From: Roseivirga sp.
Lineage (GTDB): Bacteria > Bacteroidota > Bacteroidia > Cytophagales > Cyclobacteriaceae
Direction: 5' to 3'
NCBI GenBank assembly: GCA_018402485.1
Contig: JAGYIY010000001.1
Location: 900,001-964,000 of the forward strand
DNA length: 64,000 nt
The notes beneath the pieces are model-generated. The model ran no database searches. It was not told the origin of the DNA and saw nothing but the letters and a program-made list of their open reading frames with translations. Every line of letters starts with the position of its first letter. Within the stretch, counting starts at the first letter, position 1. Positions 1-64,000 of this stretch are shown here, one piece after another. The translations under genes and the position numbers were made by a program.

Positions 1-3000
1 TACGGTTAGTTCGTTGCCTTCTGGTGTTACCCGGATAGATCCAACAGTAATATAAGGTATACCCTGGATTTTCAATTCTTTAGATTCTATGTTATAAATG
101 GCATCCGTGGCGTTAAAAACGAGTGAATCATAAGATTTCCTGGTTGAGTAGAAAAAGGAGTTCTCTAAAGGAACATTTTCTGGCTTGCTCATGGTAACTT
201 TATTCGCTTTTACATCCCATAGTGCTGTAGGAATGGAGGTCTTGAACATGGCGAAAGGAAAGTCTAAAACGGCATCTCCTGATACTTCTGGACGTATTTC
301 TGCTTTTTTATTTTCAATGTCGAAGTTAATGCGAACGTTTTTTGAACTGAGTATAGGTTTTCTGGAATTCTCTGCATTGAGTTGAAAGGAGCTTTCTCTA
401 GATTCGAAAGCACCTTGAGTAAAGGCAATGGAATCTGAACTTAGTTCGGAGCCTTGCAGAAACATGTTGCCTTTGCCGAATAATCCTGATTTACGTAGGA
501 TCATTTCACCACGAAGTTTGGCTTCCTCATCGAATAGTAAGAAGGGTTTTTCTTCTACTAAGTTATTCATTATCATGCTGTCTTTTTTGGCTAACCAAGT
601 CATTTTGTAATCCTCTATCTTTAATTTGGGGAAGCCTACTCCGTTTACTTCACCCGCAGATAAAATGCCTTTGGCTCCATTCTCAACCACCATAGAGTCA
701 GAAAAAAATGTTGCATATTCATTGTTGAAGGTACCCGTCAAAAACGATAGGGTTCCTGGTGAGGTAATTCCTTGTTGGTCTAATTGGACTTTACCAAATA
801 GTCTACCTCCCGTTTGATAAACATTATATCCACTATCGGGAATGTTATGAATAAAACCAAAGCTCTTGTCTCCCATCATTTTTAAGTTTCCCTTAAAATC
901 GGGTAAAATTTTATTCGAGTAAAAGGTGCCGGCAAAAGCATATGTTGACGGCTCGGCGTCAGCTACACTATCTAATTGAAAAGGAGCTACATCGAAATAA
1001 ACGGTACTATCATACGCTCCTTTCAAAACATCAGTTTTATTGAAATTAACTCGAGCGTTTTCTAAAGAGCTAAACTTAGGATAGTCTGGCAGACTTCTCA
1101 ATGCAGACTTATTATCGGGCTCATTAATTACCAAAACGCCTGAAGTCTTCACCAATTGATTATTCAAGGCTTTCCGCTGGCCTTCTTCCATTTCTACTTT
1201 AAGTTTAATGGAATCGATCTTTACAAGATTGACTAAAAAACTATCGTAGCGAAAAGTAAAATTTTCACCATTGAACTGAAAGTTTCCTGCATCTAAAGAT
1301 CCATTAAACTCTATATCTCTGTTTTTTAAAAACCTTATTTCACCATGGGTAGGTGTAATAAGAACATCGAGTGAATCGCTTATTTGAAATGGTTCCACAC
1401 CTCGAACAGTGAGCGTGGAATTTTCAAAATTGAAAGTGGCATTGGGCATGTTGGCAATGGTTGATAAAATCATGATATTATCATAATCTTTGTCTCCGTA
1501 ATAAGATTGTAAGTAATGATATCCTTTTTGAAGTACTTCCACCTTTTGGGTTACTTCATCGTAAGTCACCATACCCTTCGACATTAAAAATTTCATGGTG
1601 TTGATGACCATATCTTCGTTGAGTTTATGGTCTTTGGCCATTTGGCTTGTATAGAATGCTCCGCCGTATTTATCCGCCATACGCACGGCTATAATGAGGG
1701 GGTGAAAACTAAAAATTTGGGCCAAGTCATTGTAGGTGTCAGCGCTGTAATAGTCTTTTGATTCAAGGGTTAAGGGTACATCTGACCGAGCGGAGTTTAT
1801 AAATAGATCGAGTTTCTGACTCCTTGGGTTCCAATTGATTTCGTCGCCCACCAAATCAATATTGTAGTAAGAAGATCGAAAGGGGGTAGTTTTAAAGCCA
1901 GGTACACTAGATTCTGCTGTGAGTTGTTGGTTTTTATAATCGAAGTGAAAAGAGGCAGCAGGATGATAAATAGAGTCGCTGTCATGGTACAAAACGAGCT
2001 CTGTATTGTCGGCTGTTACGGTTGAGTCTTCATTGTTGAAAATAAACCCCTTGCTGAGCGCCATGAATTTCTTTTCTCCCTCATAGTTGCCGATGAGTGT
2101 GGAGGGTTCGTCATAAGCCGTTCTAGAGAAAAAATTCACACCTTGATAGTTAATCCCTCCTTGGAAGATGAGGTGATTACTTCCTAAGCCTTTGATGCGC
2201 GTATTGGCATTGTATGAGATAAACTTGGGGTTATATTCTCGCTCTCCGCGTCCAGGAACAATTTGGATGGTTAAATCTCCGGCTACCGACCCATCAATTT
2301 TATTGGGCTGTCGAAGGAGCACATCATGAAAGACAAATTCTTGTTGACTTGGTTTAAATTCGTACTGGTTTAAGCGCATTTGTCTTTCTGAACTAGGAAT
2401 ACCTAAATTAGACCAATCCACAAATCCATCTTGACCCCGAAATACCTCTTCCTCCAATACATAATAGCCGGTGGTCTGCTCTATCTTAATGGTATCAATG
2501 CGGCTTTCGAAGTAAATGTCACCGCGTTGTAAGTAAACAACAAAACCCATCTCTTCACTTATTTCAGGCAGGGGCTTTTCATAGGGGTCTTTCTTGATTT
2601 CCTCTTCTTTTTTCTCATAAGTACCTGCAGCTTGTGCTCTGAGTTTGGCCAAATCTACTTCTTGTGCAGGTTGCTTATAAACAACCGGTCCATCATCTTG
2701 GTAGGCGTTATATAAAATTTTGTACTGTGCATTTTTAAAAGAAACGGATTGATATCTATCCGTATAAATGGCTTCGGATTCTAAGAAAGTGTACAAGCTT
2801 TCAAAAAAAGAATTGATGTTTTGAAGGTTTATTTTGATGGATGCTTGAAGAATGACCTCTGAGAGGTCTTGCATGGCTTCTTCATCAAAGTTCCTTTCCT
2901 CTCTTGCAATTCTGAGCGCGCCCAATACTTCTTTGGCATTATACCGAATGCGCATACCCTTTTCTTCCAAATTCAATAAAGCTTGCAAGATGTTATTTTT

Positions 3001-3216
3001 GATGGGCGCACTCAAGGAATTAGTTTGATAGGACTTGATAAAAAAACGATAATTCTCGGGGTAACTTTCAGGGTTAGCCTCAACAATGGCTTGTACATCA
3101 GGACTTAACTTAAGGCTGTCTCTGGTAGGTACATCATCAATCTGGCTGTAACTCCACGGAGTGCTACAGATCAAACAGAAAAAGCCAATAAGCCAAGAGG
3201 TTAATCGCGTAACCAT
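1..3216 (-). CDS. Very large secreted protein of unknown function (3' end outside window)
   Basis: I see 1072 uninterrupted codons from ATG at 3216 to the left edge; the stop lies outside. The protein opens with a signal peptide (MVTRLTSWLIGFFCLICS, cleavage probably after YSQ near residue 27). Residues 30-200 look helical; the rest is Asp/Asn/Ser-rich and alternates polar and hydrophobic residues, as in a long beta-solenoid or OstA-like fold, with many short strands ending in Tyr/Phe. I recognise no catalytic motif, Cys cluster or membrane segment. It is probably periplasmic or outer-membrane associated. It lies downstream of tpiA-prmA on the same strand, 52 bp after prmA, so it may be cotranscribed. 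Family not recognised; the coding call is firm, the function is not. Confidence 0.85.
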   Translation of the reverse strand, partial: MVTRLTSWLIGFFCLICSTPWSYSQIDDVPTRDSLKLSPDVQAIVEANPESYPENYRFFIKSYQTNSLSAPIKNNILQALLNLEEKGMRIRYNAKEVLGALRIAREERNFDEEAMQDLSEVILQASIKINLQNINSFFESLYTFLESEAIYTDRYQSVSFKNAQYKILYNAYQDDGPVVYKQPAQEVDLAKLRAQAAGTYEKKEEEIKKDPYEKPLPEISEEMGFVVYLQRGDIYFESRIDTIKIEQTTGYYVLEEEVFRGQDGFVDWSNLGIPSSERQMRLNQYEFKPSQQEFVFHDVLLRQPNKIDGSVAGDLTIQIVPGRGEREYNPKFISYNANTRIKGLGSNHLIFQGGINYQGVNFFSRTAYDEPSTLIGNYEGEKKFMALSKGFIFNNEDSTVTADNTELVLYHDSDSIYHPAASFHFDYKNQQLTAESSVPGFKTTPFRSSYYNIDLVGDEINWNPRSQKLDLFINSARSDVPLTLESKDYYSADTYNDLAQIFSFHPLIIAVRMADKYGGAFYTSQMAKDHKLNEDMVINTMKFLMSKGMVTYDEVTQKVEVLQKGYHYLQSYYGDKDYDNIMILSTIANMPNATFNFENSTLTVRGVEPFQISDSLDVLITPTHGEIRFLKNRDIEFNGSLDAGNFQFNGENFTFRYDSFLVNLVKIDSIKLKVEMEEGQRKALNNQLVKTSGVLVINEPDNKSALRSLPDYPKFSSLENARVNFNKTDVLKGAYDSTVYFDVAPFQLDSVADAEPSTYAFAGTFYSNKILPDFKGNLKMMGDKSFGFIHNIPDSGYNVYQTGGRLFGKVQLDQQGITSPGTLSFLTGTFNNEYATFFSDSMVVENGAKGILSAGEVNGVGFPKLKIEDYKMTWLAKKDSMIMNNLVEEKPFLLFDEEAKLRGEMILRKSGLFGKGNMFLQGSELSSDSIAFTQGAFESRESSFQLNAENSRKPILSSKNVRINFDIENKKAEIRPEVSGDAVLDFPFAMFKTSIPTALWDVKANKVTMSKPENVPLENSFFYSTRKSYDSLVFNATDAIYNIESKELKIQGIPYITVGSIRVTPEGNELTV

Positions 3217-3268
3217 GACGATCGTTTTGATTTACTAACGTAAAAAATGATATAATCTTAGGTGTAAT

Positions 3269-4099
3269 TTATCCTTTTTTTAAGACCAACGCTACCCAAT
3301 TGTTTTTGGTTGTCTCTTGAAGGATTTCAAAACCGAGTTTAAGGGCTTTTTCTTCTATTTTTGATTGGTCTGTTTCATAAAATCCACTCAAGAACAAAAG
3401 GCCGTTTTTTGTTAAAAGCGCATCATAAAGAGGCATTTCCTCCAAAAGCACATGCGTATTGATATTGGCCAAAAGAATATCATAAACTGTATTTAACCTT
3501 AACTCTGCCAAAGTACCTTGTTTTACAAATTCGGCTTCGATATGATTCAGTGAAAAATTTTGCAATGCATTTTCAATACACCAATCGTCAATATCTGTAG
3601 CAGCAACACTTTTGGCACCTAGTTTGGCTGCCATAATGGCCAAAATACCCGTACCTGAGCCAACGTCCAAGACGGTTTTTTCTTGGTGATCAAAGGCAAG
3701 CTGTAAGGCCAAAAGTTGATGCGTCGTTTCATGGTGTCCCGTACCAAATGACATTTGTGGATTAACCACAATTTCGTATTTAAACTCAGGTTTAGGGGCA
3801 TGAAAAGTGGCACGTACATAGATTTCTGTGCCCACTTGAATGGGGTCATAGTTTTTCTCCCACTCTTCGTTCCAATTGGTTTTGGCTATGGTTTTAAGTT
3901 CGTACCAAATTCGGGTGAATTCACGGTACCGGTTGAAGAGCAATTGCAATGGAGGGTGCTGAAATTTTTCCTCTGGAATATATGCCTCAAACCCAGTTTC
4001 TGTTTCCACAAAAGACTCAAAATCCAACTCACCCATTTCTGCCATCAAAATCTCCGCATAGGGCGAATCGCAGTGGACATTGACTTGTATGAAAGACAT
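3269..4099 (-). CDS. prmA: Ribosomal protein L11 methyltransferase
   Basis: A 276-residue class I SAM-dependent methyltransferase that trimethylates ribosomal protein L11 in the cytoplasm. The SAM-binding motif I is plain (VLDVGSGTGILAIMAAKLGA), preceded by the PrmA-specific NPQMSFGTGHHETT loop; LLANINTHVL is the NPPF-like motif IV in its PrmA form. The N-terminal 90 residues are the L11-recognition domain. The length fits Bacteroidota PrmA. The start lies 3 bp after the tpiA stop, so the two are translated from one transcript. No oddities seen. Confidence 0.96.
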   Translation of the reverse strand: MSFIQVNVHCDSPYAEILMAEMGELDFESFVETETGFEAYIPEEKFQHPPLQLLFNRYREFTRIWYELKTIAKTNWNEEWEKNYDPIQVGTEIYVRATFHAPKPEFKYEIVVNPQMSFGTGHHETTHQLLALQLAFDHQEKTVLDVGSGTGILAIMAAKLGAKSVAATDIDDWCIENALQNFSLNHIEAEFVKQGTLAELRLNTVYDILLANINTHVLLEEMPLYDALLTKNGLLFLSGFYETDQSKIEEKALKLGFEILQETTKNNWVALVLKKG

Positions 4100-4102
4100 G
4101 GG

Positions 4103-4864
4103 CTAAAAAGATAGGGCAATAGCAATGAAGTCGCGTGCTACCAATGAGGCACCACCGATTAGACCACCGTCCACATCAGGCTGGGCTAATAATTCCTTGG
4201 CATTAGTAGGTTTCATACTTCCACCGTAAAGAATGGAGATGCTATCCGCTGTGGCTTGATTGAATTGTGTGGCTAAGAAATCGCGTATGCTTTTGTGCAT
4301 TTCTTGGGCTTGGGCTGCGCTGGCTGTTTTTCCTGTACCTATCGCCCAAATGGGTTCGTAGGCAATTACCACTTTTTGCAGTTCATCTTTATTCAAATCA
4401 CCCAGGCTATCTTTAATTTGTTTGTTAACAAATTCAATGTGTTGGTTGGCTTCACGTGTTGCTAAACTTTCACCACAACAAAAAATGGGAGTAAGGTTAT
4501 TTTGTAAAGCAAATTTTACTTTTTTACTTAGTAATTCATTGCTTTCGTGGTGGTATTCCCTTCGCTCACTATGTCCTAGAATAACGAATTGTACACCGAC
4601 AGATTTGAGCATTTCTGCAGAGATATCGCCTGTAAAAGCCCCTGATGCATGTTCACTCATGTTTTGTGCTCCTAAATGCACATGGGCAGTTGATTTTAAT
4701 AAGTCGTCGAGGCTTGCCAGGTGTATGGCAGGTGCACACAATACGAGTTGGGTATCTTGAGGCACTTCTTCTATGGCCAGGTTGATCACTTCTAAAGCAA
4801 GGGACTGACCATCTGCCAAAGCCTTATTCATTTTCCAGTTACCAGCAATTATTTTTTTTCTCAT
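4103..4864 (-). CDS. tpiA: Triosephosphate isomerase
   Basis: Glycolytic/gluconeogenic interconversion of dihydroxyacetone phosphate and glyceraldehyde 3-phosphate; cytoplasmic TIM barrel, 253 residues. Lys is in the N-terminal GNWKMN, the catalytic His in ILGHSERR, the catalytic Glu in AYEPIWAIGTGKTAS (flexible loop follows), and the phosphate-binding GGS and GLIGGASL are near the C-terminus. I chose ATG 4864 (MRKKIIAGNWKMN) over an in-frame ATG three codons upstream because family members start there. Upstream lies a perfect TAnnTTTG box. It forms an operon with prmA. Confidence 0.97.
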   Translation of the reverse strand: MRKKIIAGNWKMNKALADGQSLALEVINLAIEEVPQDTQLVLCAPAIHLASLDDLLKSTAHVHLGAQNMSEHASGAFTGDISAEMLKSVGVQFVILGHSERREYHHESNELLSKKVKFALQNNLTPIFCCGESLATREANQHIEFVNKQIKDSLGDLNKDELQKVVIAYEPIWAIGTGKTASAAQAQEMHKSIRDFLATQFNQATADSISILYGGSMKPTNAKELLAQPDVDGGLIGGASLVARDFIAIALSF

Positions 4865-4886
4865 GAGCTTCAAACTATTTGATGGT

Positions 4887-4894
4887 CAAAGATA
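4887..4894 (-). promoter_or_regulatory. Candidate -7 promoter element of tpiA-prmA
   Basis: On the minus strand TATCTTTG matches the Bacteroidota -7 consensus TAnnTTTG exactly and lies 22 nt before the tpiA ATG. No good TTTG -33 box is seen at the usual spacing. Confidence 0.5.
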
Positions 4895-4968
4895 GAACAG
4901 TAGATAGGAATAGCCCACGCGAAGTGTAGAAATTTGAAATTTCGTTTGCATACGATTGTCAACAGAAG

Positions 4969-5227
4969 CTATAGGTCAACCATGACGCTGAATAGCCAGT
5001 ATCGTTTTTGAATGAAATAACTGTAGGTGCTCAATAAACTTTGAGAAAAGGAGTCTCTTTGGACACCGGTGGTATTGAACAGGTTCATGCCTTCTGCATT
5101 AAATTCCCATGGGCTTTTTTCCCATTGCAATACCCCCACAGCTTTTCCTTGGCGACATACCGCTCCATCACTTTCCTTAAATCTTGCTCCTAATCTTATA
5201 AAATCTGTACCTTTGGGCCCCATAAAT
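4969..5227 (-). pseudogene. Decayed 3' end of an outer-membrane beta-barrel protein
   Basis: An open frame ends at TAG 4969 and enters the tRNA on its upstream side. Its last 45 residues read like the final strands of a TonB-receptor-like or OMP_b-brl family barrel: an aromatic strand (PWEFNAEGMNLFNTTGVQ), the NLFN turn, then a terminal strand RYWLFSVMVDL. Everything upstream that a barrel of 700-900 residues needs is missing, and the frame runs directly into tRNA-Arg. I infer a fossil left by deletion or by insertion near the tRNA. It could instead be a chance frame; the aromatic periodicity and NLFN argue against that. Confidence 0.4.
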
Positions 5228-5299
5228 GGTCTCATAGTTCAATGGATAGAATAGGAGTTTCCTAAACTCTAGATCCAGGTTCGACTCCTGGTGAGACCA
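5228..5299 (+). tRNA. tRNA-Arg, anticodon CCU
   Basis: A 72-nt cloverleaf: acceptor GGTCTCA pairs with TGAGACC, the anticodon stem GGAGT pairs with ACTCT around loop TTCCTAA (anticodon CCT, reading AGG), and the T arm is CCAGG-TTCGACT-CCTGG. Discriminator A; the 3' CCA is not encoded (ACTA follows). The minus-strand barrel remnant ends at its 5' edge. Confidence 0.95.
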
Positions 5300-5441
5300 C
5301 TATCAAATCCTCTCGCGGCTGTTTCAAATGCTCTATCAAATCATAAACCCTTCTTCTGATAAAGAATTGTGTGATGCCCTAAAATAACCAGCAGGATATC
5401 TCCCCGAACCACTGCGAAAAACCTCTGATAAGGTAGAGAAC

Positions 5442-6038
5442 CTATTTTTCCCTTACCTCTTTGGGTTTGTATAAAATGATGACTTGAACCAGCACTGCCA
5501 TGATGACCAAGAAAATAATTTCTATTTGCGTAAAAAGATTGACAGATGCTATGGCTCGGTCACTAATAAAAACCTGTTTTCTTCCTTCTTGCAATTGAAT
5601 TTTAGATAAGGCTTCTAAATGTTGGTTGATCTTTTCTATGCTCTGTAATAATTCGCCATAAGAAGAGTCTTCCATTGCCTTTTCTTTTCGCTCCAGTGTT
5701 TTTAACTCCTCTTGAAGTTCGGTGAAAATCAACTGCTCATCATCGCTTAACTTTGTTTGGTCATACCTTTCTACCAAAAGATTGAGCGCTTGGTAAGACG
5801 GTGCCTCTGCATTTTCAGGTGGAGAGGTGTTGTTTGAAACCACAGCAATATGTTTTTTATGGATGATTCTTGACATTTCAAGAATGAGGTCACTCGCTAC
5901 AATTCGGTCCTCATAAATGGTGGTTACCGAATTACTCAGCCTGTTAAAATGGTTTCTATCGATAATATTGGTAACCATTACGATGAAGAAGATGAGCGAT
6001 ACTCCTGCCATCCATTTGATCTTATTCATTACATCCAT
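5442..6038 (-). CDS. Membrane protein with an MCP-like four-helix-bundle sensor region, no output domain
   Basis: 198 residues: TM helix at about 9-26, an all-helical extracytoplasmic region (27-165) with the spacing of a 4HB_MCP_1 ligand-binding bundle (conserved-looking NSVTTIYEDRIVASDLI start), TM helix at about 168-189, then only KPKEVREK in the cytoplasm. Known 4HB proteins continue into HAMP plus kinase or MCP signalling domains; here there is none. It may be a stand-alone accessory sensor or a truncated receptor. It is monocistronic, separated from sodA by a terminator. Domain call is by pattern only. Confidence 0.7.
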   Translation of the reverse strand: MDVMNKIKWMAGVSLIFFIVMVTNIIDRNHFNRLSNSVTTIYEDRIVASDLILEMSRIIHKKHIAVVSNNTSPPENAEAPSYQALNLLVERYDQTKLSDDEQLIFTELQEELKTLERKEKAMEDSSYGELLQSIEKINQHLEALSKIQLQEGRKQVFISDRAIASVNLFTQIEIIFLVIMAVLVQVIILYKPKEVREK

Positions 6039-6197
6039 AACCTAGTATTTAAGTTAAAATTGAACCGTTCGAACCAACCTAACGCACTCAAATCTAATGT
6101 TTTTAAATAATCATTTTTACGGAAAGCAGTGACCACCCGTTTAAAAAAAATTTGAGCATGGCATCAAATCATGCACAGACCTTTTTCTGAAGCGCAT

Positions 6198-6225
6198 AAA
6201 AAAACCACTACATCAAATGCAGTGG
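6198..6225 (-). terminator. Rho-independent terminator of sodA
   Basis: Minus strand: 8-bp stem CCACTGCA/TGTAGTGG (one G-U) with a 5-nt loop, then seven T. It lies 25 nt after the sodA stop. Confidence 0.8.
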
Positions 6226-6250
6226 CTTTAAACTTTTAGGTGAAACCCGT

Positions 6251-6856
6251 TTACTTACCGGCATCATAACGTTTGCTTACTTCTTCCCAATCGATCACGT
6301 TAAAAAATGCGTCGATATAATCAGGTCTTCTGTTTTGGTAATTGAGGTAATAAGCGTGCTCCCAAACGTCTAATCCCAAGATTGGGTGACCACCGCAACC
6401 TACATTCGGCATCAACGGGTTGTCTTGGTTGGCAGAAGAGCAGATCTCTACCTTTCCACCTGAATGTACGCACAACCAAGCCCATCCGGAGCCAAAGCGT
6501 GTGGCAGCCGCGTTGGAAAAAGCCTCTTTAAAACCATCGAAAGAACCAAAAGCAGAATTGATGGCATTCGCTAGCTCTCCCGTTGGCTCGCCTCCACCAT
6601 TAGGTGACATGACAGACCAAAAAAGCGAGTGATTGTAAAATCCTCCACCATTATTTCGAACAGCTGCATTGTCGCTGTTGCTTTCTAGCAACTCTTCAAT
6701 GCTTTGGTTTTCCATGTTGGTGCCTTGAATGGCATCATTCAATTTAGAAGTATATCCTGCATGGTGCTTGCTATGGTGAATTTCCATAGTTCTCGCATCA
6801 ATATGTGGTTCTAATGCATCATAAGCATAAGGTAATTGTGGTAATTCAAAAGCCAT
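6251..6856 (-). CDS. sodA: Superoxide dismutase, Mn or Fe/Mn type
   Basis: 201-residue cytoplasmic SOD dismutating superoxide. Metal ligands are visible: His27 (MEIHHSKHH), His in FYNHSLFW, and Asp/His in [29 protein letters not shown] with a later Gln in SSANQDNPL is the Mn-type arrangement (second-sphere Gln from the C-terminal half); Fe-type enzymes carry it earlier. Cambialistic use of Fe is possible. The gene has its own near-consensus promoter (6879-6910), whose -33 box falls inside the end of tadA, and its own terminator, so it is monocistronic. Confidence 0.96.
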
Positions 6857-6878
6857 TTTTTCTCGGATTAAGTTGAAA

Positions 6879-6910
6879 CAAAATTATTATTAGGTCCTAA
6901 GCTTGGCAAA
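6879..6910 (-). promoter_or_regulatory. Promoter of sodA, Bacteroidota -33/-7 type
   Basis: Minus strand TTTG, 20-nt spacer, TAATTTTG; both boxes match TTTG/TAnnTTTG perfectly. The -33 box overlaps the last codons of tadA. The sodA ATG is 22 nt downstream of the -7 box. Confidence 0.75.
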
Positions 6911-7339
6911 AAATTTTTGCAATAACAGCTTACTCTCTTCTTGGAACAAACCTGAAGCTACTTCTGTTCGCGGATGCAACAGATTTTTGGAATGCTGTGA
7001 AAATCCTCGCTTAGGATCTGAGGCTGCATAATGCAACTTTCCCAATTGCGCCCAAAACAAAGCTCCCGCACACATACTGCACGGCTCTAAGGTAACAAAC
7101 ATGCTGCATTCTTTTAAGTACTTGCCTCCGATTTTGTCGAAAGCAGCTGTTAAGGCAAGCATTTCAGCGTGAGCGGTGACATCATTGAGTTGTTCGGTTT
7201 GGTTGTGTGCTCGGGCAATGATGGTATGATTCGCCACCACTACTGCTCCTACTGGAATTTCTCCTTTTTCATAGGCCATTTCGGCTTGCTTGTAAGCTTG
7301 CTGCATAAAATGTTCATCGGTTTGAACAGAAAGTGTCAT
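6890..7339 (-). CDS. tadA: tRNA-specific adenosine deaminase
   Basis: Zinc-dependent deaminase converting the wobble adenosine of tRNA-Arg(ACG) to inosine. Zn/catalytic motif TAHAEMLAL (His and the proton-shuttle Glu) and PCSMCAGAL (two Zn Cys) are both present. 149 residues from ATG 7339 (MTLSVQTDEHFM), which matches family length; the frame is open to 7384, but the extra 15 residues would overlap the divergent aspS promoter region. Monocistronic by appearance. Confidence 0.94.
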   Translation of the reverse strand: MTLSVQTDEHFMQQAYKQAEMAYEKGEIPVGAVVVANHTIIARAHNQTEQLNDVTAHAEMLALTAAFDKIGGKYLKECSMFVTLEPCSMCAGALFWAQLGKLHYAASDPKRGFSQHSKNLLHPRTEVASGLFQEESKLLLQKFFAKLRT

Positions 7340-7388
7340 GGGCAGAGGTTTAACAAGGCCTAATAAACTCAAATGCAGAAACAATTAC

Positions 7389-7396
7389 TAAATTTG
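7389..7396 (+). promoter_or_regulatory. Candidate -7 element of aspS
   Basis: TAAATTTG, a perfect TAnnTTTG match, 24 nt before the aspS ATG; no clear -33 box. It lies in the divergent tadA/aspS spacer. Confidence 0.45.
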
Positions 7397-7420
7397 CGTT
7401 TCATTTTTAAGACAAAAGTT

Positions 7421-9166
7421 ATGTTGCGAACACACCATTGTGGGGAATTGAGAAAAGAACATGTAGGAAATGAAGTAACACTTTCAGGCTGGGTGCAAAA
7501 AACCCGTGACAAAGGAGGCCTACTTTGGGTAGATGTAAGAGATCGGTTTGGTATTACCCAGTTGACTTTTGAAGAGGGGAGTACAAATGAAAAAGTGCTT
7601 CAAACTGCTCGTGAGCTCGGTCGTGAATATGTTATACAAGCTTCTGGTACGGTGGTGGAGCGCTATGCAAAGAATGATAAATTACTTACGGGTGATATCG
7701 AAATACGCGTCAATCAGTTAAACATTTTAAATGCCTCCAAAGTACCTCCTTTTAAAATTGAAGATGAAACGGATGGTGGTGAAGATTTGCGTTTGAAATA
7801 CCGTTACCTCGATTTGCGTAGAAATACAGTCAGGAAAAAACTTGAATTGCGAAGTCGCATGGCCATTGCCATTCGCAACTTTTTGAGCGAAAAGGCATTT
7901 GTGGAAGTAGAAACTCCTGTTTTGATTAAATCTACTCCGGAGGGGGCACGAGACTTTGTGGTGCCTTCACGCATTAATAAGGGAGAATTTTATGCGCTTC
8001 CTCAGTCCCCTCAAACCTTTAAGCAATTATTAATGGTCTCCGGACTCGACCGTTATTTTCAAATCGTAAAATGTTTTCGAGATGAAGACTTAAGAGCAGA
8101 TCGCCAACCGGAATTTACACAAATAGATTGTGAAATGTCTTTTGTTGAGCGAGATGATGTGCTGGATACCTTCGAAGCCATGACACAGCATTTATTTGCT
8201 TCCATCAAACAGGTTGATTTAGGTACTTTCCCTCGTATGACCTATGCTGAAGCCATGGAAAAGTATGGTAGCGATAAGCCCGATGTACGCTTTGGCATGG
8301 AGTTTATTTCGCTTAACGAAGTGGCGCAGGGAAAAGGTTTCAATGTTTTTGATAGCGCCGAGTTGGTGGTAGGCATTTGTGCCAAAGGATGTGCAGAATA
8401 CACCCGCAAGCAATTGGATGAATTGACCCACTATGTAAAAACACCTCAGGTGGGTGCCAAAGGGTTGGTTTATGTAAAATGCAATCCCGATGGCACCTTT
8501 AAATCTTCAGTAGATAAATTCTACTCTCAAGAGGATTTGAAAGCCTGGGCAGAGGCTTGCGGTGCAGTGCCTAACGACTTAATTTTGGTGCTTTCTGGTT
8601 CGAAAGAGAGCACCCGTAAGCAAATGAACCAGTTGCGATTGAATATGGGAAATTTGCTTGAATTGCGCGATCCGAATCAGTTCTGCCCACTTTGGGTGGT
8701 TGACTTCCCCTTATTTGAATGGGATGAAGAAACGCAACGCTTTCATGCCATGCATCACCCCTTTACTGCTCCATTGGCCTCAGATCTCAATTTGTTAGAT
8801 ACTGACCCCGGAAAAGTAAGGGCCAACGCTTACGATTTGGTCATTAACGGAGTAGAAATTGGAGGTGGATCGATTCGGATTCATGATAAAAATACGCAAA
8901 GTGTAATGTTCAAGCATTTAGGCTTTAGCCCTGAGGAAGCCCGAAGTCAATTTGGTTTTTTAATGGACGCCTTTGAATATGGTGCGCCTCCACACGGTGG
9001 TATTGCTTTTGGCTTCGACCGTTTGTGCGCTCTTTTTGGTGGTTCAGAAACCATTCGCGACTACATTGCCTTTCCTAAAAATACATCAGGGCGAGATGTT
9101 ATGATTGATTCCCCTTCGCCTGTAAGTGAAGAGCAACTCAATGATTTGGGTCTGAAATTAAAGTAG
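7421..9166 (+). CDS. aspS: Aspartyl-tRNA synthetase
   Basis: 581-residue class IIb synthetase charging tRNA-Asp. N-terminal OB anticodon-binding domain ([20 protein letters not shown]), motif 1, motif 2 ([20 protein letters not shown]), the bacterial GAD insertion (about 285-410), and motif 3 ([15 protein letters not shown]). I take ATG 7421 ([16 protein letters not shown]); a 16-codon upstream extension is open but would include the -7 box and does not look like protein. Full length for a bacterial-type AspRS. Confidence 0.97.
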
Positions 9167-9217
9167 AAGCACCGCCGAAAGGCTAAAGGGCATTATTTTG
9201 TAAATTCGAACTATCTC

Positions 9218-11281
9218 ATGAAATTGCGTATCAGTCTATCTTCGAAATTTTACATGCGTGCCAGCTTGATTGCTGCCATCGTCGTATGGCTGATTGTTAA
9301 TCTCCTTGAGATCTTACAACTGATTGCAGCGCGCAGCAGTATGGACTTGGGGGTTCCGGATTACCTGCCGGTGTTGCTGATGGATATTTTCTATCTACTG
9401 TTAGTCATTTTTTATCGCTACAATATCACCAGATCAGAAAGTAGCAACTTTGTAGATTTACTCTGGCGTGTGTTTGCTACTGGTCTGATTGCGGCCATTG
9501 TGGCCTTAGGTATTCAGTTGTTTTATAACTCCTTGGACGATAGTATTCTTAGATTCAACGTTTTCGTGAATACCTTTCTTAGCAATTTAGACAAAAGTCT
9601 TATTTCTGTATTCTTGATTTCCACTTTTATGGCGTGGAAGAAGCTTATTCTCTACCAAAAAAACAAACAAGTTGTCTTTTATTGGAAGGCTTTTGAAACC
9701 ATGGTCATTGCTTCGATATTTTTCGATTTGACCGGTTTTACTTTGCAAAATGATTTGGCATTTCAAGGCCTTTATATTGTCATTACGATATTGGCCATTG
9801 GTCTTTCAGGTAACTTAAAGTGGGTAGCCTATTTAAACTTCCGTCAAAAATGGATAAGCATCCTGTTGATTCTTCTCGTTACCATCTATTTGTTTTACTT
9901 TTTCGATGAATTGTATGTTGCCCCTATTACGGCATTATCTTATGTATCTGATTTGGATAACCTTTTCTTGCTGACGCTCTTTACTTTTCTTCTATTTTAT
10001 AGTGTTTTTTCGGTTTTGGTCATTTTATTCAACCTACCTACCTCCTCTGTTTTTGAACGAAAAATGGAGGAGGCTATCAATTTTCAGCGTTTAAGTCAAT
10101 CTGTTCAAACCGGGGAAAGTGAGGATGAGATTTTTGAAATTCTATTGCAATCCTCTATGAACACCATTTATGCAGATGCAGGTTGGATTGAACTAACGGA
10201 AGGTGAGGAATCCAAATTTATTCGTAAAGACATTTCTAGAGTTCAAATCAGTGCCATACAGGAGAAAATCATCAGTAGTAAAAACCGTACACTTTTCAGA
10301 AAACCTTTTAGCACCAATGAATCAGATCGAGTGTTGATTCATTTGAAAAAATCAAACTATAAAACGGTTTTGGTTGTGCCCCTAACCGTACAAACTAGTG
10401 TGGTGGGTTTTATGTACCTGCTAAATGAAATCAAAGACAACCACAATCGAGAAATGCTTAATATCATTGATACGTTTGTCAATCAGGCGAGCATATCTAT
10501 AGAAAATTTTAAACTGTTAGAAGAAGCCATCCGCAACGAGCGCTATAAGGAAGAACTCAACATTGCTAAAAAAGTGCAAAGAGCCCTAATTCCAGACACC
10601 TTGGCTCACGATGACAGTTTTTCAATTCATCCTTTCACGCATGCGGCCACTGAGGTGGGAGGCGATTACTACGATAGTTATCAGCTTTCTGAAAACCTCT
10701 TTTCTGTTGTAATTGGTGATGTTTCGGGGAAAGGAACTTCCGCTGCTTTTCATATGTCGCAAATGAAAGGCATTTACCAAAGCTTAGTGCAAATGAATCT
10801 GGCACCTGATGAGTTTTTATTGCGAGCCAACATATCCTTGAGTCAATGCTTAGAGAAAACCTCCTTTATAACCCTGAGTTATTTTCTCATCGATACGCAA
10901 CTTAAACAACTTCAGTTTGCAAGAGCTGGTCATTGTCCTTCTTTGGTTTATCGTAATGCGGAACAAAAAGCTTCCTATTTGCAAAACAAAGGGTTGGGCC
11001 TAGGGATTCTAAGAAACGAAAGCTATAAAGATCACATTGATGTGAACCAACTTAAGTATCAAAAGGACGACATTCTTTTACTTTTTACAGATGGTATTTC
11101 TGAAGCCCAGAACAAAACGGGAGATGAATTTGGCTTTGACCGCTTAAAAAAATTACTAGAGGAAAATGCCACCCAAAGCCCCAAAGAAATACAAAAGGCA
11201 ATCATCAACAGCTTATATGCTTTTTGCGAAACAAGGCACCTCGAAGATGATTATACATTAGTAGTTTTGAAATTTAACTAA
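9218..11281 (+). CDS. Membrane-anchored PP2C/SpoIIE-type phosphatase with GAF domain (RsbU-like)
   Basis: 687 residues. About eight hydrophobic segments fill residues 14-270, then a GAF-like domain (about 290-430) and a SpoIIE/PP2C domain (about 440-687). The phosphatase motifs are EELNIAKKVQRALIP (start), EVGGDYYDSY and VIGDVSGKGTSAA (metal Asp residues), LLLFTDGISEAQN and LEDDYTLVVL. Such enzymes dephosphorylate a STAS antagonist to switch on a partner, as RsbU does for RsbV. The STAS gene follows after 6 bp and an RsbW-like kinase after that, so this is the sensing head of the module. The ligand sensed by the membrane part is unknown. Confidence 0.88.
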   Translation: MKLRISLSSKFYMRASLIAAIVVWLIVNLLEILQLIAARSSMDLGVPDYLPVLLMDIFYLLLVIFYRYNITRSESSNFVDLLWRVFATGLIAAIVALGIQLFYNSLDDSILRFNVFVNTFLSNLDKSLISVFLISTFMAWKKLILYQKNKQVVFYWKAFETMVIASIFFDLTGFTLQNDLAFQGLYIVITILAIGLSGNLKWVAYLNFRQKWISILLILLVTIYLFYFFDELYVAPITALSYVSDLDNLFLLTLFTFLLFYSVFSVLVILFNLPTSSVFERKMEEAINFQRLSQSVQTGESEDEIFEILLQSSMNTIYADAGWIELTEGEESKFIRKDISRVQISAIQEKIISSKNRTLFRKPFSTNESDRVLIHLKKSNYKTVLVVPLTVQTSVVGFMYLLNEIKDNHNREMLNIIDTFVNQASISIENFKLLEEAIRNERYKEELNIAKKVQRALIPDTLAHDDSFSIHPFTHAATEVGGDYYDSYQLSENLFSVVIGDVSGKGTSAAFHMSQMKGIYQSLVQMNLAPDEFLLRANISLSQCLEKTSFITLSYFLIDTQLKQLQFARAGHCPSLVYRNAEQKASYLQNKGLGLGILRNESYKDHIDVNQLKYQKDDILLLFTDGISEAQNKTGDEFGFDRLKKLLEENATQSPKEIQKAIINSLYAFCETRHLEDDYTLVVLKFN

Positions 11282-11287
11282 AGATCC

Positions 11288-11632
11288 ATGATAGAAATCC
11301 ACACCCAAAATGAAAACAATTACCTTCTCATTTCCGTAAAAGGAGACGCAGATGCAAGTTCGGCTATTCATTTGGATAAGGTAATTCGGCAGGCTTTCGA
11401 TGGACCGCAGAAAAGCATTTTTATCGATTGTACTAAGCTTAATTACATATCCTCAGCAGGGCTAGGTGTTTTTATGTCATACATCGAAGACATTACTCAA
11501 AACCAAATCAACTTTGTAATCTACGGCCTTTCCGAAAAGGTGCTAAATGTGTTTAGTATTTTAGGTTTAGATCAACTACTCACCATTAAAAAGACGAAGG
11601 AAGAAGCAATTTCAACATTGGATGGGCTATAG
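11288..11632 (+). CDS. STAS-domain anti-sigma factor antagonist (RsbV/SpoIIAA-like)
   Basis: 114 residues, a single STAS domain. The phosphorylation loop DCTKLNYISSAGLGVFM carries the canonical Ser pair (Ser55/56) in the SSAGL context. Unphosphorylated STAS proteins of this class sequester their partner kinase. It sits between the phosphatase and the kinase genes and overlaps the latter by 11 bp, indicating coupled translation and stoichiometric production. Confidence 0.9.
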   Translation: MIEIHTQNENNYLLISVKGDADASSAIHLDKVIRQAFDGPQKSIFIDCTKLNYISSAGLGVFMSYIEDITQNQINFVIYGLSEKVLNVFSILGLDQLLTIKKTKEEAISTLDGL

Positions 11633-12047
11633 TTTCGACATACCGAGTAGTAAAAATAAACTCAGATTAATGCGTAAATTCGTTACGGAGGTAATGAATG
11701 CACATGATTTATCTGAGGTTGAAACCAATATGCTGGTTTTGGCAGTAGATGAAGTCTGCGCCAATATTATCATTCATGGGCATCAACTCAATGAAAGAAA
11801 AAGTGTGAGACTCAACATAAGTTTCGATAAAGGAGGGGTGTGGTTTGAGATCATTGACAAAGGCAATGCCTTCGACATTGTAAACTACAATGTTCCTCAG
11901 ATTGAAGATTTAATTCGAAAAAAAAATAAAGGGGGTGTAGGAATTATGCTTGTCAAGAAAATCATGGATCAAATAGAGCTCAAGGCCACCAGAGACGGTA
12001 ATATTTTACAGTTGTATAAAAGATTAAGTCACCATAAATCTACTTGA
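11622..12047 (+). CDS. RsbW/SpoIIAB-like serine kinase, anti-sigma type (GHKL ATPase)
   Basis: 141 residues of a GHKL ATPase: N box VDEVCANIIIHGH, G1 box IDKGNAFD, G2 box KGGVGIMLVKKIMD. This is the histidine-kinase-like fold used by RsbW to phosphorylate the STAS antagonist and to bind a target. No sigma-B-type factor is encoded nearby, so the target may be something other than a sigma factor. It is the third gene of the module and stops 2 bp before the start of the decayed prolyl isomerase gene. Confidence 0.88.
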   Translation: MGYSFDIPSSKNKLRLMRKFVTEVMNAHDLSEVETNMLVLAVDEVCANIIIHGHQLNERKSVRLNISFDKGGVWFEIIDKGNAFDIVNYNVPQIEDLIRKKNKGGVGIMLVKKIMDQIELKATRDGNILQLYKRLSHHKST

Positions 12048-12049
12048 TC

Positions 12050-12756
12050 ATGTGGCGTATTTTTGTCCTTTTCGCTGGCTTAGCGTCAAATTACCTATTG
12101 GCTCAAAAAGAAGAAGTTATCGTTACTCTCAATGTGGAAGAAATAGCTATCAAAGAATTGCTTTATGCTTTCAACAAAAACCGTAATACAGCCGAGGCAA
12201 TTCAGGAAGAAAATTTCAATGCTTGTGTACATCAGTACATCATTTCAAATTGAATATACAGCAAGCTAAAGCCGTGGATCTAGATACTATCGAGGCTTTT
12301 AGGCAATAGGTTGAATCCTTCCAAGCGAAAATACCAAAGCCCGATGTATTGGCTCACACTTGAAATAATAAAGCCTTGCGAAAAATATCGAGAACTTCTA
12401 GGCAATGAAAATATGGAAATATCAGCCTCCATTGCGCTTCGTAATTGGTTCTTCTAAGCATGAGGTAATGAAATGGGAACAGGTTAAAAATTGCTAAAAT
12501 GATCATTAAGGCGAATGAATTATCTAATTTTGTTGTTCACAGTTGGTATAAGGAGCAGTTTGCAGAAGAGTACAAAAAGCAATTATGCTACGTTCTTTCA
12601 ACCGAAATTAACGTTTTACCAGAAGTAGAGCAGATCAAAGGATAAGTGATGGTAGATCTTCAAAGCAAAATAAAGTTGAGTCGGATCAGAGAATGGAAGG
12701 CCAATGCAAAAGTTGTAGTAGATGAAAGAGTACTTAAAAACCCAATGGTAAGGTGA
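12050..12756 (+). pseudogene. Decayed parvulin-type peptidyl-prolyl isomerase (first gene of chaperone operon)
   Basis: The start is intact: signal peptide MWRIFVLFAGLASNYLLAQ, then the family-like ELLYAFNKNRN. The frame is lost after 67 residues: one base seems to be missing near 12243, since the other frame continues FKLNIQQAKAVDLDTIEAFRQ, typical of this family. That frame has TAG at 12307 and TGA at 12361. After a garbled stretch the C-terminal part reappears, with TAA at 12643 and then VMVDLQSKIKLSRIREWK and VVVDERVLKN, the usual tail. Intact homologues are about 700 residues with two rotamase domains; these are gone. The final TGA still overlaps the GTG of the next gene by 3 nt, a relic of translational coupling. 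Confidence 0.85.
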
Positions 12757-13625
12757 ATAAGTTTTTATCATATGGTCTTTTATTAGGGATACTCCTGTAC
12801 GGTTGTGACTTTATCAATTCAGAAAATAAAGCCAATGATGGCCCGAGTGATAATGTGGTAGCAAGCGTTGGAAGTAAAATGCTTTACCGTACGGACTTAT
12901 TAAATTTGGTGAATGAACAAACATCACAGGCCGACAGTGCAACAATCGTTTCACAATTTGTTACAGATTGGGTAAAAAAGGAATTGTTAATTCAGGAAGC
13001 ATCGCAGTTGCGGTCGATCAATCAGGCAGAAATAGAGCAGAAAATTGCTGATTATCGCTTTAGTTTAATGTCTTATGAATACCAAAAGCAGCGCATTCGA
13101 CAATTGCTCGATACTGTCATTAGCGACAAAGAGATAAAAACCTATTACGAAGTAAACAAAGAGAATTTTTTTCTGAGGCAAAATATTTTGCGCGGACGTT
13201 TCATTAAACTGAGCAAAGAAGCTCCCAAAAAAGAAAGTGTAAAACGCTGGATAAAGTCTTCAAGACCGCAAGACTTAGCTGAATTAAGAGATTATGCTTT
13301 TCAGTTTGCTAATAATTATTCCATAGAGGATTCTACTTGGTTGCGGTTCAATGACCTCATTAAAAGTTCTCCTTTCTCAACCATTACCAACCAAATTCAA
13401 TTTTTACGGACCACGAGTTACAAAGAAGAATCAGATTCTCTCTACCTTTACCTCCTCAAAATCAATGAATTTAAAATCTCTGAGCAACCTTCACCGTTAT
13501 CTTATGTGAAGGAGGGAATCAGAAATATTTTGTTAAACAAAAGGAAAGTGCAGCTGGCAAAAGAAATTGAAAATGAAGTTTTCCGAAAAGCAAAAGAAAA
13601 TGAAGATTACAAAATATATCGCTAA
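12753..13625 (+). CDS. SurA-like periplasmic chaperone lipoprotein (parvulin N domain, no clear rotamase)
   Basis: 290 residues from GTG 12753. Lipoprotein signal with lipobox LLYGC near residue 18. Residues 35-150 resemble the SurA/PpiC N-terminal helical domain (NVVASVGSKMLYRTDLLNLV, then QFVTDWVKKELLIQEA). The later part does not show the rotamase motifs of the next gene, so it is probably a chaperone without isomerase activity. It lies between the decayed isomerase and surA and overlaps surA's possible early starts by 26 bp. A role in outer-membrane protein folding is inferred from neighbours. Confidence 0.8.
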   Translation: MNKFLSYGLLLGILLYGCDFINSENKANDGPSDNVVASVGSKMLYRTDLLNLVNEQTSQADSATIVSQFVTDWVKKELLIQEASQLRSINQAEIEQKIADYRFSLMSYEYQKQRIRQLLDTVISDKEIKTYYEVNKENFFLRQNILRGRFIKLSKEAPKKESVKRWIKSSRPQDLAELRDYAFQFANNYSIEDSTWLRFNDLIKSSPFSTITNQIQFLRTTSYKEESDSLYLYLLKINEFKISEQPSPLSYVKEGIRNILLNKRKVQLAKEIENEVFRKAKENEDYKIYR

Positions 13626-14943
13626 ATCATTTGTTCTACTTTTGGTGGGACTTCCCATGAGTCTGTGGGCGCAAAATGGTCAGGTTGTAGATCAGATTGT
13701 TGCCAAAGTAGATGATAAAATCATTTTGAAGAGTGAGCTCGAGGGTGCTTATATCCAATTTGTAAGTAACCCTGAAGCACTGCAGTTTGAAGGAGATGCT
13801 CGGTGTTTTATTCTTCAAAATATGATTATGAGCAAAGTAATGTTAGTACAAGCCGATTTGGATTCTGTTCAAGTAGATCCTTCTCGTGTAGATTATGACG
13901 TGCAAAGCCGTGTTCAGCAAATCATTCAACGATTTGGTTCGGAGGAGGCTATTTTGAAAGCCTATGGCAAGAGCATAGATCAGATTATGAGTGAGTTGAG
14001 ACCTGACATTGAAAATCAATTACTTATTCAGCAGCAAGAAGAAAATGTTTTTGGAGGCGTAGAGGTAAGTCCTAATGAAGTGCGGCAGTTATACAAAAAC
14101 ATCCCAAAAGATAGCCTGCCGCTTTATTCAACGGAATATGAAGTGGGTATGATTACCAAGAACCCAGAAGTAAATGAAGAGGTTAAAAATGAACTTAAAG
14201 CGAAACTAAGGAAAATTCGAGAGCGCATTTTAGCTGGCGAGAGCTTCGAAATTCAAGCTACTTTAAATTCTCAGGGCCCATCATCTTCTCAAGGAGGTAA
14301 TCTAGGATTTCACCAAAGAGGATCTATGGATCCAGCATTCGAGGCAGCGGCACTTTCATTAAAGCCTGGCGAAATATCTGAGCCTTTTGAAACTTCCTTC
14401 GGAATTCACATTGTTCAACTTATAGCCAAACGAGGAAATGAGTATGATTCCAGACATATTATTTTAATACCTAAACCTACAGAACAGGATTTACAAGAAG
14501 CGGCTGATCGATTAAATAATCTGAGAGAAGATATTAAAGAAAATAAAATTGAGTTCGGACAAGCAGCACGGCTTTATTCAGACGATGAAATGACAAAATC
14601 CAACGGGGGCTTCTTAGCGGGTCAATTTGGGTCTATAAAAATTCCTGCAGATGGACTTCCACCGGAATTGTTTTTTGAGATTGATGAAATGGAGGAAGGT
14701 GAAATATCGAAGGCAAAAATCGTGGAGGATGACCCGGAAAATAAATATGCTCGTATTCTTTATTTCAAGAGGAGAATTGCTCCGCATCGAGCTAACTTAA
14801 GCGATGATTACGAAAAACTAAAGGCTGCTACGACTCAAATGAAAAAGCAAAAGAAAAAACAAGAGTACCTTCAAGAAAAAATGAAAGAGGTTTACATTGA
14901 AGTGATACCAGATTACAATAGATGTAACATTGTGAGTAATTAA
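13600..14943 (+). CDS. surA: SurA-type peptidyl-prolyl isomerase
   Basis: 447 residues. Signal peptide MKITKYIAKSFVLLLVGLPM ending at WAQ; SurA N-terminal domain (QIVAKVDDKIILKSELEGAY); parvulin domain 1 (about 170-275, with GGNLGFHQRGSMDPAFEAA and the GEISEPFETSFGIHIVQL signature) and a second, weaker parvulin domain (about 280-400, SNGGFLAGQFGS). Acts in the periplasm on outer-membrane proteins. ATG 13600 is chosen because it puts the signal peptide at the N-terminus; the frame is open upstream to TTG 13567. It may be the only functional isomerase left in this operon. Confidence 0.92.
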   Translation: MKITKYIAKSFVLLLVGLPMSLWAQNGQVVDQIVAKVDDKIILKSELEGAYIQFVSNPEALQFEGDARCFILQNMIMSKVMLVQADLDSVQVDPSRVDYDVQSRVQQIIQRFGSEEAILKAYGKSIDQIMSELRPDIENQLLIQQQEENVFGGVEVSPNEVRQLYKNIPKDSLPLYSTEYEVGMITKNPEVNEEVKNELKAKLRKIRERILAGESFEIQATLNSQGPSSSQGGNLGFHQRGSMDPAFEAAALSLKPGEISEPFETSFGIHIVQLIAKRGNEYDSRHIILIPKPTEQDLQEAADRLNNLREDIKENKIEFGQAARLYSDDEMTKSNGGFLAGQFGSIKIPADGLPPELFFEIDEMEEGEISKAKIVEDDPENKYARILYFKRRIAPHRANLSDDYEKLKAATTQMKKQKKKQEYLQEKMKEVYIEVIPDYNRCNIVSN

Positions 14944-14946
14944 ACC

Positions 14947-15909
14947 ATGAGTAAAAATTCAGACGTGGCTTTAGCTGACCAATTTCATAAAGATTTTCAA
15001 GCACTTACCAACGAAATTTCAAAAGTCATTATTGGCCAGGAAAAGGTAGTAGAATTATTGCTTTCTTCTATTTTCTGTTCTGGTCATAGCTTGTTGGTGG
15101 GTGTGCCAGGTTTGGCAAAAACTTTATTAATACAAACCATTTCTTCAGCACTTGATCTTAGTTTTAAGCGCATTCAGTTTACACCAGATTTAATGCCCTC
15201 CGACATCCTAGGTGCGGAAACCATCGACAAAGACCGTAATTTTAAATTTATTCAAGGCCCCATCTTTGCCAATATTATTTTGGCGGATGAGATTAACCGT
15301 ACCCCGCCAAAAACGCAGGCAGCATTACTAGAGGCCATGCAAGAAAAGTCTGTGACAGTGGCGGGCCAGCATTTCAAACTTGATGCGCCTTTTTTTGTAT
15401 TGGCAACGCAAAACCCAATAGAGCAAGAAGGAACATATCCACTGCCGGAGGCGCAACTCGACCGTTTCTTCTATAATATCCAATTAGACTATCCCTCCTT
15501 TGCTTCTGAAGTTTCGATTGTGAAGAGTACTACTACCGATGAGGTGAAACAAGTTCAACACGTTTTGAATGGCGAACAAGTCATTGCTTATCAGCATTTG
15601 GTAAGAAAAGTTCCGGTTGCCGACAACGTGGTAGAATACGCCGTTGATTTGGTACATAAAACTCGGATTGAAAGTGGTCGTGCTCCGGAAATAACTAAAA
15701 ACTACATAGAATGGGGCGCAGGGCCAAGGGCTTCTCAGAGTTTAATCATTGGTGCCAAATGTCATGCATTGGTACGAGGCAAATATTCTCCTGATATCGA
15801 AGATGTTCAAGCGGTAGCTAAACCTATTTTGAGGCACAGGGTGATCAAAAATTTCAAAGCTGAGGCCGAAGGATACACCATCGACAAAATCATCGACGAA
15901 CTTCTCTAG
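14947..15909 (+). CDS. MoxR-family AAA+ ATPase
   Basis: 320 residues. Walker A GVPGLAKT, Walker B LADEINRTPPKTQAALLEAMQE (MoxR signature), sensor 1 FVLATQNPIEQEGTYPLPEAQLD (here split by description), and the C-terminal lid. MoxR proteins act as chaperones with von Willebrand A-domain partners; no VWA/DUF58 gene is visible in this window. It starts 3 bp after the surA stop, so it is cotranscribed with the chaperone genes, and overlaps the convergent hbd by 4 bp. Confidence 0.94.
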   Translation: MSKNSDVALADQFHKDFQALTNEISKVIIGQEKVVELLLSSIFCSGHSLLVGVPGLAKTLLIQTISSALDLSFKRIQFTPDLMPSDILGAETIDKDRNFKFIQGPIFANIILADEINRTPPKTQAALLEAMQEKSVTVAGQHFKLDAPFFVLATQNPIEQEGTYPLPEAQLDRFFYNIQLDYPSFASEVSIVKSTTTDEVKQVQHVLNGEQVIAYQHLVRKVPVADNVVEYAVDLVHKTRIESGRAPEITKNYIEWGAGPRASQSLIIGAKCHALVRGKYSPDIEDVQAVAKPILRHRVIKNFKAEAEGYTIDKIIDELL

Positions 15910-16766
15910 CTGTAGCTATAAAAGCCTTTTCCTGACTTTCGGCCATGGTGTCCTGCATCCACTTTTTGCTGCTGTATGCGTGAAGGGCGGAACTTACTGT
16001 CTTGATGAAAAGCATTGAACATGGAAGAGGTTACCGAAAAATTGGTGTCTACGCCAATTAAATCCATCAAACGAAAAGGCCCCATTTTAAAACCGCTAGC
16101 CTCTAATAACTTATCTATTCCCGAAACATCCGAAACGCCCTCTTCCAGTACCTTTAAACTCTCAACGTAATAATGACGCGCCACTCGATTGACTATAAAA
16201 CCAGGCGCATCTTTTGCCACAACGGGTTTTTTGCCCAACTTTTCAGCCAAGCCATAAACAGTTTTGACAACTTCAGGGGAAGTAGCTGCCCCTGAAATGA
16301 TTTCAACTAGCTTCATAATATGTGCTGGATTGAAAAAATGCATACCCACAAAATTTTCTGGCCTCTGCAAAGCTGCTGCAATTTGTGTAATGGGAATAGA
16401 AGAAGTATTTGAAGCTAAAATGCAGGTGCTATTATTGATCTTTTCCAACGACTGAAAAAGAGCTTGCTTCACGTTCAATTGTTCTACAATAGCTTCTATG
16501 GCGATGTCTGCTTTAACCTCCTTGAGTTCTGTAACTGTTTGAATATGATTCAAAGCTTGTTCCTTTAAGTCCTTAGAAACCTTACCCAATTCAACACCCT
16601 TAAGTAGGTTATTAGCAATTTTTTCAACCGCTATGGTCAAGTTTTCAGCTCTAACATCAAAAAGTATTACTTTAAAACCTGCCATGGCACAGATTTGAGC
16701 AATTCCTTGCCCCATAGTCCCTGCCCCTACCACGGCAATGGTTTGAATGTTTTTCAATGCTATCAT
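15906..16766 (-). CDS. hbd: 3-hydroxyacyl-CoA (3-hydroxybutyryl-CoA) dehydrogenase
   Basis: 286 residues, NAD-dependent oxidation of L-3-hydroxyacyl-CoA. Rossmann motif VVGAGTMGQGIAQICAMAGF; the catalytic His in VGMHFFNPAHIMKLVE; Ser/Asn in LASNTSSIPIT; C-terminal domain from DAPGFIVNRVARHYY. The length is that of the single-function enzyme, not of the fused FadB/FadJ type. Could serve butyrate, phenylacetate or beta-oxidation; no other pathway gene is adjacent. It overlaps the pheS stop by 4 bp (ATGA), so it rides on the pheS transcript. Confidence 0.92.
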   Translation of the reverse strand: MIALKNIQTIAVVGAGTMGQGIAQICAMAGFKVILFDVRAENLTIAVEKIANNLLKGVELGKVSKDLKEQALNHIQTVTELKEVKADIAIEAIVEQLNVKQALFQSLEKINNSTCILASNTSSIPITQIAAALQRPENFVGMHFFNPAHIMKLVEIISGAATSPEVVKTVYGLAEKLGKKPVVAKDAPGFIVNRVARHYYVESLKVLEEGVSDVSGIDKLLEASGFKMGPFRLMDLIGVDTNFSVTSSMFNAFHQDSKFRPSRIQQQKVDAGHHGRKSGKGFYSYS

Positions 16767-17782
16767 ATGGTTTTGAATTGGGATAAAAACCGCAAATCGT
16801 TTTCAGTAAACAGGCGAAGGTCTTTGATGCCATAGCGTAACATGGCAATACGCTCAATGCCCATTCCGAATGCAAAACCTGTGTACTTTTTTGAATCAAT
16901 GCCGCAGTTCTCTAAAACATTAGGATCAACCATTCCTGAGCCTCCAATTTCTACCCAACCGGTGTGTTTACAAATATTACATCCATCACCATGGCAGATT
17001 TGACAAGAAATATCTATTTCTGCGCTAGGCTCGGTAAAAGGAAAATAAGAAGGACGAAACCTGATTTTAGTTTCTTTTTCAAACATTTCTTTCACAAAAT
17101 GGTAAAGCGTCTGCTTTAGGTCGGCAAAAGAAACGTTTTCATCTACGTAAAGACCCTCCATTTGATGGAAAATGCAGTGAGCTCTGGCAGATATGGCCTC
17201 ATTTCGGAAAACCCTTCCTGGCGAAAGGGTACGTATGGGCGGTTCTTCTGTTTCCATTACCCTTATCTGTACGCTGGAAGTATGTGTACGCAAAGCAATA
17301 TCGGGATTCTTTTCAATGAAGAATGTATCTTGCATTTCTCTTGCAGGATGATTTTCAGGAAAATTCAAGGCTGTAAAATTATGCCAGTCATCTTCAATCT
17401 CAGGGCCGGAAGAAACATTGAAGCCAATGCGTTCAAAAATTTGGATAAACCTTTGTCGCGTTGCCGTTAACGGATGCAGGCTTCCAAATACCGATAAGGC
17501 AGGAGGTAAGGTGAGGTCTACGGGAGCAGTGTTCTCTCCATCATTTGATTTGAGTCCTTCAATCAAGGCTTTGAATTTATCCTGAGCCAGTTGTTTTAGC
17601 TCATTCACCTCTTGGCCGAATGCTTTTTTCTCCTCATTGGGGACATTTTTCATTTCAGCAAACAAATCTGCAATCACATTTTTTCGGCTGATAAATCGCA
17701 TGCGATAGGCTTCAAGCTCCTCTTGGGTTGTGGCTACTGCTGCGTTTACTTCATCTGCTAAAGCTTTGATTTTTGGGTTCAT
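16763..17782 (-). CDS. pheS: Phenylalanyl-tRNA synthetase alpha subunit
   Basis: 339 residues; catalytic subunit of the heterotetrameric enzyme charging tRNA-Phe. N-terminal coiled coil (1-85), class II motif 2 (HQMEGLYVDENVSFADLK), a Cys-rich strand region (CQICHGDGCNICKHTGW), and motif 3 (GFAFGMGIERIAMLRYG). pheT is not adjacent, which is usual in Bacteroidota. A perfect TAATTTTG lies 26 nt upstream (17809-17816). Downstream hbd is translationally coupled. Confidence 0.96.
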   Translation of the reverse strand: MNPKIKALADEVNAAVATTQEELEAYRMRFISRKNVIADLFAEMKNVPNEEKKAFGQEVNELKQLAQDKFKALIEGLKSNDGENTAPVDLTLPPALSVFGSLHPLTATRQRFIQIFERIGFNVSSGPEIEDDWHNFTALNFPENHPAREMQDTFFIEKNPDIALRTHTSSVQIRVMETEEPPIRTLSPGRVFRNEAISARAHCIFHQMEGLYVDENVSFADLKQTLYHFVKEMFEKETKIRFRPSYFPFTEPSAEIDISCQICHGDGCNICKHTGWVEIGGSGMVDPNVLENCGIDSKKYTGFAFGMGIERIAMLRYGIKDLRLFTENDLRFLSQFKTI

Positions 17783-17808
17783 TCCGTTTTCAATCTCTTA
17801 TCTTAAGA

Positions 17809-17816
17809 CAAAATTA
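17809..17816 (-). promoter_or_regulatory. Candidate -7 element of pheS-hbd
   Basis: Minus-strand TAATTTTG, perfect TAnnTTTG, 26 nt before the pheS ATG. It lies beside the divergent galE promoter; the -33 boxes of the two would interleave. No strong TTTG found for this one. Confidence 0.45.
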
Positions 17817-17823
17817 ACAGGAG

Positions 17824-17857
17824 TTTGCCAATTACTAAGGAAAGCCCTTTATTTTTG
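17824..17857 (+). promoter_or_regulatory. Promoter of galE, apparently leaderless
   Basis: TTTG at 17824, 22-nt spacer, TATTTTTG at 17850-17857. The galE ATG (17862) follows the -7 box by only 4 nt, so transcription should begin at or very near the start codon. Confidence 0.6.
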
Positions 17858-17861
17858 GCAT

Positions 17862-18899
17862 ATGCAAAAGAATATACTCGTTACTGGTGGTGCAGGCTAT
17901 ATTGGGTCTCATGTCACCGTTCGACTTCATGAAGAAGGCTTCCAGCCGATTCTGCTCGATAATTTTTCCAATGCTAATAAAAGCGTTTTAGAAGGTCTAA
18001 AAAAAATCACTGGCAAAGTTTTTCCTTGTTACGAAGGGGATGTCTTAGATGAGGCTTTATTGGGTAAAATTTTTTCAACGCATCAAATTCAAGGGGTTAT
18101 TCATTTTGCTGCTAAAAAGGCCGTAGGAGAATCTGTTGAAAAACCGCTTTCTTATTATAAAAACAATGTTTCTGGGTTAATTACTTTGCTAGAGGCTATG
18201 ATGTCTCATGGTGTTGCACAACTGGTTTTTTCCTCTTCATGTACCGTTTATGGGCAGCCTGATGAGTTGCCAGTGACAGAAGGATCGCCCAAGAAACCAG
18301 CCAATTCCCCGTACGGAAATACCAAACAGATAGGGGAAGAAATCATTGAAGATACGGTGAAAAGTGGTCAAAGACTACAATCAATCGCCCTGCGTTACTT
18401 TAACCCCATTGGGGCACATCCAAGTGCTGCCATTGGCGAGTTACCTTTGGGAACACCTAATAACTTGGTTCCCTTTATTACCCAAACTGCTGCGGGCCTT
18501 AGAAAAGAACTCACTGTATTTGGAAACGACTATCATACGCCTGATGGCACTTGCATCCGAGATTATATTCATGTCATGGATTTGGCAGATGCTCATGTTC
18601 AGTGCTTAAAGCATTTGGAAACACTAGCTGAAAATCATCATTTTGATGTAATCAATGTAGGAACAGGGAATGGCAGTACTGTGTTAGAAGCCATTCAAAG
18701 TTTTGAAAAAGTAACCGGCAAAAAATTACCATATACCTTAGGTCTTCGAAGACCAGGGGATGTTGAAAAAGTGTATGCTGCTGCAGAAAAAGCCAAAGAG
18801 GTTTTGCATTGGCAAGCACATCTGACGTTAGATGATGCCATGCGCGATGCTTGGCATTGGCAACAAAAAATTTCTGGTAGTGACAAGTCGCCAATGTAA
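17862..18899 (+). CDS. galE: UDP-glucose 4-epimerase
   Basis: 345-residue extended SDR that interconverts UDP-glucose and UDP-galactose with tightly bound NAD. Rossmann GGAGYIGSH at the N-terminus, FSSSCTVYG and the catalytic Tyr-x3-Lys in SPYGNTKQIGEE, GTGNGSTVLE near the sugar site. ATG 17862 (MQKNILVTGGAGYIG) is the family start; the 44 upstream codons overlap pheS and the promoter and are not protein-like. First of three nucleotide-sugar genes on this strand. Confidence 0.95.
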   Translation: MQKNILVTGGAGYIGSHVTVRLHEEGFQPILLDNFSNANKSVLEGLKKITGKVFPCYEGDVLDEALLGKIFSTHQIQGVIHFAAKKAVGESVEKPLSYYKNNVSGLITLLEAMMSHGVAQLVFSSSCTVYGQPDELPVTEGSPKKPANSPYGNTKQIGEEIIEDTVKSGQRLQSIALRYFNPIGAHPSAAIGELPLGTPNNLVPFITQTAAGLRKELTVFGNDYHTPDGTCIRDYIHVMDLADAHVQCLKHLETLAENHHFDVINVGTGNGSTVLEAIQSFEKVTGKKLPYTLGLRRPGDVEKVYAAAEKAKEVLHWQAHLTLDDAMRDAWHWQQKISGSDKSPM

Positions 18900-18938
18900 T
18901 AACTCTTGTTGAATGCCTAGTCAAGCTAAAAACTCTAT

Positions 18939-18946
18939 TATCTTTG
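18939..18946 (+). promoter_or_regulatory. Candidate -7 element of ugd
   Basis: TATCTTTG, perfect TAnnTTTG, 28 nt before the ugd ATG; -33 box not convincing. Suggests ugd-uxs can be transcribed apart from galE. Confidence 0.4.
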
Positions 18947-18974
18947 AACATCTTTTAATTACGAATCACTCCAT

Positions 18975-20291
18975 ATGAAAATCACAATTGTAGGAACAGG
19001 ATATGTTGGTCTGGTTACAGGTACTTGTTTTGCTGAGGTAGGCATCGATGTTACTTGTGTAGATATTAATCAGAAGAAAATCGACGGGTTGAAAGAAGGA
19101 ATAATGCCCATTTATGAGCCTGGTCTTGAGGCCATGGTCAAAAGAAACTACGATAAGAAAAGACTTCATTTCTCTACAAAATTGGGTGAAGCCATTCAAG
19201 ATTCTGAGGCTGTTTTTATTGCCGTAGGAACACCCCCTGGAGAAGATGGGAGTGCCGATTTACAGTATGTGATTGCCGTAGCAAGAGAGATAGGGCAAAA
19301 CATGAACAATCATATGGTAGTGGTAACCAAGAGTACTGTTCCGGTCGGAACTGCTCTAAAAGTGAGACAAGCTGTTCAAGAAGAGTTAGGCAAGCGTAAT
19401 TCTAACATTGAATTTGATGTGGCGTCTAATCCGGAATTTTTGAAGGAAGGGGCCGCCATACAAGATTTTTTGAAACCTGATAGAATTGTGGTGGGGGTTG
19501 AATCAGACCGTGCGAAAAAAGTGATGGAGAAATTGTACAAGCCATTTGTACTGAACGGACATCCCATTATTTTTATGGATGTTCCTTCTTCTGAAATGAC
19601 CAAGTATGCCGCTAACTCTATGTTGGCTACTAAAATCAGCTTCATGAACGACATCGCTAATCTCTGCGAAATCGTGGGAGCAGATGTAAACATGGTGCGC
19701 AAAGGTATTGGCAGCGATAACCGCATAGGAACGAAATTCATTTATCCTGGTGTAGGCTACGGAGGCTCGTGTTTTCCCAAAGATGTGAAAGCACTTATTC
19801 GTACAGCCAAGCAATATGGCTATGATATGCAGGTTTTGAATGCGGTAGAATCTGTCAATGATGCGCAGAAATCAGTGCTTGTAAAAAAAGTAAAAGCACA
19901 TTTTGGTGAAGACCTAAGTGGTAGGACTTTTGGTATCTGGGGTTTATCCTTTAAACCGAAAACGGATGATATGCGCGAAGCACCCTCAATTGTAATTGCC
20001 AATGAGTTGATAGCGGCAGGAGCAAAGGTTCAAGCTTTTGACCCTGTGGCCATGGAAGAAGCCAAAAGAGATTTAGGCGAAACCATTACTTATGCAAAAG
20101 ATGAATATGATGCCTTGGTTGATGCAGACGCCATGCTTTTGGTAACGGAATGGCCTGAATTCAGGGTTCCGAACTTTAATGTTTTGGGAAAACTGCTGAG
20201 AGAAAAGGTGATTTTTGATGGTCGAAATATCTACGATAGACAGGAATTAGAAGAAGCTGGTTTTACCTATTATGGAATTGGCATAAAATAG
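18975..20291 (+). CDS. ugd: UDP-glucose 6-dehydrogenase
   Basis: 438 residues. Oxidises UDP-glucose to UDP-glucuronate with two NAD. N-terminal NAD domain [37 protein letters not shown], and the catalytic-Cys loop [17 protein letters not shown]-terminal UDP-binding domain [17 protein letters not shown]. The next gene, 4 bp downstream, uses its product. It supplies acidic sugars for exopolysaccharide or LPS. Confidence 0.96.
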
Positions 20292-20295
20292 AGCA

Positions 20296-21282
20296 ATGAA
20301 AAAAAGAGTATTGATTACCGGTGCCGCCGGATTTTTAGGTTCTCATTTGTGCGACCGTTTTATCAAAGAAAACTTTGAGGTCATTGGTATGGATAACCTC
20401 ATAACGGGCAATATGGATAACTTAGAACACCTGCTGCCACTAGAACATTTTACTTTTTACCATCAAGATGTTTCTAATTTTGTACATGTTTCCGGTCAAC
20501 TCGATTACATTCTTCATTTCGCCTCTCCTGCTAGCCCGATCGATTACTTAAAAATTCCAATACAAACCTTAAAAGTTGGCTCTTTAGGCACCCATAATCT
20601 TTTGGGTTTGGCACGTGCGAAAAATGCACGAATGTTAATCGCCTCTACTTCAGAGGTTTATGGAGATCCATTGGTACATCCACAGACGGAAGAGTACTAT
20701 GGAAATGTAAACCCCATTGGCCCAAGAGGGGTTTATGATGAGGCTAAACGCTTTCAAGAAGCTTTGACAATGGCCTATCATACCTACCATGGTTTAGAAA
20801 CAAGAATTGTACGCATTTTCAATACCTATGGTCCTCGCATGCGATTGAACGATGGTCGTGTACTGCCTGCTTTTATTGGTCAGGCGCTTCGTGGAGAAGA
20901 TCTGACCATCTTTGGAGATGGTAGCCAAACACGCTCTTTTTGTTACGTAGACGATCAGGTAGATGGTATTTTCCGACTCCTGATGTCTGATTATACCTTA
21001 CCGATTAACATAGGAAATCCAGATGAAATTACGATTAAGCAATTTGCAGAAGAAGTAATTAAGTTGACTGGGACAACACAAAAAGTGGTGTATCAAGACC
21101 TGCCGAAAGACGACCCAATGCAACGACAGCCCAACATTACCAAGGCAAAAGAAATATTAGGATGGTCTCCGAAAGTGGATCGCGCTGATGGATTAAAAAT
21201 TACTTTTGACTATTTCAAATCTTTGCCGCAAGGTAAACTTTTTGAAAAGGAACATAAGAACTTCGATAAGTATCAGAAGTAG
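20296..21282 (+). CDS. uxs: UDP-glucuronate decarboxylase (UDP-xylose synthase)
   Basis: 328-residue extended [22 protein letters not shown] (NAD), [15 protein letters not shown] (typical of UXS/RmlB-like short forms), STSEVYGDP, catalytic Tyr-Lys in [11 protein letters not shown], and [11 protein letters not shown]. Converts UDP-GlcA to UDP-xylose. It sits 4 bp behind ugd, which makes the UXS assignment better than a dTDP-glucose dehydratase reading. Product probably feeds surface glycan synthesis; no polymerase or flippase is in the window. Confidence 0.9.
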
Positions 21283-21297
21283 TCAATTTGTTTTTAG

Positions 21298-22149
21298 CTA
21301 TTCGAGTTGTAATCCGAAGTTTAATGCCCATATTTCTTTGGTTGCCAAAACTTTAAGTCCTCTTCTATGGTTGAAAGCATTTGCTGGTGCCGTCATGGGC
21401 TCAATAGCGATTGAACGTCTATCCTCTGGGGTGAAAATTTGAAGCCACCTCATATCAGTATGCTGCCAAATCACTAACTTTTCTCCATTCTCATATGAAA
21501 GTAAAGAATGGTATTTTGTACTTTCTGCCCTGCAGTAAAAGCAATGATCAAAATGATGTCTGCCAATTTTTCTAGCTTGAGCATAGGCTTCAAATGGACT
21601 GATTTTTCCAGAGATAATCGCTTGTTCGTTGAGCTCTTCTATCATTACATGCGGTAGCTGCAATTGTACCCTATCGATTTCTTTCAAATAAAAATAAGGA
21701 TGCCAACCAAGGGCACAGGGCATTTCAGTATTTCCGGTGTTGTGTATGCTCAGCTCTATAGACAAAGCGGAATGTTTTAGGGTATAGGTTAAATGTATAT
21801 CAAAAGGAAAAGGATAATAAGGCAAATTACCTTTATAACTATGGTACAAGTGTATGCTGAAAGGGGTTTTTAATGTTAAAACGAATTTCTGCTGATACAA
21901 AAAGCCATGAATGGCGTGTTGATGTGGAATGTCGTTAATTGGGAACTGGTAATTTTGGCCTTTGAAGTTAAATCGTCCATTGGCCAATCGGTTGGGGAAA
22001 GGAAATAGAAAAGCCGATGCATGATGATATCCCTGATCTTTTATGATTGTTCTTGTACCTTTTTGAGCCTCTAGTAATAGCTCCTTGATGGCGGCTCCAT
22101 TGTCTAAATCAACCAATAGTTTCTGAGATCCTTTCTCCAGACTTTCCAT
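21298..22149 (-). CDS. Aldose 1-epimerase-family protein
   Basis: 283 residues of galactose-mutarotase-like beta-sandwich. FLFPFPNRLANGRFNFKG is the family's substrate-loop start (Arg present), IPHQHAIHGFLY supplies a His, GWHPYFYL the second His and EPMTAPANAF a Glu-containing motif near the C-terminus. Acts on free or phosphorylated sugars in the cytoplasm; substrate unknown. It starts 57 bp from the end of the HAD gene, same strand. Confidence 0.85.
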   Translation of the reverse strand: MESLEKGSQKLLVDLDNGAAIKELLLEAQKGTRTIIKDQGYHHASAFLFPFPNRLANGRFNFKGQNYQFPINDIPHQHAIHGFLYQQKFVLTLKTPFSIHLYHSYKGNLPYYPFPFDIHLTYTLKHSALSIELSIHNTGNTEMPCALGWHPYFYLKEIDRVQLQLPHVMIEELNEQAIISGKISPFEAYAQARKIGRHHFDHCFYCRAESTKYHSLLSYENGEKLVIWQHTDMRWLQIFTPEDRRSIAIEPMTAPANAFNHRRGLKVLATKEIWALNFGLQLE

Positions 22150-22206
22150 ATTAAAACCTTAATTCAATAAAATGAAAAAAGCGACCCTCTGAACATTTTA
22201 TTGAAA

Positions 22207-22983
22207 TTATTTCCACCAAGGAAGTGGAATTTTTAAATCTGCGATAGAGTCAATGACCATGTCTGGCTTGAAGGGGAAATCTTTTATTTGCTCTTTTTTA
22301 GACATACCGGTTAATGTCAAAATGGTATGGTAACCGACTTGAACACCACCTTGGATGTCAGTGGCAAGCGTATCTCCAATAACGGTAACTTCATCGGTTT
22401 TCAGGCCAATGTATTTACGCGCCTGACGCATCATAACAGGACTTGGTTTACCTACCGAGAAAGCTTTTTTACCCGTAGCGGCCTCTATCATTGCCACTAC
22501 TGAAGCAATACCCAGGTTGTTCCATCCCGCTTTTCTAGGCGATGGGTCAAGATTGGTGGCAATAAATTTAGAGCCTTCAAGGATAAAATCAATGGCCTTT
22601 CTAACCATTTCTAAAGTAAAATTAATGCCTTCACCCACCACAACGAAATCCGGGTCGTTTTGAACCAAAGTAAAACCATTTTCATGTAAACTTGAAAGTA
22701 ACCCACCTTCACCCAACACATAGGCTGTTCCATTAGGAAACTGTTGCCCCATAAAATGGGCCGTAGCCATTGCTGATGTATAAACGTTTTCAGGGGCCAC
22801 GACAATCCCCATTTTCTTCAGTTTTCGTACTGCATCAATTGGCGACCTTTGGCTATTATTGGTCATAAAAGTAAATGGAATTCCTTCTTGTTGTAAGGTT
22901 TTAATGAATTGGTCTGCACCCGGAATCATTTTGTCTTCTACGTACATAACCCCATCTTGGTCTATTAAAAATCCTTTGGGCAT
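22207..22983 (-). CDS. HAD-IIA family sugar-phosphate phosphatase (NagD/AraL-like)
   Basis: 258 residues. HAD motif I is LIDQDGVMY (two Asp), motif II TFMTNNSQRS, the C2-type cap between, then Lys in SVGKPSPVMM and motif IV VIGDTLATDIQGGVQVGYHT. This subclass dephosphorylates small phosphorylated sugars or nucleotides in the cytoplasm. The neighbours handle sugars, which fits housekeeping removal of sugar phosphates. Exact substrate cannot be read from sequence. Confidence 0.9.
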   Translation of the reverse strand: MPKGFLIDQDGVMYVEDKMIPGADQFIKTLQQEGIPFTFMTNNSQRSPIDAVRKLKKMGIVVAPENVYTSAMATAHFMGQQFPNGTAYVLGEGGLLSSLHENGFTLVQNDPDFVVVGEGINFTLEMVRKAIDFILEGSKFIATNLDPSPRKAGWNNLGIASVVAMIEAATGKKAFSVGKPSPVMMRQARKYIGLKTDEVTVIGDTLATDIQGGVQVGYHTILTLTGMSKKEQIKDFPFKPDMVIDSIADLKIPLPWWK

Positions 22984-23051
22984 AATTTTGTTTTTTTGAC
23001 TCCTCTTTTTAGTCGTAAACGGTTGTGCTTATTGTAAAAAGAGGATTTGAT

Positions 23052-24005
23052 TTATTTAAAGATGGTGGACAAAATGTTCTCAACCAACTTTGCACTCATT
23101 AAACTATCGTTAAATGAATAGGTGGGAGAAGATGTTTTTCCTTGTTGAATGCATGCTACCACTTCAAGAATTTCATGTACGTAGCCATTGCTTTGAAAGG
23201 GTAAAAAAACACGCTCTACTTCATCATCTTTCACAATCTCATAAGACTGAGCCCTCCAAAACATAGGAATTCTTACAAACCCCTCTGTTCCATAAACGCA
23301 GGCTTCTTTGTTGGTTTGTAAGGCAACACTACCAAATAGCTGAGCCATTTTTCCTCCTTCGAATTGCATTTGTATCTGAATACTCTCATCTACTCCGGTT
23401 TCTGATTGTTGGGCTTGGGCTTGAAAATCTTCTACTTCCCACCCAAAGAGATCAGTAGCCAAATTCAACGGGTAGATACCCACATCGTAAAGTGCACCAC
23501 CTGCCAAGTTGGGGTTCAATAAGCGGCCATCTTTCGTTAGTTTCTCTTCAGAACGAAAACCAAAACTAGCTGTTAGGTAATTCACTTCACCAATATCACC
23601 TTTTTGAATACGTTCAATGGCAGATCGATAAGCGGGTAAGAAGCGCATCCACATGGCTTCCATGAAAAATTTATTTTGCTTCTTTGCCTCTGCAATCATC
23701 TCTTCTGCTTGTGCAGAAGAAATGCTCACAGGTTTTTCACACAAAACATGCTTGCCTGCCCTCAGGGCATCCAAAGTATTTTGGTAGTGAAAATTATGGG
23801 TGGTACTAATGTAAACGATATCTACTTCAGGGTCTGAGAGGAGGCCTTCGTAAGTATCGTAAATCTTTACAGACGAAAACTCTTCTTGCAATGCTTTTGC
23901 ATGGGAGCGTGAGGCAAAGGCATAGGGCTTTTCTCCTTCTACGGATTGTAAGCTTTCTAAAAACTTTTTTGCTATTCTTCCAAAACCGATAAATCCCCAA
24001 TTCAT
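23052..24005 (-). CDS. Gfo/Idh/MocA-family NAD(P)-dependent oxidoreductase
   Basis: 317 residues from ATG 24005 (MNWGFIGFGRIAKKF). Dinucleotide motif GFIGFGRIA, the EKP triad in HVLCEKPVSISSAQAEEM, C-terminal substrate domain with GGALYDVGIYPLNLA (catalytic Asp-x3-His replaced by Asp-x3-Tyr-Pro, as in the dihydrodiol-dehydrogenase-like branch). An upstream-extended start (24062) would overlap the glycosyltransferase gene and lacks family support. Substrate unknown, probably a sugar or cyclitol. Confidence 0.9.
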   Translation of the reverse strand: MNWGFIGFGRIAKKFLESLQSVEGEKPYAFASRSHAKALQEEFSSVKIYDTYEGLLSDPEVDIVYISTTHNFHYQNTLDALRAGKHVLCEKPVSISSAQAEEMIAEAKKQNKFFMEAMWMRFLPAYRSAIERIQKGDIGEVNYLTASFGFRSEEKLTKDGRLLNPNLAGGALYDVGIYPLNLATDLFGWEVEDFQAQAQQSETGVDESIQIQMQFEGGKMAQLFGSVALQTNKEACVYGTEGFVRIPMFWRAQSYEIVKDDEVERVFLPFQSNGYVHEILEVVACIQQGKTSSPTYSFNDSLMSAKLVENILSTIFK

Positions 24006-24024
24006 ACAACCAAGATGAAAATTT

Positions 24025-24747
24025 TCACCTAATATCTCTGTACCATTGAATGAGAAAATCATCAGGAATGCGCAAAGCCCAACCGAAAACTACCAGAATA
24101 TAAATTATATGTGCCTTAAATGCACCAAGTTCCGTCACGCGTCTATCTGAAGAGATCACTTTTTGAGGAAGCTGTTTGATGGTACCTAAACGATTCATTT
24201 TAAGGCAGAAATCTGCTTCTTCCATAATTTTTCTTTGTGGGTCAAAGCCTCCGGATTTAAGGTAATCCGATTGCTTGCAACACATTACCTGATCGCCAAA
24301 CAGTAGGCGTAAACCTCTGAACAAGGTACGATAGGGGCGGTATAAAAAGGGTGCGTAGTAGGTTTTTATGCGATTATGGAAACTGATAATCTGTCTCCGC
24401 TTTTTGCCTTGCATAATAGATCGGAAGCCAACAAGAACGGTAGGGTTTTTCAAGGCGGTTTCTACCAGATCGATCACATTTTTGGGCAGTTGGGTATCTG
24501 CATGCAAAAAAATAATATGCGACCCTTTGGCCATTTTCGCTCCTTTGTGTAGCTGACCTCCACGTCCTTTAGGGAAAGAAAATATTTTGCATCCCGCTGC
24601 TTTTGCTATTGATAATGTCTCATCTGTGCTACCGCCATCCACAACAATCACTTCTAAGGGCGGCGGCTCCAAGGCCTGAATGTTTTTGAGAGTTTCAGGC
24701 AGAACCCAGGCCTCATTGAAAGTAGGAATGATAATGGAAGCAGGCAT
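24025..24747 (-). CDS. Family 2 glycosyltransferase, TIGR04283-like
   Basis: 240 residues, GT-A fold. SIIIPTFNEAWVLPETLKN, VVDGGSTDETLSIAKAAGC, GRGGQLHKGAKMAKG and the metal-binding FLHADTQLP match the family annotated as arsenosugar-biosynthesis-type glycosyltransferases; no arsenic gene is nearby, so that name should not be pressed. A C-terminal hydrophobic stretch (HIIYILVVFGWALRI) suggests membrane association. It is 19 bp ahead of the oxidoreductase on the same strand. Confidence 0.85.
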   Translation of the reverse strand: MPASIIIPTFNEAWVLPETLKNIQALEPPPLEVIVVDGGSTDETLSIAKAAGCKIFSFPKGRGGQLHKGAKMAKGSHIIFLHADTQLPKNVIDLVETALKNPTVLVGFRSIMQGKKRRQIISFHNRIKTYYAPFLYRPYRTLFRGLRLLFGDQVMCCKQSDYLKSGGFDPQRKIMEEADFCLKMNRLGTIKQLPQKVISSDRRVTELGAFKAHIIYILVVFGWALRIPDDFLIQWYRDIR

Positions 24748-24780
24748 ATGGCAATAACGATTATTCTAAATAATGCATAC

Positions 24781-24815
24781 AAAAAAGCCCCTCTTTCAAT
24801 TTAAAAGAAGGGCTT
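24781..24815 (-). terminator. Rho-independent terminator after rho
   Basis: Minus strand stem AAGCCCTTCTTT/AAAGAGGGGCTT (one mismatch) followed by six T. Lies 22 nt past the rho stop. Confidence 0.75.
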
Positions 24816-24836
24816 AAGTTTTCCGTAAAAAGAATA

Positions 24837-26390
24837 TTACCCGTTCATTGAAACTAAGAATTCTTCGTTACTCTGAGTCCCTTTCATGCGGTCAAGCAAG
24901 AATTCCATGGCCTCTACAGAATTCATATCGTTCATGAATTTGCGTAAGATCCAAATGCGTTGAAGCTCTTCTTTGCTCATCAATAAGTCTTCTCTTCGTG
25001 TTCCTGAAGCCGGAACATCAATGGCAGGATAAACCCTCTTATTAGAAAGTTTTCTGTCAAGCTGAAGCTCCATGTTACCCGTACCTTTAAATTCTTCGAA
25101 GATTACTTCGTCCATTTTAGAACCTGTTTCAATCAAAGCGGTGGCAATGATCGAGAGCGAACCTCCATTTTCAATGTTTCGAGCAGCACCAAAGAAACGT
25201 TTTGGTTTGTGCAATGCGTTGGCATCCACACCACCTGAAAGAATTTTACCGGAAGATGGGACCACTGTGTTGTATGCCCTGGCTAACCGTGTTATGGAGT
25301 CTAGTAGAATTACTACATCATGACCACATTCGGTCATACGCTTGGCTTTTTCAAGAACCATGTTTGAAACTTTAACATGACGGTCAGCTTGCTCATCAAA
25401 AGTAGAGGAAATTACTTCTCCTTTAACACTTCGGGCCATGTCGGTAACTTCTTCAGGTCTTTCATCAATCAGCAAGACAATCAAATAACACTCCGGGTGA
25501 TTTTCGGCAATGGCATTTGCTATTTCCTTCAACAATACCGTTTTACCTGTTTTGGGTTGTGCCACAATCATCCCTCTTTGTCCTTTGCCGATGGGTGCAA
25601 ACATATCTAAGATGCGTGTAGACATCGTACTCGATTTGGTGCTGAGTTGAAGCCTTTCATTTGGAAAAAGTGGAGTCAAGTATTCAAAAGCTACTCGGTC
25701 TCTGATTTCTTCTGTGGTTTTACCATTCACAGACTCAACCCTTAATAAGGCAAAATATTTTTCACCTTCCTTGGGCGGGCGAATGGTTCCTTTAACTGTG
25801 TCGCCAGTCTTTAAACCAAACAGTTTGATTTGCGATGGAGATACGTAAATATCATCGGGGCTAGCTAAATAATTATAGTCCGAAGAACGTAAAAAACCGT
25901 AGCCATCTGACATCATTTCAAGGACACCCTCATTTTCAATGAGACCATCGAAATCTTTGATATTTTGATTGTACTCTTCTTTTTTCTGTCTTCTCTCATT
26001 TTTAGAATGATCGTCTTTCCCGTTAATGTCATTCTGATCATCGTTGGTTTTCTTTCTATCCACCTGTTTGCGTTCGGGACGATCTTCCGAAGCAGATTCT
26101 ACTTCTTTCACATTTTCCCTCTTGGGTCTTCGTATTATTTTTTTCTCTACTTGCTTTCTTTCTATTGGAGCTTTCGGTCTATCCTCAGCCTGTGGCTTCG
26201 GTTCTGCTTTCGTTTGCTCTTCCTCAGGCTTTTTTGGAAGTTTTTCGTCAGGAGTAATCGCTTGCTGATCAAGAATAGCATAGATAAGATCTTGTTTGTT
26301 CAGCTTTTTGAAGTTCTTAACATCGAGGTTTTCAGCGATATCTTTCAACTCTGAAAGAAGTCTGATCTTCAGTTCGTCAATTGTGTACAT
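24837..26390 (-). CDS. rho: Transcription termination factor Rho with charged disordered insert
   Basis: 517 residues. Rho_N helix bundle ([20 protein letters not shown]), a Lys/Glu/Arg/Pro-rich low-complexity region (about 48-145), RNA-binding OB fold ([20 protein letters not shown]), then the RecA-type motor: Walker [15 protein letters not shown], Walker [29 protein letters not shown] and the R-loop [13 protein letters not shown] 26390 is the family start; upstream codons are leader. Monocistronic, with a long leader (about 100 nt from the predicted start) carrying a small hairpin at 26465-26478, a common place for Rho autoregulation (inference). Confidence 0.97.
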
Positions 26391-26499
26391 AAAATGGTTT
26401 TGTTGAATATTCTCGCATGGGAGAATCGAAAAATGATTAGTTATTTGATTTTGTGAAAGAAGGAACACCGGCAGGTGTCACTCATTCAATTAGGATGCA

Positions 26500-26531
26500 C
26501 AATATTAGACCAAAGATTTTGTACTTACAAA
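26500..26531 (-). promoter_or_regulatory. Promoter of rho
   Basis: Minus strand TTTG, 20-nt spacer, TAATATTG (7/8 of TAnnTTTG). Predicts a leader of about 100 nt before the rho ATG. Confidence 0.6.
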
Positions 26532-26582
26532 GTTTCGGCAGCTTTTTATTCTTTTTTCACCTGTGGAGCAAGGATTTAACCC

Positions 26583-26590
26583 TAAATTTG
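26583..26590 (+). promoter_or_regulatory. Candidate -7 element of serS
   Basis: TAAATTTG, perfect TAnnTTTG, 41 nt before the serS ATG; no clean -33 box. Its presence argues against the upstream start at 26563. Confidence 0.5.
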
Positions 26591-26631
26591 TATTGAACTC
26601 AATCATTGAACATCCAATAAAACTTAAAAAT

Positions 26632-27912
26632 ATGTTACATCTGGCCGACATTACTGCCAATTTAGACATCTACACCGCCGGTTTAATTAAACGAAACTTG
26701 CCTCAAGCCTCTGAACTTCTAGCAAAAGTGATAAAATTGGATGAGGACAGAAAAGCCACCCAGCATAAGCTAGATAATAATTTAGCAGAGGCTAACCTGA
26801 TGGCCAAGCAGATTGGTGGCCTAATGAAAGAAGGTAAAAAAGAAGAAGCGGAAAGAGCCAAATCGAAAACAGCAGAGCTGAAACAAGAAAACAAAGCCTT
26901 GGGAGATAAATTGGCTGGTATTCAGGCTGAACTCCAGGGGAAATTATATCAACTGCCTAATATTCCTCATACTTCAGTTCCTGCCGGTAATTCGGAGGAA
27001 GATAATGAAGAGATCAAAAGAGAGGGGGAAATTCCACTCTTACACGAAAAAGCTGTTCCCCACTGGGAATTGATAAGGCAATACGATATCATTGATTTTG
27101 ACTTAGGGGTAAAAATTACGGGAGCTGGATTCCCAGTTTATAAGGGTAGAGGCGCCCGTTTACAAAGAGCTTTGATTAATTTCTTTTTGGATAGGGCTGA
27201 GGCTGCGGGGTATAAAGAAATGCAAACGCCCATTGTAGTAAATGAGGCCTCTGGTTATGGAACAGGACAATTGCCCGACAAGGAAGGCCAAATGTACCAC
27301 ATCGATGAGGAAGATTTATACCTCATTCCGACTGCCGAAGTACCACTTACAAATATTTACCGAGATGTAATATTAAATGAAGAAGACCTGCCAATAAAAA
27401 ATGTAGGCTATACGCCTTGTTTTCGCAGAGAGGCAGGAAGTTGGGGTGCCCATGTTCGCGGATTGAACCGGTTACATCAATTCGATAAGGTTGAAATCAT
27501 ACAAATTGTTAAACCTGAAACATCGTATAATACCTTGCAGCAAATGTGCAATTATGTAGAACAATTGCTCAATGACTTGAATCTTCCCTATCGAATACTA
27601 CGACTTTGTGCAGGAGATCTTGGCTTTACTTCAGCCCTTACTTTCGATTTTGAAGTATTTTCAGCGGCTCAAAATAAATGGCTCGAGGTAAGCTCTGTTT
27701 CGAATTTTGAAAATTTTCAAGCGAATAGATTAAAACTGAGGTATAAGAATGAAAACGGTCAAAAGCAGTTATTACATACATTGAACGGAAGTGCTTTAGC
27801 TCTTCCTCGCATCTTGGCTGCTATCTTGGAGAACAACCAAAAAGAAAATGGTATAGCTATTCCGGAGGTTTTGAGACCTTATACGGGATTCGACAGAATA
27901 GGAGAAAGATAA
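26632..27912 (+). CDS. serS: Seryl-tRNA synthetase
   Basis: 426 residues. N-terminal antiparallel coiled coil (about 25-115) that holds the tRNA-Ser long arm, then class II core: motif 2 in CFRREAGSWGAHVRGLNRLHQF, ELRDVSS-equivalent EVSSVSNFENFQANRL, motif 3 LNGSALALPRILAAILEN. Start ATG 26632 (MLHLADITANLDIY); the 23 codons before it contain the -7 box. Slight departures from the usual TNIYRDVIL and SSCSN forms are seen but no key residue seems lost. Confidence 0.96.
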   Translation: MLHLADITANLDIYTAGLIKRNLPQASELLAKVIKLDEDRKATQHKLDNNLAEANLMAKQIGGLMKEGKKEEAERAKSKTAELKQENKALGDKLAGIQAELQGKLYQLPNIPHTSVPAGNSEEDNEEIKREGEIPLLHEKAVPHWELIRQYDIIDFDLGVKITGAGFPVYKGRGARLQRALINFFLDRAEAAGYKEMQTPIVVNEASGYGTGQLPDKEGQMYHIDEEDLYLIPTAEVPLTNIYRDVILNEEDLPIKNVGYTPCFRREAGSWGAHVRGLNRLHQFDKVEIIQIVKPETSYNTLQQMCNYVEQLLNDLNLPYRILRLCAGDLGFTSALTFDFEVFSAAQNKWLEVSSVSNFENFQANRLKLRYKNENGQKQLLHTLNGSALALPRILAAILENNQKENGIAIPEVLRPYTGFDRIGER

Positions 27913-27964
27913 GAGGCCTTGTGAGTCCCGCATTCGTTTTTATCTTGTAAAAAAATGATTTTCT

Positions 27965-30367
27965 GTGTCCAATACTTCTTCTGCTTTTAAAATTCTTTGT
28001 TTTGGTCTCTTGGTTTTGAGTTGGGATACTTGCGTCTGGGGGCAGAGCTTATCAGTGGAAGCAAATGAAAGCCATTGTTGGAATACCAGTCAACCTATTC
28101 CATTGTCTGAATTCGTTTTTATTGAGGGGAATGAAACGGATCTGATTGATGGTTTGCAAATTGCTATTGCCTCGAATTATGATCCTGGCAATGATGGGTT
28201 TTCATATACTGCTGTTTCAGGGATCAGCGGAAACTTTGATGCTTCCAACGGCATTTTTACACTTACGGGTGCCGGATTGAGTAGGGATTATAATCTAGCA
28301 TTATCGCAGCTGGAGTTCAATTCTTTTGATAGGTTGCAAAGTAAAATGCTCACGGTAACCCTTTCGGGAGTCGATTTTTACACTTCTACAGGTCATTTTT
28401 ATCAGTTCTTTAATGCACCTTCTATTTCGTGGGCGGACGCCAAGCAGGAAGCTGAAAACAAGTCGCTTTTTGGATTGCAGGGATACCTAACAACCATAAC
28501 CTCCTCGGGAGAAAATAATTTTATTTTAAGTAGAGTCAGTGGAACAGCTTGGATTGGGGCGAGTGATGAAGCCACAGAAGGCGATTGGCGATGGGTTACT
28601 GGCCCAGAAGGTTTAGAAAATGGGGGAAGTGGGATGCGTCTGACAGATGGTTTTACGAATTGGAATGCAGGAGAACCTAATAATGCAGGACCTGAACACT
28701 ATGCACACATGATGGATTGGTCAACTCCGCCCGGGCAATGGAATGATTTATCCGTAGAAGGAGGTCCAGGTCAGTTTGAACCTACTGGCTACATTGTAGA
28801 ATATGGAGGACTCCCTGGAGAGCCTGATATTTCTCAAAATCTGTCCAAGACTATTGTTCTTGATCCAAGGCAAGACCCTTCAATAAATGGCTCTGTTTCG
28901 GTTTGCCCCAACATTACAGGTGTTACTTACGCTGCCACAGACTTATCTAATCATTCCTATGAATGGACGGTCAATGGAGGAATCATAACTTCAGGACAAA
29001 ATTCAAATGAAATTACGGTTACATGGGGGAACACTAACCCAAATGCTGAGGTTCGACTTTCGATGAACTCTGATCTTTCATGTGCCTATGAGCTAACTTT
29101 TGCTGTTCGTGTGAATGAAAAATTGGAGCCGCCTCAACCACAAGGACCTGATGCGGTATGCTTTTTAGATTTAAACAGTCCCCAAACCTATCAAACACCT
29201 TTTACCAATGGATCCAGCTATCAGTGGCAAGTAACTGGTGGAACAGTGGTCTCAGGTCAAGGATCAAATGTTGTGCAGGTTCTATGGGAGCAACCAGGAA
29301 CAGGTAGTATATTGTTCACCGAATCTACAAGTACGGCAACAGATATATGTGATGGCGATTCTCCTCATTTACAAGTTTTGTTAAAACAACAAATTGTGCC
29401 CGAGCTTAACTTGACCCCTGTAAGCTGTTTCGGTGGAAGCGATGGTAAAGTGAATGTTTCTGGGTTTACTTCCGACGATCAGGTGGCATTTGAATGGGAA
29501 ACAGCTGGTTTGGGTCAAGTCAATGGTAATGGTATTGATGGCTTACCCGCTGGAAATTATGAAGTGAAGATCAGTAAGGATGGTTGTGAATTATCCGTTC
29601 CTTTTGTAATAACAGAACCCACTGTTTTGGAAGGAGAGGTAGCCATAAGTGACGTACTTTGTTTTGGTGAATCAAATGGCCAGGCTGAGGCCATCATTTC
29701 AGGAGGAACTCCTCCTTATACGTATCAATGGAGCCATGATACTACCTTTTTTGAAACCCAAGTGAATAATCTTTTTGCGGGGAATTATCAAGTACAAATA
29801 GCTGATGCCAATGCTTGTGAATTGGTTCTTAATTTTAGGGTAAATGAACCGGAAATTTTAGTTATTGCAGAGATTGTTTCTACATTAGTATCTTGTCCCG
29901 AAGGGTCTAACGGTACACTTGAAGCCTTTGTTACCGGAGGAACCCCTCCGTATGTTTATACTTGGGAAAATAATCCTTCCTCTGTTTCTTTGGCTGAAGG
30001 TTTTCCAAAAGGAGTTTATGAAGTAACAGTAACGGATGCAAATGGTTGCTCAACCAAAGAAAGTGGAACAGTAGAAGAGGCCATTCCAAAAATTATTCTA
30101 CCCAATGCCTTTAGCCCTAATGGCGATAATCAAAACGATACCTTTAAACCTCCTACCATCTGTTCTGTTATCTTTCTTATGACCATTTATAACAAGTGGG
30201 GGAACGTAATTTTTCATACCAACGACATTACCTTGGGTTGGGATGGAACCTTTGAGGGGAATGATGCCCCCCCAGGGCAATATACTTACACAGCATCTTG
30301 GACCATTGTAGCCAACGGAAGAAGCATTAACCAAACAGAAAAAGGAACATTACAACTTGTCAGATGA
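27965..30367 (+). CDS. Secreted C-type-lectin / PKD-like / SprB-repeat protein with type IX (CHU_C) sorting domain
   Basis: 800 residues from GTG 27965 (in-frame TGA 9 nt upstream). Signal peptide ending at VWG. A cadherin-like segment (about 30-120) precedes a C-type lectin domain (about 135-285: SWADAKQEAENKS, TAWIGASDEATEGDWRW, NWNAGEPNNAGPEHYAHM, WNDLS). Then two PKD-like segments (about 300-480) and three SprB-type repeats with Cys-x-G and GGTPPYTYQW/GGTPPYVYTW motifs (about 490-710). The C-terminus ILPNAFSPNGDNQNDTF...YNKWGNVIF is the gliding/CHU_C domain that directs type IX export and surface attachment. Probably an adhesin or glycan-binding surface protein. Its stop overlaps the next gene by 4 bp. 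Confidence 0.9.
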   Translation: MSNTSSAFKILCFGLLVLSWDTCVWGQSLSVEANESHCWNTSQPIPLSEFVFIEGNETDLIDGLQIAIASNYDPGNDGFSYTAVSGISGNFDASNGIFTLTGAGLSRDYNLALSQLEFNSFDRLQSKMLTVTLSGVDFYTSTGHFYQFFNAPSISWADAKQEAENKSLFGLQGYLTTITSSGENNFILSRVSGTAWIGASDEATEGDWRWVTGPEGLENGGSGMRLTDGFTNWNAGEPNNAGPEHYAHMMDWSTPPGQWNDLSVEGGPGQFEPTGYIVEYGGLPGEPDISQNLSKTIVLDPRQDPSINGSVSVCPNITGVTYAATDLSNHSYEWTVNGGIITSGQNSNEITVTWGNTNPNAEVRLSMNSDLSCAYELTFAVRVNEKLEPPQPQGPDAVCFLDLNSPQTYQTPFTNGSSYQWQVTGGTVVSGQGSNVVQVLWEQPGTGSILFTESTSTATDICDGDSPHLQVLLKQQIVPELNLTPVSCFGGSDGKVNVSGFTSDDQVAFEWETAGLGQVNGNGIDGLPAGNYEVKISKDGCELSVPFVITEPTVLEGEVAISDVLCFGESNGQAEAIISGGTPPYTYQWSHDTTFFETQVNNLFAGNYQVQIADANACELVLNFRVNEPEILVIAEIVSTLVSCPEGSNGTLEAFVTGGTPPYVYTWENNPSSVSLAEGFPKGVYEVTVTDANGCSTKESGTVEEAIPKIILPNAFSPNGDNQNDTFKPPTICSVIFLMTIYNKWGNVIFHTNDITLGWDGTFEGNDAPPGQYTYTASWTIVANGRSINQTEKGTLQLVR

Positions 30368-30828
30368 TTAGAAAAGGAACTGTTGCAGATTTACAAGACG
30401 TCTATGACATGATTGTAGACTTGGCCAAATACGAGAAAGCTGAAGAAGAAGTAGAAATTACCTTAGAACAACTGAAGCAAGATGGATTTGGTTTACATCC
30501 AGTTTATGAATTTTTTATTGCAGAATCTGAAAGTGAAACTGTTGGAATGGCTTTGTTCTATTTCCGTTATTCTACCTGGAAAGGCAAGGCTTTGTATTTG
30601 GAAGATTTAGTGGTGAGAGAAAAACACAGAGGAGAAGGTTATGGAAAGGCCTTATTAAATGCCATTGTTGAAGAAGCGCATAAAACAAAGTGTGAACAAG
30701 TACGTTGGCAAGTGCTCGATTGGAATGAAGGGGCCATAAATTTTTATAAAAAAATTGGAGCAAAATTAGACGATGAATGGATCAATTGTACCTTAAATGC
30801 CCAACAGATTAAAGCGTTTAACTTCTAA
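30364..30828 (+). CDS. GNAT-family N-acetyltransferase, diamine/spermidine-acetyltransferase-like
   Basis: 154 residues. Acetyl-CoA-binding motif A VVREKHRGEGYGKALLNAI, the beta-bulge region YLEDL before it, and WQVLDWNEGAINFYKKIGA near the C-terminus, which resembles SSAT-type diamine acetyltransferases (polyamine or thialysine substrates). Start ATG 30364 overlaps the preceding stop (ATGA), so it is cotranslated with the surface protein, an odd partner. Stop overlaps the convergent DUF4286 gene by 4 bp. Confidence 0.9.
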   Translation: MIRKGTVADLQDVYDMIVDLAKYEKAEEEVEITLEQLKQDGFGLHPVYEFFIAESESETVGMALFYFRYSTWKGKALYLEDLVVREKHRGEGYGKALLNAIVEEAHKTKCEQVRWQVLDWNEGAINFYKKIGAKLDDEWINCTLNAQQIKAFNF

Positions 30829-31127
30829 ACGCTTTCCAGCAATGTGCGAAAAGCCGCTATTTGATTAGGGAATTTTTGCAAAGCCTTTTGTTGCAACTCA
30901 GGCGCAAAAGCTGCCATATACATTTTTATGTGATTCATGTTGTCGGCAAAATACTGAATACTATACGATGAGGATTCCGGATCTTCTGTATTCATAACTT
31001 TGAAAAATTTATAGTGATCAAATTGACCAGTAGCCATAACTTCAGGAATGTGCTCTATCTTCATCCATTTAATCCATTCAGACTCTACTTTCTTATCAAT
31101 TGCCACAGTAACATTGTACAGAATCAT
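30825..31127 (-). CDS. DUF4286 family protein
   Basis: 100 residues. Begins MILYNVTVAIDKKVESEW, with IKWMKIEHIPEVMATGQF typical of DUF4286, a small soluble ferredoxin-like (dimeric alpha/beta barrel-like) family common in Bacteroidota with no known function. Convergent with the GNAT gene and divergent from the carotenoid island. Confidence 0.85.
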   Translation of the reverse strand: MILYNVTVAIDKKVESEWIKWMKIEHIPEVMATGQFDHYKFFKVMNTEDPESSSYSIQYFADNMNHIKMYMAAFAPELQQKALQKFPNQIAAFRTLLESV

Positions 31128-31199
31128 GGGGTTGCTTTTATTGCAAAATTAAGCTTTATTTCCATTCAAACATTTCTTAAACCGTACTGTTTTTAATCT

Positions 31200-31850
31200 A
31201 TGTCAATCCTCAAAAGTTTGAATTCATGGGGCAACCCGCAAAATGCTTTTTATCTGCTTCTTGCGATTTACATCGCTGGGTTTATTGGTTTGAGAGCTTC
31301 AACTACGCAGGCTATTTTTCAGGCACTTACCCCTTTAAACTTACTGCTCACTGGCATGATCCTATTTCATTTTGAGACATCTAAAAATAAATATTACGCC
31401 ATTTTTCTCATCATCAGCTTTATTTTTGGATTTGGCATAGAAGTCATCGGTGTGAAGACAGGTTATGTTTTTGGTGATTATCAATACAGCGAAGTTTTAG
31501 GCCTACAGTTATTGAGTGTTCCACTGATCATCGGAGTAAATTGGGCTATTCTTATTTATTGCAGCGGAATTTTAGCAAAAAAGATGAGTGAAAACATCTT
31601 CATTCAAGCTTTGATTGCAGCGTTAATAATGACCCTTTTAGACTATTTTATAGAGCCAGTAGCCGTGGCATTAAATTTTTGGCAGTGGGAAGACACATCG
31701 ATACCCCTGAGGAATTATTTGGCTTGGTTCGTATTTAGCTACATCATGGTCTTGTTTTATTTCAAAATCCATCCAAATTCAAATAATCCCCTTGCCGTTA
31801 GGCTTTTACTCATTCTGCTTAGCTTTTTTGTGTTGTTGAATTTTATCTGA
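31200..31850 (+). CDS. Carotenoid biosynthesis membrane protein (PF04240, CruF-type)
   Basis: 216 residues, about seven membrane helices. GFGIEVIGVKTGYVFGDYQY, VNWAILIYCSG and MTLLDYFIEPVAVALNFWQW match the PF04240 family, which includes CruF, the hydratase acting on the 1',2' end of carotenes. First gene of the carotenoid island; crtZ follows after 37 bp. Short for CruF (usually 250-300). It might hydrate one end of the carotene, giving a monocyclic hydroxylated product, or have another role in the pathway. Confidence 0.85.
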   Translation: MSILKSLNSWGNPQNAFYLLLAIYIAGFIGLRASTTQAIFQALTPLNLLLTGMILFHFETSKNKYYAIFLIISFIFGFGIEVIGVKTGYVFGDYQYSEVLGLQLLSVPLIIGVNWAILIYCSGILAKKMSENIFIQALIAALIMTLLDYFIEPVAVALNFWQWEDTSIPLRNYLAWFVFSYIMVLFYFKIHPNSNNPLAVRLLLILLSFFVLLNFI

Positions 31851-31887
31851 ACTTTGCTAAACAAAACAACACAAAGGAGGTTCTTAT

Positions 31888-32340
31888 TTGATACTGATGG
31901 AAACAATACTTTGGTTTTTACTTGGCTTTTTCGCAACAGAAATCTTATCAGCCGCCATACACAAATACCTAATGCACGGGGTGTTATGGAAAATTCACAG
32001 GAGCCATCATACAAAAACAAAAGGTGTTTTCGAGTTGAATGATGTCTTTACTGTTTTATTTGGCGGTACTGCAGTGCTGCTTATGCTTTTGGGTAAAGGT
32101 GCTTTCGACTACAGGTTTTGGATAGGTTCTGGTATTTCCTTTTATGGATTATTGTACTTTATATTTCATGATGTGATGATCCATAAAAGAATGCAAGGAA
32201 TTAGGAAGCCTAACAATAAGTACTTGAGAGCAATATTTGATGCACATCAGGCACATCACAAAAGCAAAGAAAAAAACGATGCAGTTTCCTTTGGGTTGTT
32301 TATTGTGCCGAAAAGGTTTTTGAATAAACAGGAAGATTAA
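31888..32340 (+). CDS. crtZ: Beta-carotene hydroxylase
   Basis: 150 residues; di-iron membrane hydroxylase adding 3-OH to beta-ionone rings. His boxes HKYLMHG, HRSHH, HDVMIHKR and HQAHHKS are all present. Start: a strong Shine-Dalgarno AAAGGAGG ends at 31880, which is ideally placed for TTG 31888 (7 nt) and rather far for ATG 31897 (16 nt); both give the same mature protein less three residues. A clear SD is unusual for this window. Followed by the MerR gene after 13 bp. Confidence 0.93.
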   Translation: MILMETILWFLLGFFATEILSAAIHKYLMHGVLWKIHRSHHTKTKGVFELNDVFTVLFGGTAVLLMLLGKGAFDYRFWIGSGISFYGLLYFIFHDVMIHKRMQGIRKPNNKYLRAIFDAHQAHHKSKEKNDAVSFGLFIVPKRFLNKQED

Positions 32341-32353
32341 AAGAGGAAAAGAG

Positions 32354-33250
32354 ATGACGTCTTATTCAATTAAAGATTTGGAACATTTATCGGGTATTAA
32401 GGCCCATACGCTTAGGATTTGGGAACAGCGTTATAATTTGATTGACCCCAAAAGAACAGATACGAATATTAGGTACTATGATCAAGAGGACCTAAAGCTC
32501 GTGTTGAATGTTTCCTTGCTCAAAGATAATGGGTATAAAATCTCAAAAATTGCGAAAATGTCTGCGGAGGAAATGTTTCGATGCGTCAGAGAAATTTCAG
32601 ATAAAACGACCAGCTATGAAGATCAGATTCATGGCTTAACGCTCTCCATGATCGATTTGGATGAACAAAGGTTTGAAAAAATCATTTCCTCAAATACCTT
32701 GAAAATTGGTTTTGAAAGAACCATGCTCAATATCATATATCCTTTTTTGTCTAAAATAGGCATCATGTGGATCACCAATTCAGTTAATCCTGCACAAGAA
32801 CATTTTATTTCCAATCTGGTCAGGCAAAAAGTGATTGTGGCCATAGATGGACAGTATCAAACTTTTAATGAGCATGCCAAAAAATATATGCTGTTTCTTC
32901 CTGAAACTGAGCTGCATGAATTAAGCTTGCTTTTTGCGAATTATTTGATTCGGTCTAAAGGAAATAAAGTAGTCTATTTGGGTCAAAACATGCCATTTAT
33001 AGATTTACAAACGGTTTACAATACCTATCAGCCGGATTATTTAGTCACCATTCTCACTACTAGGGTTAAGCAAATGAGTTCGGAGGAATATCTGCAATTA
33101 CTCAGTGAAACCTTTCCAAAAACTGAAATATTGGTGTCTGGTAGTCAAGTAATAGGACAAGACCTGAACCTTTCGGAGAACATCATACCAATCGCAAATC
33201 CCAATCACTTGGTATCTTTCATAGAGGAGCATAATACTGAATTAGTTTAG
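32354..33250 (+). CDS. MerR-family regulator with cobalamin-binding domain (CarH/LitR-like)
   Basis: 298 residues. MerR HTH at 4-73 (IKAHTLRIWEQRYNLIDPKR), helical linker/B12-binding-2 four-helix region (about 90-170), Rossmann B12-binding domain (about 175-298). In the CarH light-sensor family, Trp-x9-Glu-His holds the adenosyl group; here Trp139, Glu149 and His150 fit exactly. The lower cobalt ligand motif (E-x-H-x-x-G) is Glu186-Leu-His188-Glu-Leu-Ser191, Gly replaced by Ser. The residue after the Trp is Ile140, where Thermus CarH has the His132 that forms the light-induced adduct. Lies between crtZ and an ECF sigma gene, so it probably represses the carotenoid genes in the dark; photochemistry may differ. 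Confidence 0.88.
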   Translation: MTSYSIKDLEHLSGIKAHTLRIWEQRYNLIDPKRTDTNIRYYDQEDLKLVLNVSLLKDNGYKISKIAKMSAEEMFRCVREISDKTTSYEDQIHGLTLSMIDLDEQRFEKIISSNTLKIGFERTMLNIIYPFLSKIGIMWITNSVNPAQEHFISNLVRQKVIVAIDGQYQTFNEHAKKYMLFLPETELHELSLLFANYLIRSKGNKVVYLGQNMPFIDLQTVYNTYQPDYLVTILTTRVKQMSSEEYLQLLSETFPKTEILVSGSQVIGQDLNLSENIIPIANPNHLVSFIEEHNTELV

Positions 33251-33322
33251 CTTACCTTATTTTTCTTACTTGTTTAAATATTAATTTATGAAAATGAACA
33301 GTTTAGAAACTTTGTGACTCTT

Positions 33323-33373
33323 AATGCATTTCTTGTTTAATGTATTTTTAAAAAGTTTCCACAAATACATTTG
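33323..33373 (+). promoter_or_regulatory. Candidate promoter/operator of the carotenoid sigma gene
   Basis: The 173-bp spacer before the ECF sigma gene holds three 8-bp near-palindromes: AATGCATT (33323), AATGTATT (33339) and AATACATT (33364). The last overlaps TACATTTG (33366-33373), a perfect TAnnTTTG -7 box 50 nt before the ATG. CTTGTTTAA is repeated at 33269 and 33332, 63 bp apart. A MerR-type repressor binding these would block the promoter. No consensus -33 box is seen at normal spacing. Confidence 0.4.
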
Positions 33374-33423
33374 CTTTTTGTTTAGCCTTTTCCGACTTTT
33401 GATAAACAAAAAAGGAAAAGACC

Positions 33424-33930
33424 ATGTCAACGCTTGAGTACAACCACACCATCAGTCAAATGTCAAAATCTTTAAAGCCCTTTGCTTTAAAATTGACAAA
33501 AGATGCAGAGGATGCCAATGATCTTTTACAAGAGACATTGATGAAAGCTTATAAGAACCGAGATAAATTTTCGGAAGGTACTAATCTAAAAGCGTGGCTT
33601 TTTACCATCATGAAAAATACTTTTATAACCAATTATCAGAAAATGGTAAGAAGAGGTACTTTCATTGATACAACAGATAACCTACACTTTATTAATGCCA
33701 GCGACGCTGAAATTACAAATGGTGCCTATGGTAATTTTGCCTTGAGAGATATTAATAAAGCCATCGATAACTTAGATGATGTTTATAAAACACCATTTAT
33801 GATGTACTTCAGAGGCTTTAAGTACCACGAAATTGCGGTGAGACTTGATATTCCTATTGGTACTGTGAAAAATAGAATACACATTGCTCGCAAACAATTG
33901 AAGGAAAAGTTAAGAACATACCGAGCCTAA
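33424..33930 (+). CDS. ECF-type sigma-70 factor of the carotenoid island
   Basis: 168 residues: region 2 (LKLTKDAEDANDLLQETLMKAYKNRDKF, here shown only in outline as DAEDANDLLQETLMKA; then LKAWLFTIMKNTFIT) and region 4 (FRGFKYHEIAVRLDIPIGTV, KNRIHIARKQLKEKL). No anti-sigma gene is adjacent, so control is probably transcriptional through the MerR gene upstream. In Streptomyces a LitR regulator controls the ECF factor LitS, which then transcribes crt genes; this gene occupies the LitS position, 16 bp before crtI. Confidence 0.93.
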   Translation: MSTLEYNHTISQMSKSLKPFALKLTKDAEDANDLLQETLMKAYKNRDKFSEGTNLKAWLFTIMKNTFITNYQKMVRRGTFIDTTDNLHFINASDAEITNGAYGNFALRDINKAIDNLDDVYKTPFMMYFRGFKYHEIAVRLDIPIGTVKNRIHIARKQLKEKLRTYRA

Positions 33931-33946
33931 GCGTAATTTAGCCTTC

Positions 33947-35419
33947 ATGAGTAAGAGGGTCATCGTTATTGGTTCCGGATTTGCCGGTCTATCAGCTGCC
34001 ACGCACTTAGCCAGCGAAGGGTGTGAAGTAACATTATTAGAAAAAAATACTACCATTGGAGGAAGAGCCAGACAGTTCAAAGCGTCGGGCTTTACTTTTG
34101 ATATGGGGCCAAGTTGGTACTGGATGCCAGATGTCTTTGAAAACTATTTCAGCCATTTTGGAAAATCGGTAGCCGACTATTATGAACTCGAACGACTTGA
34201 TCCTTCCTATCAGGTCGTTTATGGTGTTGAAGATCATCTCCAAATTCCTGCAAAAATGTCAGGACTCCGGCAAATGTTTGAGTCCGTTGAGCCAGGTTCA
34301 GGGGTTCGTCTCGATGCCTTTATGAAGCAAGCTGCCTATAAATATGAGGTGGGTATCCATCAATTGGTTAGAAAACCTGGAAGAAGCCTGAGGGAGTTCG
34401 CAAGCCTTAAGCTTCTGATAGATGTTTTGCGGATGGATGTCTTCAAATCCATGGCTTCTCATGTAAGAAAATACTTCACCCATCCAAAGCTGATTCAGCT
34501 CATGGAGTTCCCAGTTTTATTTTTAGGAGCTCTTCCTGAAAATACCCCTGCCCTTTACAGTCTGATGAACTATGCAGACATGTCCTTAGGTACTTGGTAT
34601 CCCAAAGGGGGGATGTTCAAAATTGTGGAGGGGATGCAAAAACTAGCAGAGGAGCAAGGCGTCAAAATCCTAACCAACCATGAAGTGAAAATAATAAAAG
34701 CTGAAAATGGTAAAGTTACTCAGGTAATAACGGATCAAGGTGCTTTTGATGCAGATGTATGCGTGGCAGGTGCAGACTATCATCATGTAGATCAGCATTT
34801 GTTAGAAAAAAAACATAGCAATTACTCCGCCACTTACTGGGATAAAAGAGTAATGGCCCCATCAAGCCTACTCTATTATGTAGGTTTAAATAAAAAAATT
34901 GATCGCCTCTTACACCACAATTTATTTTTTGATACCGATTTTGGTCCACATGCGAATGACATTTACACCCAACCACGTTGGCCCGATAATCCATTATTCT
35001 ACGCCTCGATTACTTCAAAGACCGATCCTACTGTGGCTCCGGAAGGTCACGAAAACCTATTTCTGCTTATTCCTGTAGCTCCAGGTTTAGACGATACTCC
35101 TGAAATTAGAGACCACTATTTTGACTTAATTATGAAACGTATGGAAAGCTTTATAGGCCAGAGTTTGAGAGAACACATTGTATACATGAGAACTTTTGCC
35201 CATAGTGATTTCATTAATGATTACCATTCTTTTAAGGGTAATGCCTATGGATTGGCCAATACCTTGCGTCAAACCGCAATTCTTAAACCAAGTCTTAAGA
35301 ATAAAACATTAAATAATTTATATTACACGGGACAACTCACTGTACCCGGCCCCGGAGTTCCTCCTAGTTTAATTTCTGGTGGGGTAGTGGCCAAAGAGGT
35401 GATGCGTGAACATTTTTAA
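33947..35419 (+). CDS. crtI: Phytoene desaturase
   Basis: 490-residue FAD enzyme introducing double bonds into phytoene to give neurosporene/lycopene. N-terminal FAD motif VIGSGFAGLSAATHLASEG, then GGRARQFKASGFTFDMGPSW; C-terminal CrtI signature YYTGQLTVPGPGVPPSLISG. The length is typical. Directly follows the sigma gene and is 6 bp ahead of crtB, the usual crtIB pair. Confidence 0.96.
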   Translation: MSKRVIVIGSGFAGLSAATHLASEGCEVTLLEKNTTIGGRARQFKASGFTFDMGPSWYWMPDVFENYFSHFGKSVADYYELERLDPSYQVVYGVEDHLQIPAKMSGLRQMFESVEPGSGVRLDAFMKQAAYKYEVGIHQLVRKPGRSLREFASLKLLIDVLRMDVFKSMASHVRKYFTHPKLIQLMEFPVLFLGALPENTPALYSLMNYADMSLGTWYPKGGMFKIVEGMQKLAEEQGVKILTNHEVKIIKAENGKVTQVITDQGAFDADVCVAGADYHHVDQHLLEKKHSNYSATYWDKRVMAPSSLLYYVGLNKKIDRLLHHNLFFDTDFGPHANDIYTQPRWPDNPLFYASITSKTDPTVAPEGHENLFLLIPVAPGLDDTPEIRDHYFDLIMKRMESFIGQSLREHIVYMRTFAHSDFINDYHSFKGNAYGLANTLRQTAILKPSLKNKTLNNLYYTGQLTVPGPGVPPSLISGGVVAKEVMREHF

Positions 35420-35425
35420 ATAAAG

Positions 35426-36286
35426 GTGACTGATTTGAGTTTAGAACAGAAAACACTTTTTGATCGAACAACCATGGAATGTAGTAAGCTCATTACTGAG
35501 CACTACAGCACTTCTTTTACCATGGGCATCAAGACGCTGCATAAAAAATATCATTTCCCAATCTACGCGATTTATGGTTTTGTACGCTACGCTGACGAAA
35601 TAGTTGATACCTTCCATGATCAAGATAAAGAAAGCTTATTGAACCGATTTGAGGCGGATACTTACCAGGCAATTGATGAAAGAATTAGCTTAAACCCCGT
35701 CCTTCATGCTTTTCAGTTGGTTGTGAATAAATATAGCATTGATAAAGAAATGATTGCAGCATTTCTTAAGAGTATGCGCTTTGATTTGAGTCTTAAAAAC
35801 TATGACGAAACGGGCTACGAAGATTACATATATGGATCTGCTGAAGTTGTAGGCTTAATGTGCTTGAAGGTATTTTGTGAAGGCGATCAAGCGGCGTTTG
35901 AATCGCTCCTTGCCCCTGCTAAAAAACTGGGTTCGGCTTTCCAAAAAGTCAACTTTTTAAGAGATATTAAAAGCGATTACGAAGAGCGTGGTAGAACCTA
36001 TTTTCCGGGTGTGCAATTCGACCATTTTAGCGAAGAAGCCAAGGCTGAAATTGAAGCTGATATCCAAAGGGATTTTGACGACGCCTTATTGGGAATACTT
36101 CGATTACCTAAAGGGGCTAAATTAGGTGTTTTTTTGGCTTATCGCTATTATTTAAAGCTATTCAACAAGATTAAAAAATGCCCCTCAAGTCGTATCAAAG
36201 AGGAGCGCATTCGAATTCCTAACGCGCATAAATTTTTGATTCTTTTAAGTAGTTACTTTCAAAATAGCCTACTTCCAAAACCCTAG
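35426..36286 (+). CDS. crtB: Phytoene synthase
   Basis: 286 residues (GTG start at 35426), squalene/phytoene synthase fold. Joins two geranylgeranyl-PP. First Asp-rich motif in VRYADEIVDTFHD, second in LRDIKSDYEERGRTYFP; YGFVRYADE is characteristic. Slightly shorter than many CrtB. No crtE lies nearby, so geranylgeranyl-PP must come from an enzyme encoded elsewhere. Confidence 0.95.
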   Translation: MTDLSLEQKTLFDRTTMECSKLITEHYSTSFTMGIKTLHKKYHFPIYAIYGFVRYADEIVDTFHDQDKESLLNRFEADTYQAIDERISLNPVLHAFQLVVNKYSIDKEMIAAFLKSMRFDLSLKNYDETGYEDYIYGSAEVVGLMCLKVFCEGDQAAFESLLAPAKKLGSAFQKVNFLRDIKSDYEERGRTYFPGVQFDHFSEEAKAEIEADIQRDFDDALLGILRLPKGAKLGVFLAYRYYLKLFNKIKKCPSSRIKEERIRIPNAHKFLILLSSYFQNSLLPKP

Positions 36287-36343
36287 CTATTGTCAAATGA
36301 TACATGCGTTTAAACATATATGAAAGGATAAAGTTTATACATA

Positions 36344-37189
36344 GTGTTAAATCTCACCGTAACCATAGATGATCACTCTGGCTTTTGCTTTGGCGTGGTA
36401 TATGCCATAGAAATGGCTGAGGATATTCTTGATGAAGAAGGTATTCTTTATTGTTTGGGAGATATTGTTCATAATGATGAAGAGGTGCATCGTTTACAGC
36501 AAAAAGGTTTAAAAATCATCGATCATCAAGAGTTGCAGGCAATACATAATGCTAAAGTGCTCATTCGCGCACATGGAGAGCCTCCTACCACCTACAAACT
36601 GGCACTTGAGAATAACTTGGAATTAATTGACGCATCGTGTCCGGTCGTACTTAAGCTTCAAAATCGAATTAAAAATAGTCATGATAAAAGAGAAGATATC
36701 TACATATATGGTAAGCATGGGCATGCTGAAGTGATAGGATTGCTCGGGCAGACTGAAAATGAAGCTGTTGTTTTTCAAGACCTCGATGAGCTTAAAACAA
36801 AAGATCTACCCCATGAGATTACCCTGTACAGTCAAACCACAAAAAGTACAGAACAATTTTATGAAATCAATAGGGTTCTCATAGATAGAGGAATCTCAGT
36901 CAAAACCCATGATACCATTTGTAGACAAGTGTCTAATAGAGATCAAGAACTTCGTGCCTTTGCAAAGAAATTCGATACCATCATCTTTGTAAGTGGCACA
37001 AAATCTTCTAATGGCAAAGTGCTATACAACGTCTGTAAGCAACAAAACCAACAGACCTATTTTGTCTCTGCTACCAAAGAAGTAAATCCTAAATGGTTTA
37101 TAAAAGGGGAGTCTGTTGGTATATGCGGCGCCACTTCCACACCCATGTGGTTAATGGAAGAGGTTAAGTCTTATCTAGAAAAAATATAA
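36344..37189 (+). CDS. ispH: 4-hydroxy-3-methylbut-2-enyl diphosphate reductase
   Basis: 281 residues from GTG 36344. Last step of the MEP isoprenoid pathway, a [4Fe-4S] enzyme making IPP and DMAPP. The three cluster Cys are in GFCFGVVYAI, DASCPVVLK and GICGATSTPMW; HGHAEVIGLLGQ has the active-site His/Glu region. Placed inside the carotenoid island, it would raise precursor supply together with crtB/crtI. Confidence 0.95.
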   Translation: MLNLTVTIDDHSGFCFGVVYAIEMAEDILDEEGILYCLGDIVHNDEEVHRLQQKGLKIIDHQELQAIHNAKVLIRAHGEPPTTYKLALENNLELIDASCPVVLKLQNRIKNSHDKREDIYIYGKHGHAEVIGLLGQTENEAVVFQDLDELKTKDLPHEITLYSQTTKSTEQFYEINRVLIDRGISVKTHDTICRQVSNRDQELRAFAKKFDTIIFVSGTKSSNGKVLYNVCKQQNQQTYFVSATKEVNPKWFIKGESVGICGATSTPMWLMEEVKSYLEKI

Positions 37190-37205
37190 AGCTTAATTTT
37201 ACGAA

Positions 37206-37904
37206 GTGAAAAACTTGAAACAGCATATGGGAGTGTTCGTGGCTATCAGCATTGTAGCTGCGTGGGTAGCTTTGTTGTTTTATGCTATGCAATGGAAAAT
37301 AGACTATAAATCACCTTGGTTGTACATTATGGTACTTTTACAAATGCATTTCTATACTGGCTTGTTTATTACCTCCCACGATGCAATGCATGGAACAGTA
37401 TCTGCGCATAAAAAATTAAACCATGGCATTGGCCATCTTACGGCCCTGCTTTTTAGTTTTAATTTTTACCATCGGCTGTTTCCAAAACATCATGAGCATC
37501 ACCGTTTTGTAGCAACTGATAAAGATCCTGATTATTACAAAGGTGGTTTTTGGCCATGGTATTTTAGTTTTATCAAGCAGTACATCAGTTGGCAACAACT
37601 GGTATTGATGGCGGTTACCTTTCACTTGCTGAGGATAGTTTTACCCACCGAGAACCTTATCATTTTTTGGATGCTTCCTGCCATTCTTTCTACTTTCCAA
37701 TTATTTTATTTTGGTACTTACTTACCGCATAAGGGAAGTCATGATCCGCAGAATAAGTATTTTTCACACAGTCAGAAAAAGAATCACCTCTGGGCCTTTT
37801 TGAGCTGTTACTTTTTTGGTTACCACTATGAGCATCATGCCTCTCCAGGCACACCATGGTGGAGGCTGTACAAGGTCAAGGAAAAACTTGAAATGAGCCG
37901 TTAA
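37206..37904 (+). CDS. crtW: Beta-carotene ketolase, CrtW-type
   Basis: 232 residues from GTG 37206. Membrane di-iron fatty-acid-desaturase fold with His boxes HDAMHG, HHEHHRF and GYHYEHHASPGTPWW, the CrtW pattern (also ATDKDPDYYKGG after box 2). It adds 4-keto groups to beta-ionone rings, so with CrtZ it could give astaxanthin-like ketocarotenoids. Last gene of the island, 16 bp after ispH; the stop overlaps a convergent small frame. Confidence 0.9.
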   Translation: MKNLKQHMGVFVAISIVAAWVALLFYAMQWKIDYKSPWLYIMVLLQMHFYTGLFITSHDAMHGTVSAHKKLNHGIGHLTALLFSFNFYHRLFPKHHEHHRFVATDKDPDYYKGGFWPWYFSFIKQYISWQQLVLMAVTFHLLRIVLPTENLIIFWMLPAILSTFQLFYFGTYLPHKGSHDPQNKYFSHSQKKNHLWAFLSCYFFGYHYEHHASPGTPWWRLYKVKEKLEMSR

Positions 37905-38056
37905 AAAAAGTAGAAGCCGCCGTTGTCTACAGGAGAGAAAACCAACATGGCCACAACGAAAGACAAAATGGAGATGACAAAACCAACGATATCGTTTCGC
38001 GTATACGGTTTGTGGCGATTTTCAAAGGACTTTTTGTCTGCTTGCCCTAAATTTAC
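37901..38056 (-). CDS. Possible small single-helix membrane protein without a standard start codon
   Basis: Fifty-one codons after an in-frame TGA (38057), ending at TAA 37901-37903, overlapping the crtW stop on the other strand. The translation looks like real protein: charged head ADKKSFENRHKPYTRND, hydrophobic helix IVGFVISILSFVVAMLVFS, tail PVDNGGFYFF. No ATG, GTG or TTG precedes the conserved-looking part (first ATG is inside the helix). Either an unusual start codon is used or the start was lost. Too short for ordinary gene calling. Confidence 0.45.
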   Translation of the reverse strand, partial: VNLGQADKKSFENRHKPYTRNDIVGFVISILSFVVAMLVFSPVDNGGFYFF

Positions 38057-38127
38057 TCAAAAGCACAAAACTGAGATATACCAATTACCACCACATGTTT
38101 TGTATGCTGTTAGTAGGTCCTAGTTTT

Positions 38128-38337
38128 TTATTCGCCATTTACATATTCTAAAATGTCACCCGGTTGGCATTCCAGAACATTACAAATTGTATTCAAGGTG
38201 CTAAATCTAATTGCCTTGGCTTTTCCTGTCTTTAATATAGAAAGGTTAGATAAAGTCAACCCAACTTTATCAGAGAGTTCATTCAGAGACATTTTTCGCT
38301 TTGCCATCATCACATCTAAATTTACAATGATTGCCAT
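38128..38337 (-). CDS. XRE-family small transcriptional regulator
   Basis: 69 residues, essentially one Cro/C1 helix-turn-helix: VMMAKRKMSLNELSDKVGL then NLSILKTGKAKAIRFSTLN and VLECQPGDILEY, the YozG/HTH_26 subtype. It follows the DUF2975 membrane gene by 3 bp, an arrangement seen widely in Bacteroidota and Firmicutes. Probably represses its own operon with the membrane protein as modulator (inference). Confidence 0.9.
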   Translation of the reverse strand: MAIIVNLDVMMAKRKMSLNELSDKVGLTLSNLSILKTGKAKAIRFSTLNTICNVLECQPGDILEYVNGE

Positions 38338-38340
38338 AGC

Positions 38341-38877
38341 TTATACAGTTAAGTCGTTTTCGTTTTGAATGTCTACTCCCTTTTTGAAAATAGTCGCAAT
38401 GATATAAACCACTGCACCCATTAAAATGAAGGCTTGACTGTCAGCCCAAAATTGGTTTAAACTGTCGGTGTCAAAGCCGTGATGCATTAAATTTTTAGCT
38501 ATCTGTCTGGCAATGAAACTAAACAGTCCAATTGCGAGAGTATAGTAGCTAATTTGTAATATTTGGTCCGATACAAAAGTGTTGAAAGGCTTTGTCAAAT
38601 CCATTTTGTGCATGAGTCGGATAACTATGTAGAAAAGGAAGGCTTTTAAAATTGAAATGGATAGAATAAAGCTGTAGATACCGAAAAAAGGCCATTGGTT
38701 GTCTTTAAACATTTCGGTCAAGTCCAATGGTTGATAAAGATTTTGAACAAATTCCGGTTTGAACAGACTGAAAATGAAATTTACAATCAAGCCACCGGCT
38801 TCAATGCATAAACCTACAAAAATGACCCAAGCCACAATATGTAAGCCTTTAAATACGAGGTTGTTTCTTTTTGACAT
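38341..38877 (-). CDS. DUF2975 family membrane protein
   Basis: 178 residues from ATG 38877 (MSKRNNLVFKGLHIVAW); the frame is open 19 codons further up, but that part is not family-like. Four hydrophobic helices: about 10-32, 60-85, 105-130, 145-165. DUF2975 pattern: first helix with a Gly-rich face, then a long extracytoplasmic loop, LKAFLFYIVIRLMHK in the middle. Always found with a small XRE regulator; function unknown. Confidence 0.8.
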   Translation of the reverse strand: MSKRNNLVFKGLHIVAWVIFVGLCIEAGGLIVNFIFSLFKPEFVQNLYQPLDLTEMFKDNQWPFFGIYSFILSISILKAFLFYIVIRLMHKMDLTKPFNTFVSDQILQISYYTLAIGLFSFIARQIAKNLMHHGFDTDSLNQFWADSQAFILMGAVVYIIATIFKKGVDIQNENDLTV

Positions 38878-39199
38878 ATCTTTTAATGAGCTCAAATTGA
38901 TATGACAAAGATAAAAAAATTTATTGAAATACAATAAATAATTATTGATGATAAAAATATATTTTTTGAATTACGAAATAAAGCGGAGGGCACCCTTGAT
39001 TTTCAAAGTCGTTTTTGAATTAAAAAGTCTGAAGAAGTTGCCCTGTCTTATACGCGTTCTCTTGTCGTGTACAAATATTTTTTCCAATGCCTGTTATCAC
39101 TCAAATAGGAGAAATGCTAAAAAAGGGATGAGCCTACTGTTTGATCTATTCGGCGAAAGGCATAATAAAATGATGGAAAAGAATTGCCATTTTGACCTG
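38878..39199 (-). other. Intergenic spacer, no convincing gene
   Basis: AT-rich. A 97-codon frame (38945-39238, plus strand) exists, but its composition (KSLKKLP, NRRNAKKG) is not protein-like and it overlaps the 3' end of the lipoprotein gene. I see no hairpin terminator. The DUF2975 promoter should lie near 38880-38945 but no TAnnTTTG was found. Confidence 0.4.
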
Positions 39200-40168
39200 C
39201 TAACGTTCTCTAAATGGCACCAGAACAGCATAAAATAATATAGGCGGAGCCGTATTGTCTTTTCTCTCACTCAGCGTATAATAGCCAATTTCATCTTGAT
39301 GCCAGGCAATGGCTTCACCTTGAGGTTCAGGAGTATACTTTAACCGGTTTGCAGGTCGAGCCAGCAGCTGAGGAATAGTAAGGGGTTGCTCCGGGTCTTG
39401 CTGCCAATGATATATATTTCGATAATTTTTAATCAGCACCTCATTACCAGAAGGAGATATGTCGGCAGCTGTAATGTACGTAAAGGGCAGTGACATGATT
39501 TTTCGTGCGGTATCTAATGCATTTGTTCTTTGGGGAAATGCTAATTCGTACAGCCCAACATTTTCTTCTCTTTTAGAAATGATATAAATGTTTTTAGTTG
39601 TGGGATCAATCATTAAAGCCTCTGCATCTTTGGCTCCATCCTCGTAAACAAATTCAATCCGGTCATAGTCTTCGGGTTGCAGTACAAAGTTATTGGGGAC
39701 ACTCACTGAAGTCAGGTCTGGCTCGGGAAAACGATAAATTTGATAGGCTCCTCGCACTGCCCGATTATCCCCGATGTCGGCAATAAACATATAATGTATG
39801 CCTGAGTCTGGTCCAATGCCAATGGCCATGTCTTCCCAATCTACATTTTCTGCACCCTGTAATTCAACCCTTCCCATACTTGCTCCCGACTCCGTGAAAA
39901 GATAGACAAAAGGCTGGCCACCGCTATCGTTGTGCGACCACAAATAAAGTGGATTAGAAGGGCTATGCGATAATCCAGAAGCTTCATCGAGTTCACCGAT
40001 TTTAAGCGTGCCCTTAGATTGGCCTTCCGCAAAAAAACCCACCGTTAACTGATCATCGGACTGGGGGTTCAATTCGGCAGCTCCATCTGAACAACTATGT
40101 ATCATGAGAATGGACAGTAGGCCCAAACTGAAAATACCCTGCCTAAAACCTAGATCATACTTTTTCAT
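39200..40168 (-). CDS. Lipoprotein, probable beta-propeller, function unknown
   Basis: 322 residues from ATG 40168. Lipoprotein signal with lipobox near MIHSC. The mature part repeats strand-turn motifs such as YLWSHNDSGGQPFVYLF, GAENVDWEDMAIG, YMFIADIGDNRAV and IYRFPEPD; this ESGL-WNHNDSG-DWED-DIGDN pattern recurs in Bacteroidota lipoproteins of unknown role and suggests a five- to six-bladed propeller. Probably outer-membrane attached. A TTG three codons upstream is a less likely start. Cytochrome c precedes it on the same strand with a different transcription spacing. Confidence 0.75.
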   Translation of the reverse strand: MKKYDLGFRQGIFSLGLLSILMIHSCSDGAAELNPQSDDQLTVGFFAEGQSKGTLKIGELDEASGLSHSPSNPLYLWSHNDSGGQPFVYLFTESGASMGRVELQGAENVDWEDMAIGIGPDSGIHYMFIADIGDNRAVRGAYQIYRFPEPDLTSVSVPNNFVLQPEDYDRIEFVYEDGAKDAEALMIDPTTKNIYIISKREENVGLYELAFPQRTNALDTARKIMSLPFTYITAADISPSGNEVLIKNYRNIYHWQQDPEQPLTIPQLLARPANRLKYTPEPQGEAIAWHQDEIGYYTLSERKDNTAPPILFYAVLVPFRER

Positions 40169-40212
40169 GTTGTTCAATATAATTCAGGAACATCTCAGTT
40201 ATGATGCATTCC

Positions 40213-40632
40213 TTATTTTAGCTCTGCCCGAATTTTGGCCACTTCTTTGGGTGTGAGAACTTTCTCAGCTTCATTTCCGAAAGAGTTCATTACATAATTC
40301 AACACATCGGCAATATCTTGATCGTCTAAACCACTCGCAGGCATTACCTGATTGTATTTGGTTCCATTAACTGTAATTTCCCCTTTCAATCCCTGAATTA
40401 AATTTTTCACGGCTCTTTCACGGTCGGCCATTAAATAATCGGATGCCGCTAGTGGTGGAAAAACACCTGGGATTCCTTGCCCCTTATCCATATGGCAAGC
40501 CAAACATACCGCACTATAAACTTCTTTTCCAGCCTTCATGCTTTTTTCAAGCTCAGCGTCTTGGCTATTTTTAAAAGCAAACGAAGCCAATGCAAGGCCG
40601 CAAATACAAACTAATCCCATTAATTTTTTCAT
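40213..40632 (-). CDS. Class I cytochrome c
   Basis: 139 residues. Signal peptide MKKLMGLVCICGLALASFAF, single heme motif Cys-Leu-Ala-Cys-His (VCLACHMDKGQGIPGVFPPL), distal Met in YNQVMPASGLDDQDIADVL. A monohaem periplasmic electron carrier of the cytochrome c551/553 size class, likely for a terminal oxidase or a nitrite/nitrous-oxide-type branch encoded elsewhere. Sits 44 bp upstream of the lipoprotein gene on the same strand. Confidence 0.93.
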   Translation of the reverse strand: MKKLMGLVCICGLALASFAFKNSQDAELEKSMKAGKEVYSAVCLACHMDKGQGIPGVFPPLAASDYLMADRERAVKNLIQGLKGEITVNGTKYNQVMPASGLDDQDIADVLNYVMNSFGNEAEKVLTPKEVAKIRAELK

Positions 40633-40697
40633 TACGTTCTATTTAATTTAAATGTGATTCAATATATTGGAATCAGAATCAAAAACCAATATTTCAT

Positions 40698-41933
40698 TTA
40701 TTTAAAGTCTAACGCTACCTGGTGTTTTAGCAGATCTTCGAACTCTTCTCTTTCTCTTACCAAGTGCGCTTGTCCTTGGTAGACTAGCACCTCTGCGGGT
40801 CTTAACCGTGAGTTATAGTTGGAAGCCATGCTAAACGCATAGGCACCTGCATTTTTGAAGGCAAGAATATCTCCTTCTTTAATCTCATGCATAGGCCTGT
40901 CAAGCCCAAAAGTATCTGTTTCGCAGATGTAACCCACTACGGTATAAACCCTCTTCGTACCAGCAGTCTTCGAAACATTCAAAATTTCATGGTAGGCGTC
41001 GTACATCATGGGGCGAATTAAGTGATTAAGGCCTGAGTCTACACCTGCAAAAACAGTTGCAGGTGTAGTTTTCACTACATTGGTTCTGGTGAGAAAAACG
41101 CCTGCTTCGCTGACCAAAAACTTACCTGGCTCAAACCACATTTCAAGTGGCTTTCCATAGCTTTTACAAAATTCCTTAAAAGCTGCTGTAAGCTTTTCAC
41201 CAAGGTCTTCAATATCTGTTGTAATATCATTTTCTTTGTAGGCGACTTTAAAGCCACTTCCAAAGTCTATAAATCTTAAATCATTGAAATGCCTCGCGGC
41301 ATCAAACAAAATCTCAGCACCACGTAAAAAAACTTCTGCATCCAAGATATCCGAACCCGTATGCATATGCAGCCCTTCTACCTGTATGTTGTAGGTCTTA
41401 ACCACACGTTCGATATGTGCCATTTGATAAATGGATATTCCGAACTTAGAATCTGCATGGCCGGTTGAAATTTTCTTATTACCTCCTGCCATTATGTGCG
41501 GGTTGAGGCGAATGCAAACAGGCACAGTATGGTTAAAAGTGTTACCAAACTGTTCCAAGAGAGAGATATTATCCAAATTGATGGTTACCCCCAATTTAAC
41601 TGCCTCTTCTATCTCTTGAAACGAAACACAATTAGGAGTATATAAAATTTGAGATGGCGTAAAACCCGCAGTTAAGCCCAATTTGACCTCTTGAATGGAA
41701 ACACAGTCTAGCTCTGAACCCATCTTCTTGAGTAGTTTTAGTACGGAGAGGTTGGAAAGCGATTTACAGGCGTATTTTATTTTCACATGCTCACCCGAAA
41801 AGGCTGCTTTCAAACGATCATACTGCGCTTGTATTTTATCTGCATCATAAACATACAACGGCGTACCGAAGGTGTCAGCTATTTCTTCCACATTCAACCC
41901 TTGTATTTGATATTTGCCGTCCGTTAGTTCCAT
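40698..41933 (-). CDS. lysA: Diaminopimelate decarboxylase
   Basis: 411 residues from ATG 41933 (MELTDGKYQIQGL). PLP enzyme of fold III making lysine from meso-diaminopimelate. The PLP Lys is in KIKYACKSLSNLSVL, the PLP-phosphate Gly-rich loop near DFGSGFKV, and the catalytic Cys in YICETDTFGLDR. A perfect TATCTTTG lies 18 nt upstream. Monocistronic. Confidence 0.95.
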   Translation of the reverse strand: MELTDGKYQIQGLNVEEIADTFGTPLYVYDADKIQAQYDRLKAAFSGEHVKIKYACKSLSNLSVLKLLKKMGSELDCVSIQEVKLGLTAGFTPSQILYTPNCVSFQEIEEAVKLGVTINLDNISLLEQFGNTFNHTVPVCIRLNPHIMAGGNKKISTGHADSKFGISIYQMAHIERVVKTYNIQVEGLHMHTGSDILDAEVFLRGAEILFDAARHFNDLRFIDFGSGFKVAYKENDITTDIEDLGEKLTAAFKEFCKSYGKPLEMWFEPGKFLVSEAGVFLTRTNVVKTTPATVFAGVDSGLNHLIRPMMYDAYHEILNVSKTAGTKRVYTVVGYICETDTFGLDRPMHEIKEGDILAFKNAGAYAFSMASNYNSRLRPAEVLVYQGQAHLVREREEFEDLLKHQVALDFK

Positions 41934-41951
41934 ATTTACTCTATCGAAAAG

Positions 41952-41959
41952 CAAAGATA
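41952..41959 (-). promoter_or_regulatory. Candidate -7 element of lysA
   Basis: Minus strand TATCTTTG, perfect TAnnTTTG, 18 nt before ATG 41933. An alternative upstream start (41954) would overlap the box, supporting the shorter protein. Confidence 0.5.
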
Positions 41960-41973
41960 CGCTCCATTAGAAA

Positions 41974-42005
41974 TAAAAAAAGGGAAGTTTTTCAAACTTC
42001 CCTTT
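41974..42005 (-). terminator. Rho-independent terminator of the T9SS cargo gene
   Basis: Stem GGGAAGTTT/AAACTTCCC with a 3-nt loop, flanked by A and T runs. On the minus strand it lies 26 nt after the stop at 42031; the A/T flanks make it potentially bidirectional. Confidence 0.8.
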
Positions 42006-42030
42006 TTCTGCTTCTTTTTAATATGCGAAG

Positions 42031-42936
42031 CTATTGGATTGCTATCCGCTTGGTCAAAGCCTCTTTACCTTGTTGCATTTTAAGGACATAAGTCCCCTTC
42101 TCTTCTTTCGATAAATCAATCTCCAGACGATAAGATTCATTCTCTGGTGTGCCAACACGGTTAAAAACCTCATTCCCATTCCTGTCCACAATATTGATTT
42201 GAATAGGGCGATTCTTTTTCGTTTTCAAATGTAGATCGAACCGACCATCACTTGGGTTGGGATAAAAGCTAAGATCTAGTAACTCCAATTCGCTCATTTG
42301 CTGTGTTCCCACCAGTTTTTTATCTTCATCGGTTGCATTAGATATAACCGCTTGCGCCCTGCGAATTACTTTCACCTCATCGTCCTCATCGTTCTGAAAC
42401 GAAAAATGAAAGGAACCCATGCCCCCCTGAACGATATCGCGCAAAGAATCCATGTCGAAAGGATAGTTTCTTGGGTTTAGTTGTTTGAATATGGAATCTA
42501 AGTTCATTTGCTCTTCATCGTTCCAACCGAAAGCAAAATTACCTGACCCAAAATTACGCATCATTTCTTGCATTTGCTTTTTCATTTCCTTTATGTCATC
42601 ATTCCAAAATCCGTTGGAAGGGCCGTTTTGAAAGAAAAACTGAGGCTTTGAGCTGCTTTGACCAAAGCCGAAGCCATTTGGATTGATTCCATACTTTTTC
42701 AATTCAGGATCGTTCATCATTTCTTCATGTGAATCATAGGTTTTTTCGAAGTTGGTCTCATCGTTGCCCTCCTTCTTCACTACTTTTAGTTTGACTTTAC
42801 CTTCTTCAGTGGTAGAAATACTTACCGATTGACTGGTAGCCTTTGCGGTAGTTTGTGCCACGGTTTGCAATGTGTTCAAGGCAAACGCAGTGCACAGTAT
42901 TGTGCCAATTAAAAATTTAATTCGATTTGATTTCAT
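42031..42936 (-). CDS. Type IX-secreted protein with C-terminal sorting domain
   Basis: 301 residues. Signal peptide to about residue 28 (VAQ). The middle (30-200) is Asn/Gln/Phe/Gly-rich and low in structure, with many acidic pairs. The last 75 residues (LSFYPNPSDGRFDLHLK ... YVLKMQQGKEALTKRIAIQ) are a Por secretion system type A tail. Cargo function unknown. Divergent from a histidine kinase/response regulator pair, which may regulate it. Confidence 0.8.
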   Translation of the reverse strand: MKSNRIKFLIGTILCTAFALNTLQTVAQTTAKATSQSVSISTTEEGKVKLKVVKKEGNDETNFEKTYDSHEEMMNDPELKKYGINPNGFGFGQSSSKPQFFFQNGPSNGFWNDDIKEMKKQMQEMMRNFGSGNFAFGWNDEEQMNLDSIFKQLNPRNYPFDMDSLRDIVQGGMGSFHFSFQNDEDDEVKVIRRAQAVISNATDEDKKLVGTQQMSELELLDLSFYPNPSDGRFDLHLKTKKNRPIQINIVDRNGNEVFNRVGTPENESYRLEIDLSKEEKGTYVLKMQQGKEALTKRIAIQ

Positions 42937-43055
42937 AGCTTTTTGAGTCTTTTTTACTTTAATAAAAATACTCTAATGGTTGATATCGGGATGTTAAAGC
43001 AGGGTTAAACGATGTTAATAATTGTTAAGCAGGCACATGAAGGCTGAAATAAACG

Positions 43056-43063
43056 TATTTTTG
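43056..43063 (+). promoter_or_regulatory. -7 element 4 nt before the histidine kinase ATG
   Basis: TATTTTTG, perfect TAnnTTTG, ends 4 nt before the ATG at 43068, the same spacing as galE and the TonB receptor. No clear -33. Confidence 0.45.
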
Positions 43064-43067
43064 AATC

Positions 43068-44636
43068 ATGAGCCTTCAGAAAATTCGTCTTTTCATTGGT
43101 TTACTTAGTGTTGCCCTTATCGGATTGATTGGGGTGCAGTACTATTGGATACAACAAGTCAATGCGGTTAACAAAGAGCGTTTCACGAAAACCGTAAACG
43201 ATGTTTTGCAAAGTGTTACCCAGCAATTGGCCCGAAATAACGACTTCAATTTTATCAGCAACGATATCAATCAAATTGTACCCATTCCCTCAAATGACTT
43301 CAATACATTGACGGATAGCAGTCAAAATATGAGGTCACCCCTCTCGCAAATGAGAGGACCAAGCAATATGCTTGAAGTGTTCAATAGCAGCTTTGAGGCA
43401 CATTTGGACGAGAGAACCGGTGAATTAGTGATTAATTTCATGCTGCAAGGTGGAAACCCATACCGCAATAAGGAGAGTGATTTTCAGGCGCAAAATTTGG
43501 CCATGGAAAAACAGATGAATCAAAGGTTAAATTTGTTAAAAAAGAATTTCTTCGAACATATGTTGGGCAGCGGAGCATTGTTTGAAAGAGTAAACCCTAT
43601 TACGTTAGACACCCTGCTAAGCAATGCTTTGCGAGAACATAATATAGACCTTGATTATGCTTTCGGAATTGTAGATAGGCAAAAAAACAAGCTTAAGTTG
43701 CTTAATCCTTCAAATGAAGAAAATCAAAAAGCAGTACTCAACTCCTCATTATCAACTAATCTTTTCCCTACAGACTTGAAAAAAAAGGAGTATTATCTAA
43801 GTCTTAATTTTCCAGAACAAGATGATTATTTACTCAAACAAGCCATTCTTCCTTTATCAGCCTCTGGATTACTTATGTTAATTGTAATTGCTTGTTTTAC
43901 CTACGCCATTAACATCATTTTGAAGCAGAAAAAGATTTCTGAAATTAAAACAGATTTCATTAACAATATGACACATGAGTTTAAAACCCCGATTTCAACA
44001 GTTTCTCTAGCTACTCAGGCCTTAAGCGACGAGGAACTCAAAAATAGGCCTGGGCTTATTGATCGGTACGTAAAAGTCATTCAGGATGAAAACAATAGGC
44101 TGGGTTTGCAAGTAGAAAAAGTTTTACAAATCGCCAGTCTCGATAAAAAAGATTTTAAGTTAAAAATAGAGTCCACAGATGTTCATGATATCATTGAAAA
44201 AGCACTTGTGAATGTAAAAATTATGGTTGACAATAAGGGGGGTCAAATCAGTAGCCAGTTGCTTGCCACAGAAAGCATGGTGGAAGCAGATAAGGTGCAC
44301 CTCACAAACATCATTTACAATTTACTTGACAATGCCAATAAGTATTCTACCGATGCTCCTCAAATACACATTCGTACAGAAAACATCTCCTCTGGCGTTA
44401 TCATTAAGGTATCAGATCAGGGAATAGGAATGAATAAGGAGGCCACACAAAAGATATTCGAAAAATTTTACCGAGTAACTACTGGCAATGTGCATGATGT
44501 AAAGGGCTTCGGTTTAGGCCTATCTTATGTAAAAAATATTGTGGAGATGCATCACGGTCAAATTCAAGTAAAAAGCGAGCCCGGAAAGGGCAGCACATTT
44601 AAAATTATTTTACCTTTCAAACATGGCAAGTTATAA
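43068..44636 (+). CDS. Sensor histidine kinase
   Basis: 522 residues. TM1 about 8-28, extracytoplasmic sensor region to about 262, TM2 about 264-286, no HAMP. HisKA with phospho-acceptor His303 (NNMTHEFKTPISTVSLATQA), then HATPase_c: N box NLLDNANKYS, G1 SDQGIGMN, G2 KGFGLGLSYVKN. The stimulus is unknown. The response regulator gene overlaps its last 14 bp. Confidence 0.93.
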   Translation: MSLQKIRLFIGLLSVALIGLIGVQYYWIQQVNAVNKERFTKTVNDVLQSVTQQLARNNDFNFISNDINQIVPIPSNDFNTLTDSSQNMRSPLSQMRGPSNMLEVFNSSFEAHLDERTGELVINFMLQGGNPYRNKESDFQAQNLAMEKQMNQRLNLLKKNFFEHMLGSGALFERVNPITLDTLLSNALREHNIDLDYAFGIVDRQKNKLKLLNPSNEENQKAVLNSSLSTNLFPTDLKKKEYYLSLNFPEQDDYLLKQAILPLSASGLLMLIVIACFTYAINIILKQKKISEIKTDFINNMTHEFKTPISTVSLATQALSDEELKNRPGLIDRYVKVIQDENNRLGLQVEKVLQIASLDKKDFKLKIESTDVHDIIEKALVNVKIMVDNKGGQISSQLLATESMVEADKVHLTNIIYNLLDNANKYSTDAPQIHIRTENISSGVIIKVSDQGIGMNKEATQKIFEKFYRVTTGNVHDVKGFGLGLSYVKNIVEMHHGQIQVKSEPGKGSTFKIILPFKHGKL

Positions 44637-45327
44637 AATCTTACTCGTAGAAGACGATCTGAACCTTGGGCAGATCTTAAACGAATACCTAGGACTCAAA
44701 GGATACGAGACTAAACTTTGCCGCGATGGTGAAGAGGGGCTGTCTGCGTTTAAAAAAGAGGCCTTCGATTTATGCCTTTTTGATGTGATGCTTCCGAAAA
44801 AAGACGGTTTTTCGATGGCCAAGGAAATACGAAAGGAGGATTCTGTAACGCCCATTATTTTTCTTACAGCCAAAACCATGAAAGAAGATACGATAGAGGG
44901 ATTTAAAATTGGTGGTGACGATTACATTACAAAGCCATTCAGCATGGAAGAGTTATTGCTCAGAATCAAAGCCATTTTAAAGAGGACTACGGAAAGTAAT
45001 CCACAGATATCTGATCAAAAGGAATTTGAGTTTGGCAATTTTCGGTTTGCTTACGACAAGCAGTTGCTTTATTTTGAGGGAGAAGCTACCAAACTTACTT
45101 CGAAGGAGTCAGAATTATTGCGTTTGCTTTGCCTTCATATAAACCAACCACTAGATCGTTCGATTGCACTTAAAATCATTTGGAGAGATGACTCCTACTT
45201 TAATGCCAGAAGCATGGATGTTTACATTGCCAAATTAAGGAAGCATTTAAGACCTGATCCTGATGTGCAAATCATGACACTGCACGGTTCGGGGTTTAAA
45301 TTAATTACTGATGCAAAGCCCGATTAG
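44623..45327 (+). CDS. OmpR/PhoB-family response regulator
   Basis: 234 residues. Receiver domain 1-120 with acidic pair Glu10-Asp11-Asp12, phospho-acceptor Asp54 (LCLFDVMLPKKDG) and Lys in YITKPFSMEEL; winged-helix DNA-binding domain in the C-terminal 100 (LTSKESELLRLLCLHINQPL, DVYIAKLRKHLR). Partner of the upstream kinase, coupled by a 14-bp overlap. Targets unknown; the divergent T9SS gene is one candidate. Confidence 0.94.
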   Translation: MASYKILLVEDDLNLGQILNEYLGLKGYETKLCRDGEEGLSAFKKEAFDLCLFDVMLPKKDGFSMAKEIRKEDSVTPIIFLTAKTMKEDTIEGFKIGGDDYITKPFSMEELLLRIKAILKRTTESNPQISDQKEFEFGNFRFAYDKQLLYFEGEATKLTSKESELLRLLCLHINQPLDRSIALKIIWRDDSYFNARSMDVYIAKLRKHLRPDPDVQIMTLHGSGFKLITDAKPD

Positions 45328-45436
45328 TTTTAGGGTTGCAGAAAAGAAACTTTCTTTGTACTTTAAATCGGCATTAAAAGTGACCGTTTGCTTTGCTGAT
45401 GTCTTATTTTTTAGGCTTTAACATTTAAAATAACAG

Positions 45437-46159
45437 ATGATTCAAATCATACCATCCATTTCTGTAATAGATGGAAAACTATCTCGCCTCAAACAAGGGG
45501 ATTATTCCAAAGAAACCGTCTACAAAGATAGCCCTGTAGACATTGCAAAGCGCTTTGAAGATTGTGGTGTAAAGCGCATTCATATCGTGGATTTAGACGG
45601 TGCAAGAAAGGGGTCTCCCGTGAATTACCATATCCTTGAGGACATCGCAAATTTCACAAATATGAAAGTAGATTTCGGTGGAGGGATCACAACGGATGGT
45701 GATATCAGTAAAGCCTATGAACACGGGGCAACCACCATTACCGCTGCTTCTGTTGCTATTAACAACAAAAAGCTTTTCGCTTCTTGGCTCATTTCTTATG
45801 GTAGAGAAAAGATAACCTTAGCAGCTGACGCTAAAAATGGTAAAATTGCGATTAGGGGTTGGCAAAAGAAAACAGAAACTACGCTTGAGGAGCATATTGA
45901 ATATTTCAATATGCGTGGCATTAAATATGTAAAATCATCTGATGTTTTAAAGGATGGAATTCTTCAAGGCCCTAACTTTAAAATGTATGAACAATTGGTG
46001 AAGCGGTTTCCTGACATTCATTTTTTAGCCAGTGGTGGTGTTCGCTCTTTGGATGATATTAAGCATTTGGAAGACATTGGAGTCAAAGGTGTGATTTTCG
46101 GTAAAGCTTACTATGAAGGAAACCTCACTTTAAAAGATATAGAGTCCCTCATGCGGTAG
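45437..46159 (+). CDS. HisA-like phosphoribosyl isomerase, atypical active site
   Basis: 240-residue TIM barrel of the HisA family. FGGGITTDGDI, AADAKNGKIAIRGW, KSSDVLKDGILQGPN and LASGGVRSLDDIKHL match the HisA phosphate and catalytic strands. HisA normally begins IPALDLI with a catalytic Asp; here it is IPSISVI, so that Asp is Ser8-equivalent; the second Asp is kept. No other his gene is near. It could be a true HisA with altered catalysis or a relative with a different sugar-phosphate substrate. Convergent with the receptor gene 2 bp away. Confidence 0.85.
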   Translation: MIQIIPSISVIDGKLSRLKQGDYSKETVYKDSPVDIAKRFEDCGVKRIHIVDLDGARKGSPVNYHILEDIANFTNMKVDFGGGITTDGDISKAYEHGATTITAASVAINNKKLFASWLISYGREKITLAADAKNGKIAIRGWQKKTETTLEEHIEYFNMRGIKYVKSSDVLKDGILQGPNFKMYEQLVKRFPDIHFLASGGVRSLDDIKHLEDIGVKGVIFGKAYYEGNLTLKDIESLMR

Positions 46160-46161
46160 CA

Positions 46162-48546
46162 TTAGAATGAATAATTAATGCGAAGGGAGAAATTTCTGCC
46201 CATGTCGTCAGCATAGTACCTAAAACGGTTGAGGTAGTCGCGATAGTTTTCATTGAATAAATTGTCAATGGTTAGGCTGGTTTCTAGGCTATGTCTCGAT
46301 GCCATAGGGAACTTAAAACTTAGTGCAGAATGAAACAAAAGGTAACTTTGAGGCGGTGCTATGAAATCAAAGATACTTTGATCATTTAGAAAAAAATCAT
46401 CTGAATTACCAGCTATAAGCTGTTCTATGGTGACGATGCGAGGTGCATTTCTTTGTTCGTCCACCCATTTCCCTCCTAAGGTAAAAGAGAATTGATTGGA
46501 ATTGGCCCAATCATGTTTGTAAGTTAATTCTGATGCGAATTGATTTGCCGGAATATTAATCAAAGGACTGTCATTGTCTTTGTCTTTTGCATGAATTAAG
46601 GAGAGGGTACTTTTACTCGACCATTGGTCAGTTACACGCCAAACAAAATCTGCATCAACTCCCATAAAGCGTGCATCGGTTTGTCGGTATCGAAAAACAG
46701 GAAAAGCACCGCGTATTGTCAAGGTCACATCTTCAGGGCGTAAGAAAATGTAATTGTTGATGAGATTGTAATACCCTGAAACTGAAAAACTATAAGTAGA
46801 AGTGGCTTTTTCTAAACTTGTCATCCATTTTATGGCCTGCTCACTTTGCAGGTCTGATGTGCCTTCCTCAATGGCAGCAGCACCATGATGAAGGCCTTCG
46901 CTGAAGAGTTCGTTGACATGTGGAGCCCTCCAGGCTGTCCCTAAATTCAAGCGTAATTCGTAATTATTATCCATCCTAAACAAGGCTCCCGCAGAACCAG
47001 TAAAGTTGCTAAAATTGAACTCCGGTTTCAAAAGATTATTCTGTCGATCAAAGCGCTTGATCAGGTAATGCTTATAGTCATAACGCCCTCCAAATTCTAA
47101 TTCATAATTCGGTTGTATGTATCGACCTATCAGGTGAACCCCTGCAACGATGTTTTCAAAGTCAGGTATGAGGGGGCGAATCCCCGTTTCCGGGTCGTTT
47201 CTATTATTTTGATACATCATGGTAATTCCTGTGTCCCACTCCCAATCGGAACTCCCTTCTGTTTTCAAATCAATGTCTAAGGTTTGCGTGGTTAAATCGA
47301 GAGATAATGCTGGAATGTCCGATCTTCCGGCCCTGCGAATATCAAACTCTTCTCTACCATTGAATTGTAGGCCATACTGAACTGTTAACTGCCCTACATT
47401 AGGAAAATATTTATGGATGTTAGCCTTGAGTAATTTATGCTTCACAGCTTGATATGGATTATTAATGTCGTAACTAAAATCTTCGATAAAAAGAGGTTTG
47501 TCACTGCCTATGGCATTTGCCAAATCCGTTAGGTTGCCAATATGTGCACTGCGTAAAATGCCAATCTCGGTATCGAAACTGCTGAAAAATAGCTCTGCAC
47601 CAAAATCACTTTTATGATAACCCAGTCCCAAGGAGAAGTTTTGTTCTTTTAACCCCGTATTGGTCAATCGATAGTCTGGTGCATTGGCATCTCCTGCTCT
47701 TTTAAAAGTCCCTTGTATACGCCAGCCAAACCCTTTTAGTGAAGCTACTCCACCTTCGAGTAAAACCGAGCTTGCATACAAACCATTATTGGTGGCTCCT
47801 ACGGCATTAATTTTACCACCTAATCCTGCTTTCCTGGGCAATTCGGATGGATTTACTAAGACCACACCGCCAATGGCATCAGAGCCATATTTTACGGCAG
47901 CAGCTCCCTTCACCAACTCTAAATTATCGGCCATGAATGGATCAATTTCTGGGGCGTGTTCTTGTCCCCATTGTTGGCCTTCTTGGCGAATACCATTGTT
48001 GAGAATGAGAATTCTGTTGCTATGCAGCCCATGAATGACAGGTTTGGCAATGGCTGGGCCGCTTTGTAACATAGTTACTCCCGAAATTTCATTGAGTGTT
48101 TGGCCCAGGGAGTTACCAGTAGTTCTATTCAAAGCCGCACGATCTAATCGTTCTAAATTTACTGTACTCAGTTCTTCTACCCTTTCTGCCTCAATCATTA
48201 TCTCATCTAATTCATGAATATCGCTTTGTAAATAAATTTTAAAGCTATTTTTTCCAGGAGAAAGTTGAAGAGTGTCTTGATAAGGGATATACCCTACAAA
48301 CCTTATACGCACTAATAAATTTGGCTCACATAAATTGTCAACAGAAAAATAGCCTCTGCTGTCTGTAACTAATGGTGGGGTCTCAGAATTTAAAAATTCA
48401 ACAGTGGCACCTGGTATGGATTGTGAGCCCGAAGAAGCAAAAACAAGGGCTTCGACTTGGAAAGCGCATGTTTCTTGAGATTTTAAAAATCCATGAGGCC
48501 AAATCAACAGAACCAAAATGAGAAAAAGACCTTTAAATCGATGCAT
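46162..48546 (-). CDS. TonB-dependent receptor with carboxypeptidase-like N-domain
   Basis: 794 residues. Signal peptide to about 23; CarboxypepD_reg-like beta-sandwich (about 27-112); plug (KPVIHGLHSNRILILNNGIR, QWGQEHAPEIDPFMADNLEL, GSDAIGGVVLVNP); barrel to the terminal aromatic RINYSF. The HAPEID and later ELFSEGLHHGAAAIEEG motifs recall the ZnuD-like metal (Zn/haem) receptor branch, but substrate is not settled. Promoter TATCTTTG lies 4 nt before the ATG and a 13-bp palindrome is just upstream. Confidence 0.9.
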   Translation of the reverse strand: MHRFKGLFLILVLLIWPHGFLKSQETCAFQVEALVFASSGSQSIPGATVEFLNSETPPLVTDSRGYFSVDNLCEPNLLVRIRFVGYIPYQDTLQLSPGKNSFKIYLQSDIHELDEIMIEAERVEELSTVNLERLDRAALNRTTGNSLGQTLNEISGVTMLQSGPAIAKPVIHGLHSNRILILNNGIRQEGQQWGQEHAPEIDPFMADNLELVKGAAAVKYGSDAIGGVVLVNPSELPRKAGLGGKINAVGATNNGLYASSVLLEGGVASLKGFGWRIQGTFKRAGDANAPDYRLTNTGLKEQNFSLGLGYHKSDFGAELFFSSFDTEIGILRSAHIGNLTDLANAIGSDKPLFIEDFSYDINNPYQAVKHKLLKANIHKYFPNVGQLTVQYGLQFNGREEFDIRRAGRSDIPALSLDLTTQTLDIDLKTEGSSDWEWDTGITMMYQNNRNDPETGIRPLIPDFENIVAGVHLIGRYIQPNYELEFGGRYDYKHYLIKRFDRQNNLLKPEFNFSNFTGSAGALFRMDNNYELRLNLGTAWRAPHVNELFSEGLHHGAAAIEEGTSDLQSEQAIKWMTSLEKATSTYSFSVSGYYNLINNYIFLRPEDVTLTIRGAFPVFRYRQTDARFMGVDADFVWRVTDQWSSKSTLSLIHAKDKDNDSPLINIPANQFASELTYKHDWANSNQFSFTLGGKWVDEQRNAPRIVTIEQLIAGNSDDFFLNDQSIFDFIAPPQSYLLFHSALSFKFPMASRHSLETSLTIDNLFNENYRDYLNRFRYYADDMGRNFSLRINYSF

Positions 48547-48550
48547 GCTG

Positions 48551-48581
48551 CAAAGATAAATTTTATATGCAACATTGTTGC
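48551..48581 (-). promoter_or_regulatory. Leaderless promoter and palindrome upstream of the TonB receptor
   Basis: Minus strand TATCTTTG (48551-48558) 4 nt before the ATG, and GCAACATTGTTGC (48569-48581), a perfect 6-bp inverted repeat around one T, where a repressor would sit between -33 and -7. The form suggests a Fur/Zur-like metalloregulator, which would fit the receptor type, but it is only a pattern. Confidence 0.5.
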
Positions 48582-48617
48582 GGTTTTGAGGAGGAATTAT
48601 ATGAGTGGAATCAAAGC

Positions 48618-48995
48618 TTAGTCACCAAAAACATCTACTTGTTTATACTTGTAGATGAGATAATAGAAAATATTGAAAGAGAGGTCTTTTTTATTGTCCT
48701 TCACTTTATTTTCTTCATTGAAATTGTCTTTGGTGTCCGCGTTAGGTGTGAGCTGATGGAATTTTTCTAGTCTTTTCCTCTGCGGCGTAGGTTTTTTTTT
48801 CTGTGTTATTGGCTGTGTTATTTCTGAATCAATAAAAGTATCTATACTTTCAATATGCTTATGGTTCAAAGAATCTCCAGCTTCAGTAGGGTATGCCATC
48901 TTAACATCTTGCATGCCGCCCTCTTGTGCTTGAGCAATAGAGGGCCATCCTATTATTGCGCTAACTGAAAAGAATATAAGTACAAATCTTATCAT
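48618..48995 (-). CDS. Small secreted protein of unknown function
   Basis: 125 residues from ATG 48995 (MIRFVLIFFSVSAIIGWP), with a signal peptide cleaved near AQAQ. The mature part is short, polar and Lys/Asp-rich (QKKKPTPQRKRLEKFHQL), ending in an aromatic stretch FNIFYYLIYKYKQVDVF that looks like a single beta strand or membrane anchor. 72 bp ahead of the TonB receptor and on the same strand, but that gene has its own promoter. No family recognised; it may work with the receptor. Confidence 0.55.
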   Translation of the reverse strand: MIRFVLIFFSVSAIIGWPSIAQAQEGGMQDVKMAYPTEAGDSLNHKHIESIDTFIDSEITQPITQKKKPTPQRKRLEKFHQLTPNADTKDNFNEENKVKDNKKDLSFNIFYYLIYKYKQVDVFGD

Positions 48996-49177
48996 GGTTT
49001 TCCAAATGGAGGTTGAAGATACACAAATTTTATACACCACTAAACGTCAAGCACATAAATTTATTCTATAGGCCAATGTCTTCTCTGATTTATCCTTAGG
49101 CCTCGCCACACGATTCATAGTATCTTCGTGTAAAATAAAATGTAAGAAACAGATAGTTTGTTGATATTAGCAATCCA

Positions 49178-50596
49178 ATGGAAGTGAACATCAAAGAGGG
49201 AATTGACGGCTCGCAAATATTCGAAATTGCGGCGCATAACCAGGAGGAAAATATAGAGCCTGCTCTTCATTTTATCATCCGTCAAAAACGTTTTGATCGA
49301 GTGTTGGCCATGGCACCGCCTGGTATAATGGATTCTTATTCCTCAATTTACCCTCAATTTAAATGGATAAATACTGCTTACTTAAGCGAATGGCATGAAG
49401 GGGATCTAAAGAGCAAGGACGCAAAACCAAGTTCTTATATATTCTTTTCAAACGATTTAGCAAAGGATAACTTAATGCGTATACTACCTCTTAAAACGCA
49501 TGTCACCACACTTAACACTGATTTAGATGCCTTAACCCATAATCTTTCATTTTACAAATCTCAATTAAGACCTTCAACCGGTTTAATGGTAATGGTCAAG
49601 GCACTTGCATATGGGGCGGGTCTAGTGGAATTGACTCATTTCCTCACACAATTACCAGTGGATTATTTATGCGTTGCTTTTACAGACGAAGGTGTGAAAT
49701 TACGTCAATCTGGCATCGAATTACCGATAATCGTCCTTAATACCACGGTGGTAGATATTCCAAATTTGGTTCGTTACCATCTTGATACTGAACTATACGA
49801 TCTTCATCAAATCAAACAATTCATTGTCTATTGCGAAAAAAATAAATGTCAACTTACAGGGCATTTGATGATCAATACGGGTATGAATCGTTTAGGCATT
49901 GATTCTAATGATCAACAACAATTACAATCTCTTTTAGCTGGCCAAAAAGCTTTGGAAATCAAAGCTTGCATGACTCACTTGGCAGCCTCCAATGACCCGA
50001 AGGAGGAGGCCTTTACCCGCGCGCAATTTCAAATGTTTGAGCAAGTTGTCAAAAACTTGTTTCCGGATCCAGAGCATCAACCTTTCCAACATGTATTGAA
50101 TACCGGGGGCATTCTGCGTTATCCTGACCAGCAAAAAGATATGGTTCGTTTAGGCATAGGTTTATATGGACTAGAGGTGAATGGGTGGTTACAAGAAAAA
50201 TTAAAAGTGGTGAGTAGTTTCAAAACAAAAATTAGTCAATTACACGAAGTTCAAAAAGGCGGCACAGTGGGCTATGGACGAGCTGGTAAAATTACCAAAC
50301 CATCTACCATTGCTGTTTTACCTGTTGGGTATGGCGACGGCTACTTGCGCGACTACGGAATGGGAAAGGCATATGTAGAAATTCAAGGCCAAAAGGCTGC
50401 AACCGTGGGCAACATTTGCATGGATATGTGCATGATTGACGTAACTGACATGAACTTGAAAGTGGGTGACGAGGTCACACTTTTCGGGGATAATCCTAGC
50501 ATCTCCCAATTAGCGCATTGGTCAAAAAGCATAGCTTATGAAGTACTTACACAGGTCAGTGAAAGGGTACAGCGCGTTTTTACGAAGAGATTTTAA
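49178..50596 (+). CDS. alr: Alanine racemase with a shrunken N-terminal domain
   Basis: 472 residues; the racemase part starts near 105. PLP Lys141 in MVMVKALAYGAG, fold III barrel (MINTGMNRLGID, ACMTHLAAS), C-terminal domain with the catalytic Tyr region TVGYGRAGKI and VGNICMDMCMIDVTD. Makes D-alanine for peptidoglycan. In Bacteroidota, Alr is often fused behind MurF; residues 1-104 here (ending KDNLMRILPLKTHVTTLNTDLDALTHN) sit where MurF would be, but only a quarter of its size remains, with no GKT loop. I infer a decayed MurF; real MurF must then be elsewhere. Confidence 0.88.
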   Translation: MEVNIKEGIDGSQIFEIAAHNQEENIEPALHFIIRQKRFDRVLAMAPPGIMDSYSSIYPQFKWINTAYLSEWHEGDLKSKDAKPSSYIFFSNDLAKDNLMRILPLKTHVTTLNTDLDALTHNLSFYKSQLRPSTGLMVMVKALAYGAGLVELTHFLTQLPVDYLCVAFTDEGVKLRQSGIELPIIVLNTTVVDIPNLVRYHLDTELYDLHQIKQFIVYCEKNKCQLTGHLMINTGMNRLGIDSNDQQQLQSLLAGQKALEIKACMTHLAASNDPKEEAFTRAQFQMFEQVVKNLFPDPEHQPFQHVLNTGGILRYPDQQKDMVRLGIGLYGLEVNGWLQEKLKVVSSFKTKISQLHEVQKGGTVGYGRAGKITKPSTIAVLPVGYGDGYLRDYGMGKAYVEIQGQKAATVGNICMDMCMIDVTDMNLKVGDEVTLFGDNPSISQLAHWSKSIAYEVLTQVSERVQRVFTKRF

Positions 50597-50751
50597 CCGC
50601 CACAGCCCATGTTTTTGTTGAAGGCAATATCTTTAGGAATTCCACCAAAATTAAATGCATTTTGATCTTCAGAAGGAACATAACCAAACGATTTCTTTTT
50701 TTCCTTTTTGGCTTCTTTTACCTTTCTCTTCGCTGCTTTCTTCAATTTCAT
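50593..50751 (-). CDS. Small basic protein ending in Cys-Gly-Gly
   Basis: 52 residues from ATG 50751. The N-terminal 20 are almost all Lys/Arg/Ala/Glu (MKLKKAAKRKVKEAKKEKKK), followed by SFGYVPSEDQNAFNFGGIPK and the tail DIAFNKNMGCGG. It is too short for usual gene calling. Its stop overlaps alr's by 3 nt, convergent. Similar short proteins with a K-rich head and FxxNxGCG tail occur in Bacteroidota (from memory); function unknown. Confidence 0.7.
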   Translation of the reverse strand: MKLKKAAKRKVKEAKKEKKKSFGYVPSEDQNAFNFGGIPKDIAFNKNMGCGG

Positions 50752-50938
50752 CGATCAAATATTAGTACCCTGGCGATAACCTGACAAGAACCAAGTTCGT
50801 TCCCCGAAAAAGGTTTTTGTAGACTTTTTTAAAATACCTTTAAAAAACCCGGCTTCCTTAACCAAAAATACCGTATTCATTTTGTTATGAAAGTCATGAC
50901 CACTAAATTGCAATCTTTATAATTAATCTAAATAAGCA

Positions 50939-51160
50939 TTGAAAAACATCACCCAACTTGCTCTTAATGAGAAAGGAATTATCAAAGGTTTTACCAACTC
51001 TGATTTGTCGGTAAAGCTCATGGAAATGGGTTGCTTACCGGGTGTTGAGGTTTCTTTGCAACTCATTGCTCCTTTTGGAGATCCACTTGCCATAGAGGTA
51101 TGCGGCTATCAATTATCACTGCGAAAAGAGGAAGCTTCGAGTATCCTCATAGAGGAATAG
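50939..51160 (+). CDS. feoA: Ferrous iron transport protein A
   Basis: 73 residues, SH3-like FeoA fold: GFTNSDLSVKLMEMGCLPG then VEVSLQLIAPFGDPLAIEV. Needed for FeoB activity. TTG start at 50939 is the only start in the correct frame. A possible promoter, TTTG-N19-TAAATTGC (50881-50911), is weak in the -7 box. feoB begins 3 bp after the stop. Confidence 0.92.
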   Translation: MKNITQLALNEKGIIKGFTNSDLSVKLMEMGCLPGVEVSLQLIAPFGDPLAIEVCGYQLSLRKEEASSILIEE

Positions 51161-51163
51161 GCA

Positions 51164-53275
51164 ATGGCAAAAAATTTTGATTTAAAGATTGCTCTTGTAG
51201 GCAACCCAAACTCTGGAAAAACCACGCTTTTCAATCTTTTGACAGGTCTAAATCAAAGAACTGGAAATTTCCCTGGTGTAACGGTAGATAAGAAATCGGG
51301 TAAAATGAAGTTGCCCGATGGTCGTCTAGCTGAGTTAATTGACCTACCCGGTACTTACAGTATTTATCCGAAAACATTAGATGAACAAGTTGTGCAGGAT
51401 GTTCTACTTAATCCAAAACATCCACAGCACCCTGATGCCGTTATCGTTGTTGCTGATGCTTCCAACCTGAAAAGAAACCTGTTGTTTTTCACCCAAATAC
51501 GCGATTTGAATTTACCCTGTGTGTTGGCTTTGAACATGATTGATGTAGCAGACCGAAGAAAGCTTCAGATTAATTTAAGGTCACTTACCATCGATTTGGG
51601 GGTGAAAATTTTACCAACCAATTCTCGTTCAGGTGCAGGTATTGAGCTACTTAAACAAGCCTTGACAGAAGAGCTACCCCGGCCTAAAAAGGCCTTTTAT
51701 CCGGTGCGCCCCCTTGCCGAACAAACCATTGATCATATCAAAGAAGGATTTGACCTGTCAGAAGATTATCGGGCGTACCAATATGCACAACAAAATAAAA
51801 GGCTTAGTTTTCTTAGCGACTTGGAAAAAGAGGAGATTGAGCAAATTAAAAAGAAGAATGGTTTCTATGATGTACCAACTCAGTCTCAAGAAACCATTGG
51901 TCGGTATGCCTTGATTTCCGATATCATTGATCGTAATATTAAAACAGCCATAGAAGGTTCGTCAAGTCTTTCGAAAAAAATTGATCAAATCACCACGCAC
52001 AAGGTTTTTGGCTACCTCATTTTTGCCCTGATCCTATTGGTGATTTTTCAAGCCATTTTTGCCTGGGCAGAGTGGCCAATGAACCTTATCGAAAACACCA
52101 TGGCCGAACTCACGGCAGTCACTAAGTCCCTATTACCACAAGGTGTATTCAATGATTTGATTACAGATGGTGTTCTGGCTGGTTTGGCAGGGGTAGTGGT
52201 ATTCATTCCTCAAATTGCTCTGCTCTTTGGTTTCATTGCTTTACTAGAGGAGTCGGGGTATATGTCTCGAGCTGTGTTTTTAATGGATCGGGTTATGCGT
52301 TCATTTGGATTAAATGGAAAAAGTGTTGTACCCATGGTTTCAGGTATGGCTTGTGCTATTCCGGCCATCATGGCAACCAGAAATATTGAAAATTGGAAAG
52401 ATCGATTGATTACAATTTTCGTCACGCCTTTTATGAGTTGCTCGGCACGTTTGCCTGTGTACACCCTATTGATTGCTTTGGTAGTACCCAAAGTTGATGT
52501 ATTTGGATTCATCAACCTTCAAGGCCTCGTATTGGCTGCTCTTTATCTTTTGGGTATTTTAGCTGCCCTCGTTTCTGCTTGGGTACTAAAAATCATTTTA
52601 AAAACAGATTTAAAGGGCTACTTCATTATGGAGCTACCTTCCTATAAGGTGCCCAAGCTTAAAAATGTTGGTTTAACGATTTATGAAAAATCACTGACTT
52701 TTGTGGTGGAAGCGGGGAAAGTTATTATTGCGATTTCTATTTTATTATGGGTGCTAGCATCTTATGGTGCCGGCGAAGATTTTGAAAATGCCGAAGCAAT
52801 AGTAACTCAAAAAATGGCTGATGGAAGCATGGGGGAGGACTATGAGGTAGCCTTAAGTGCTTACAAACTTGAACATTCATTTGCAGGGACATTTGGAAAA
52901 TTTATTGAGCCAGCTATCCGTCCGCTAGGCTATGATTGGAAAATAGGTATTGCACTGATTACTTCTTTTGCAGCTAGGGAGGTTTTTGTGGGTACCATTT
53001 CTACCATTTACAGTATCGGTGCTTCTGAAGATGATGAACTGACCATTAAAGAAAGACTCAGTGAAGAGAAAAATCCTTGGACCGGTGGTAAAATGTATAC
53101 CCCTGCTCTTGGCTATTCCCTGATGGTTTTTTACGCCTTTGCCATGCAATGTATGAGCACATTGGCGGTTGTTTACAGAGAAACGAAGGGGTGGAAGTGG
53201 CCGATCATTCAAACCATATACATGTCGGCTTTTGCGTATTTAGCTGCCTGGTTAACGTATACCTTATTTAGCTAG
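51164..53275 (+). CDS. feoB: Ferrous iron transporter B
   Basis: 703-residue inner-membrane Fe(II) permease. N-terminal GTPase: G1 GNPNSGKTTLFN (13-24), G3 DLPGTYS, G4 LNMIDVAD; then helical GDI region and the membrane domain with two Gate repeats (GFIALLEESGYMSRAVFLMD, GMACAIPAIMATRNIE; TPFMSCSARLPVYTLLIALV). The C-terminus lacks the Cys-rich FeoC-like tail. Full length. Stop overlaps the convergent STN protein by 12 bp. Confidence 0.96.
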   Translation: MAKNFDLKIALVGNPNSGKTTLFNLLTGLNQRTGNFPGVTVDKKSGKMKLPDGRLAELIDLPGTYSIYPKTLDEQVVQDVLLNPKHPQHPDAVIVVADASNLKRNLLFFTQIRDLNLPCVLALNMIDVADRRKLQINLRSLTIDLGVKILPTNSRSGAGIELLKQALTEELPRPKKAFYPVRPLAEQTIDHIKEGFDLSEDYRAYQYAQQNKRLSFLSDLEKEEIEQIKKKNGFYDVPTQSQETIGRYALISDIIDRNIKTAIEGSSSLSKKIDQITTHKVFGYLIFALILLVIFQAIFAWAEWPMNLIENTMAELTAVTKSLLPQGVFNDLITDGVLAGLAGVVVFIPQIALLFGFIALLEESGYMSRAVFLMDRVMRSFGLNGKSVVPMVSGMACAIPAIMATRNIENWKDRLITIFVTPFMSCSARLPVYTLLIALVVPKVDVFGFINLQGLVLAALYLLGILAALVSAWVLKIILKTDLKGYFIMELPSYKVPKLKNVGLTIYEKSLTFVVEAGKVIIAISILLWVLASYGAGEDFENAEAIVTQKMADGSMGEDYEVALSAYKLEHSFAGTFGKFIEPAIRPLGYDWKIGIALITSFAAREVFVGTISTIYSIGASEDDELTIKERLSEEKNPWTGGKMYTPALGYSLMVFYAFAMQCMSTLAVVYRETKGWKWPIIQTIYMSAFAYLAAWLTYTLFS

Positions 53276-54739
53276 TGGAATATAATCTAAAGGAAGCATT
53301 TCAGAAAAGCCTTCCCAAACCCACCATCCGCCAAAGGAAACATCGCGTTGGTCTAGAAAAAAGCCAGGGTACCCCAGTTGCATTACCTTCTTTTCAAAAA
53401 ATATAGTCGATTTTTGAAATAAATCTACCTCAGCTATATCAACACCATAAATCTGGTAACTCGTTAAACTTTCGTTGTCTGAAATGGCTATGGAGGAGCG
53501 TGCCTTTTTATCGGTATAATTGTAATTTCCTTTGCTCGATTTACTTCGGTATCGCTTTTTGTAATCCGAGCTTTCAAATTCGTTGATGTAGGTAACTTCT
53601 ATATCTTCATCTACATCAAGTAGATATAAAAATTCATCATTTATCTGCTTCACCTGTAAAATTTCATCAGCAGGCTTGGGATTTAAAGGGGTTGAATACT
53701 CCGAAGTGACGGAATCATATCGTATGATATTGACTTTAAAACCTTCTTCTTTGAGTTCTTTTCTGATCAAAGCATTTAAAAAATGCTGTAACGACCCATA
53801 ATATGCTTTATCTCTGGCTTCTTCCCATTTGCGGTTGAGTCTGCGTGATCCGGGCTCCATTTCACTGAATTGAGCTTTTCCAATTTTAGTTTTAAAGCCA
53901 TTCTCCAACCTAAACTCTTCAAGTAAATACGCCACACGGTAACCCAAAGCATTGTTTTCTACAAACACAACATCGTTAGCAGTTACTTTGTAATTACCGA
54001 GAGAGTCTAGTACTTCAAACTCTAAAACATCTTTGTTGACAATACGACAATCTGAGGCATTGTCGGACCCCCCTAAGAAATCTGATTCAAAACGATTCAT
54101 CAAATTTCGCTTGGCTCTTCGCTGCTCTCTGGTGGCCTTAGAAACTACATTGATGTTCTCCAACGCAACAGGGTCAATCTCCATCTCAATATCTATGGAG
54201 TCTTCTCCTAAATCATTTAGGTTTATGGGTAAGATTACCGTTTTGTAGCCTACATACGATACAACTAATTCAAAACCGATGTCAGGAATGTCTTGGATGA
54301 AAAAGCGTCCTTTTAGATCTGTTGGGGCACCCAAGGTACTCTGATCAATAAATACATTGGCAAATGGCAAAGGTTCTTTGGTTTGCTTATCTAAAATCGT
54401 GCCCTTAACCACTCCTTCATTGAATTTATTTTTAAGAATAACTATGATTCCTTTTACTTCGCGGTAGTAGAGGTTGGCAGGAGAGAGTAAATCATTGAGA
54501 ATATTACGCAAGGAAGTATCCTCGTAATTTTTTGTTATTCGGCCTGTTCGTGGAATAATGCTGGAATTGTAAGAAAAATCTAGTTGCTCTGCTTTATTCA
54601 GCTGGCGTAAAGCGGATGGAAGTGTTAAGTTTTCAAAACCAATAGTTACCTCTTTGTCTAGAATGTAACCTTTACGCTCCTGTCCATAAGAAGAGAGACT
54701 AAACACGTATAAAAATAGAGCGAAGAAAGACGCACGCAT
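53264..54739 (-). CDS. Surface-signalling STN / carboxypeptidase-like domain protein without a barrel
   Basis: 491 residues. Signal peptide to about 20 (YGQ); STN domain (about 27-100, with NKAEQLDFSYNSSIIP); CarboxypepD_reg-like domain (about 108-190: GTILDKQTKEPLPFANVFI and LVVSYVGYKTV); the rest is charged with beta-like spacing. STN normally sits in front of a TonB barrel to talk to FecR; here no plug or barrel follows. It is third in the sigma-FecR operon, 8 bp after FecR. Perhaps it is a stand-alone signal receiver. Confidence 0.8.
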   Translation of the reverse strand: MRASFFALFLYVFSLSSYGQERKGYILDKEVTIGFENLTLPSALRQLNKAEQLDFSYNSSIIPRTGRITKNYEDTSLRNILNDLLSPANLYYREVKGIIVILKNKFNEGVVKGTILDKQTKEPLPFANVFIDQSTLGAPTDLKGRFFIQDIPDIGFELVVSYVGYKTVILPINLNDLGEDSIDIEMEIDPVALENINVVSKATREQRRAKRNLMNRFESDFLGGSDNASDCRIVNKDVLEFEVLDSLGNYKVTANDVVFVENNALGYRVAYLLEEFRLENGFKTKIGKAQFSEMEPGSRRLNRKWEEARDKAYYGSLQHFLNALIRKELKEEGFKVNIIRYDSVTSEYSTPLNPKPADEILQVKQINDEFLYLLDVDEDIEVTYINEFESSDYKKRYRSKSSKGNYNYTDKKARSSIAISDNESLTSYQIYGVDIAEVDLFQKSTIFFEKKVMQLGYPGFFLDQRDVSFGGWWVWEGFSEMLPLDYIPLAK

Positions 54740-54747
54740 GCACTAAT

Positions 54748-55725
54748 TTAATCAGTACATGACTTTCCATCTAATTTAATTTGATTTTCTTTCGTTTGAA
54801 CCACCTTTAGAGATGGGAAGTTGGCTTGAATAATGGTGAGAACATCAGCTAGTGGTTTGCTGGTAATCACGGCATCTAGTTTACAATTGGCTATTCCTTC
54901 AGCCACATCAATATTTACCCAATAGGCTTTTTCTAGATCTTTCGCCACATCTTTTAATGCGGAACTTTCAAATACCAATTGTTTGGACCACCAAGCCGTA
55001 TAGTTTTTATTTTTTCTTTTTTCGCGGATCAAACGCTTCCCATCTTTAGATAATGCAGCTCTTTCTCCCGCTTTCACAACCTGTTTCGAAATTTTGGCAA
55101 CAGTGGATTCAAAACTCACTGTACCTTCCGTAACATTTAATTCAACTTGTTCTTCAGGATAGGCACTTAAATCAAAGCTAGTTCCAAGTACACTGACCTT
55201 ACTATTCGCCGTATGGATTTGAAAGGGTAAATCTTTATTCGACACCACATCGAAATTGGCAGCACCCAACAGCTGCACTTGGCGGTGTGTGTCTCCGAAA
55301 CCATCTGCAAAAGTAATGGTAGATGCTCTATTCAACTTGGCTGCAGAACCATCGGGTAAGATAATTTCTTTGATTTCTTGTTGCGTTTGGTGGGATGCTT
55401 GTATTTCATTAAACTCCACATTGGTAAGCGTATTGAGGAGCACATATCCTAACGTGGCAAATAGTACAAATGATGCCGCAATTTTTAACGGATAATAACC
55501 CTTTCTGTTTGTCGCTGGATGTGTTTTTGACTTCACCTTCTGCCATGCAGAAACGGTGTCAAACGCATGAGCATTTGTTTGCAGGGGTTCAGATAAGAAC
55601 ATAGCCAACATGTGACTTTCCACCTGAGCAGTAAAAGCCTCATCCTGAATTAGCTTTTGTTCAAATTCAGTTCTCTCTTTTTCGTCTAATTCCCCAGCCA
55701 AATACTTGGCTATCAAGTCCTCCAT
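54748..55725 (-). CDS. FecR-family anti-sigma factor
   Basis: 325 residues. N-terminal cytoplasmic region (EDLIAKYLAGELDEKERTEF), one TM helix (about 84-102), periplasmic FecR domain (IKEIILPDGSAAKLNRASTI; VSVLGTSFDLSAYPEEQVEL) and a C-terminal DUF4974-like region (VAKDLEKAYWVNIDV). Holds the sigma factor until an outer-membrane signal arrives. Starts 50 bp after the sigma gene. Confidence 0.92.
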   Translation of the reverse strand: MEDLIAKYLAGELDEKERTEFEQKLIQDEAFTAQVESHMLAMFLSEPLQTNAHAFDTVSAWQKVKSKTHPATNRKGYYPLKIAASFVLFATLGYVLLNTLTNVEFNEIQASHQTQQEIKEIILPDGSAAKLNRASTITFADGFGDTHRQVQLLGAANFDVVSNKDLPFQIHTANSKVSVLGTSFDLSAYPEEQVELNVTEGTVSFESTVAKISKQVVKAGERAALSKDGKRLIREKRKNKNYTAWWSKQLVFESSALKDVAKDLEKAYWVNIDVAEGIANCKLDAVITSKPLADVLTIIQANFPSLKVVQTKENQIKLDGKSCTD

Positions 55726-55775
55726 TGTTTTTAATCAAACCCTTGTGTATGTAACAACTTTACCCATATTCACCC

Positions 55776-56348
55776 TTATGTAAAGGGAGTTAAAAATAAG
55801 AAAACCATTAAATAATCGCTCAAGTGTTCCCTGAGTATTTTTAGGGCTTTCCCCATATGCACTTCAACGGTCTTTTTTGAAATGCCCAATTGATCTGCAA
55901 TTTCATGATATTTCAATCTTTCTTCCCGACTCATTTTAAATACGCGCTTACATTGTGGAGGAAGTTGCTCCATGGCTAGCTCTATTCTCTTTTGTATTTC
56001 AAAATCGGGCTGTAAGCTAATGGCCTCTCTTCTCAACTCTTCAATACGATTTTGCTTATAAGCCACGTGGCTCGCCACCACCTTTTTGTGCTTTAAAAAG
56101 TTGAGGGCAGTATTGTAAGCAGAGCGAAAAAGATAAGATTTGAATGTGATATCTGCCCGCATCATTTCACGCTTTTCCCAAAGGTTGACAAAGGTTGACT
56201 GAACAATCTCTTCGGAAGTATCTCGATCGCGAATCATTTTGAACACATACTTACAGGTTTGTTCGTAGTATGCTTCGAACAATTGTTCAAAAGCTTTTTC
56301 ATCTCCTTTCGAAAATGCATTCAGCAATTGGCTGTCGTTAGGTGTCAA
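55776..56348 (-). CDS. ECF sigma factor, FecI/Bacteroidota expansion type
   Basis: 190 residues: region 2 (KAFEQLFEAYYEQTCKYVFK, IVQSTFVNLWEKRE, FKSYLFRSAYNTALNFLKHK) and region 4 (KYHEIADQLGISKKTVEVHM). First gene of the sigma-FecR-STN operon. Likely released by the FecR product; targets probably include its own operon. A stretch of hydrophobic residues at the C-terminus (YLMVFLFLTPF) is unusual. Confidence 0.92.
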   Translation of the reverse strand: MTPNDSQLLNAFSKGDEKAFEQLFEAYYEQTCKYVFKMIRDRDTSEEIVQSTFVNLWEKREMMRADITFKSYLFRSAYNTALNFLKHKKVVASHVAYKQNRIEELRREAISLQPDFEIQKRIELAMEQLPPQCKRVFKMSREERLKYHEIADQLGISKKTVEVHMGKALKILREHLSDYLMVFLFLTPFT

Positions 56349-56549
56349 AATCTTTTTCTCTTTGGGTCGAATTTAGAAATATTTTATTTACCACCATGTC
56401 GTTCAGCCATCAAGAAGTATTTGACAAAGAATTTTTGAACCGGCTTTACCAAATCCTTCAGTCCTTTTAATACCTTTGAATTCGAATTTTTGTATAAAGA
56501 TTCACAATTAAAGAAGTAGTCGAAAGACAGTCATCAAGTCCCCATTGAA

Positions 56550-58361
56550 TTGAAAAATCACATAGCGGAAACCCTCACCAGCCGACAAAAAGCATTTCAA
56601 CAGCAAGCTGGATTGTTAAAAAAACGGAAAGAGCGTGTGGCTTTGTCAAGGGTATTCATCTTTATTGTTGCCCTCGTAGGTATCGTTTATGCCGTCAATG
56701 CTGGTGAAGGAAAAATAGCTGGCTTAGGTTTAGTCATTTTCCTTTTTGTTTACCTCATTTTATTGAAATGGCACAACCAACTCAAAAGCCAATTTTCCTT
56801 GCAAGAAATGATGGCAACCATCAATGCCGAAGAATTAAAGCGTCTTTCATTGGAGCTTAAAAATTTCGATGATGGGCATGAGTTTTTTAATGCCCAACAT
56901 CCCTACCACATTGATCTGGACATTTTTGGTAAACATTCCATTTTCCAACTTATGAACCGAACTTCTACGCATTATGGAAGGGTTTTATTGGCTAGGTGGC
57001 TTAGCACACACGCAAAAAAGGAAGAGATTAATCATAGGCAAGAAGCTGTTAAAGAACTTTCTGAAGCCATTGACTTTAGACAAAATTTTGAGGCCTTAGG
57101 GAGAAATCAAGGTAAGCAAGAACCAAAAGCCATTGAAGATTTGATGGCGTGGGCAAAAAGTGAAAAGCAATTCAAGAGTCTTTTAGTTTATAAAGTGTTG
57201 TTGTTGGTTATGCCAATGGGCATGCTGACTGCAGTGGTTCTGAGCTATTGGGAGATCATTCAAGTAGGCGTGCCTATTCTTTTGGGCTTCCTTCATTTTG
57301 CTCTTTTGGCAACGGTTTTTCAGCCAATTACGGCAGCACAAAAAGCTACCGAAAAGGGGCTTAAGTCGCTAAGCGCCTTGAAATGGCAAATGCAAAAAGT
57401 TGAAAAACAAACTTTTAAAAGTGCGCTTTTGAATGGCCTGCAAATGGATCTGAAACATGACACAGAAAGTGCCACGGAAGCCATTCGCAAGCTTGAAAGT
57501 ATCTTGCTCAATCTGCAGAACAGGAAGAATATGCTTTATATTATCTTCAATCTGCTACTTCTTACAGATTTCTATTGGTACTTGAAACTCGCCAAATGGC
57601 AAAGTCAGAATAGATTGACTTTGAAAAAATGGTTTGATATTATGGGCACTTTTGATGCTTTATGTAGTGTGGCCGGCTTTTCCTACCTCAACCCCGAATA
57701 CGCATACCCCAAAATCACATCCAAACCATATGTGTTAGATGCTGACCATTTGGGTCACCCGCTGATTGCTGAACATGAGCGAGTTACGAATGCATTTGAT
57801 TTTTCCGGTAAGGGAGCCATTTGTTTGATTACCGGATCAAATATGAGCGGGAAAAGTACATTTCTAAGAACGGTAGGGCTTAATGCGGTATTGGCTCTAA
57901 TGGGCGCACCCGTTTGTGCCAAATCATTAAAAATTAGCCCGCTAAAAGTCTTTACCAGCATGCGATCACAAGACGATTTAGAAGAAAGTGTTTCGTCTTT
58001 TTACGCTGAATTGAAACGACTGAAAAGCCTTATTCAACAAATGGATGATGAAATTCCTACTTTATTTATGATAGACGAGGTTTTAAAAGGTACCAATTCT
58101 GAGGATCGGCACAAAGGAGCGAAGGCATTGATGAAGCAGCTCCATCGAGCTCCATCTTTTGGTCTTTTGTCAACCCATGACATAGTGTTGAGCAAGATGA
58201 CCATTGAACTACCAAGCGTAAAAAATTTTAGCTTTAACAGCACCGTTACAGGTGATGAAATTGAATTTGATTACCGGCTGACTTCCGGTATCTGCAAGGG
58301 GTTCAACGCTTCTAAACTGATGCAGCTTATGGGGATTGAAATTACTGAGGATGAAGTTTGA
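56550..58361 (+). CDS. MutS-family ATPase with transmembrane helices
   Basis: 603 residues from TTG 56550. Two membrane helices near the N-terminus (about 33-50 and 55-73) and two more (about 212-230 and 233-256); helical lever-like region to about 400; MutS ATPase domain at the C-terminus: Walker A TGSNMSGKSTFLRTVG, MRSQDDLEESVSSFYAEL, Walker B LFMIDEVLKGTNSEDR, THD. No mismatch-binding domain I or F-x-E motif. Known Bacteroidota MutS-like proteins of this size have no assigned role. Canonical mutS is encoded 4 kb away. Confidence 0.85.
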   Translation: MKNHIAETLTSRQKAFQQQAGLLKKRKERVALSRVFIFIVALVGIVYAVNAGEGKIAGLGLVIFLFVYLILLKWHNQLKSQFSLQEMMATINAEELKRLSLELKNFDDGHEFFNAQHPYHIDLDIFGKHSIFQLMNRTSTHYGRVLLARWLSTHAKKEEINHRQEAVKELSEAIDFRQNFEALGRNQGKQEPKAIEDLMAWAKSEKQFKSLLVYKVLLLVMPMGMLTAVVLSYWEIIQVGVPILLGFLHFALLATVFQPITAAQKATEKGLKSLSALKWQMQKVEKQTFKSALLNGLQMDLKHDTESATEAIRKLESILLNLQNRKNMLYIIFNLLLLTDFYWYLKLAKWQSQNRLTLKKWFDIMGTFDALCSVAGFSYLNPEYAYPKITSKPYVLDADHLGHPLIAEHERVTNAFDFSGKGAICLITGSNMSGKSTFLRTVGLNAVLALMGAPVCAKSLKISPLKVFTSMRSQDDLEESVSSFYAELKRLKSLIQQMDDEIPTLFMIDEVLKGTNSEDRHKGAKALMKQLHRAPSFGLLSTHDIVLSKMTIELPSVKNFSFNSTVTGDEIEFDYRLTSGICKGFNASKLMQLMGIEITEDEV

Positions 58362-58442
58362 GGAACACTTTCACCACCATAATTCAGCCAAAGGCTGATG
58401 ATAATGAAAGATCTTATTATTTTTATATCTTAAAGAAAAGCT

Positions 58443-59579
58443 ATGGCGTTTGATGCGGACATTCAAATTGGAGTTCTAGGAGGTGGTCAATTGGGCAGAA
58501 TGATGATCCAGTCTGCATTGGATTTTAATGTGGATGTTCATGTGTTAGATCCTGATGCCTCAGCCCCTTGTCTTTCGGTAGCCAAGACTTTTACGCAAGG
58601 AAGCCTAACCGATTACGAAACGGTGATGCAATTTGGTGAAGACAAAGACCTTATTACCATTGAAATTGAAAATGTAAATACAGCAGCTCTGAAAGCTTTA
58701 CAGGCAGCTGGTAAGAAAGTTTTTCCTCAGCCTGAAATCATTGAATTGATTCAGAATAAGTACAAGCAAAAGTTGTTTTATCAGGCCCATAATATCCCTT
58801 CGGCGACCTTTTTTGAAATAAAAAATCTACACGATTTAAAGGCACATGAACATCGTTTGCCTTTTGTTCAAAAATTGGCTGAGGGAGGTTATGATGGCCG
58901 AGGTGTGCAAAGCATGAAAACTGCAGAAGATTTTAGCAAGGGTTTCGACGCTCCCTCTTTCATTGAATCTTTTGTGCCATTTGAAAAAGAATTGGCTGTG
59001 ATTGTAGCGCGCAATACTAACGGCGAAGTGCGTACTTTTCCGGTGGTAGAAATGGCTTTTCATCCAGAAAAAAATCTGGTTGAATATTTATTTTCCCCGG
59101 CTCAGGTGGATGAAATAACCGAGAGCAAAGCGCAAGAATTAGCAAAAAAAGTTATTAATTCATTAGATATGGTGGGCTTATTGGCTGTGGAAATGTTCTT
59201 AACCTCAGCTGGAGAAATTTTGGTGAATGAAGTAGCACCCCGGACGCACAACAGCGGACATCAAACCATCGAAGGAAACATCACTTCCCAGTTTGAGCAG
59301 CATTTACGTGCCATTTTGAATTGGCCATTGGGCAGTACAGATACACTGGTTCCTGCAGCTATGGTGAATGTGTTGGGAGAAGATGATTTTACAGGTCTTG
59401 CACGATATGAAGGAATGGATAAGGTTTTGAGTTTACCTGGCGTACACCCCCACTTGTATGGCAAAAAGATGACCAAGCCTTTTCGTAAAATGGGACATGT
59501 TACCATTACCGCGCATGATTTAGTAGAATTAAAAGAAAAGGTTAACTTCGTTCAAAAGCACTTAAAAGTAAAAGCATGA
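58443..59579 (+). CDS. purK: N5-carboxyaminoimidazole ribonucleotide synthase
   Basis: 378 residues, ATP-grasp enzyme of purine synthesis. N-terminal [16 protein letters not shown], central ATP-grasp with [35 protein letters not shown] near the C-terminus. Converts AIR to N5-CAIR with bicarbonate. Stop overlaps purE by 4 bp, so both products are made together. Confidence 0.96.
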
Positions 59580-60082
59580 GCAACGCTCCACAAATAGGAA
59601 TCATTATGGGCAGTCAATCGGATCTGCGTGTGATGAAAGAGGCTGCTGAAGTCTTAGAAAGTTTAAATGTATCTTTTGATTTGACAGTGGTTTCCGCACA
59701 CAGAACACCGGAGCGGCTTTTTGATTATGCCCATAATGCCCGAGTGAAAGGGTTGAAGGTAATTATTGCAGGAGCTGGAGGTGCCGCTCACCTGCCAGGA
59801 ATGGTGGCTTCGTTGACTACATTGCCTGTGATAGGTGTACCCATTAAGTCTAGTAATTCTATTGATGGATGGGACTCTGTCTTATCAATTTTACAAATGC
59901 CAGGGGGGGTTCCAGTGGCAACAGTGGCTTTGGATGGTGCTAAAAATGCAGGCATTTTAGCCGCCCAAATTATAGGAATTTCAGATAATCAGTTGGCTGA
60001 AAAGCTGCAAGTTTATAAAGAAAATCTCAAAGAAAAGGTGATACAAAGCGTAAAAGACTTAGCAAAAAATGGCTGGAAATAA
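59576..60082 (+). CDS. purE: N5-carboxyaminoimidazole ribonucleotide mutase
   Basis: 168 residues, class I Pur[20 protein letters not shown] at the start, [15 protein letters not shown] with the catalytic His, [17 protein letters not shown]. Moves the carboxyl from N5 to C4 of the imidazole. Directly coupled to purK by the ATGA overlap. Confidence 0.97.
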
Positions 60083-60085
60083 AGC

Positions 60086-60340
60086 CTAAAACTCCAAATC
60101 TCTCTCTAAAGATTTGTACTGAAAGTCAAACCAATATTCATACTGACTGTACTCCAAAACCTCCTTTATGAAACCATCTTGGGTCTGAATATTTTGAAAG
60201 CTTGAACTGGCAAAGTTAGCTCTAATCTCTAAAGCTTGATCAAAGGGCAGCTGTGCAATTTCTACGTAGCCAACGCCCAAGTTGATATGTGGATGTACTT
60301 TTCCCATTTGCTCTACAAGTTTAACATTTTTGAACCGCAA
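60086..60340 (-). CDS. Hypothetical small protein
   Basis: 84 residues: MRFKNVKLVEQMGKVHP with LGVGYVEIAQLPFDQALEI and a tail YSQYEYWFDFQYKSLERD. No signal peptide or membrane helix. Composition is protein-like and the frame is well filled, but no family is recognised. Convergent with purE, 3 bp between stops. Confidence 0.55.
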   Translation of the reverse strand: MRFKNVKLVEQMGKVHPHINLGVGYVEIAQLPFDQALEIRANFASSSFQNIQTQDGFIKEVLEYSQYEYWFDFQYKSLERDLEF

Positions 60341-60464
60341 AACCCCTAGTAATCACTTTATGTTTTTATTAAGAAATCTTTTCACTTAGAAAAAGCTTGA
60401 GATATAAGGGCGCTGAAAAATTCTTTTTGCATAAAATATTATCTTGCCCATCAAACATACAGTT

Positions 60465-61376
60465 ATGTCAGAAAAACTTTGGGGCATTGATCTAGGAGGT
60501 ACAAAAATTGAAGGTATTGTTTTAGCTTCAAAGCATAAGACGGAAGTACTTGCTAGAAAGCGTATTGCCACAGAAGCTGAAAAAGGCTATGAACATGTAT
60601 TACATCGCATACAATCATTGATAGATTCATTGGCACAAGGGGTGGGCGAAAGGCCAAAGGTCATAGGCATAGGAACGCCTGGAGCGATTGATCCCTCCAC
60701 TGGGCTTTTAAAAAATAGCAATTCACAGTCCATCAATAAAAAACCCTTCAAAAAAGACTTAGAAGCTTTATTGGGTATTCCTATACTGATGGCAAATGAC
60801 GCCAATTGTTTTGCATTGGCTGAAACTAAAATGGGTATTGTTCCTGAAATTAACCCAGATGCTCAAGTGGTTTTTGGAGTGATTATGGGTACCGGATGTG
60901 GTGGAGGTATCGTCGTCAATGGGAAAGTGCTCAATGGAAAACATGGTATAGGTGGCGAATGGGGACATAATTTCTTAGATGCTTCAGGAGGCCCTTGCTA
61001 TTGTGGAAAGTCGGGCTGTACGGAGAAAATTATATCGGGAACTGGTCTGGAAAATTATTATGAAGAAACTGCAGGCACACGCAAACGCTTGCAAGAAATT
61101 ATTACTGCTGCCAGAGATCAAAGCGATCTGAATGCTGAGAAAACACTCGAGCGGTTGATCCATTTCTTTGGTTTAGGAATTTCAACCATCATTAATGTAG
61201 TTGATCCTGATGTAATTGTCTTGGGTGGAGGTGTAGGTAACATAGATGAGCTTTATACCTTAGGTGTAAAAGAAGCGGAAAAATACATTTTTAACCCCCG
61301 TTTAGAAACTCAGATTGTAAGACCCAAATTGGGAGATAGTGCTGGTGTTTTTGGCGCTGCATTTTTGGTGGCATAA
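60465..61376 (+). CDS. ROK-family sugar kinase
   Basis: 303 residues from ATG 60465 (MSEKLWGIDLGGTKIEG); the frame is open seven codons more. Phosphate-binding GIDLGGTKIEG, catalytic Asp in NDANCFALAE, GTGCGGGIVVNGK, and the Zn-binding Cys-x-Cys-x2-x-Cys motif PCYCGKSGCTEKIISG. Phosphorylates glucose, fructose or an acetylated hexosamine in the cytoplasm; substrate not resolved. Not a regulator: no HTH. Confidence 0.92.
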   Translation: MSEKLWGIDLGGTKIEGIVLASKHKTEVLARKRIATEAEKGYEHVLHRIQSLIDSLAQGVGERPKVIGIGTPGAIDPSTGLLKNSNSQSINKKPFKKDLEALLGIPILMANDANCFALAETKMGIVPEINPDAQVVFGVIMGTGCGGGIVVNGKVLNGKHGIGGEWGHNFLDASGGPCYCGKSGCTEKIISGTGLENYYEETAGTRKRLQEIITAARDQSDLNAEKTLERLIHFFGLGISTIINVVDPDVIVLGGGVGNIDELYTLGVKEAEKYIFNPRLETQIVRPKLGDSAGVFGAAFLVA

Positions 61377-61377
61377 T

Positions 61378-61415
61378 TAAAAAAACCGGCTTCTGGTTTG
61401 AAGCCGGCCTTTCTT
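61378..61415. terminator. Bidirectional terminator between ROK kinase and coiled-coil gene
   Basis: Stem CCGGCTTC/GAAGCCGG with a 6-nt loop, A run on the left, T-rich on the right. It serves the minus-strand gene best (seven T after the stem). Confidence 0.8.
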
Positions 61416-61423
61416 ATCTGATT

Positions 61424-62332
61424 TTAAGTGTTCTTCGAAATCACTAATCTTTTTGACCATTTCCAAAAAGCTTCATGGTCTATGATTTCTAGAATACTTT
61501 CAGTTTCATTTTTTCCACGAACGATTTGATAAGAGTCGGTTGGATGCTTGGAAACTAATTCTAAGGCTTTAGCTTCGATGCGAAGTTTATGCATTTCCCT
61601 GCGATCTACTTCCATAAAGTGTTGTCCTGGAGTCTCGGCTGTTAGATTGAGCTTCTTCCTAAAAATTCCAAGAAAACCACCTTCTTTTTGAACCAAGCCC
61701 TTATCCTTCAATTCATGGTAAGTTCCAATGGCTAAATAACTTTTATACAGCTTTTTATTCTCTGCCTGAATGTTTTTAAGCTGCTCATGCTGTGACTTCA
61801 TAAATACTTGTTGCGTATCTAACACCTGCTGTAAATCAGCTCTTTCAACTTGAATTTGCAGTAAGATGGCTTCTTTTTCTTCCAAAACTGTCTTCAGGCC
61901 ATTGAGCGCTGTTTCTTTTGCTTTCAACTGGGTGTTCAAATGATCAATGCGTTTTTCAAACAAACCCAACTTCAGTTCCGATTGCCGCTCGCGTTTTTGA
62001 AGCTCAGCCAAATCTTCTTTCGTACGTATGACCAAAGCATCAATTTGTTTTAAATTTAACCTTAACTTTTCATCGCGCTTTGTTTCATTCGTTTCATGAA
62101 TGGTGGTCATTAATTCTTCTCTCCGAACAATTTCATCCAGTTGACTTTCCACACTTTCAATCAATTGCAGCATATTATTCATGGCAATTTCTTTTTGAAA
62201 GACCATTTGCTCCTGTTTTGTCAAGCGTGCCTGTAAGTAATCTTTTTTTTTGTTGATCTGTGACATACTGATCCACATGCCCAAGGTGAGCGCTAACAAT
62301 AGCACACCACCAATTTTTAATGTTTGTTTCAT
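61424..62332 (-). CDS. Membrane-anchored coiled-coil protein
   Basis: 302 residues. One N-terminal TM helix (about 6-24), long coiled coil (about 30-205) with heptads rich in Glu/Lys/Leu, then a C-terminal polar domain (KGLVQKEGGFLGIFRKKLNL and later EVDRREMHKLRIEAKALELV, HPTDSYQIVRGKNE). Length and layout suit a periplasmic structural protein. The C-terminal stretch with SYQIV and EIIDHEAFWKWSKRLVI resembles Bacteroidota proteins of unknown function. No enzyme motif. Confidence 0.7.
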   Translation of the reverse strand: MKQTLKIGGVLLLALTLGMWISMSQINKKKDYLQARLTKQEQMVFQKEIAMNNMLQLIESVESQLDEIVRREELMTTIHETNETKRDEKLRLNLKQIDALVIRTKEDLAELQKRERQSELKLGLFEKRIDHLNTQLKAKETALNGLKTVLEEKEAILLQIQVERADLQQVLDTQQVFMKSQHEQLKNIQAENKKLYKSYLAIGTYHELKDKGLVQKEGGFLGIFRKKLNLTAETPGQHFMEVDRREMHKLRIEAKALELVSKHPTDSYQIVRGKNETESILEIIDHEAFWKWSKRLVISKNT

Positions 62333-62520
62333 TGTTATTCTGTTTTAATGATGGAAAAATAATTGTTCACCTCCGATACTTCGGAAGGGTGATGCTACTG
62401 AAAGAATAGGTTTTTTGGTGGTTGTAAAGGCCTGGATTTTTGGCATTCATTTGTATAACGATGGGCTTAGTTATTATTGCTTAATATTTTTTAATTTTCT
62501 AAAAAATTGTTCCTTTAATT

Positions 62521-62563
62521 CCTTAGGAAGCTAAGGGAGGCTTTCAATTAATGCTTATTTTTG
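62521..62563 (+). promoter_or_regulatory. mutS upstream region: inverted repeat and -7 box
   Basis: Within the 254-bp spacer (62333-62587), CCTTAGGAAGCTAAGG (62521-62536) is a 6-bp inverted repeat with 4-nt loop, and TATTTTTG (62556-62563) is a perfect TAnnTTTG, 24 nt before the mutS ATG. The repeat lies just above where a -33 box would be. The rest of the spacer is AT-rich with nothing else seen. Confidence 0.4.
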
Positions 62564-62587
62564 ACTTCTTCGAAAACTTAAGTTATC

Positions 62588-64000
62588 ATGGCCAAGCAGA
62601 AAACAGCCAAAGAAACCCCGCTCATGAAGCAATACAACGCCATTAAGGCGAGGCATCCGGGATGTTTGTTGCTTTTTCGTGTGGGGGATTTTTATGAGAC
62701 TTTTGGTGAAGATGCCATCAAGGCCAGTAAGGTTTTGGATATTGTTCTAACCAAGCGCGCTAATGGTGCTGCCAGCCATATCGAGTTAGCTGGATTTCCA
62801 CACCATTCTTTAGAGAGCTATCTCCCTAAACTCGTGCGTGCTGGTAATCGCGTAGCCATTTGCGACCAATTAGAAGATCCAAAGTCGGTGAAAGGCATCG
62901 TAAAACGTGGCGTGACAGAGTTGGTAACTCCTGGTTTAGCCTTCAACGATAATGTACTTGATCAAAAAAGTAATAATTATTTGTGTGCACTCTTTTTTGG
63001 TAAAGAACATGTTGGTGTATCTTTTCTAGATCTTTCCACCGGCGAGTTTCTGGTGGCTGAGGGCACACAGCATTATATAGACAAGTTGATTCAAGGGCTA
63101 AAGCCTTCTGAATTTGTTTTTTCAAAAACCCACCGCAAAGATTTTGAGGCGCATTTTACGGACGACTTTAATACTTACCACTTAGATGATTGGGTTTTTG
63201 CTCACGATTACGCCCATGAAAAGTTAACGGATCATTTTTCAACCCAAAACCTTAAAGGCTTTGGCGTAGATGCGATAGAATTGGGTGTCATAGCTGCGGG
63301 AGCCATTTTATATTACCTGGAAGAAACAGAACACAAAGACATCAACCACATTCAAAGCATTAGTCGGATTGAAGAAGATCAATACGTTTGGCTCGATAAA
63401 TTCACCATCAAGAACCTAGAATTGGTTCAACCTCAACATGCAGGGGGTATCCCATTGATTGAAATTCTGGATCATACCCACACACCAATGGGTTCTCGCA
63501 TGATGAAAAAGTGGTTGGTGCTGCCTTTGAAGGATAAAACACGTATCGAAAAGCGACTAAACCTGGTAGATGCTTTTTTTGCCTCTGACAACTTACAGGA
63601 AGAAATAACCAGCCACCTCAAGTACATCACCGACCTAGAACGTTTGATCTCCAAAGTAGCTGTTGGCCGGATTAATCCAAGAGAGTTGGTGCAGCTGCGC
63701 AAGTCCTTGGAACACCTTCTTCCCATTCGGCAAAAATTAATAGAAGCCCAGAACCCTGCAGTAAATGGGCTTGCTGAACAATTACTACCTTGTCAGCCGC
63801 TACTCGATCGCATTCAAAAAGAATTGGAAGATGATGCTCCGATGTTAGTGCATCAAGGAGGAATCATCAAAAAAGGCATCGACCAAGAGCTCGATGAACT
63901 CCGCGACATTGCCCTGGGCGGTAAAGATTATTTGGTGCAAATTCAGCAAAGAGAAATGAAAGCCACGGGAATTTCTTCACTCAAAGTGGCTTATAACAAG
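62588..64000 (+). CDS. mutS: DNA mismatch repair protein MutS (5' part)
   Basis: 471 codons, no stop before the right edge. N-terminal domain I with the mismatch-probing Phe-x-Glu motif in FRVGDFYETFGEDAIKASK, then LAGFPHHSLESYLPKLVRAG, connector and lever domains with GSRMMKKWLVLPLKDKTRIE. The ATPase domain falls outside the window. Binds mispairs and recruits MutL. About 860 residues expected. Confidence 0.96.
   Translation, partial: MAKQKTAKETPLMKQYNAIKARHPGCLLLFRVGDFYETFGEDAIKASKVLDIVLTKRANGAASHIELAGFPHHSLESYLPKLVRAGNRVAICDQLEDPKSVKGIVKRGVTELVTPGLAFNDNVLDQKSNNYLCALFFGKEHVGVSFLDLSTGEFLVAEGTQHYIDKLIQGLKPSEFVFSKTHRKDFEAHFTDDFNTYHLDDWVFAHDYAHEKLTDHFSTQNLKGFGVDAIELGVIAAGAILYYLEETEHKDINHIQSISRIEEDQYVWLDKFTIKNLELVQPQHAGGIPLIEILDHTHTPMGSRMMKKWLVLPLKDKTRIEKRLNLVDAFFASDNLQEEITSHLKYITDLERLISKVAVGRINPRELVQLRKSLEHLLPIRQKLIEAQNPAVNGLAEQLLPCQPLLDRIQKELEDDAPMLVHQGGIIKKGIDQELDELRDIALGGKDYLVQIQQREMKATGISSLKVAYNK

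Follow-up and report, generated by a model that had tools for sequence, protein, structure and literature searches.

The window, i.e., the whole stretch of 64,000 nucleotides analysed here (Roseivirga sp., contig JAGYIY010000001.1), carries a pigment locus in which a MerR-type regulator (REG) and an ECF sigma factor (SIG) stand among carotenoid genes (Table 1). The gene order given in a preliminary description, i.e., the PF04240 gene (cruF-like), crtZ, REG, SIG, crtI, crtB, ispH and crtW, was borne out by open reading frames (ORFs) and family profiles; the crtZ-like gene starts with TTG at 31888 in the ORF listing and has an in-frame ATG at 31897. By ORF coordinates, SIG and crtI are separated by 16 bp and crtI and crtB by 6 bp, spacing that suggests a crtI-crtB operon headed by SIG; a candidate site in front of SIG would thus govern the crt genes directly as well as via SIG. 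No anti-sigma gene was seen among the ORFs of at least 80 aa listed around SIG, and a profile search for a PF18916 lycopene cyclase found none in the source genome (assembly 84.6% complete). Inspection by eye before cruF and before the photolyase cluster revealed nothing convincing as a SIG-dependent promoter, and an amplifier role for SIG is a guess. A recurrent element before cruF resembled, by eye, divergent primary-sigma promoters.

Table 1. Genes and candidate regulatory elements of the pigment locus (positions are those of the window)
Feature	Position	Strand	Description
cruF-like carotenoid biosynthesis protein	31200..31850	+	PF04240, 110.5 bits (cut-off 25)
O1	31834..31863		TGTTGA-N18-TAAACA, one half looser; before crtZ-REG
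crtZ-like hydroxylase	~31897..32340	+	PF04116, 40.2 bits
REG, MerR-type regulator with cobalamin-binding module	32354..33250	+	MerR_1, 61.8 bits; W139, E149-H150, H188
O2	33271..33300		TGTTTA-N18-TGAACA, one half looser; REG-SIG gap
O3	33334..33363		TGTTTA-N18-TCCACA, one half looser; REG-SIG gap
-7 element	33366..33373	+	TACATTTG, perfect TAnnTTTG; between O3 and O4
O4	33379..33408		TGTTTA-N18-TAAACA, perfect; REG-SIG gap
SIG, ECF sigma factor	33424..33930	+	Sigma70_r2, 53.3 bits; r4_2, 43.1 bits
crtI/crtD-type phytoene desaturase	33947..35419	+	NF058655 CrtID, 772.8 bits (above cut-off 640)
crtB phytoene synthase	35426..36286	+	PF00494, 144.1 bits
ispH, HMBPP reductase, within pigment cluster	36344..37189	+	NF002187, 364.8 bits (above cut-off 276)
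crtW-like ketolase	37206..37904	+	218.7 bits (below equivalog cut-off 350)

REG consists of a MerR HTH followed by a cobalamin-binding module with the CarH fold, as indicated by PF02607 and a predicted structure. It scored above the cut-off of PF02607 (B12-binding_2; 26.9 bits vs. 23), and its closest PDB sequence was Thermus thermophilus CarH (E 9.7e-15). Full-length CarH was also the first structural match (E 1.2e-14) of the predicted structure (mean pLDDT 89.3), with approx. 20% identity in the structural alignment. A genome-wide search with PF02310 (E ≤ 0.001) returned three other proteins and not the Rossmann half of REG, and the NCBIfam CarH model NF052513 gave REG 82.8 bits, far below its cut-off of 400, which is a curated equivalog threshold and says nothing of mechanism. 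The light-sensor residues that the preliminary description had pointed out (Trp139-x9-Glu149-His150 and His188) were found at exactly these numbers and, together with the CarH sequence and fold matches, suggest that the CarH/LitR-like adenosylcobalamin (AdoCbl) regulator proposed there is the best reading of REG. Class II LitR proteins do not bind B12. They keep only the four-helix domain, and one of them, PmlR2, responds to a LOV protein that senses blue light (accessible part of PMC9758184); the Rossmann half of the predicted structure and His188 speak against assignment of REG to class II.

Compared to the published class I signature, i.e., GxxW, EH, GxxH and GxxxP (PMC11796333), REG deviates at one position, the Gly of GxxH being Thr185. 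The same-genus orthologue has Gly at this position, and among 66 His-bearing survey copies Gly was found in 25 and Asn in 31. The deviation is a point in favor of the alternative that REG, acting on the sites described below, senses the AdoCbl level, another ligand or the redox state instead of light, the light genes being co-regulated by other means. We consider this unlikely, as Trp, Glu-His and the ligand His were retained in 90 of the 91 sigma- or crt-linked copies (some of them from the named loci, whose retrieval relied in part on a pattern containing the His; the last copy keeps Trp and His) and as sunlight genes make up many of the predicted targets. With regard to the cofactor, the source genome encodes a PduO-type adenosyltransferase and a methylmalonyl-CoA mutase, both above cut-off, in addition to MetH and an IcmF-like mutase; the search for an AdoCbl pathway, proposed earlier as a check, thus found the supply present in part (adenosyltransferase and AdoCbl-dependent mutase).

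The regions preceding crtZ-REG and SIG contain copies of an inverted pair, TGTTTA-N18-TAAACA, whose half-sites start 24 bp apart and have the TnnACA core known from CarH. Four copies of the semi-strict pair (N18 or N19) occur in the window, one perfect and three looser, and all lie within 31834-33408. The motif TAnnTTTG is the -7 consensus of the Bacteroidota primary sigma factor (according to the available portion of PMC6847099), and a perfect copy separates O3 from O4. By eye, O4 encloses GACTTTTG (33394-33401), which matches the -7 element at 7 of 8 positions and lies 20 bp past the TTTG at 33370-33373, and O1 is overlapped by promoter-like TTTG-N18-GAACTTTG elements. The sequence therefore supports the presence, between REG and SIG, of what a repressed sigma operon would need, i.e., a promoter element and paired sites.

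Relatives of REG were found in 64 of the 296 Bacteroidota genomes surveyed, with pairing of REG and SIG or crt genes being widespread; the opinion that the arrangement is notable in a Bacteroidota genome was thus not upheld, and rarity in this phylum was rejected. For Flavobacteriaceae strain GF1, a B12-domain MerR regulator preceding the zeaxanthin genes has been described, and regulation by photo-oxidative stress was suggested (PMC6974559, in the part available). No REG relative was found in viral contigs. Two peptide patterns served to retrieve the named loci, of which the top 80 of 591 were used; as one of the patterns contains the ligand His, the His counts were taken from the phylum survey. 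In the survey, the cobalt ligand His188 was kept in all 50 REG copies adjoining SIG, crtI or crtB vs. 16 of 23 copies elsewhere, survey counts being drawn from related genomes and thus not independent. Loci L108 and L154 had no REG frame and were dropped, and the REG-SIG set is rich in related Algoriphagus sequences. Of the loci surveyed, 29 lack SIG, and 27 of those belong to a single family (f7). In two MAG loci with no crt genes nearby, what comes after REG-SIG is either folE-photolyase or photolyase.

At least one strict pair was present in 45 of the 56 REG-SIG gaps (the window included; 55 distinct, as L039 and L130 are one contig), and in 52 of 56 when looser halves were allowed. Strict pairs were spaced by N18 at 39 loci and by N19 at 10, and none occurred at spacings of 6-17 or 20-27. 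Half-sites numbered 198, as compared to a mean of 31 and a maximum of 45 in 200 shuffles. Moreover, TGTnnA-N18-TnnACA was found at the start of REG(-crtI) in 26 of the 29 SIG-less loci. At 23 of 56 loci, a -7 element TAnnTTTG lies within the pair and immediately ahead of TnnACA (mean of 0.01 in 100 shuffles, a test that conflates pair and -7 element). Four of the 56 gaps lacked even a loose pair; in L039 (one contig with L130) and L067 the gap was clipped by the listed ORF limits and the site is present, and the L050 gap gave no loose pair.

The source genome and a same-genus relative each encode a further REG homologue that has Gln or Ser in place of the cobalt-ligand His, and it might occupy the same candidate sites. 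One could propose that such a His-less protein, resembling CarA or class II, is the main occupant of the site in vivo, with light being sensed elsewhere and REG playing a minor part; Pseudomonas class II LitR does work with a LOV protein (PMC9758184, accessible part), and G064, a genome in which the only surveyed REG copy has lost the ligand, still shows the paired site before its SIG homologue. This is nevertheless decidedly unlikely, as 56 of the 64 REG-bearing genomes gave a single REG match (among these 56, G064 and G178 had lost the His and G066 gave no usable frame) and as the His is present in every surveyed copy adjoining SIG or crt genes.

Genome-wide, TTGTTTA-N18/19-TAAACAA was found 137 times in the 64 REG-bearing genomes vs. 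35 control sites, and 31 times in the 232 genomes without REG vs. 40 control sites; among the 296 surveyed genomes, an excess over control was confined to those bearing REG. These counts also bear on whether REG could be a classical MerR activator acting within the promoter spacer, or whether the repeat could belong to a different regulator. MerR activators bind between the -33 and -7 elements, and one half-site does fall there. Against this, the site excess is limited to REG-bearing surveyed genomes, the -7 element is spanned by the pair at 23 of 56 loci, as expected for a repressor, and the 24 bp between half-site starts exceed those of typical MerR dyads, which are shorter; we regard either possibility as very unlikely.

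Beyond the REG locus, the paired site was found before proteorhodopsin, PTPS–folE and fasciclin genes. A semi-strict pair was present at 12 of 17 rhodopsin genes in REG-bearing genomes vs. 0 of 33 in genomes without REG (P = 5e-8; Fisher's exact test), as determined for 50 of the 70 matches listed (30 loci plus 20 picked to cover every REG genome then known and some others); when both halves were loose, 2 of the 33 also matched. The five rhodopsin genes of REG-bearing genomes without a semi-strict pair comprise three distant ones, which scored 43.7, 52.5 and 62.1 bits against the seed, as well as one from G115 and that of the source genome itself, whose rhodopsin–blh operon has, at C10:178621-178652, a copy of the paired site with one mismatch. 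As the source genome showed no site excess when two mismatches were allowed (47 vs. 49 control sites, the control count applying to this level), only its perfect and one-mismatch sites were used, of which there are five at N18. Two of these five were rejected as looking like chance, i.e., C1:62202, within an ORF, and C1:1260669, which overlaps the start of an acetylglutamate-kinase-like ORF. Among the exact sites listed, 8 of the 37 inspected had no evident link to light, being located at KdsC-like, MnmA-like, SusC-like or GDSL-like genes, at small unknown genes or within an ORF. Genomes without REG account for two of the eight, both of which are situated within ORFs. The L212 (= L220) site adjoins a photolyase-related gene and points at a small unknown gene; it was therefore rejected as an instance of photolyase control and left out of that count. 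Pfam was used to assign 20 genes near distal sites (one had no match), other names having been read from the sequence, and one site search covered 16 genomes hand-picked among those bearing REG.

Overall, we consider it likely, with a probability of roughly 0.8, that REG belongs to the class I LitR/CarH type and is an AdoCbl photoreceptor and putative repressor that controls a light regulon via TGTTTA-N18-TAAACA. From gene order, cofactor residues, fold, paired site, conservation, REG-limited excess and promoter overlap, we infer that REG binds this site, binds AdoCbl, represses and responds to light. In the dark, AdoCbl-loaded REG would sit on the pairs that overlap primary-sigma promoters before SIG-crtI-crtB(-ispH-crtW) and before crtZ-REG. 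Light would break the cobalt-carbon bond and take REG off the DNA, which would allow expression of the pigment operon, of the sigma factor and of REG. As the same site occurs elsewhere in the source genome and in relatives, the rhodopsin-retinal operon may be under the same switch, as may genes for pterin synthesis and fasciclin proteins. On balance, it seems probable that Bacteroidota share a vitamin-B12 light regulon in which one AdoCbl photoreceptor-repressor, acting at TGTTTA-N18-TAAACA, jointly switches on carotenoid synthesis, proteorhodopsin with its retinal enzyme, pterin synthesis and fasciclins.

While this type of switch is already known, the recurrence of TGTTTA-N18-TAAACA before sunlight genes, among them that of a light-driven ion pump, in many Bacteroidota genomes is new; no operator, promoter or regulon for a MerR-B12 regulator in Bacteroidota was recognised in the open-licence PMC literature. 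The paired site connects the regulator with the crt genes. In relatives, and probably in the source genome as well, it does so with proteorhodopsin and its retinal enzyme, and the switching-on of rhodopsin in these bacteria becomes addressable by gel shift and reporter. If the proposal is true, a regulator is at hand for the light induction of proteorhodopsin in Bacteroidota, and phototrophic capacity, as well as rhodopsin and pigment control, would hinge on vitamin B12 supply; the site and regulator could also yield green-light-controlled parts for a phylum with promoters unlike those of E. coli.

In the LitR-LitS-crt system of Streptomyces, a MerR-B12 regulator, an ECF sigma factor and crt genes occur together. 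The parallel drawn to it in the preliminary description holds in that the sigma gene adjoins the regulator and candidate operators (O2 to O4) precede SIG, but not in that SIG apparently lies inside the crt operon. Unlike in Streptomyces, SIG apparently heads that operon, with crt directly under the candidate site, and SIG is missing from the 29 surveyed loci mentioned above.

Similar to T. thermophilus CarH and class I LitR, REG has a MerR domain and a cobalamin module of four-helix and Rossmann parts, and it shares with CarH the W-x9-EH motif and ligand His, the TnnACA half-site core and carotenoid genes as predicted targets. The Thermus CarH operator consists of 11-bp direct repeats (PMC8156234), nAnnTnnACAn, whereas the pair described here is inverted with N18 and agrees in the TnnACA core only; the A three bases upstream in the CarH repeat was matched in just 7 of 41 aligned sites. 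CarH operators are highly plastic (PMC9304148, accessible part). The promoter elements are of Bacteroidota type and the predicted regulon takes in proteorhodopsin, in both respects unlike the CarH system. In Pseudomonas, the regulon of class II LitR (PplR/PmlR), as far as the accessible part of PMC9758184 describes it, shows overlapping targets (folE, other pterin genes, a short-chain dehydrogenase and photolyase) and likewise two paired sites around a promoter, its site being TGTACA-N12-TGTACA. The gene pairing described here has been published before for strain GF1, a member of this phylum (PMC6974559); compared to the available part of that report, the candidate operator, promoter and predicted wider regulon are given here only.

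The best explanation of these data, to which we give a probability of about 0.8 on the basis of sequence, is that REG (the MerR-type regulator with a cobalamin module) is a class I LitR/CarH-type adenosylcobalamin (AdoCbl) light switch acting through an operator of Bacteroidota type, and that in the dark it would keep both SIG (the ECF sigma factor gene)-crt and crtZ-REG repressed. The gene order cruF, crtZ, REG, SIG, crtI, crtB, ispH, crtW claimed in the preliminary description was confirmed by open reading frames and family matches, and Trp139, Glu149-His150 and His188 of REG were found at the numbers it had assigned. The ispH gene (last isoprenoid-precursor step) lies inside the pigment cluster, likewise in many relatives. 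The cobalamin module of REG exceeded the cut-off for PF02607 and did not reach the PF02310 model in the profile search. CarH of T. thermophilus was the top PDB match by sequence and also ranked first in a structure comparison against the predicted fold of REG. The published photoreceptor signature (GxxW, EH, GxxH, GxxxP; PMC11796333) fits REG save for Thr185 instead of Gly; the same-genus orthologue carries Gly at this position.

A search of the genome for an AdoCbl pathway, which the same description had proposed, showed genes for methylmalonyl-CoA mutase and an adenosyltransferase of the PduO type (both above cut-off), as well as for MetH and an IcmF-like mutase (the latter partly seen); the cofactor is therefore probably present in the host, as judged from these genes.

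Features of the window and of the host genome (C, contigs of the host genome; L, fetched loci)
Feature	Position	Strand	Basis or remark
cruF-crtZ-REG-SIG-crtI-crtB-ispH-crtW cluster	31200-37904	+	ORFs, family searches
ispH	36344-37189		within the cluster
Semi-strict paired sites O1, O2, O3, O4	31834, 33271, 33334, 33379		64-kb window scan
Perfect -7 element TACATTTG	33366-33373		between O3 and O4
Near match to -7 element, GACTTTTG			within O4
Rhodopsin-blh operon (light-driven pump, retinal-making dioxygenase)	C10:178699-180447 (L257 1444-3192)
One-mismatch paired site	C10:178621-178652		47 bp before the rhodopsin gene
Second REG homologue, Gln replacing the cobalt-ligand His	C1:304696-305583 (L036 7685-8605)	minus	sequence
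Three consecutive photolyase/cryptochrome-type genes; PF00875 in two, PF04244 in one	C1:1502209-1506641 (L195 8210-12642)

REG relatives were found in 64 of 296 genomes of the phylum (protein search, E <= 1e-10), and we fetched the neighbourhoods of 72 surveyed matches, the host's own second copy and 80 named loci (the best 80 of 591, partly found through a pattern containing the ligand His). One recurring crt layout was REG-SIG-crtI-crtB (e.g., Algoriphagus, Roseivirga, Pontibacter, Marivirga) and a second was REG-crtI-crtB without SIG (29 loci, 27 in one family); at 38 of 79 named loci from the best 80 of 591, SIG, crtI and crtB were all absent within 2.5 kb of REG. Two MAG loci have REG-SIG followed by folE-photolyase (L158, 5986-9613) or by photolyase (L173, 5989-8949) and carry no crt genes, a light module separate from carotenoid synthesis. 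A contig labelled Thalassovita sp. MAG (L119), probably of Bacteroidota origin and mis-binned, encodes a REG that shares 59% identity with that of the window.

Among 73 survey copies (both host copies counted), His188 was kept in all 50 that adjoin SIG, crtI or crtB and lost in 7 of the 23 that do not. The host's second homologue, 44% identical to REG and adjoined by MoxR/VWA-like genes (names read from sequence), is possibly a CarA-like, B12-independent partner; the homologue in a same-genus genome (G320) has Ser at the ligand position. The ligand His was also lost at L055, L056, L058, L069, L079, L101, L163, L167, L175, L178 and L180, and none of the His-less homologues at these loci adjoins SIG or crt genes. 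In the genome of L055 (G064), a paired site still precedes a SIG homologue elsewhere (L229).

The 173-bp REG-SIG gap contains repeated TGTTTA and TAAACA motifs. We compared 56 REG-SIG loci, the window being one of them (55 are distinct). Of the spacings g from 6 to 27 in the strict pair TGTTTA-Ng-TAAACA, only 18 (39 loci) and 19 (10 loci) were represented. A strict pair was present at least once in 45 of the 56 loci, and a pair with looser halves (TGTnnA/TnnACA) in 52. There were 198 half-sites in all, whereas 200 dinucleotide shuffles gave 31 on average and never more than 45. At SIG-less loci, the looser N18 pair was located at the REG start in 26 of 29. All four semi-strict pairs (at most one half looser) of the window are at the REG locus, and only that at 33379 is perfect. 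TAnnTTTG, part of the consensus of the Bacteroidota primary sigma factor (TTTG/TAnnTTTG; PMC6847099), lies inside the pair, immediately 5' of TnnACA, in 23 of the 56 loci, and 11 more occurrences overlap the first half-site. A protein bound at the paired sites would lie over the promoter, as expected of a repressor.

TTGTTTA-N18/19-TAAACAA was found at 137 sites in the 64 genomes with a REG relative (35 in the control), as compared to 31 sites (40 in the control) in the 232 genomes without (P = 1 × 10-7, Fisher test, 296 genomes). Among 37 exact-site loci inspected (35 in genomes with REG), the site preceded SIG or its homologue in 13, crtI in 2, REG in 1, rhodopsin in 2, PTPS-folE in 3, fasciclin proteins in 5, and an SDR and a DUF2867 protein in 1 each; 1 lay in a photolyase-related cluster and 8 had no evident link to light. 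The assignments confirmed by Pfam were those of rhodopsin, lycopene cyclase and blh (L214), rhodopsin and blh (L240), PTPS and folE (L215), the SDR, the DUF2867 protein, and six proteins with fasciclin domains. Site copies lie directly 5' of fasciclin-domain proteins at six places in four genomes (L216, L219, L221, L222, L223, L244). In the host genome, TTGTTNA-N17..20-TAAACAA occurred at two places, both at the REG locus, and the reversed control gave 1 forward and 3 reverse matches. When up to one mismatch was allowed at N18 there were five sites, i.e., O4, O1, the rhodopsin-blh site and two that look like chance matches. No copy preceded the three photolyase/cryptochrome-type genes among the matches listed (up to 2 mismatches).

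Rhodopsin matches numbered 70, in 61 of 395 genomes. For the 50 genes examined, with REG status taken from the phylum protein searches, a semi-strict pair lay upstream in 12 of 17 genes from genomes with REG as compared to 0 of 33 from genomes without (P = 5 × 10-8, Fisher test, which overstates independence as the genomes are related). The host's own rhodopsin is among the five misses because its site copy has one mismatch; when either half was allowed to be loose, matches also appeared at 2 of the 33 genes. A description of the paired site or of B12-dependent rhodopsin control was not found in searches of open-licence PMC papers.

A link of such a regulator to carotenoid genes in Bacteroidota is already in print (PMC6974559). 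Other light switches may exist in this phylum, since a light-induced pigment cluster published from it has no recognised car/lit genes (PMC7064467). Compared to the Thermus CarH half-site (nAnnTnnACAn; PMC8156234), the paired site shares the identical core TnnACA, but the upstream A is not kept and the layout is inverted with N18, whereas Thermus has 11-bp direct repeats. The predicted targets resemble those of class II LitR in Pseudomonas, among them photolyase, folE and short-chain dehydrogenase (PMC9758184).
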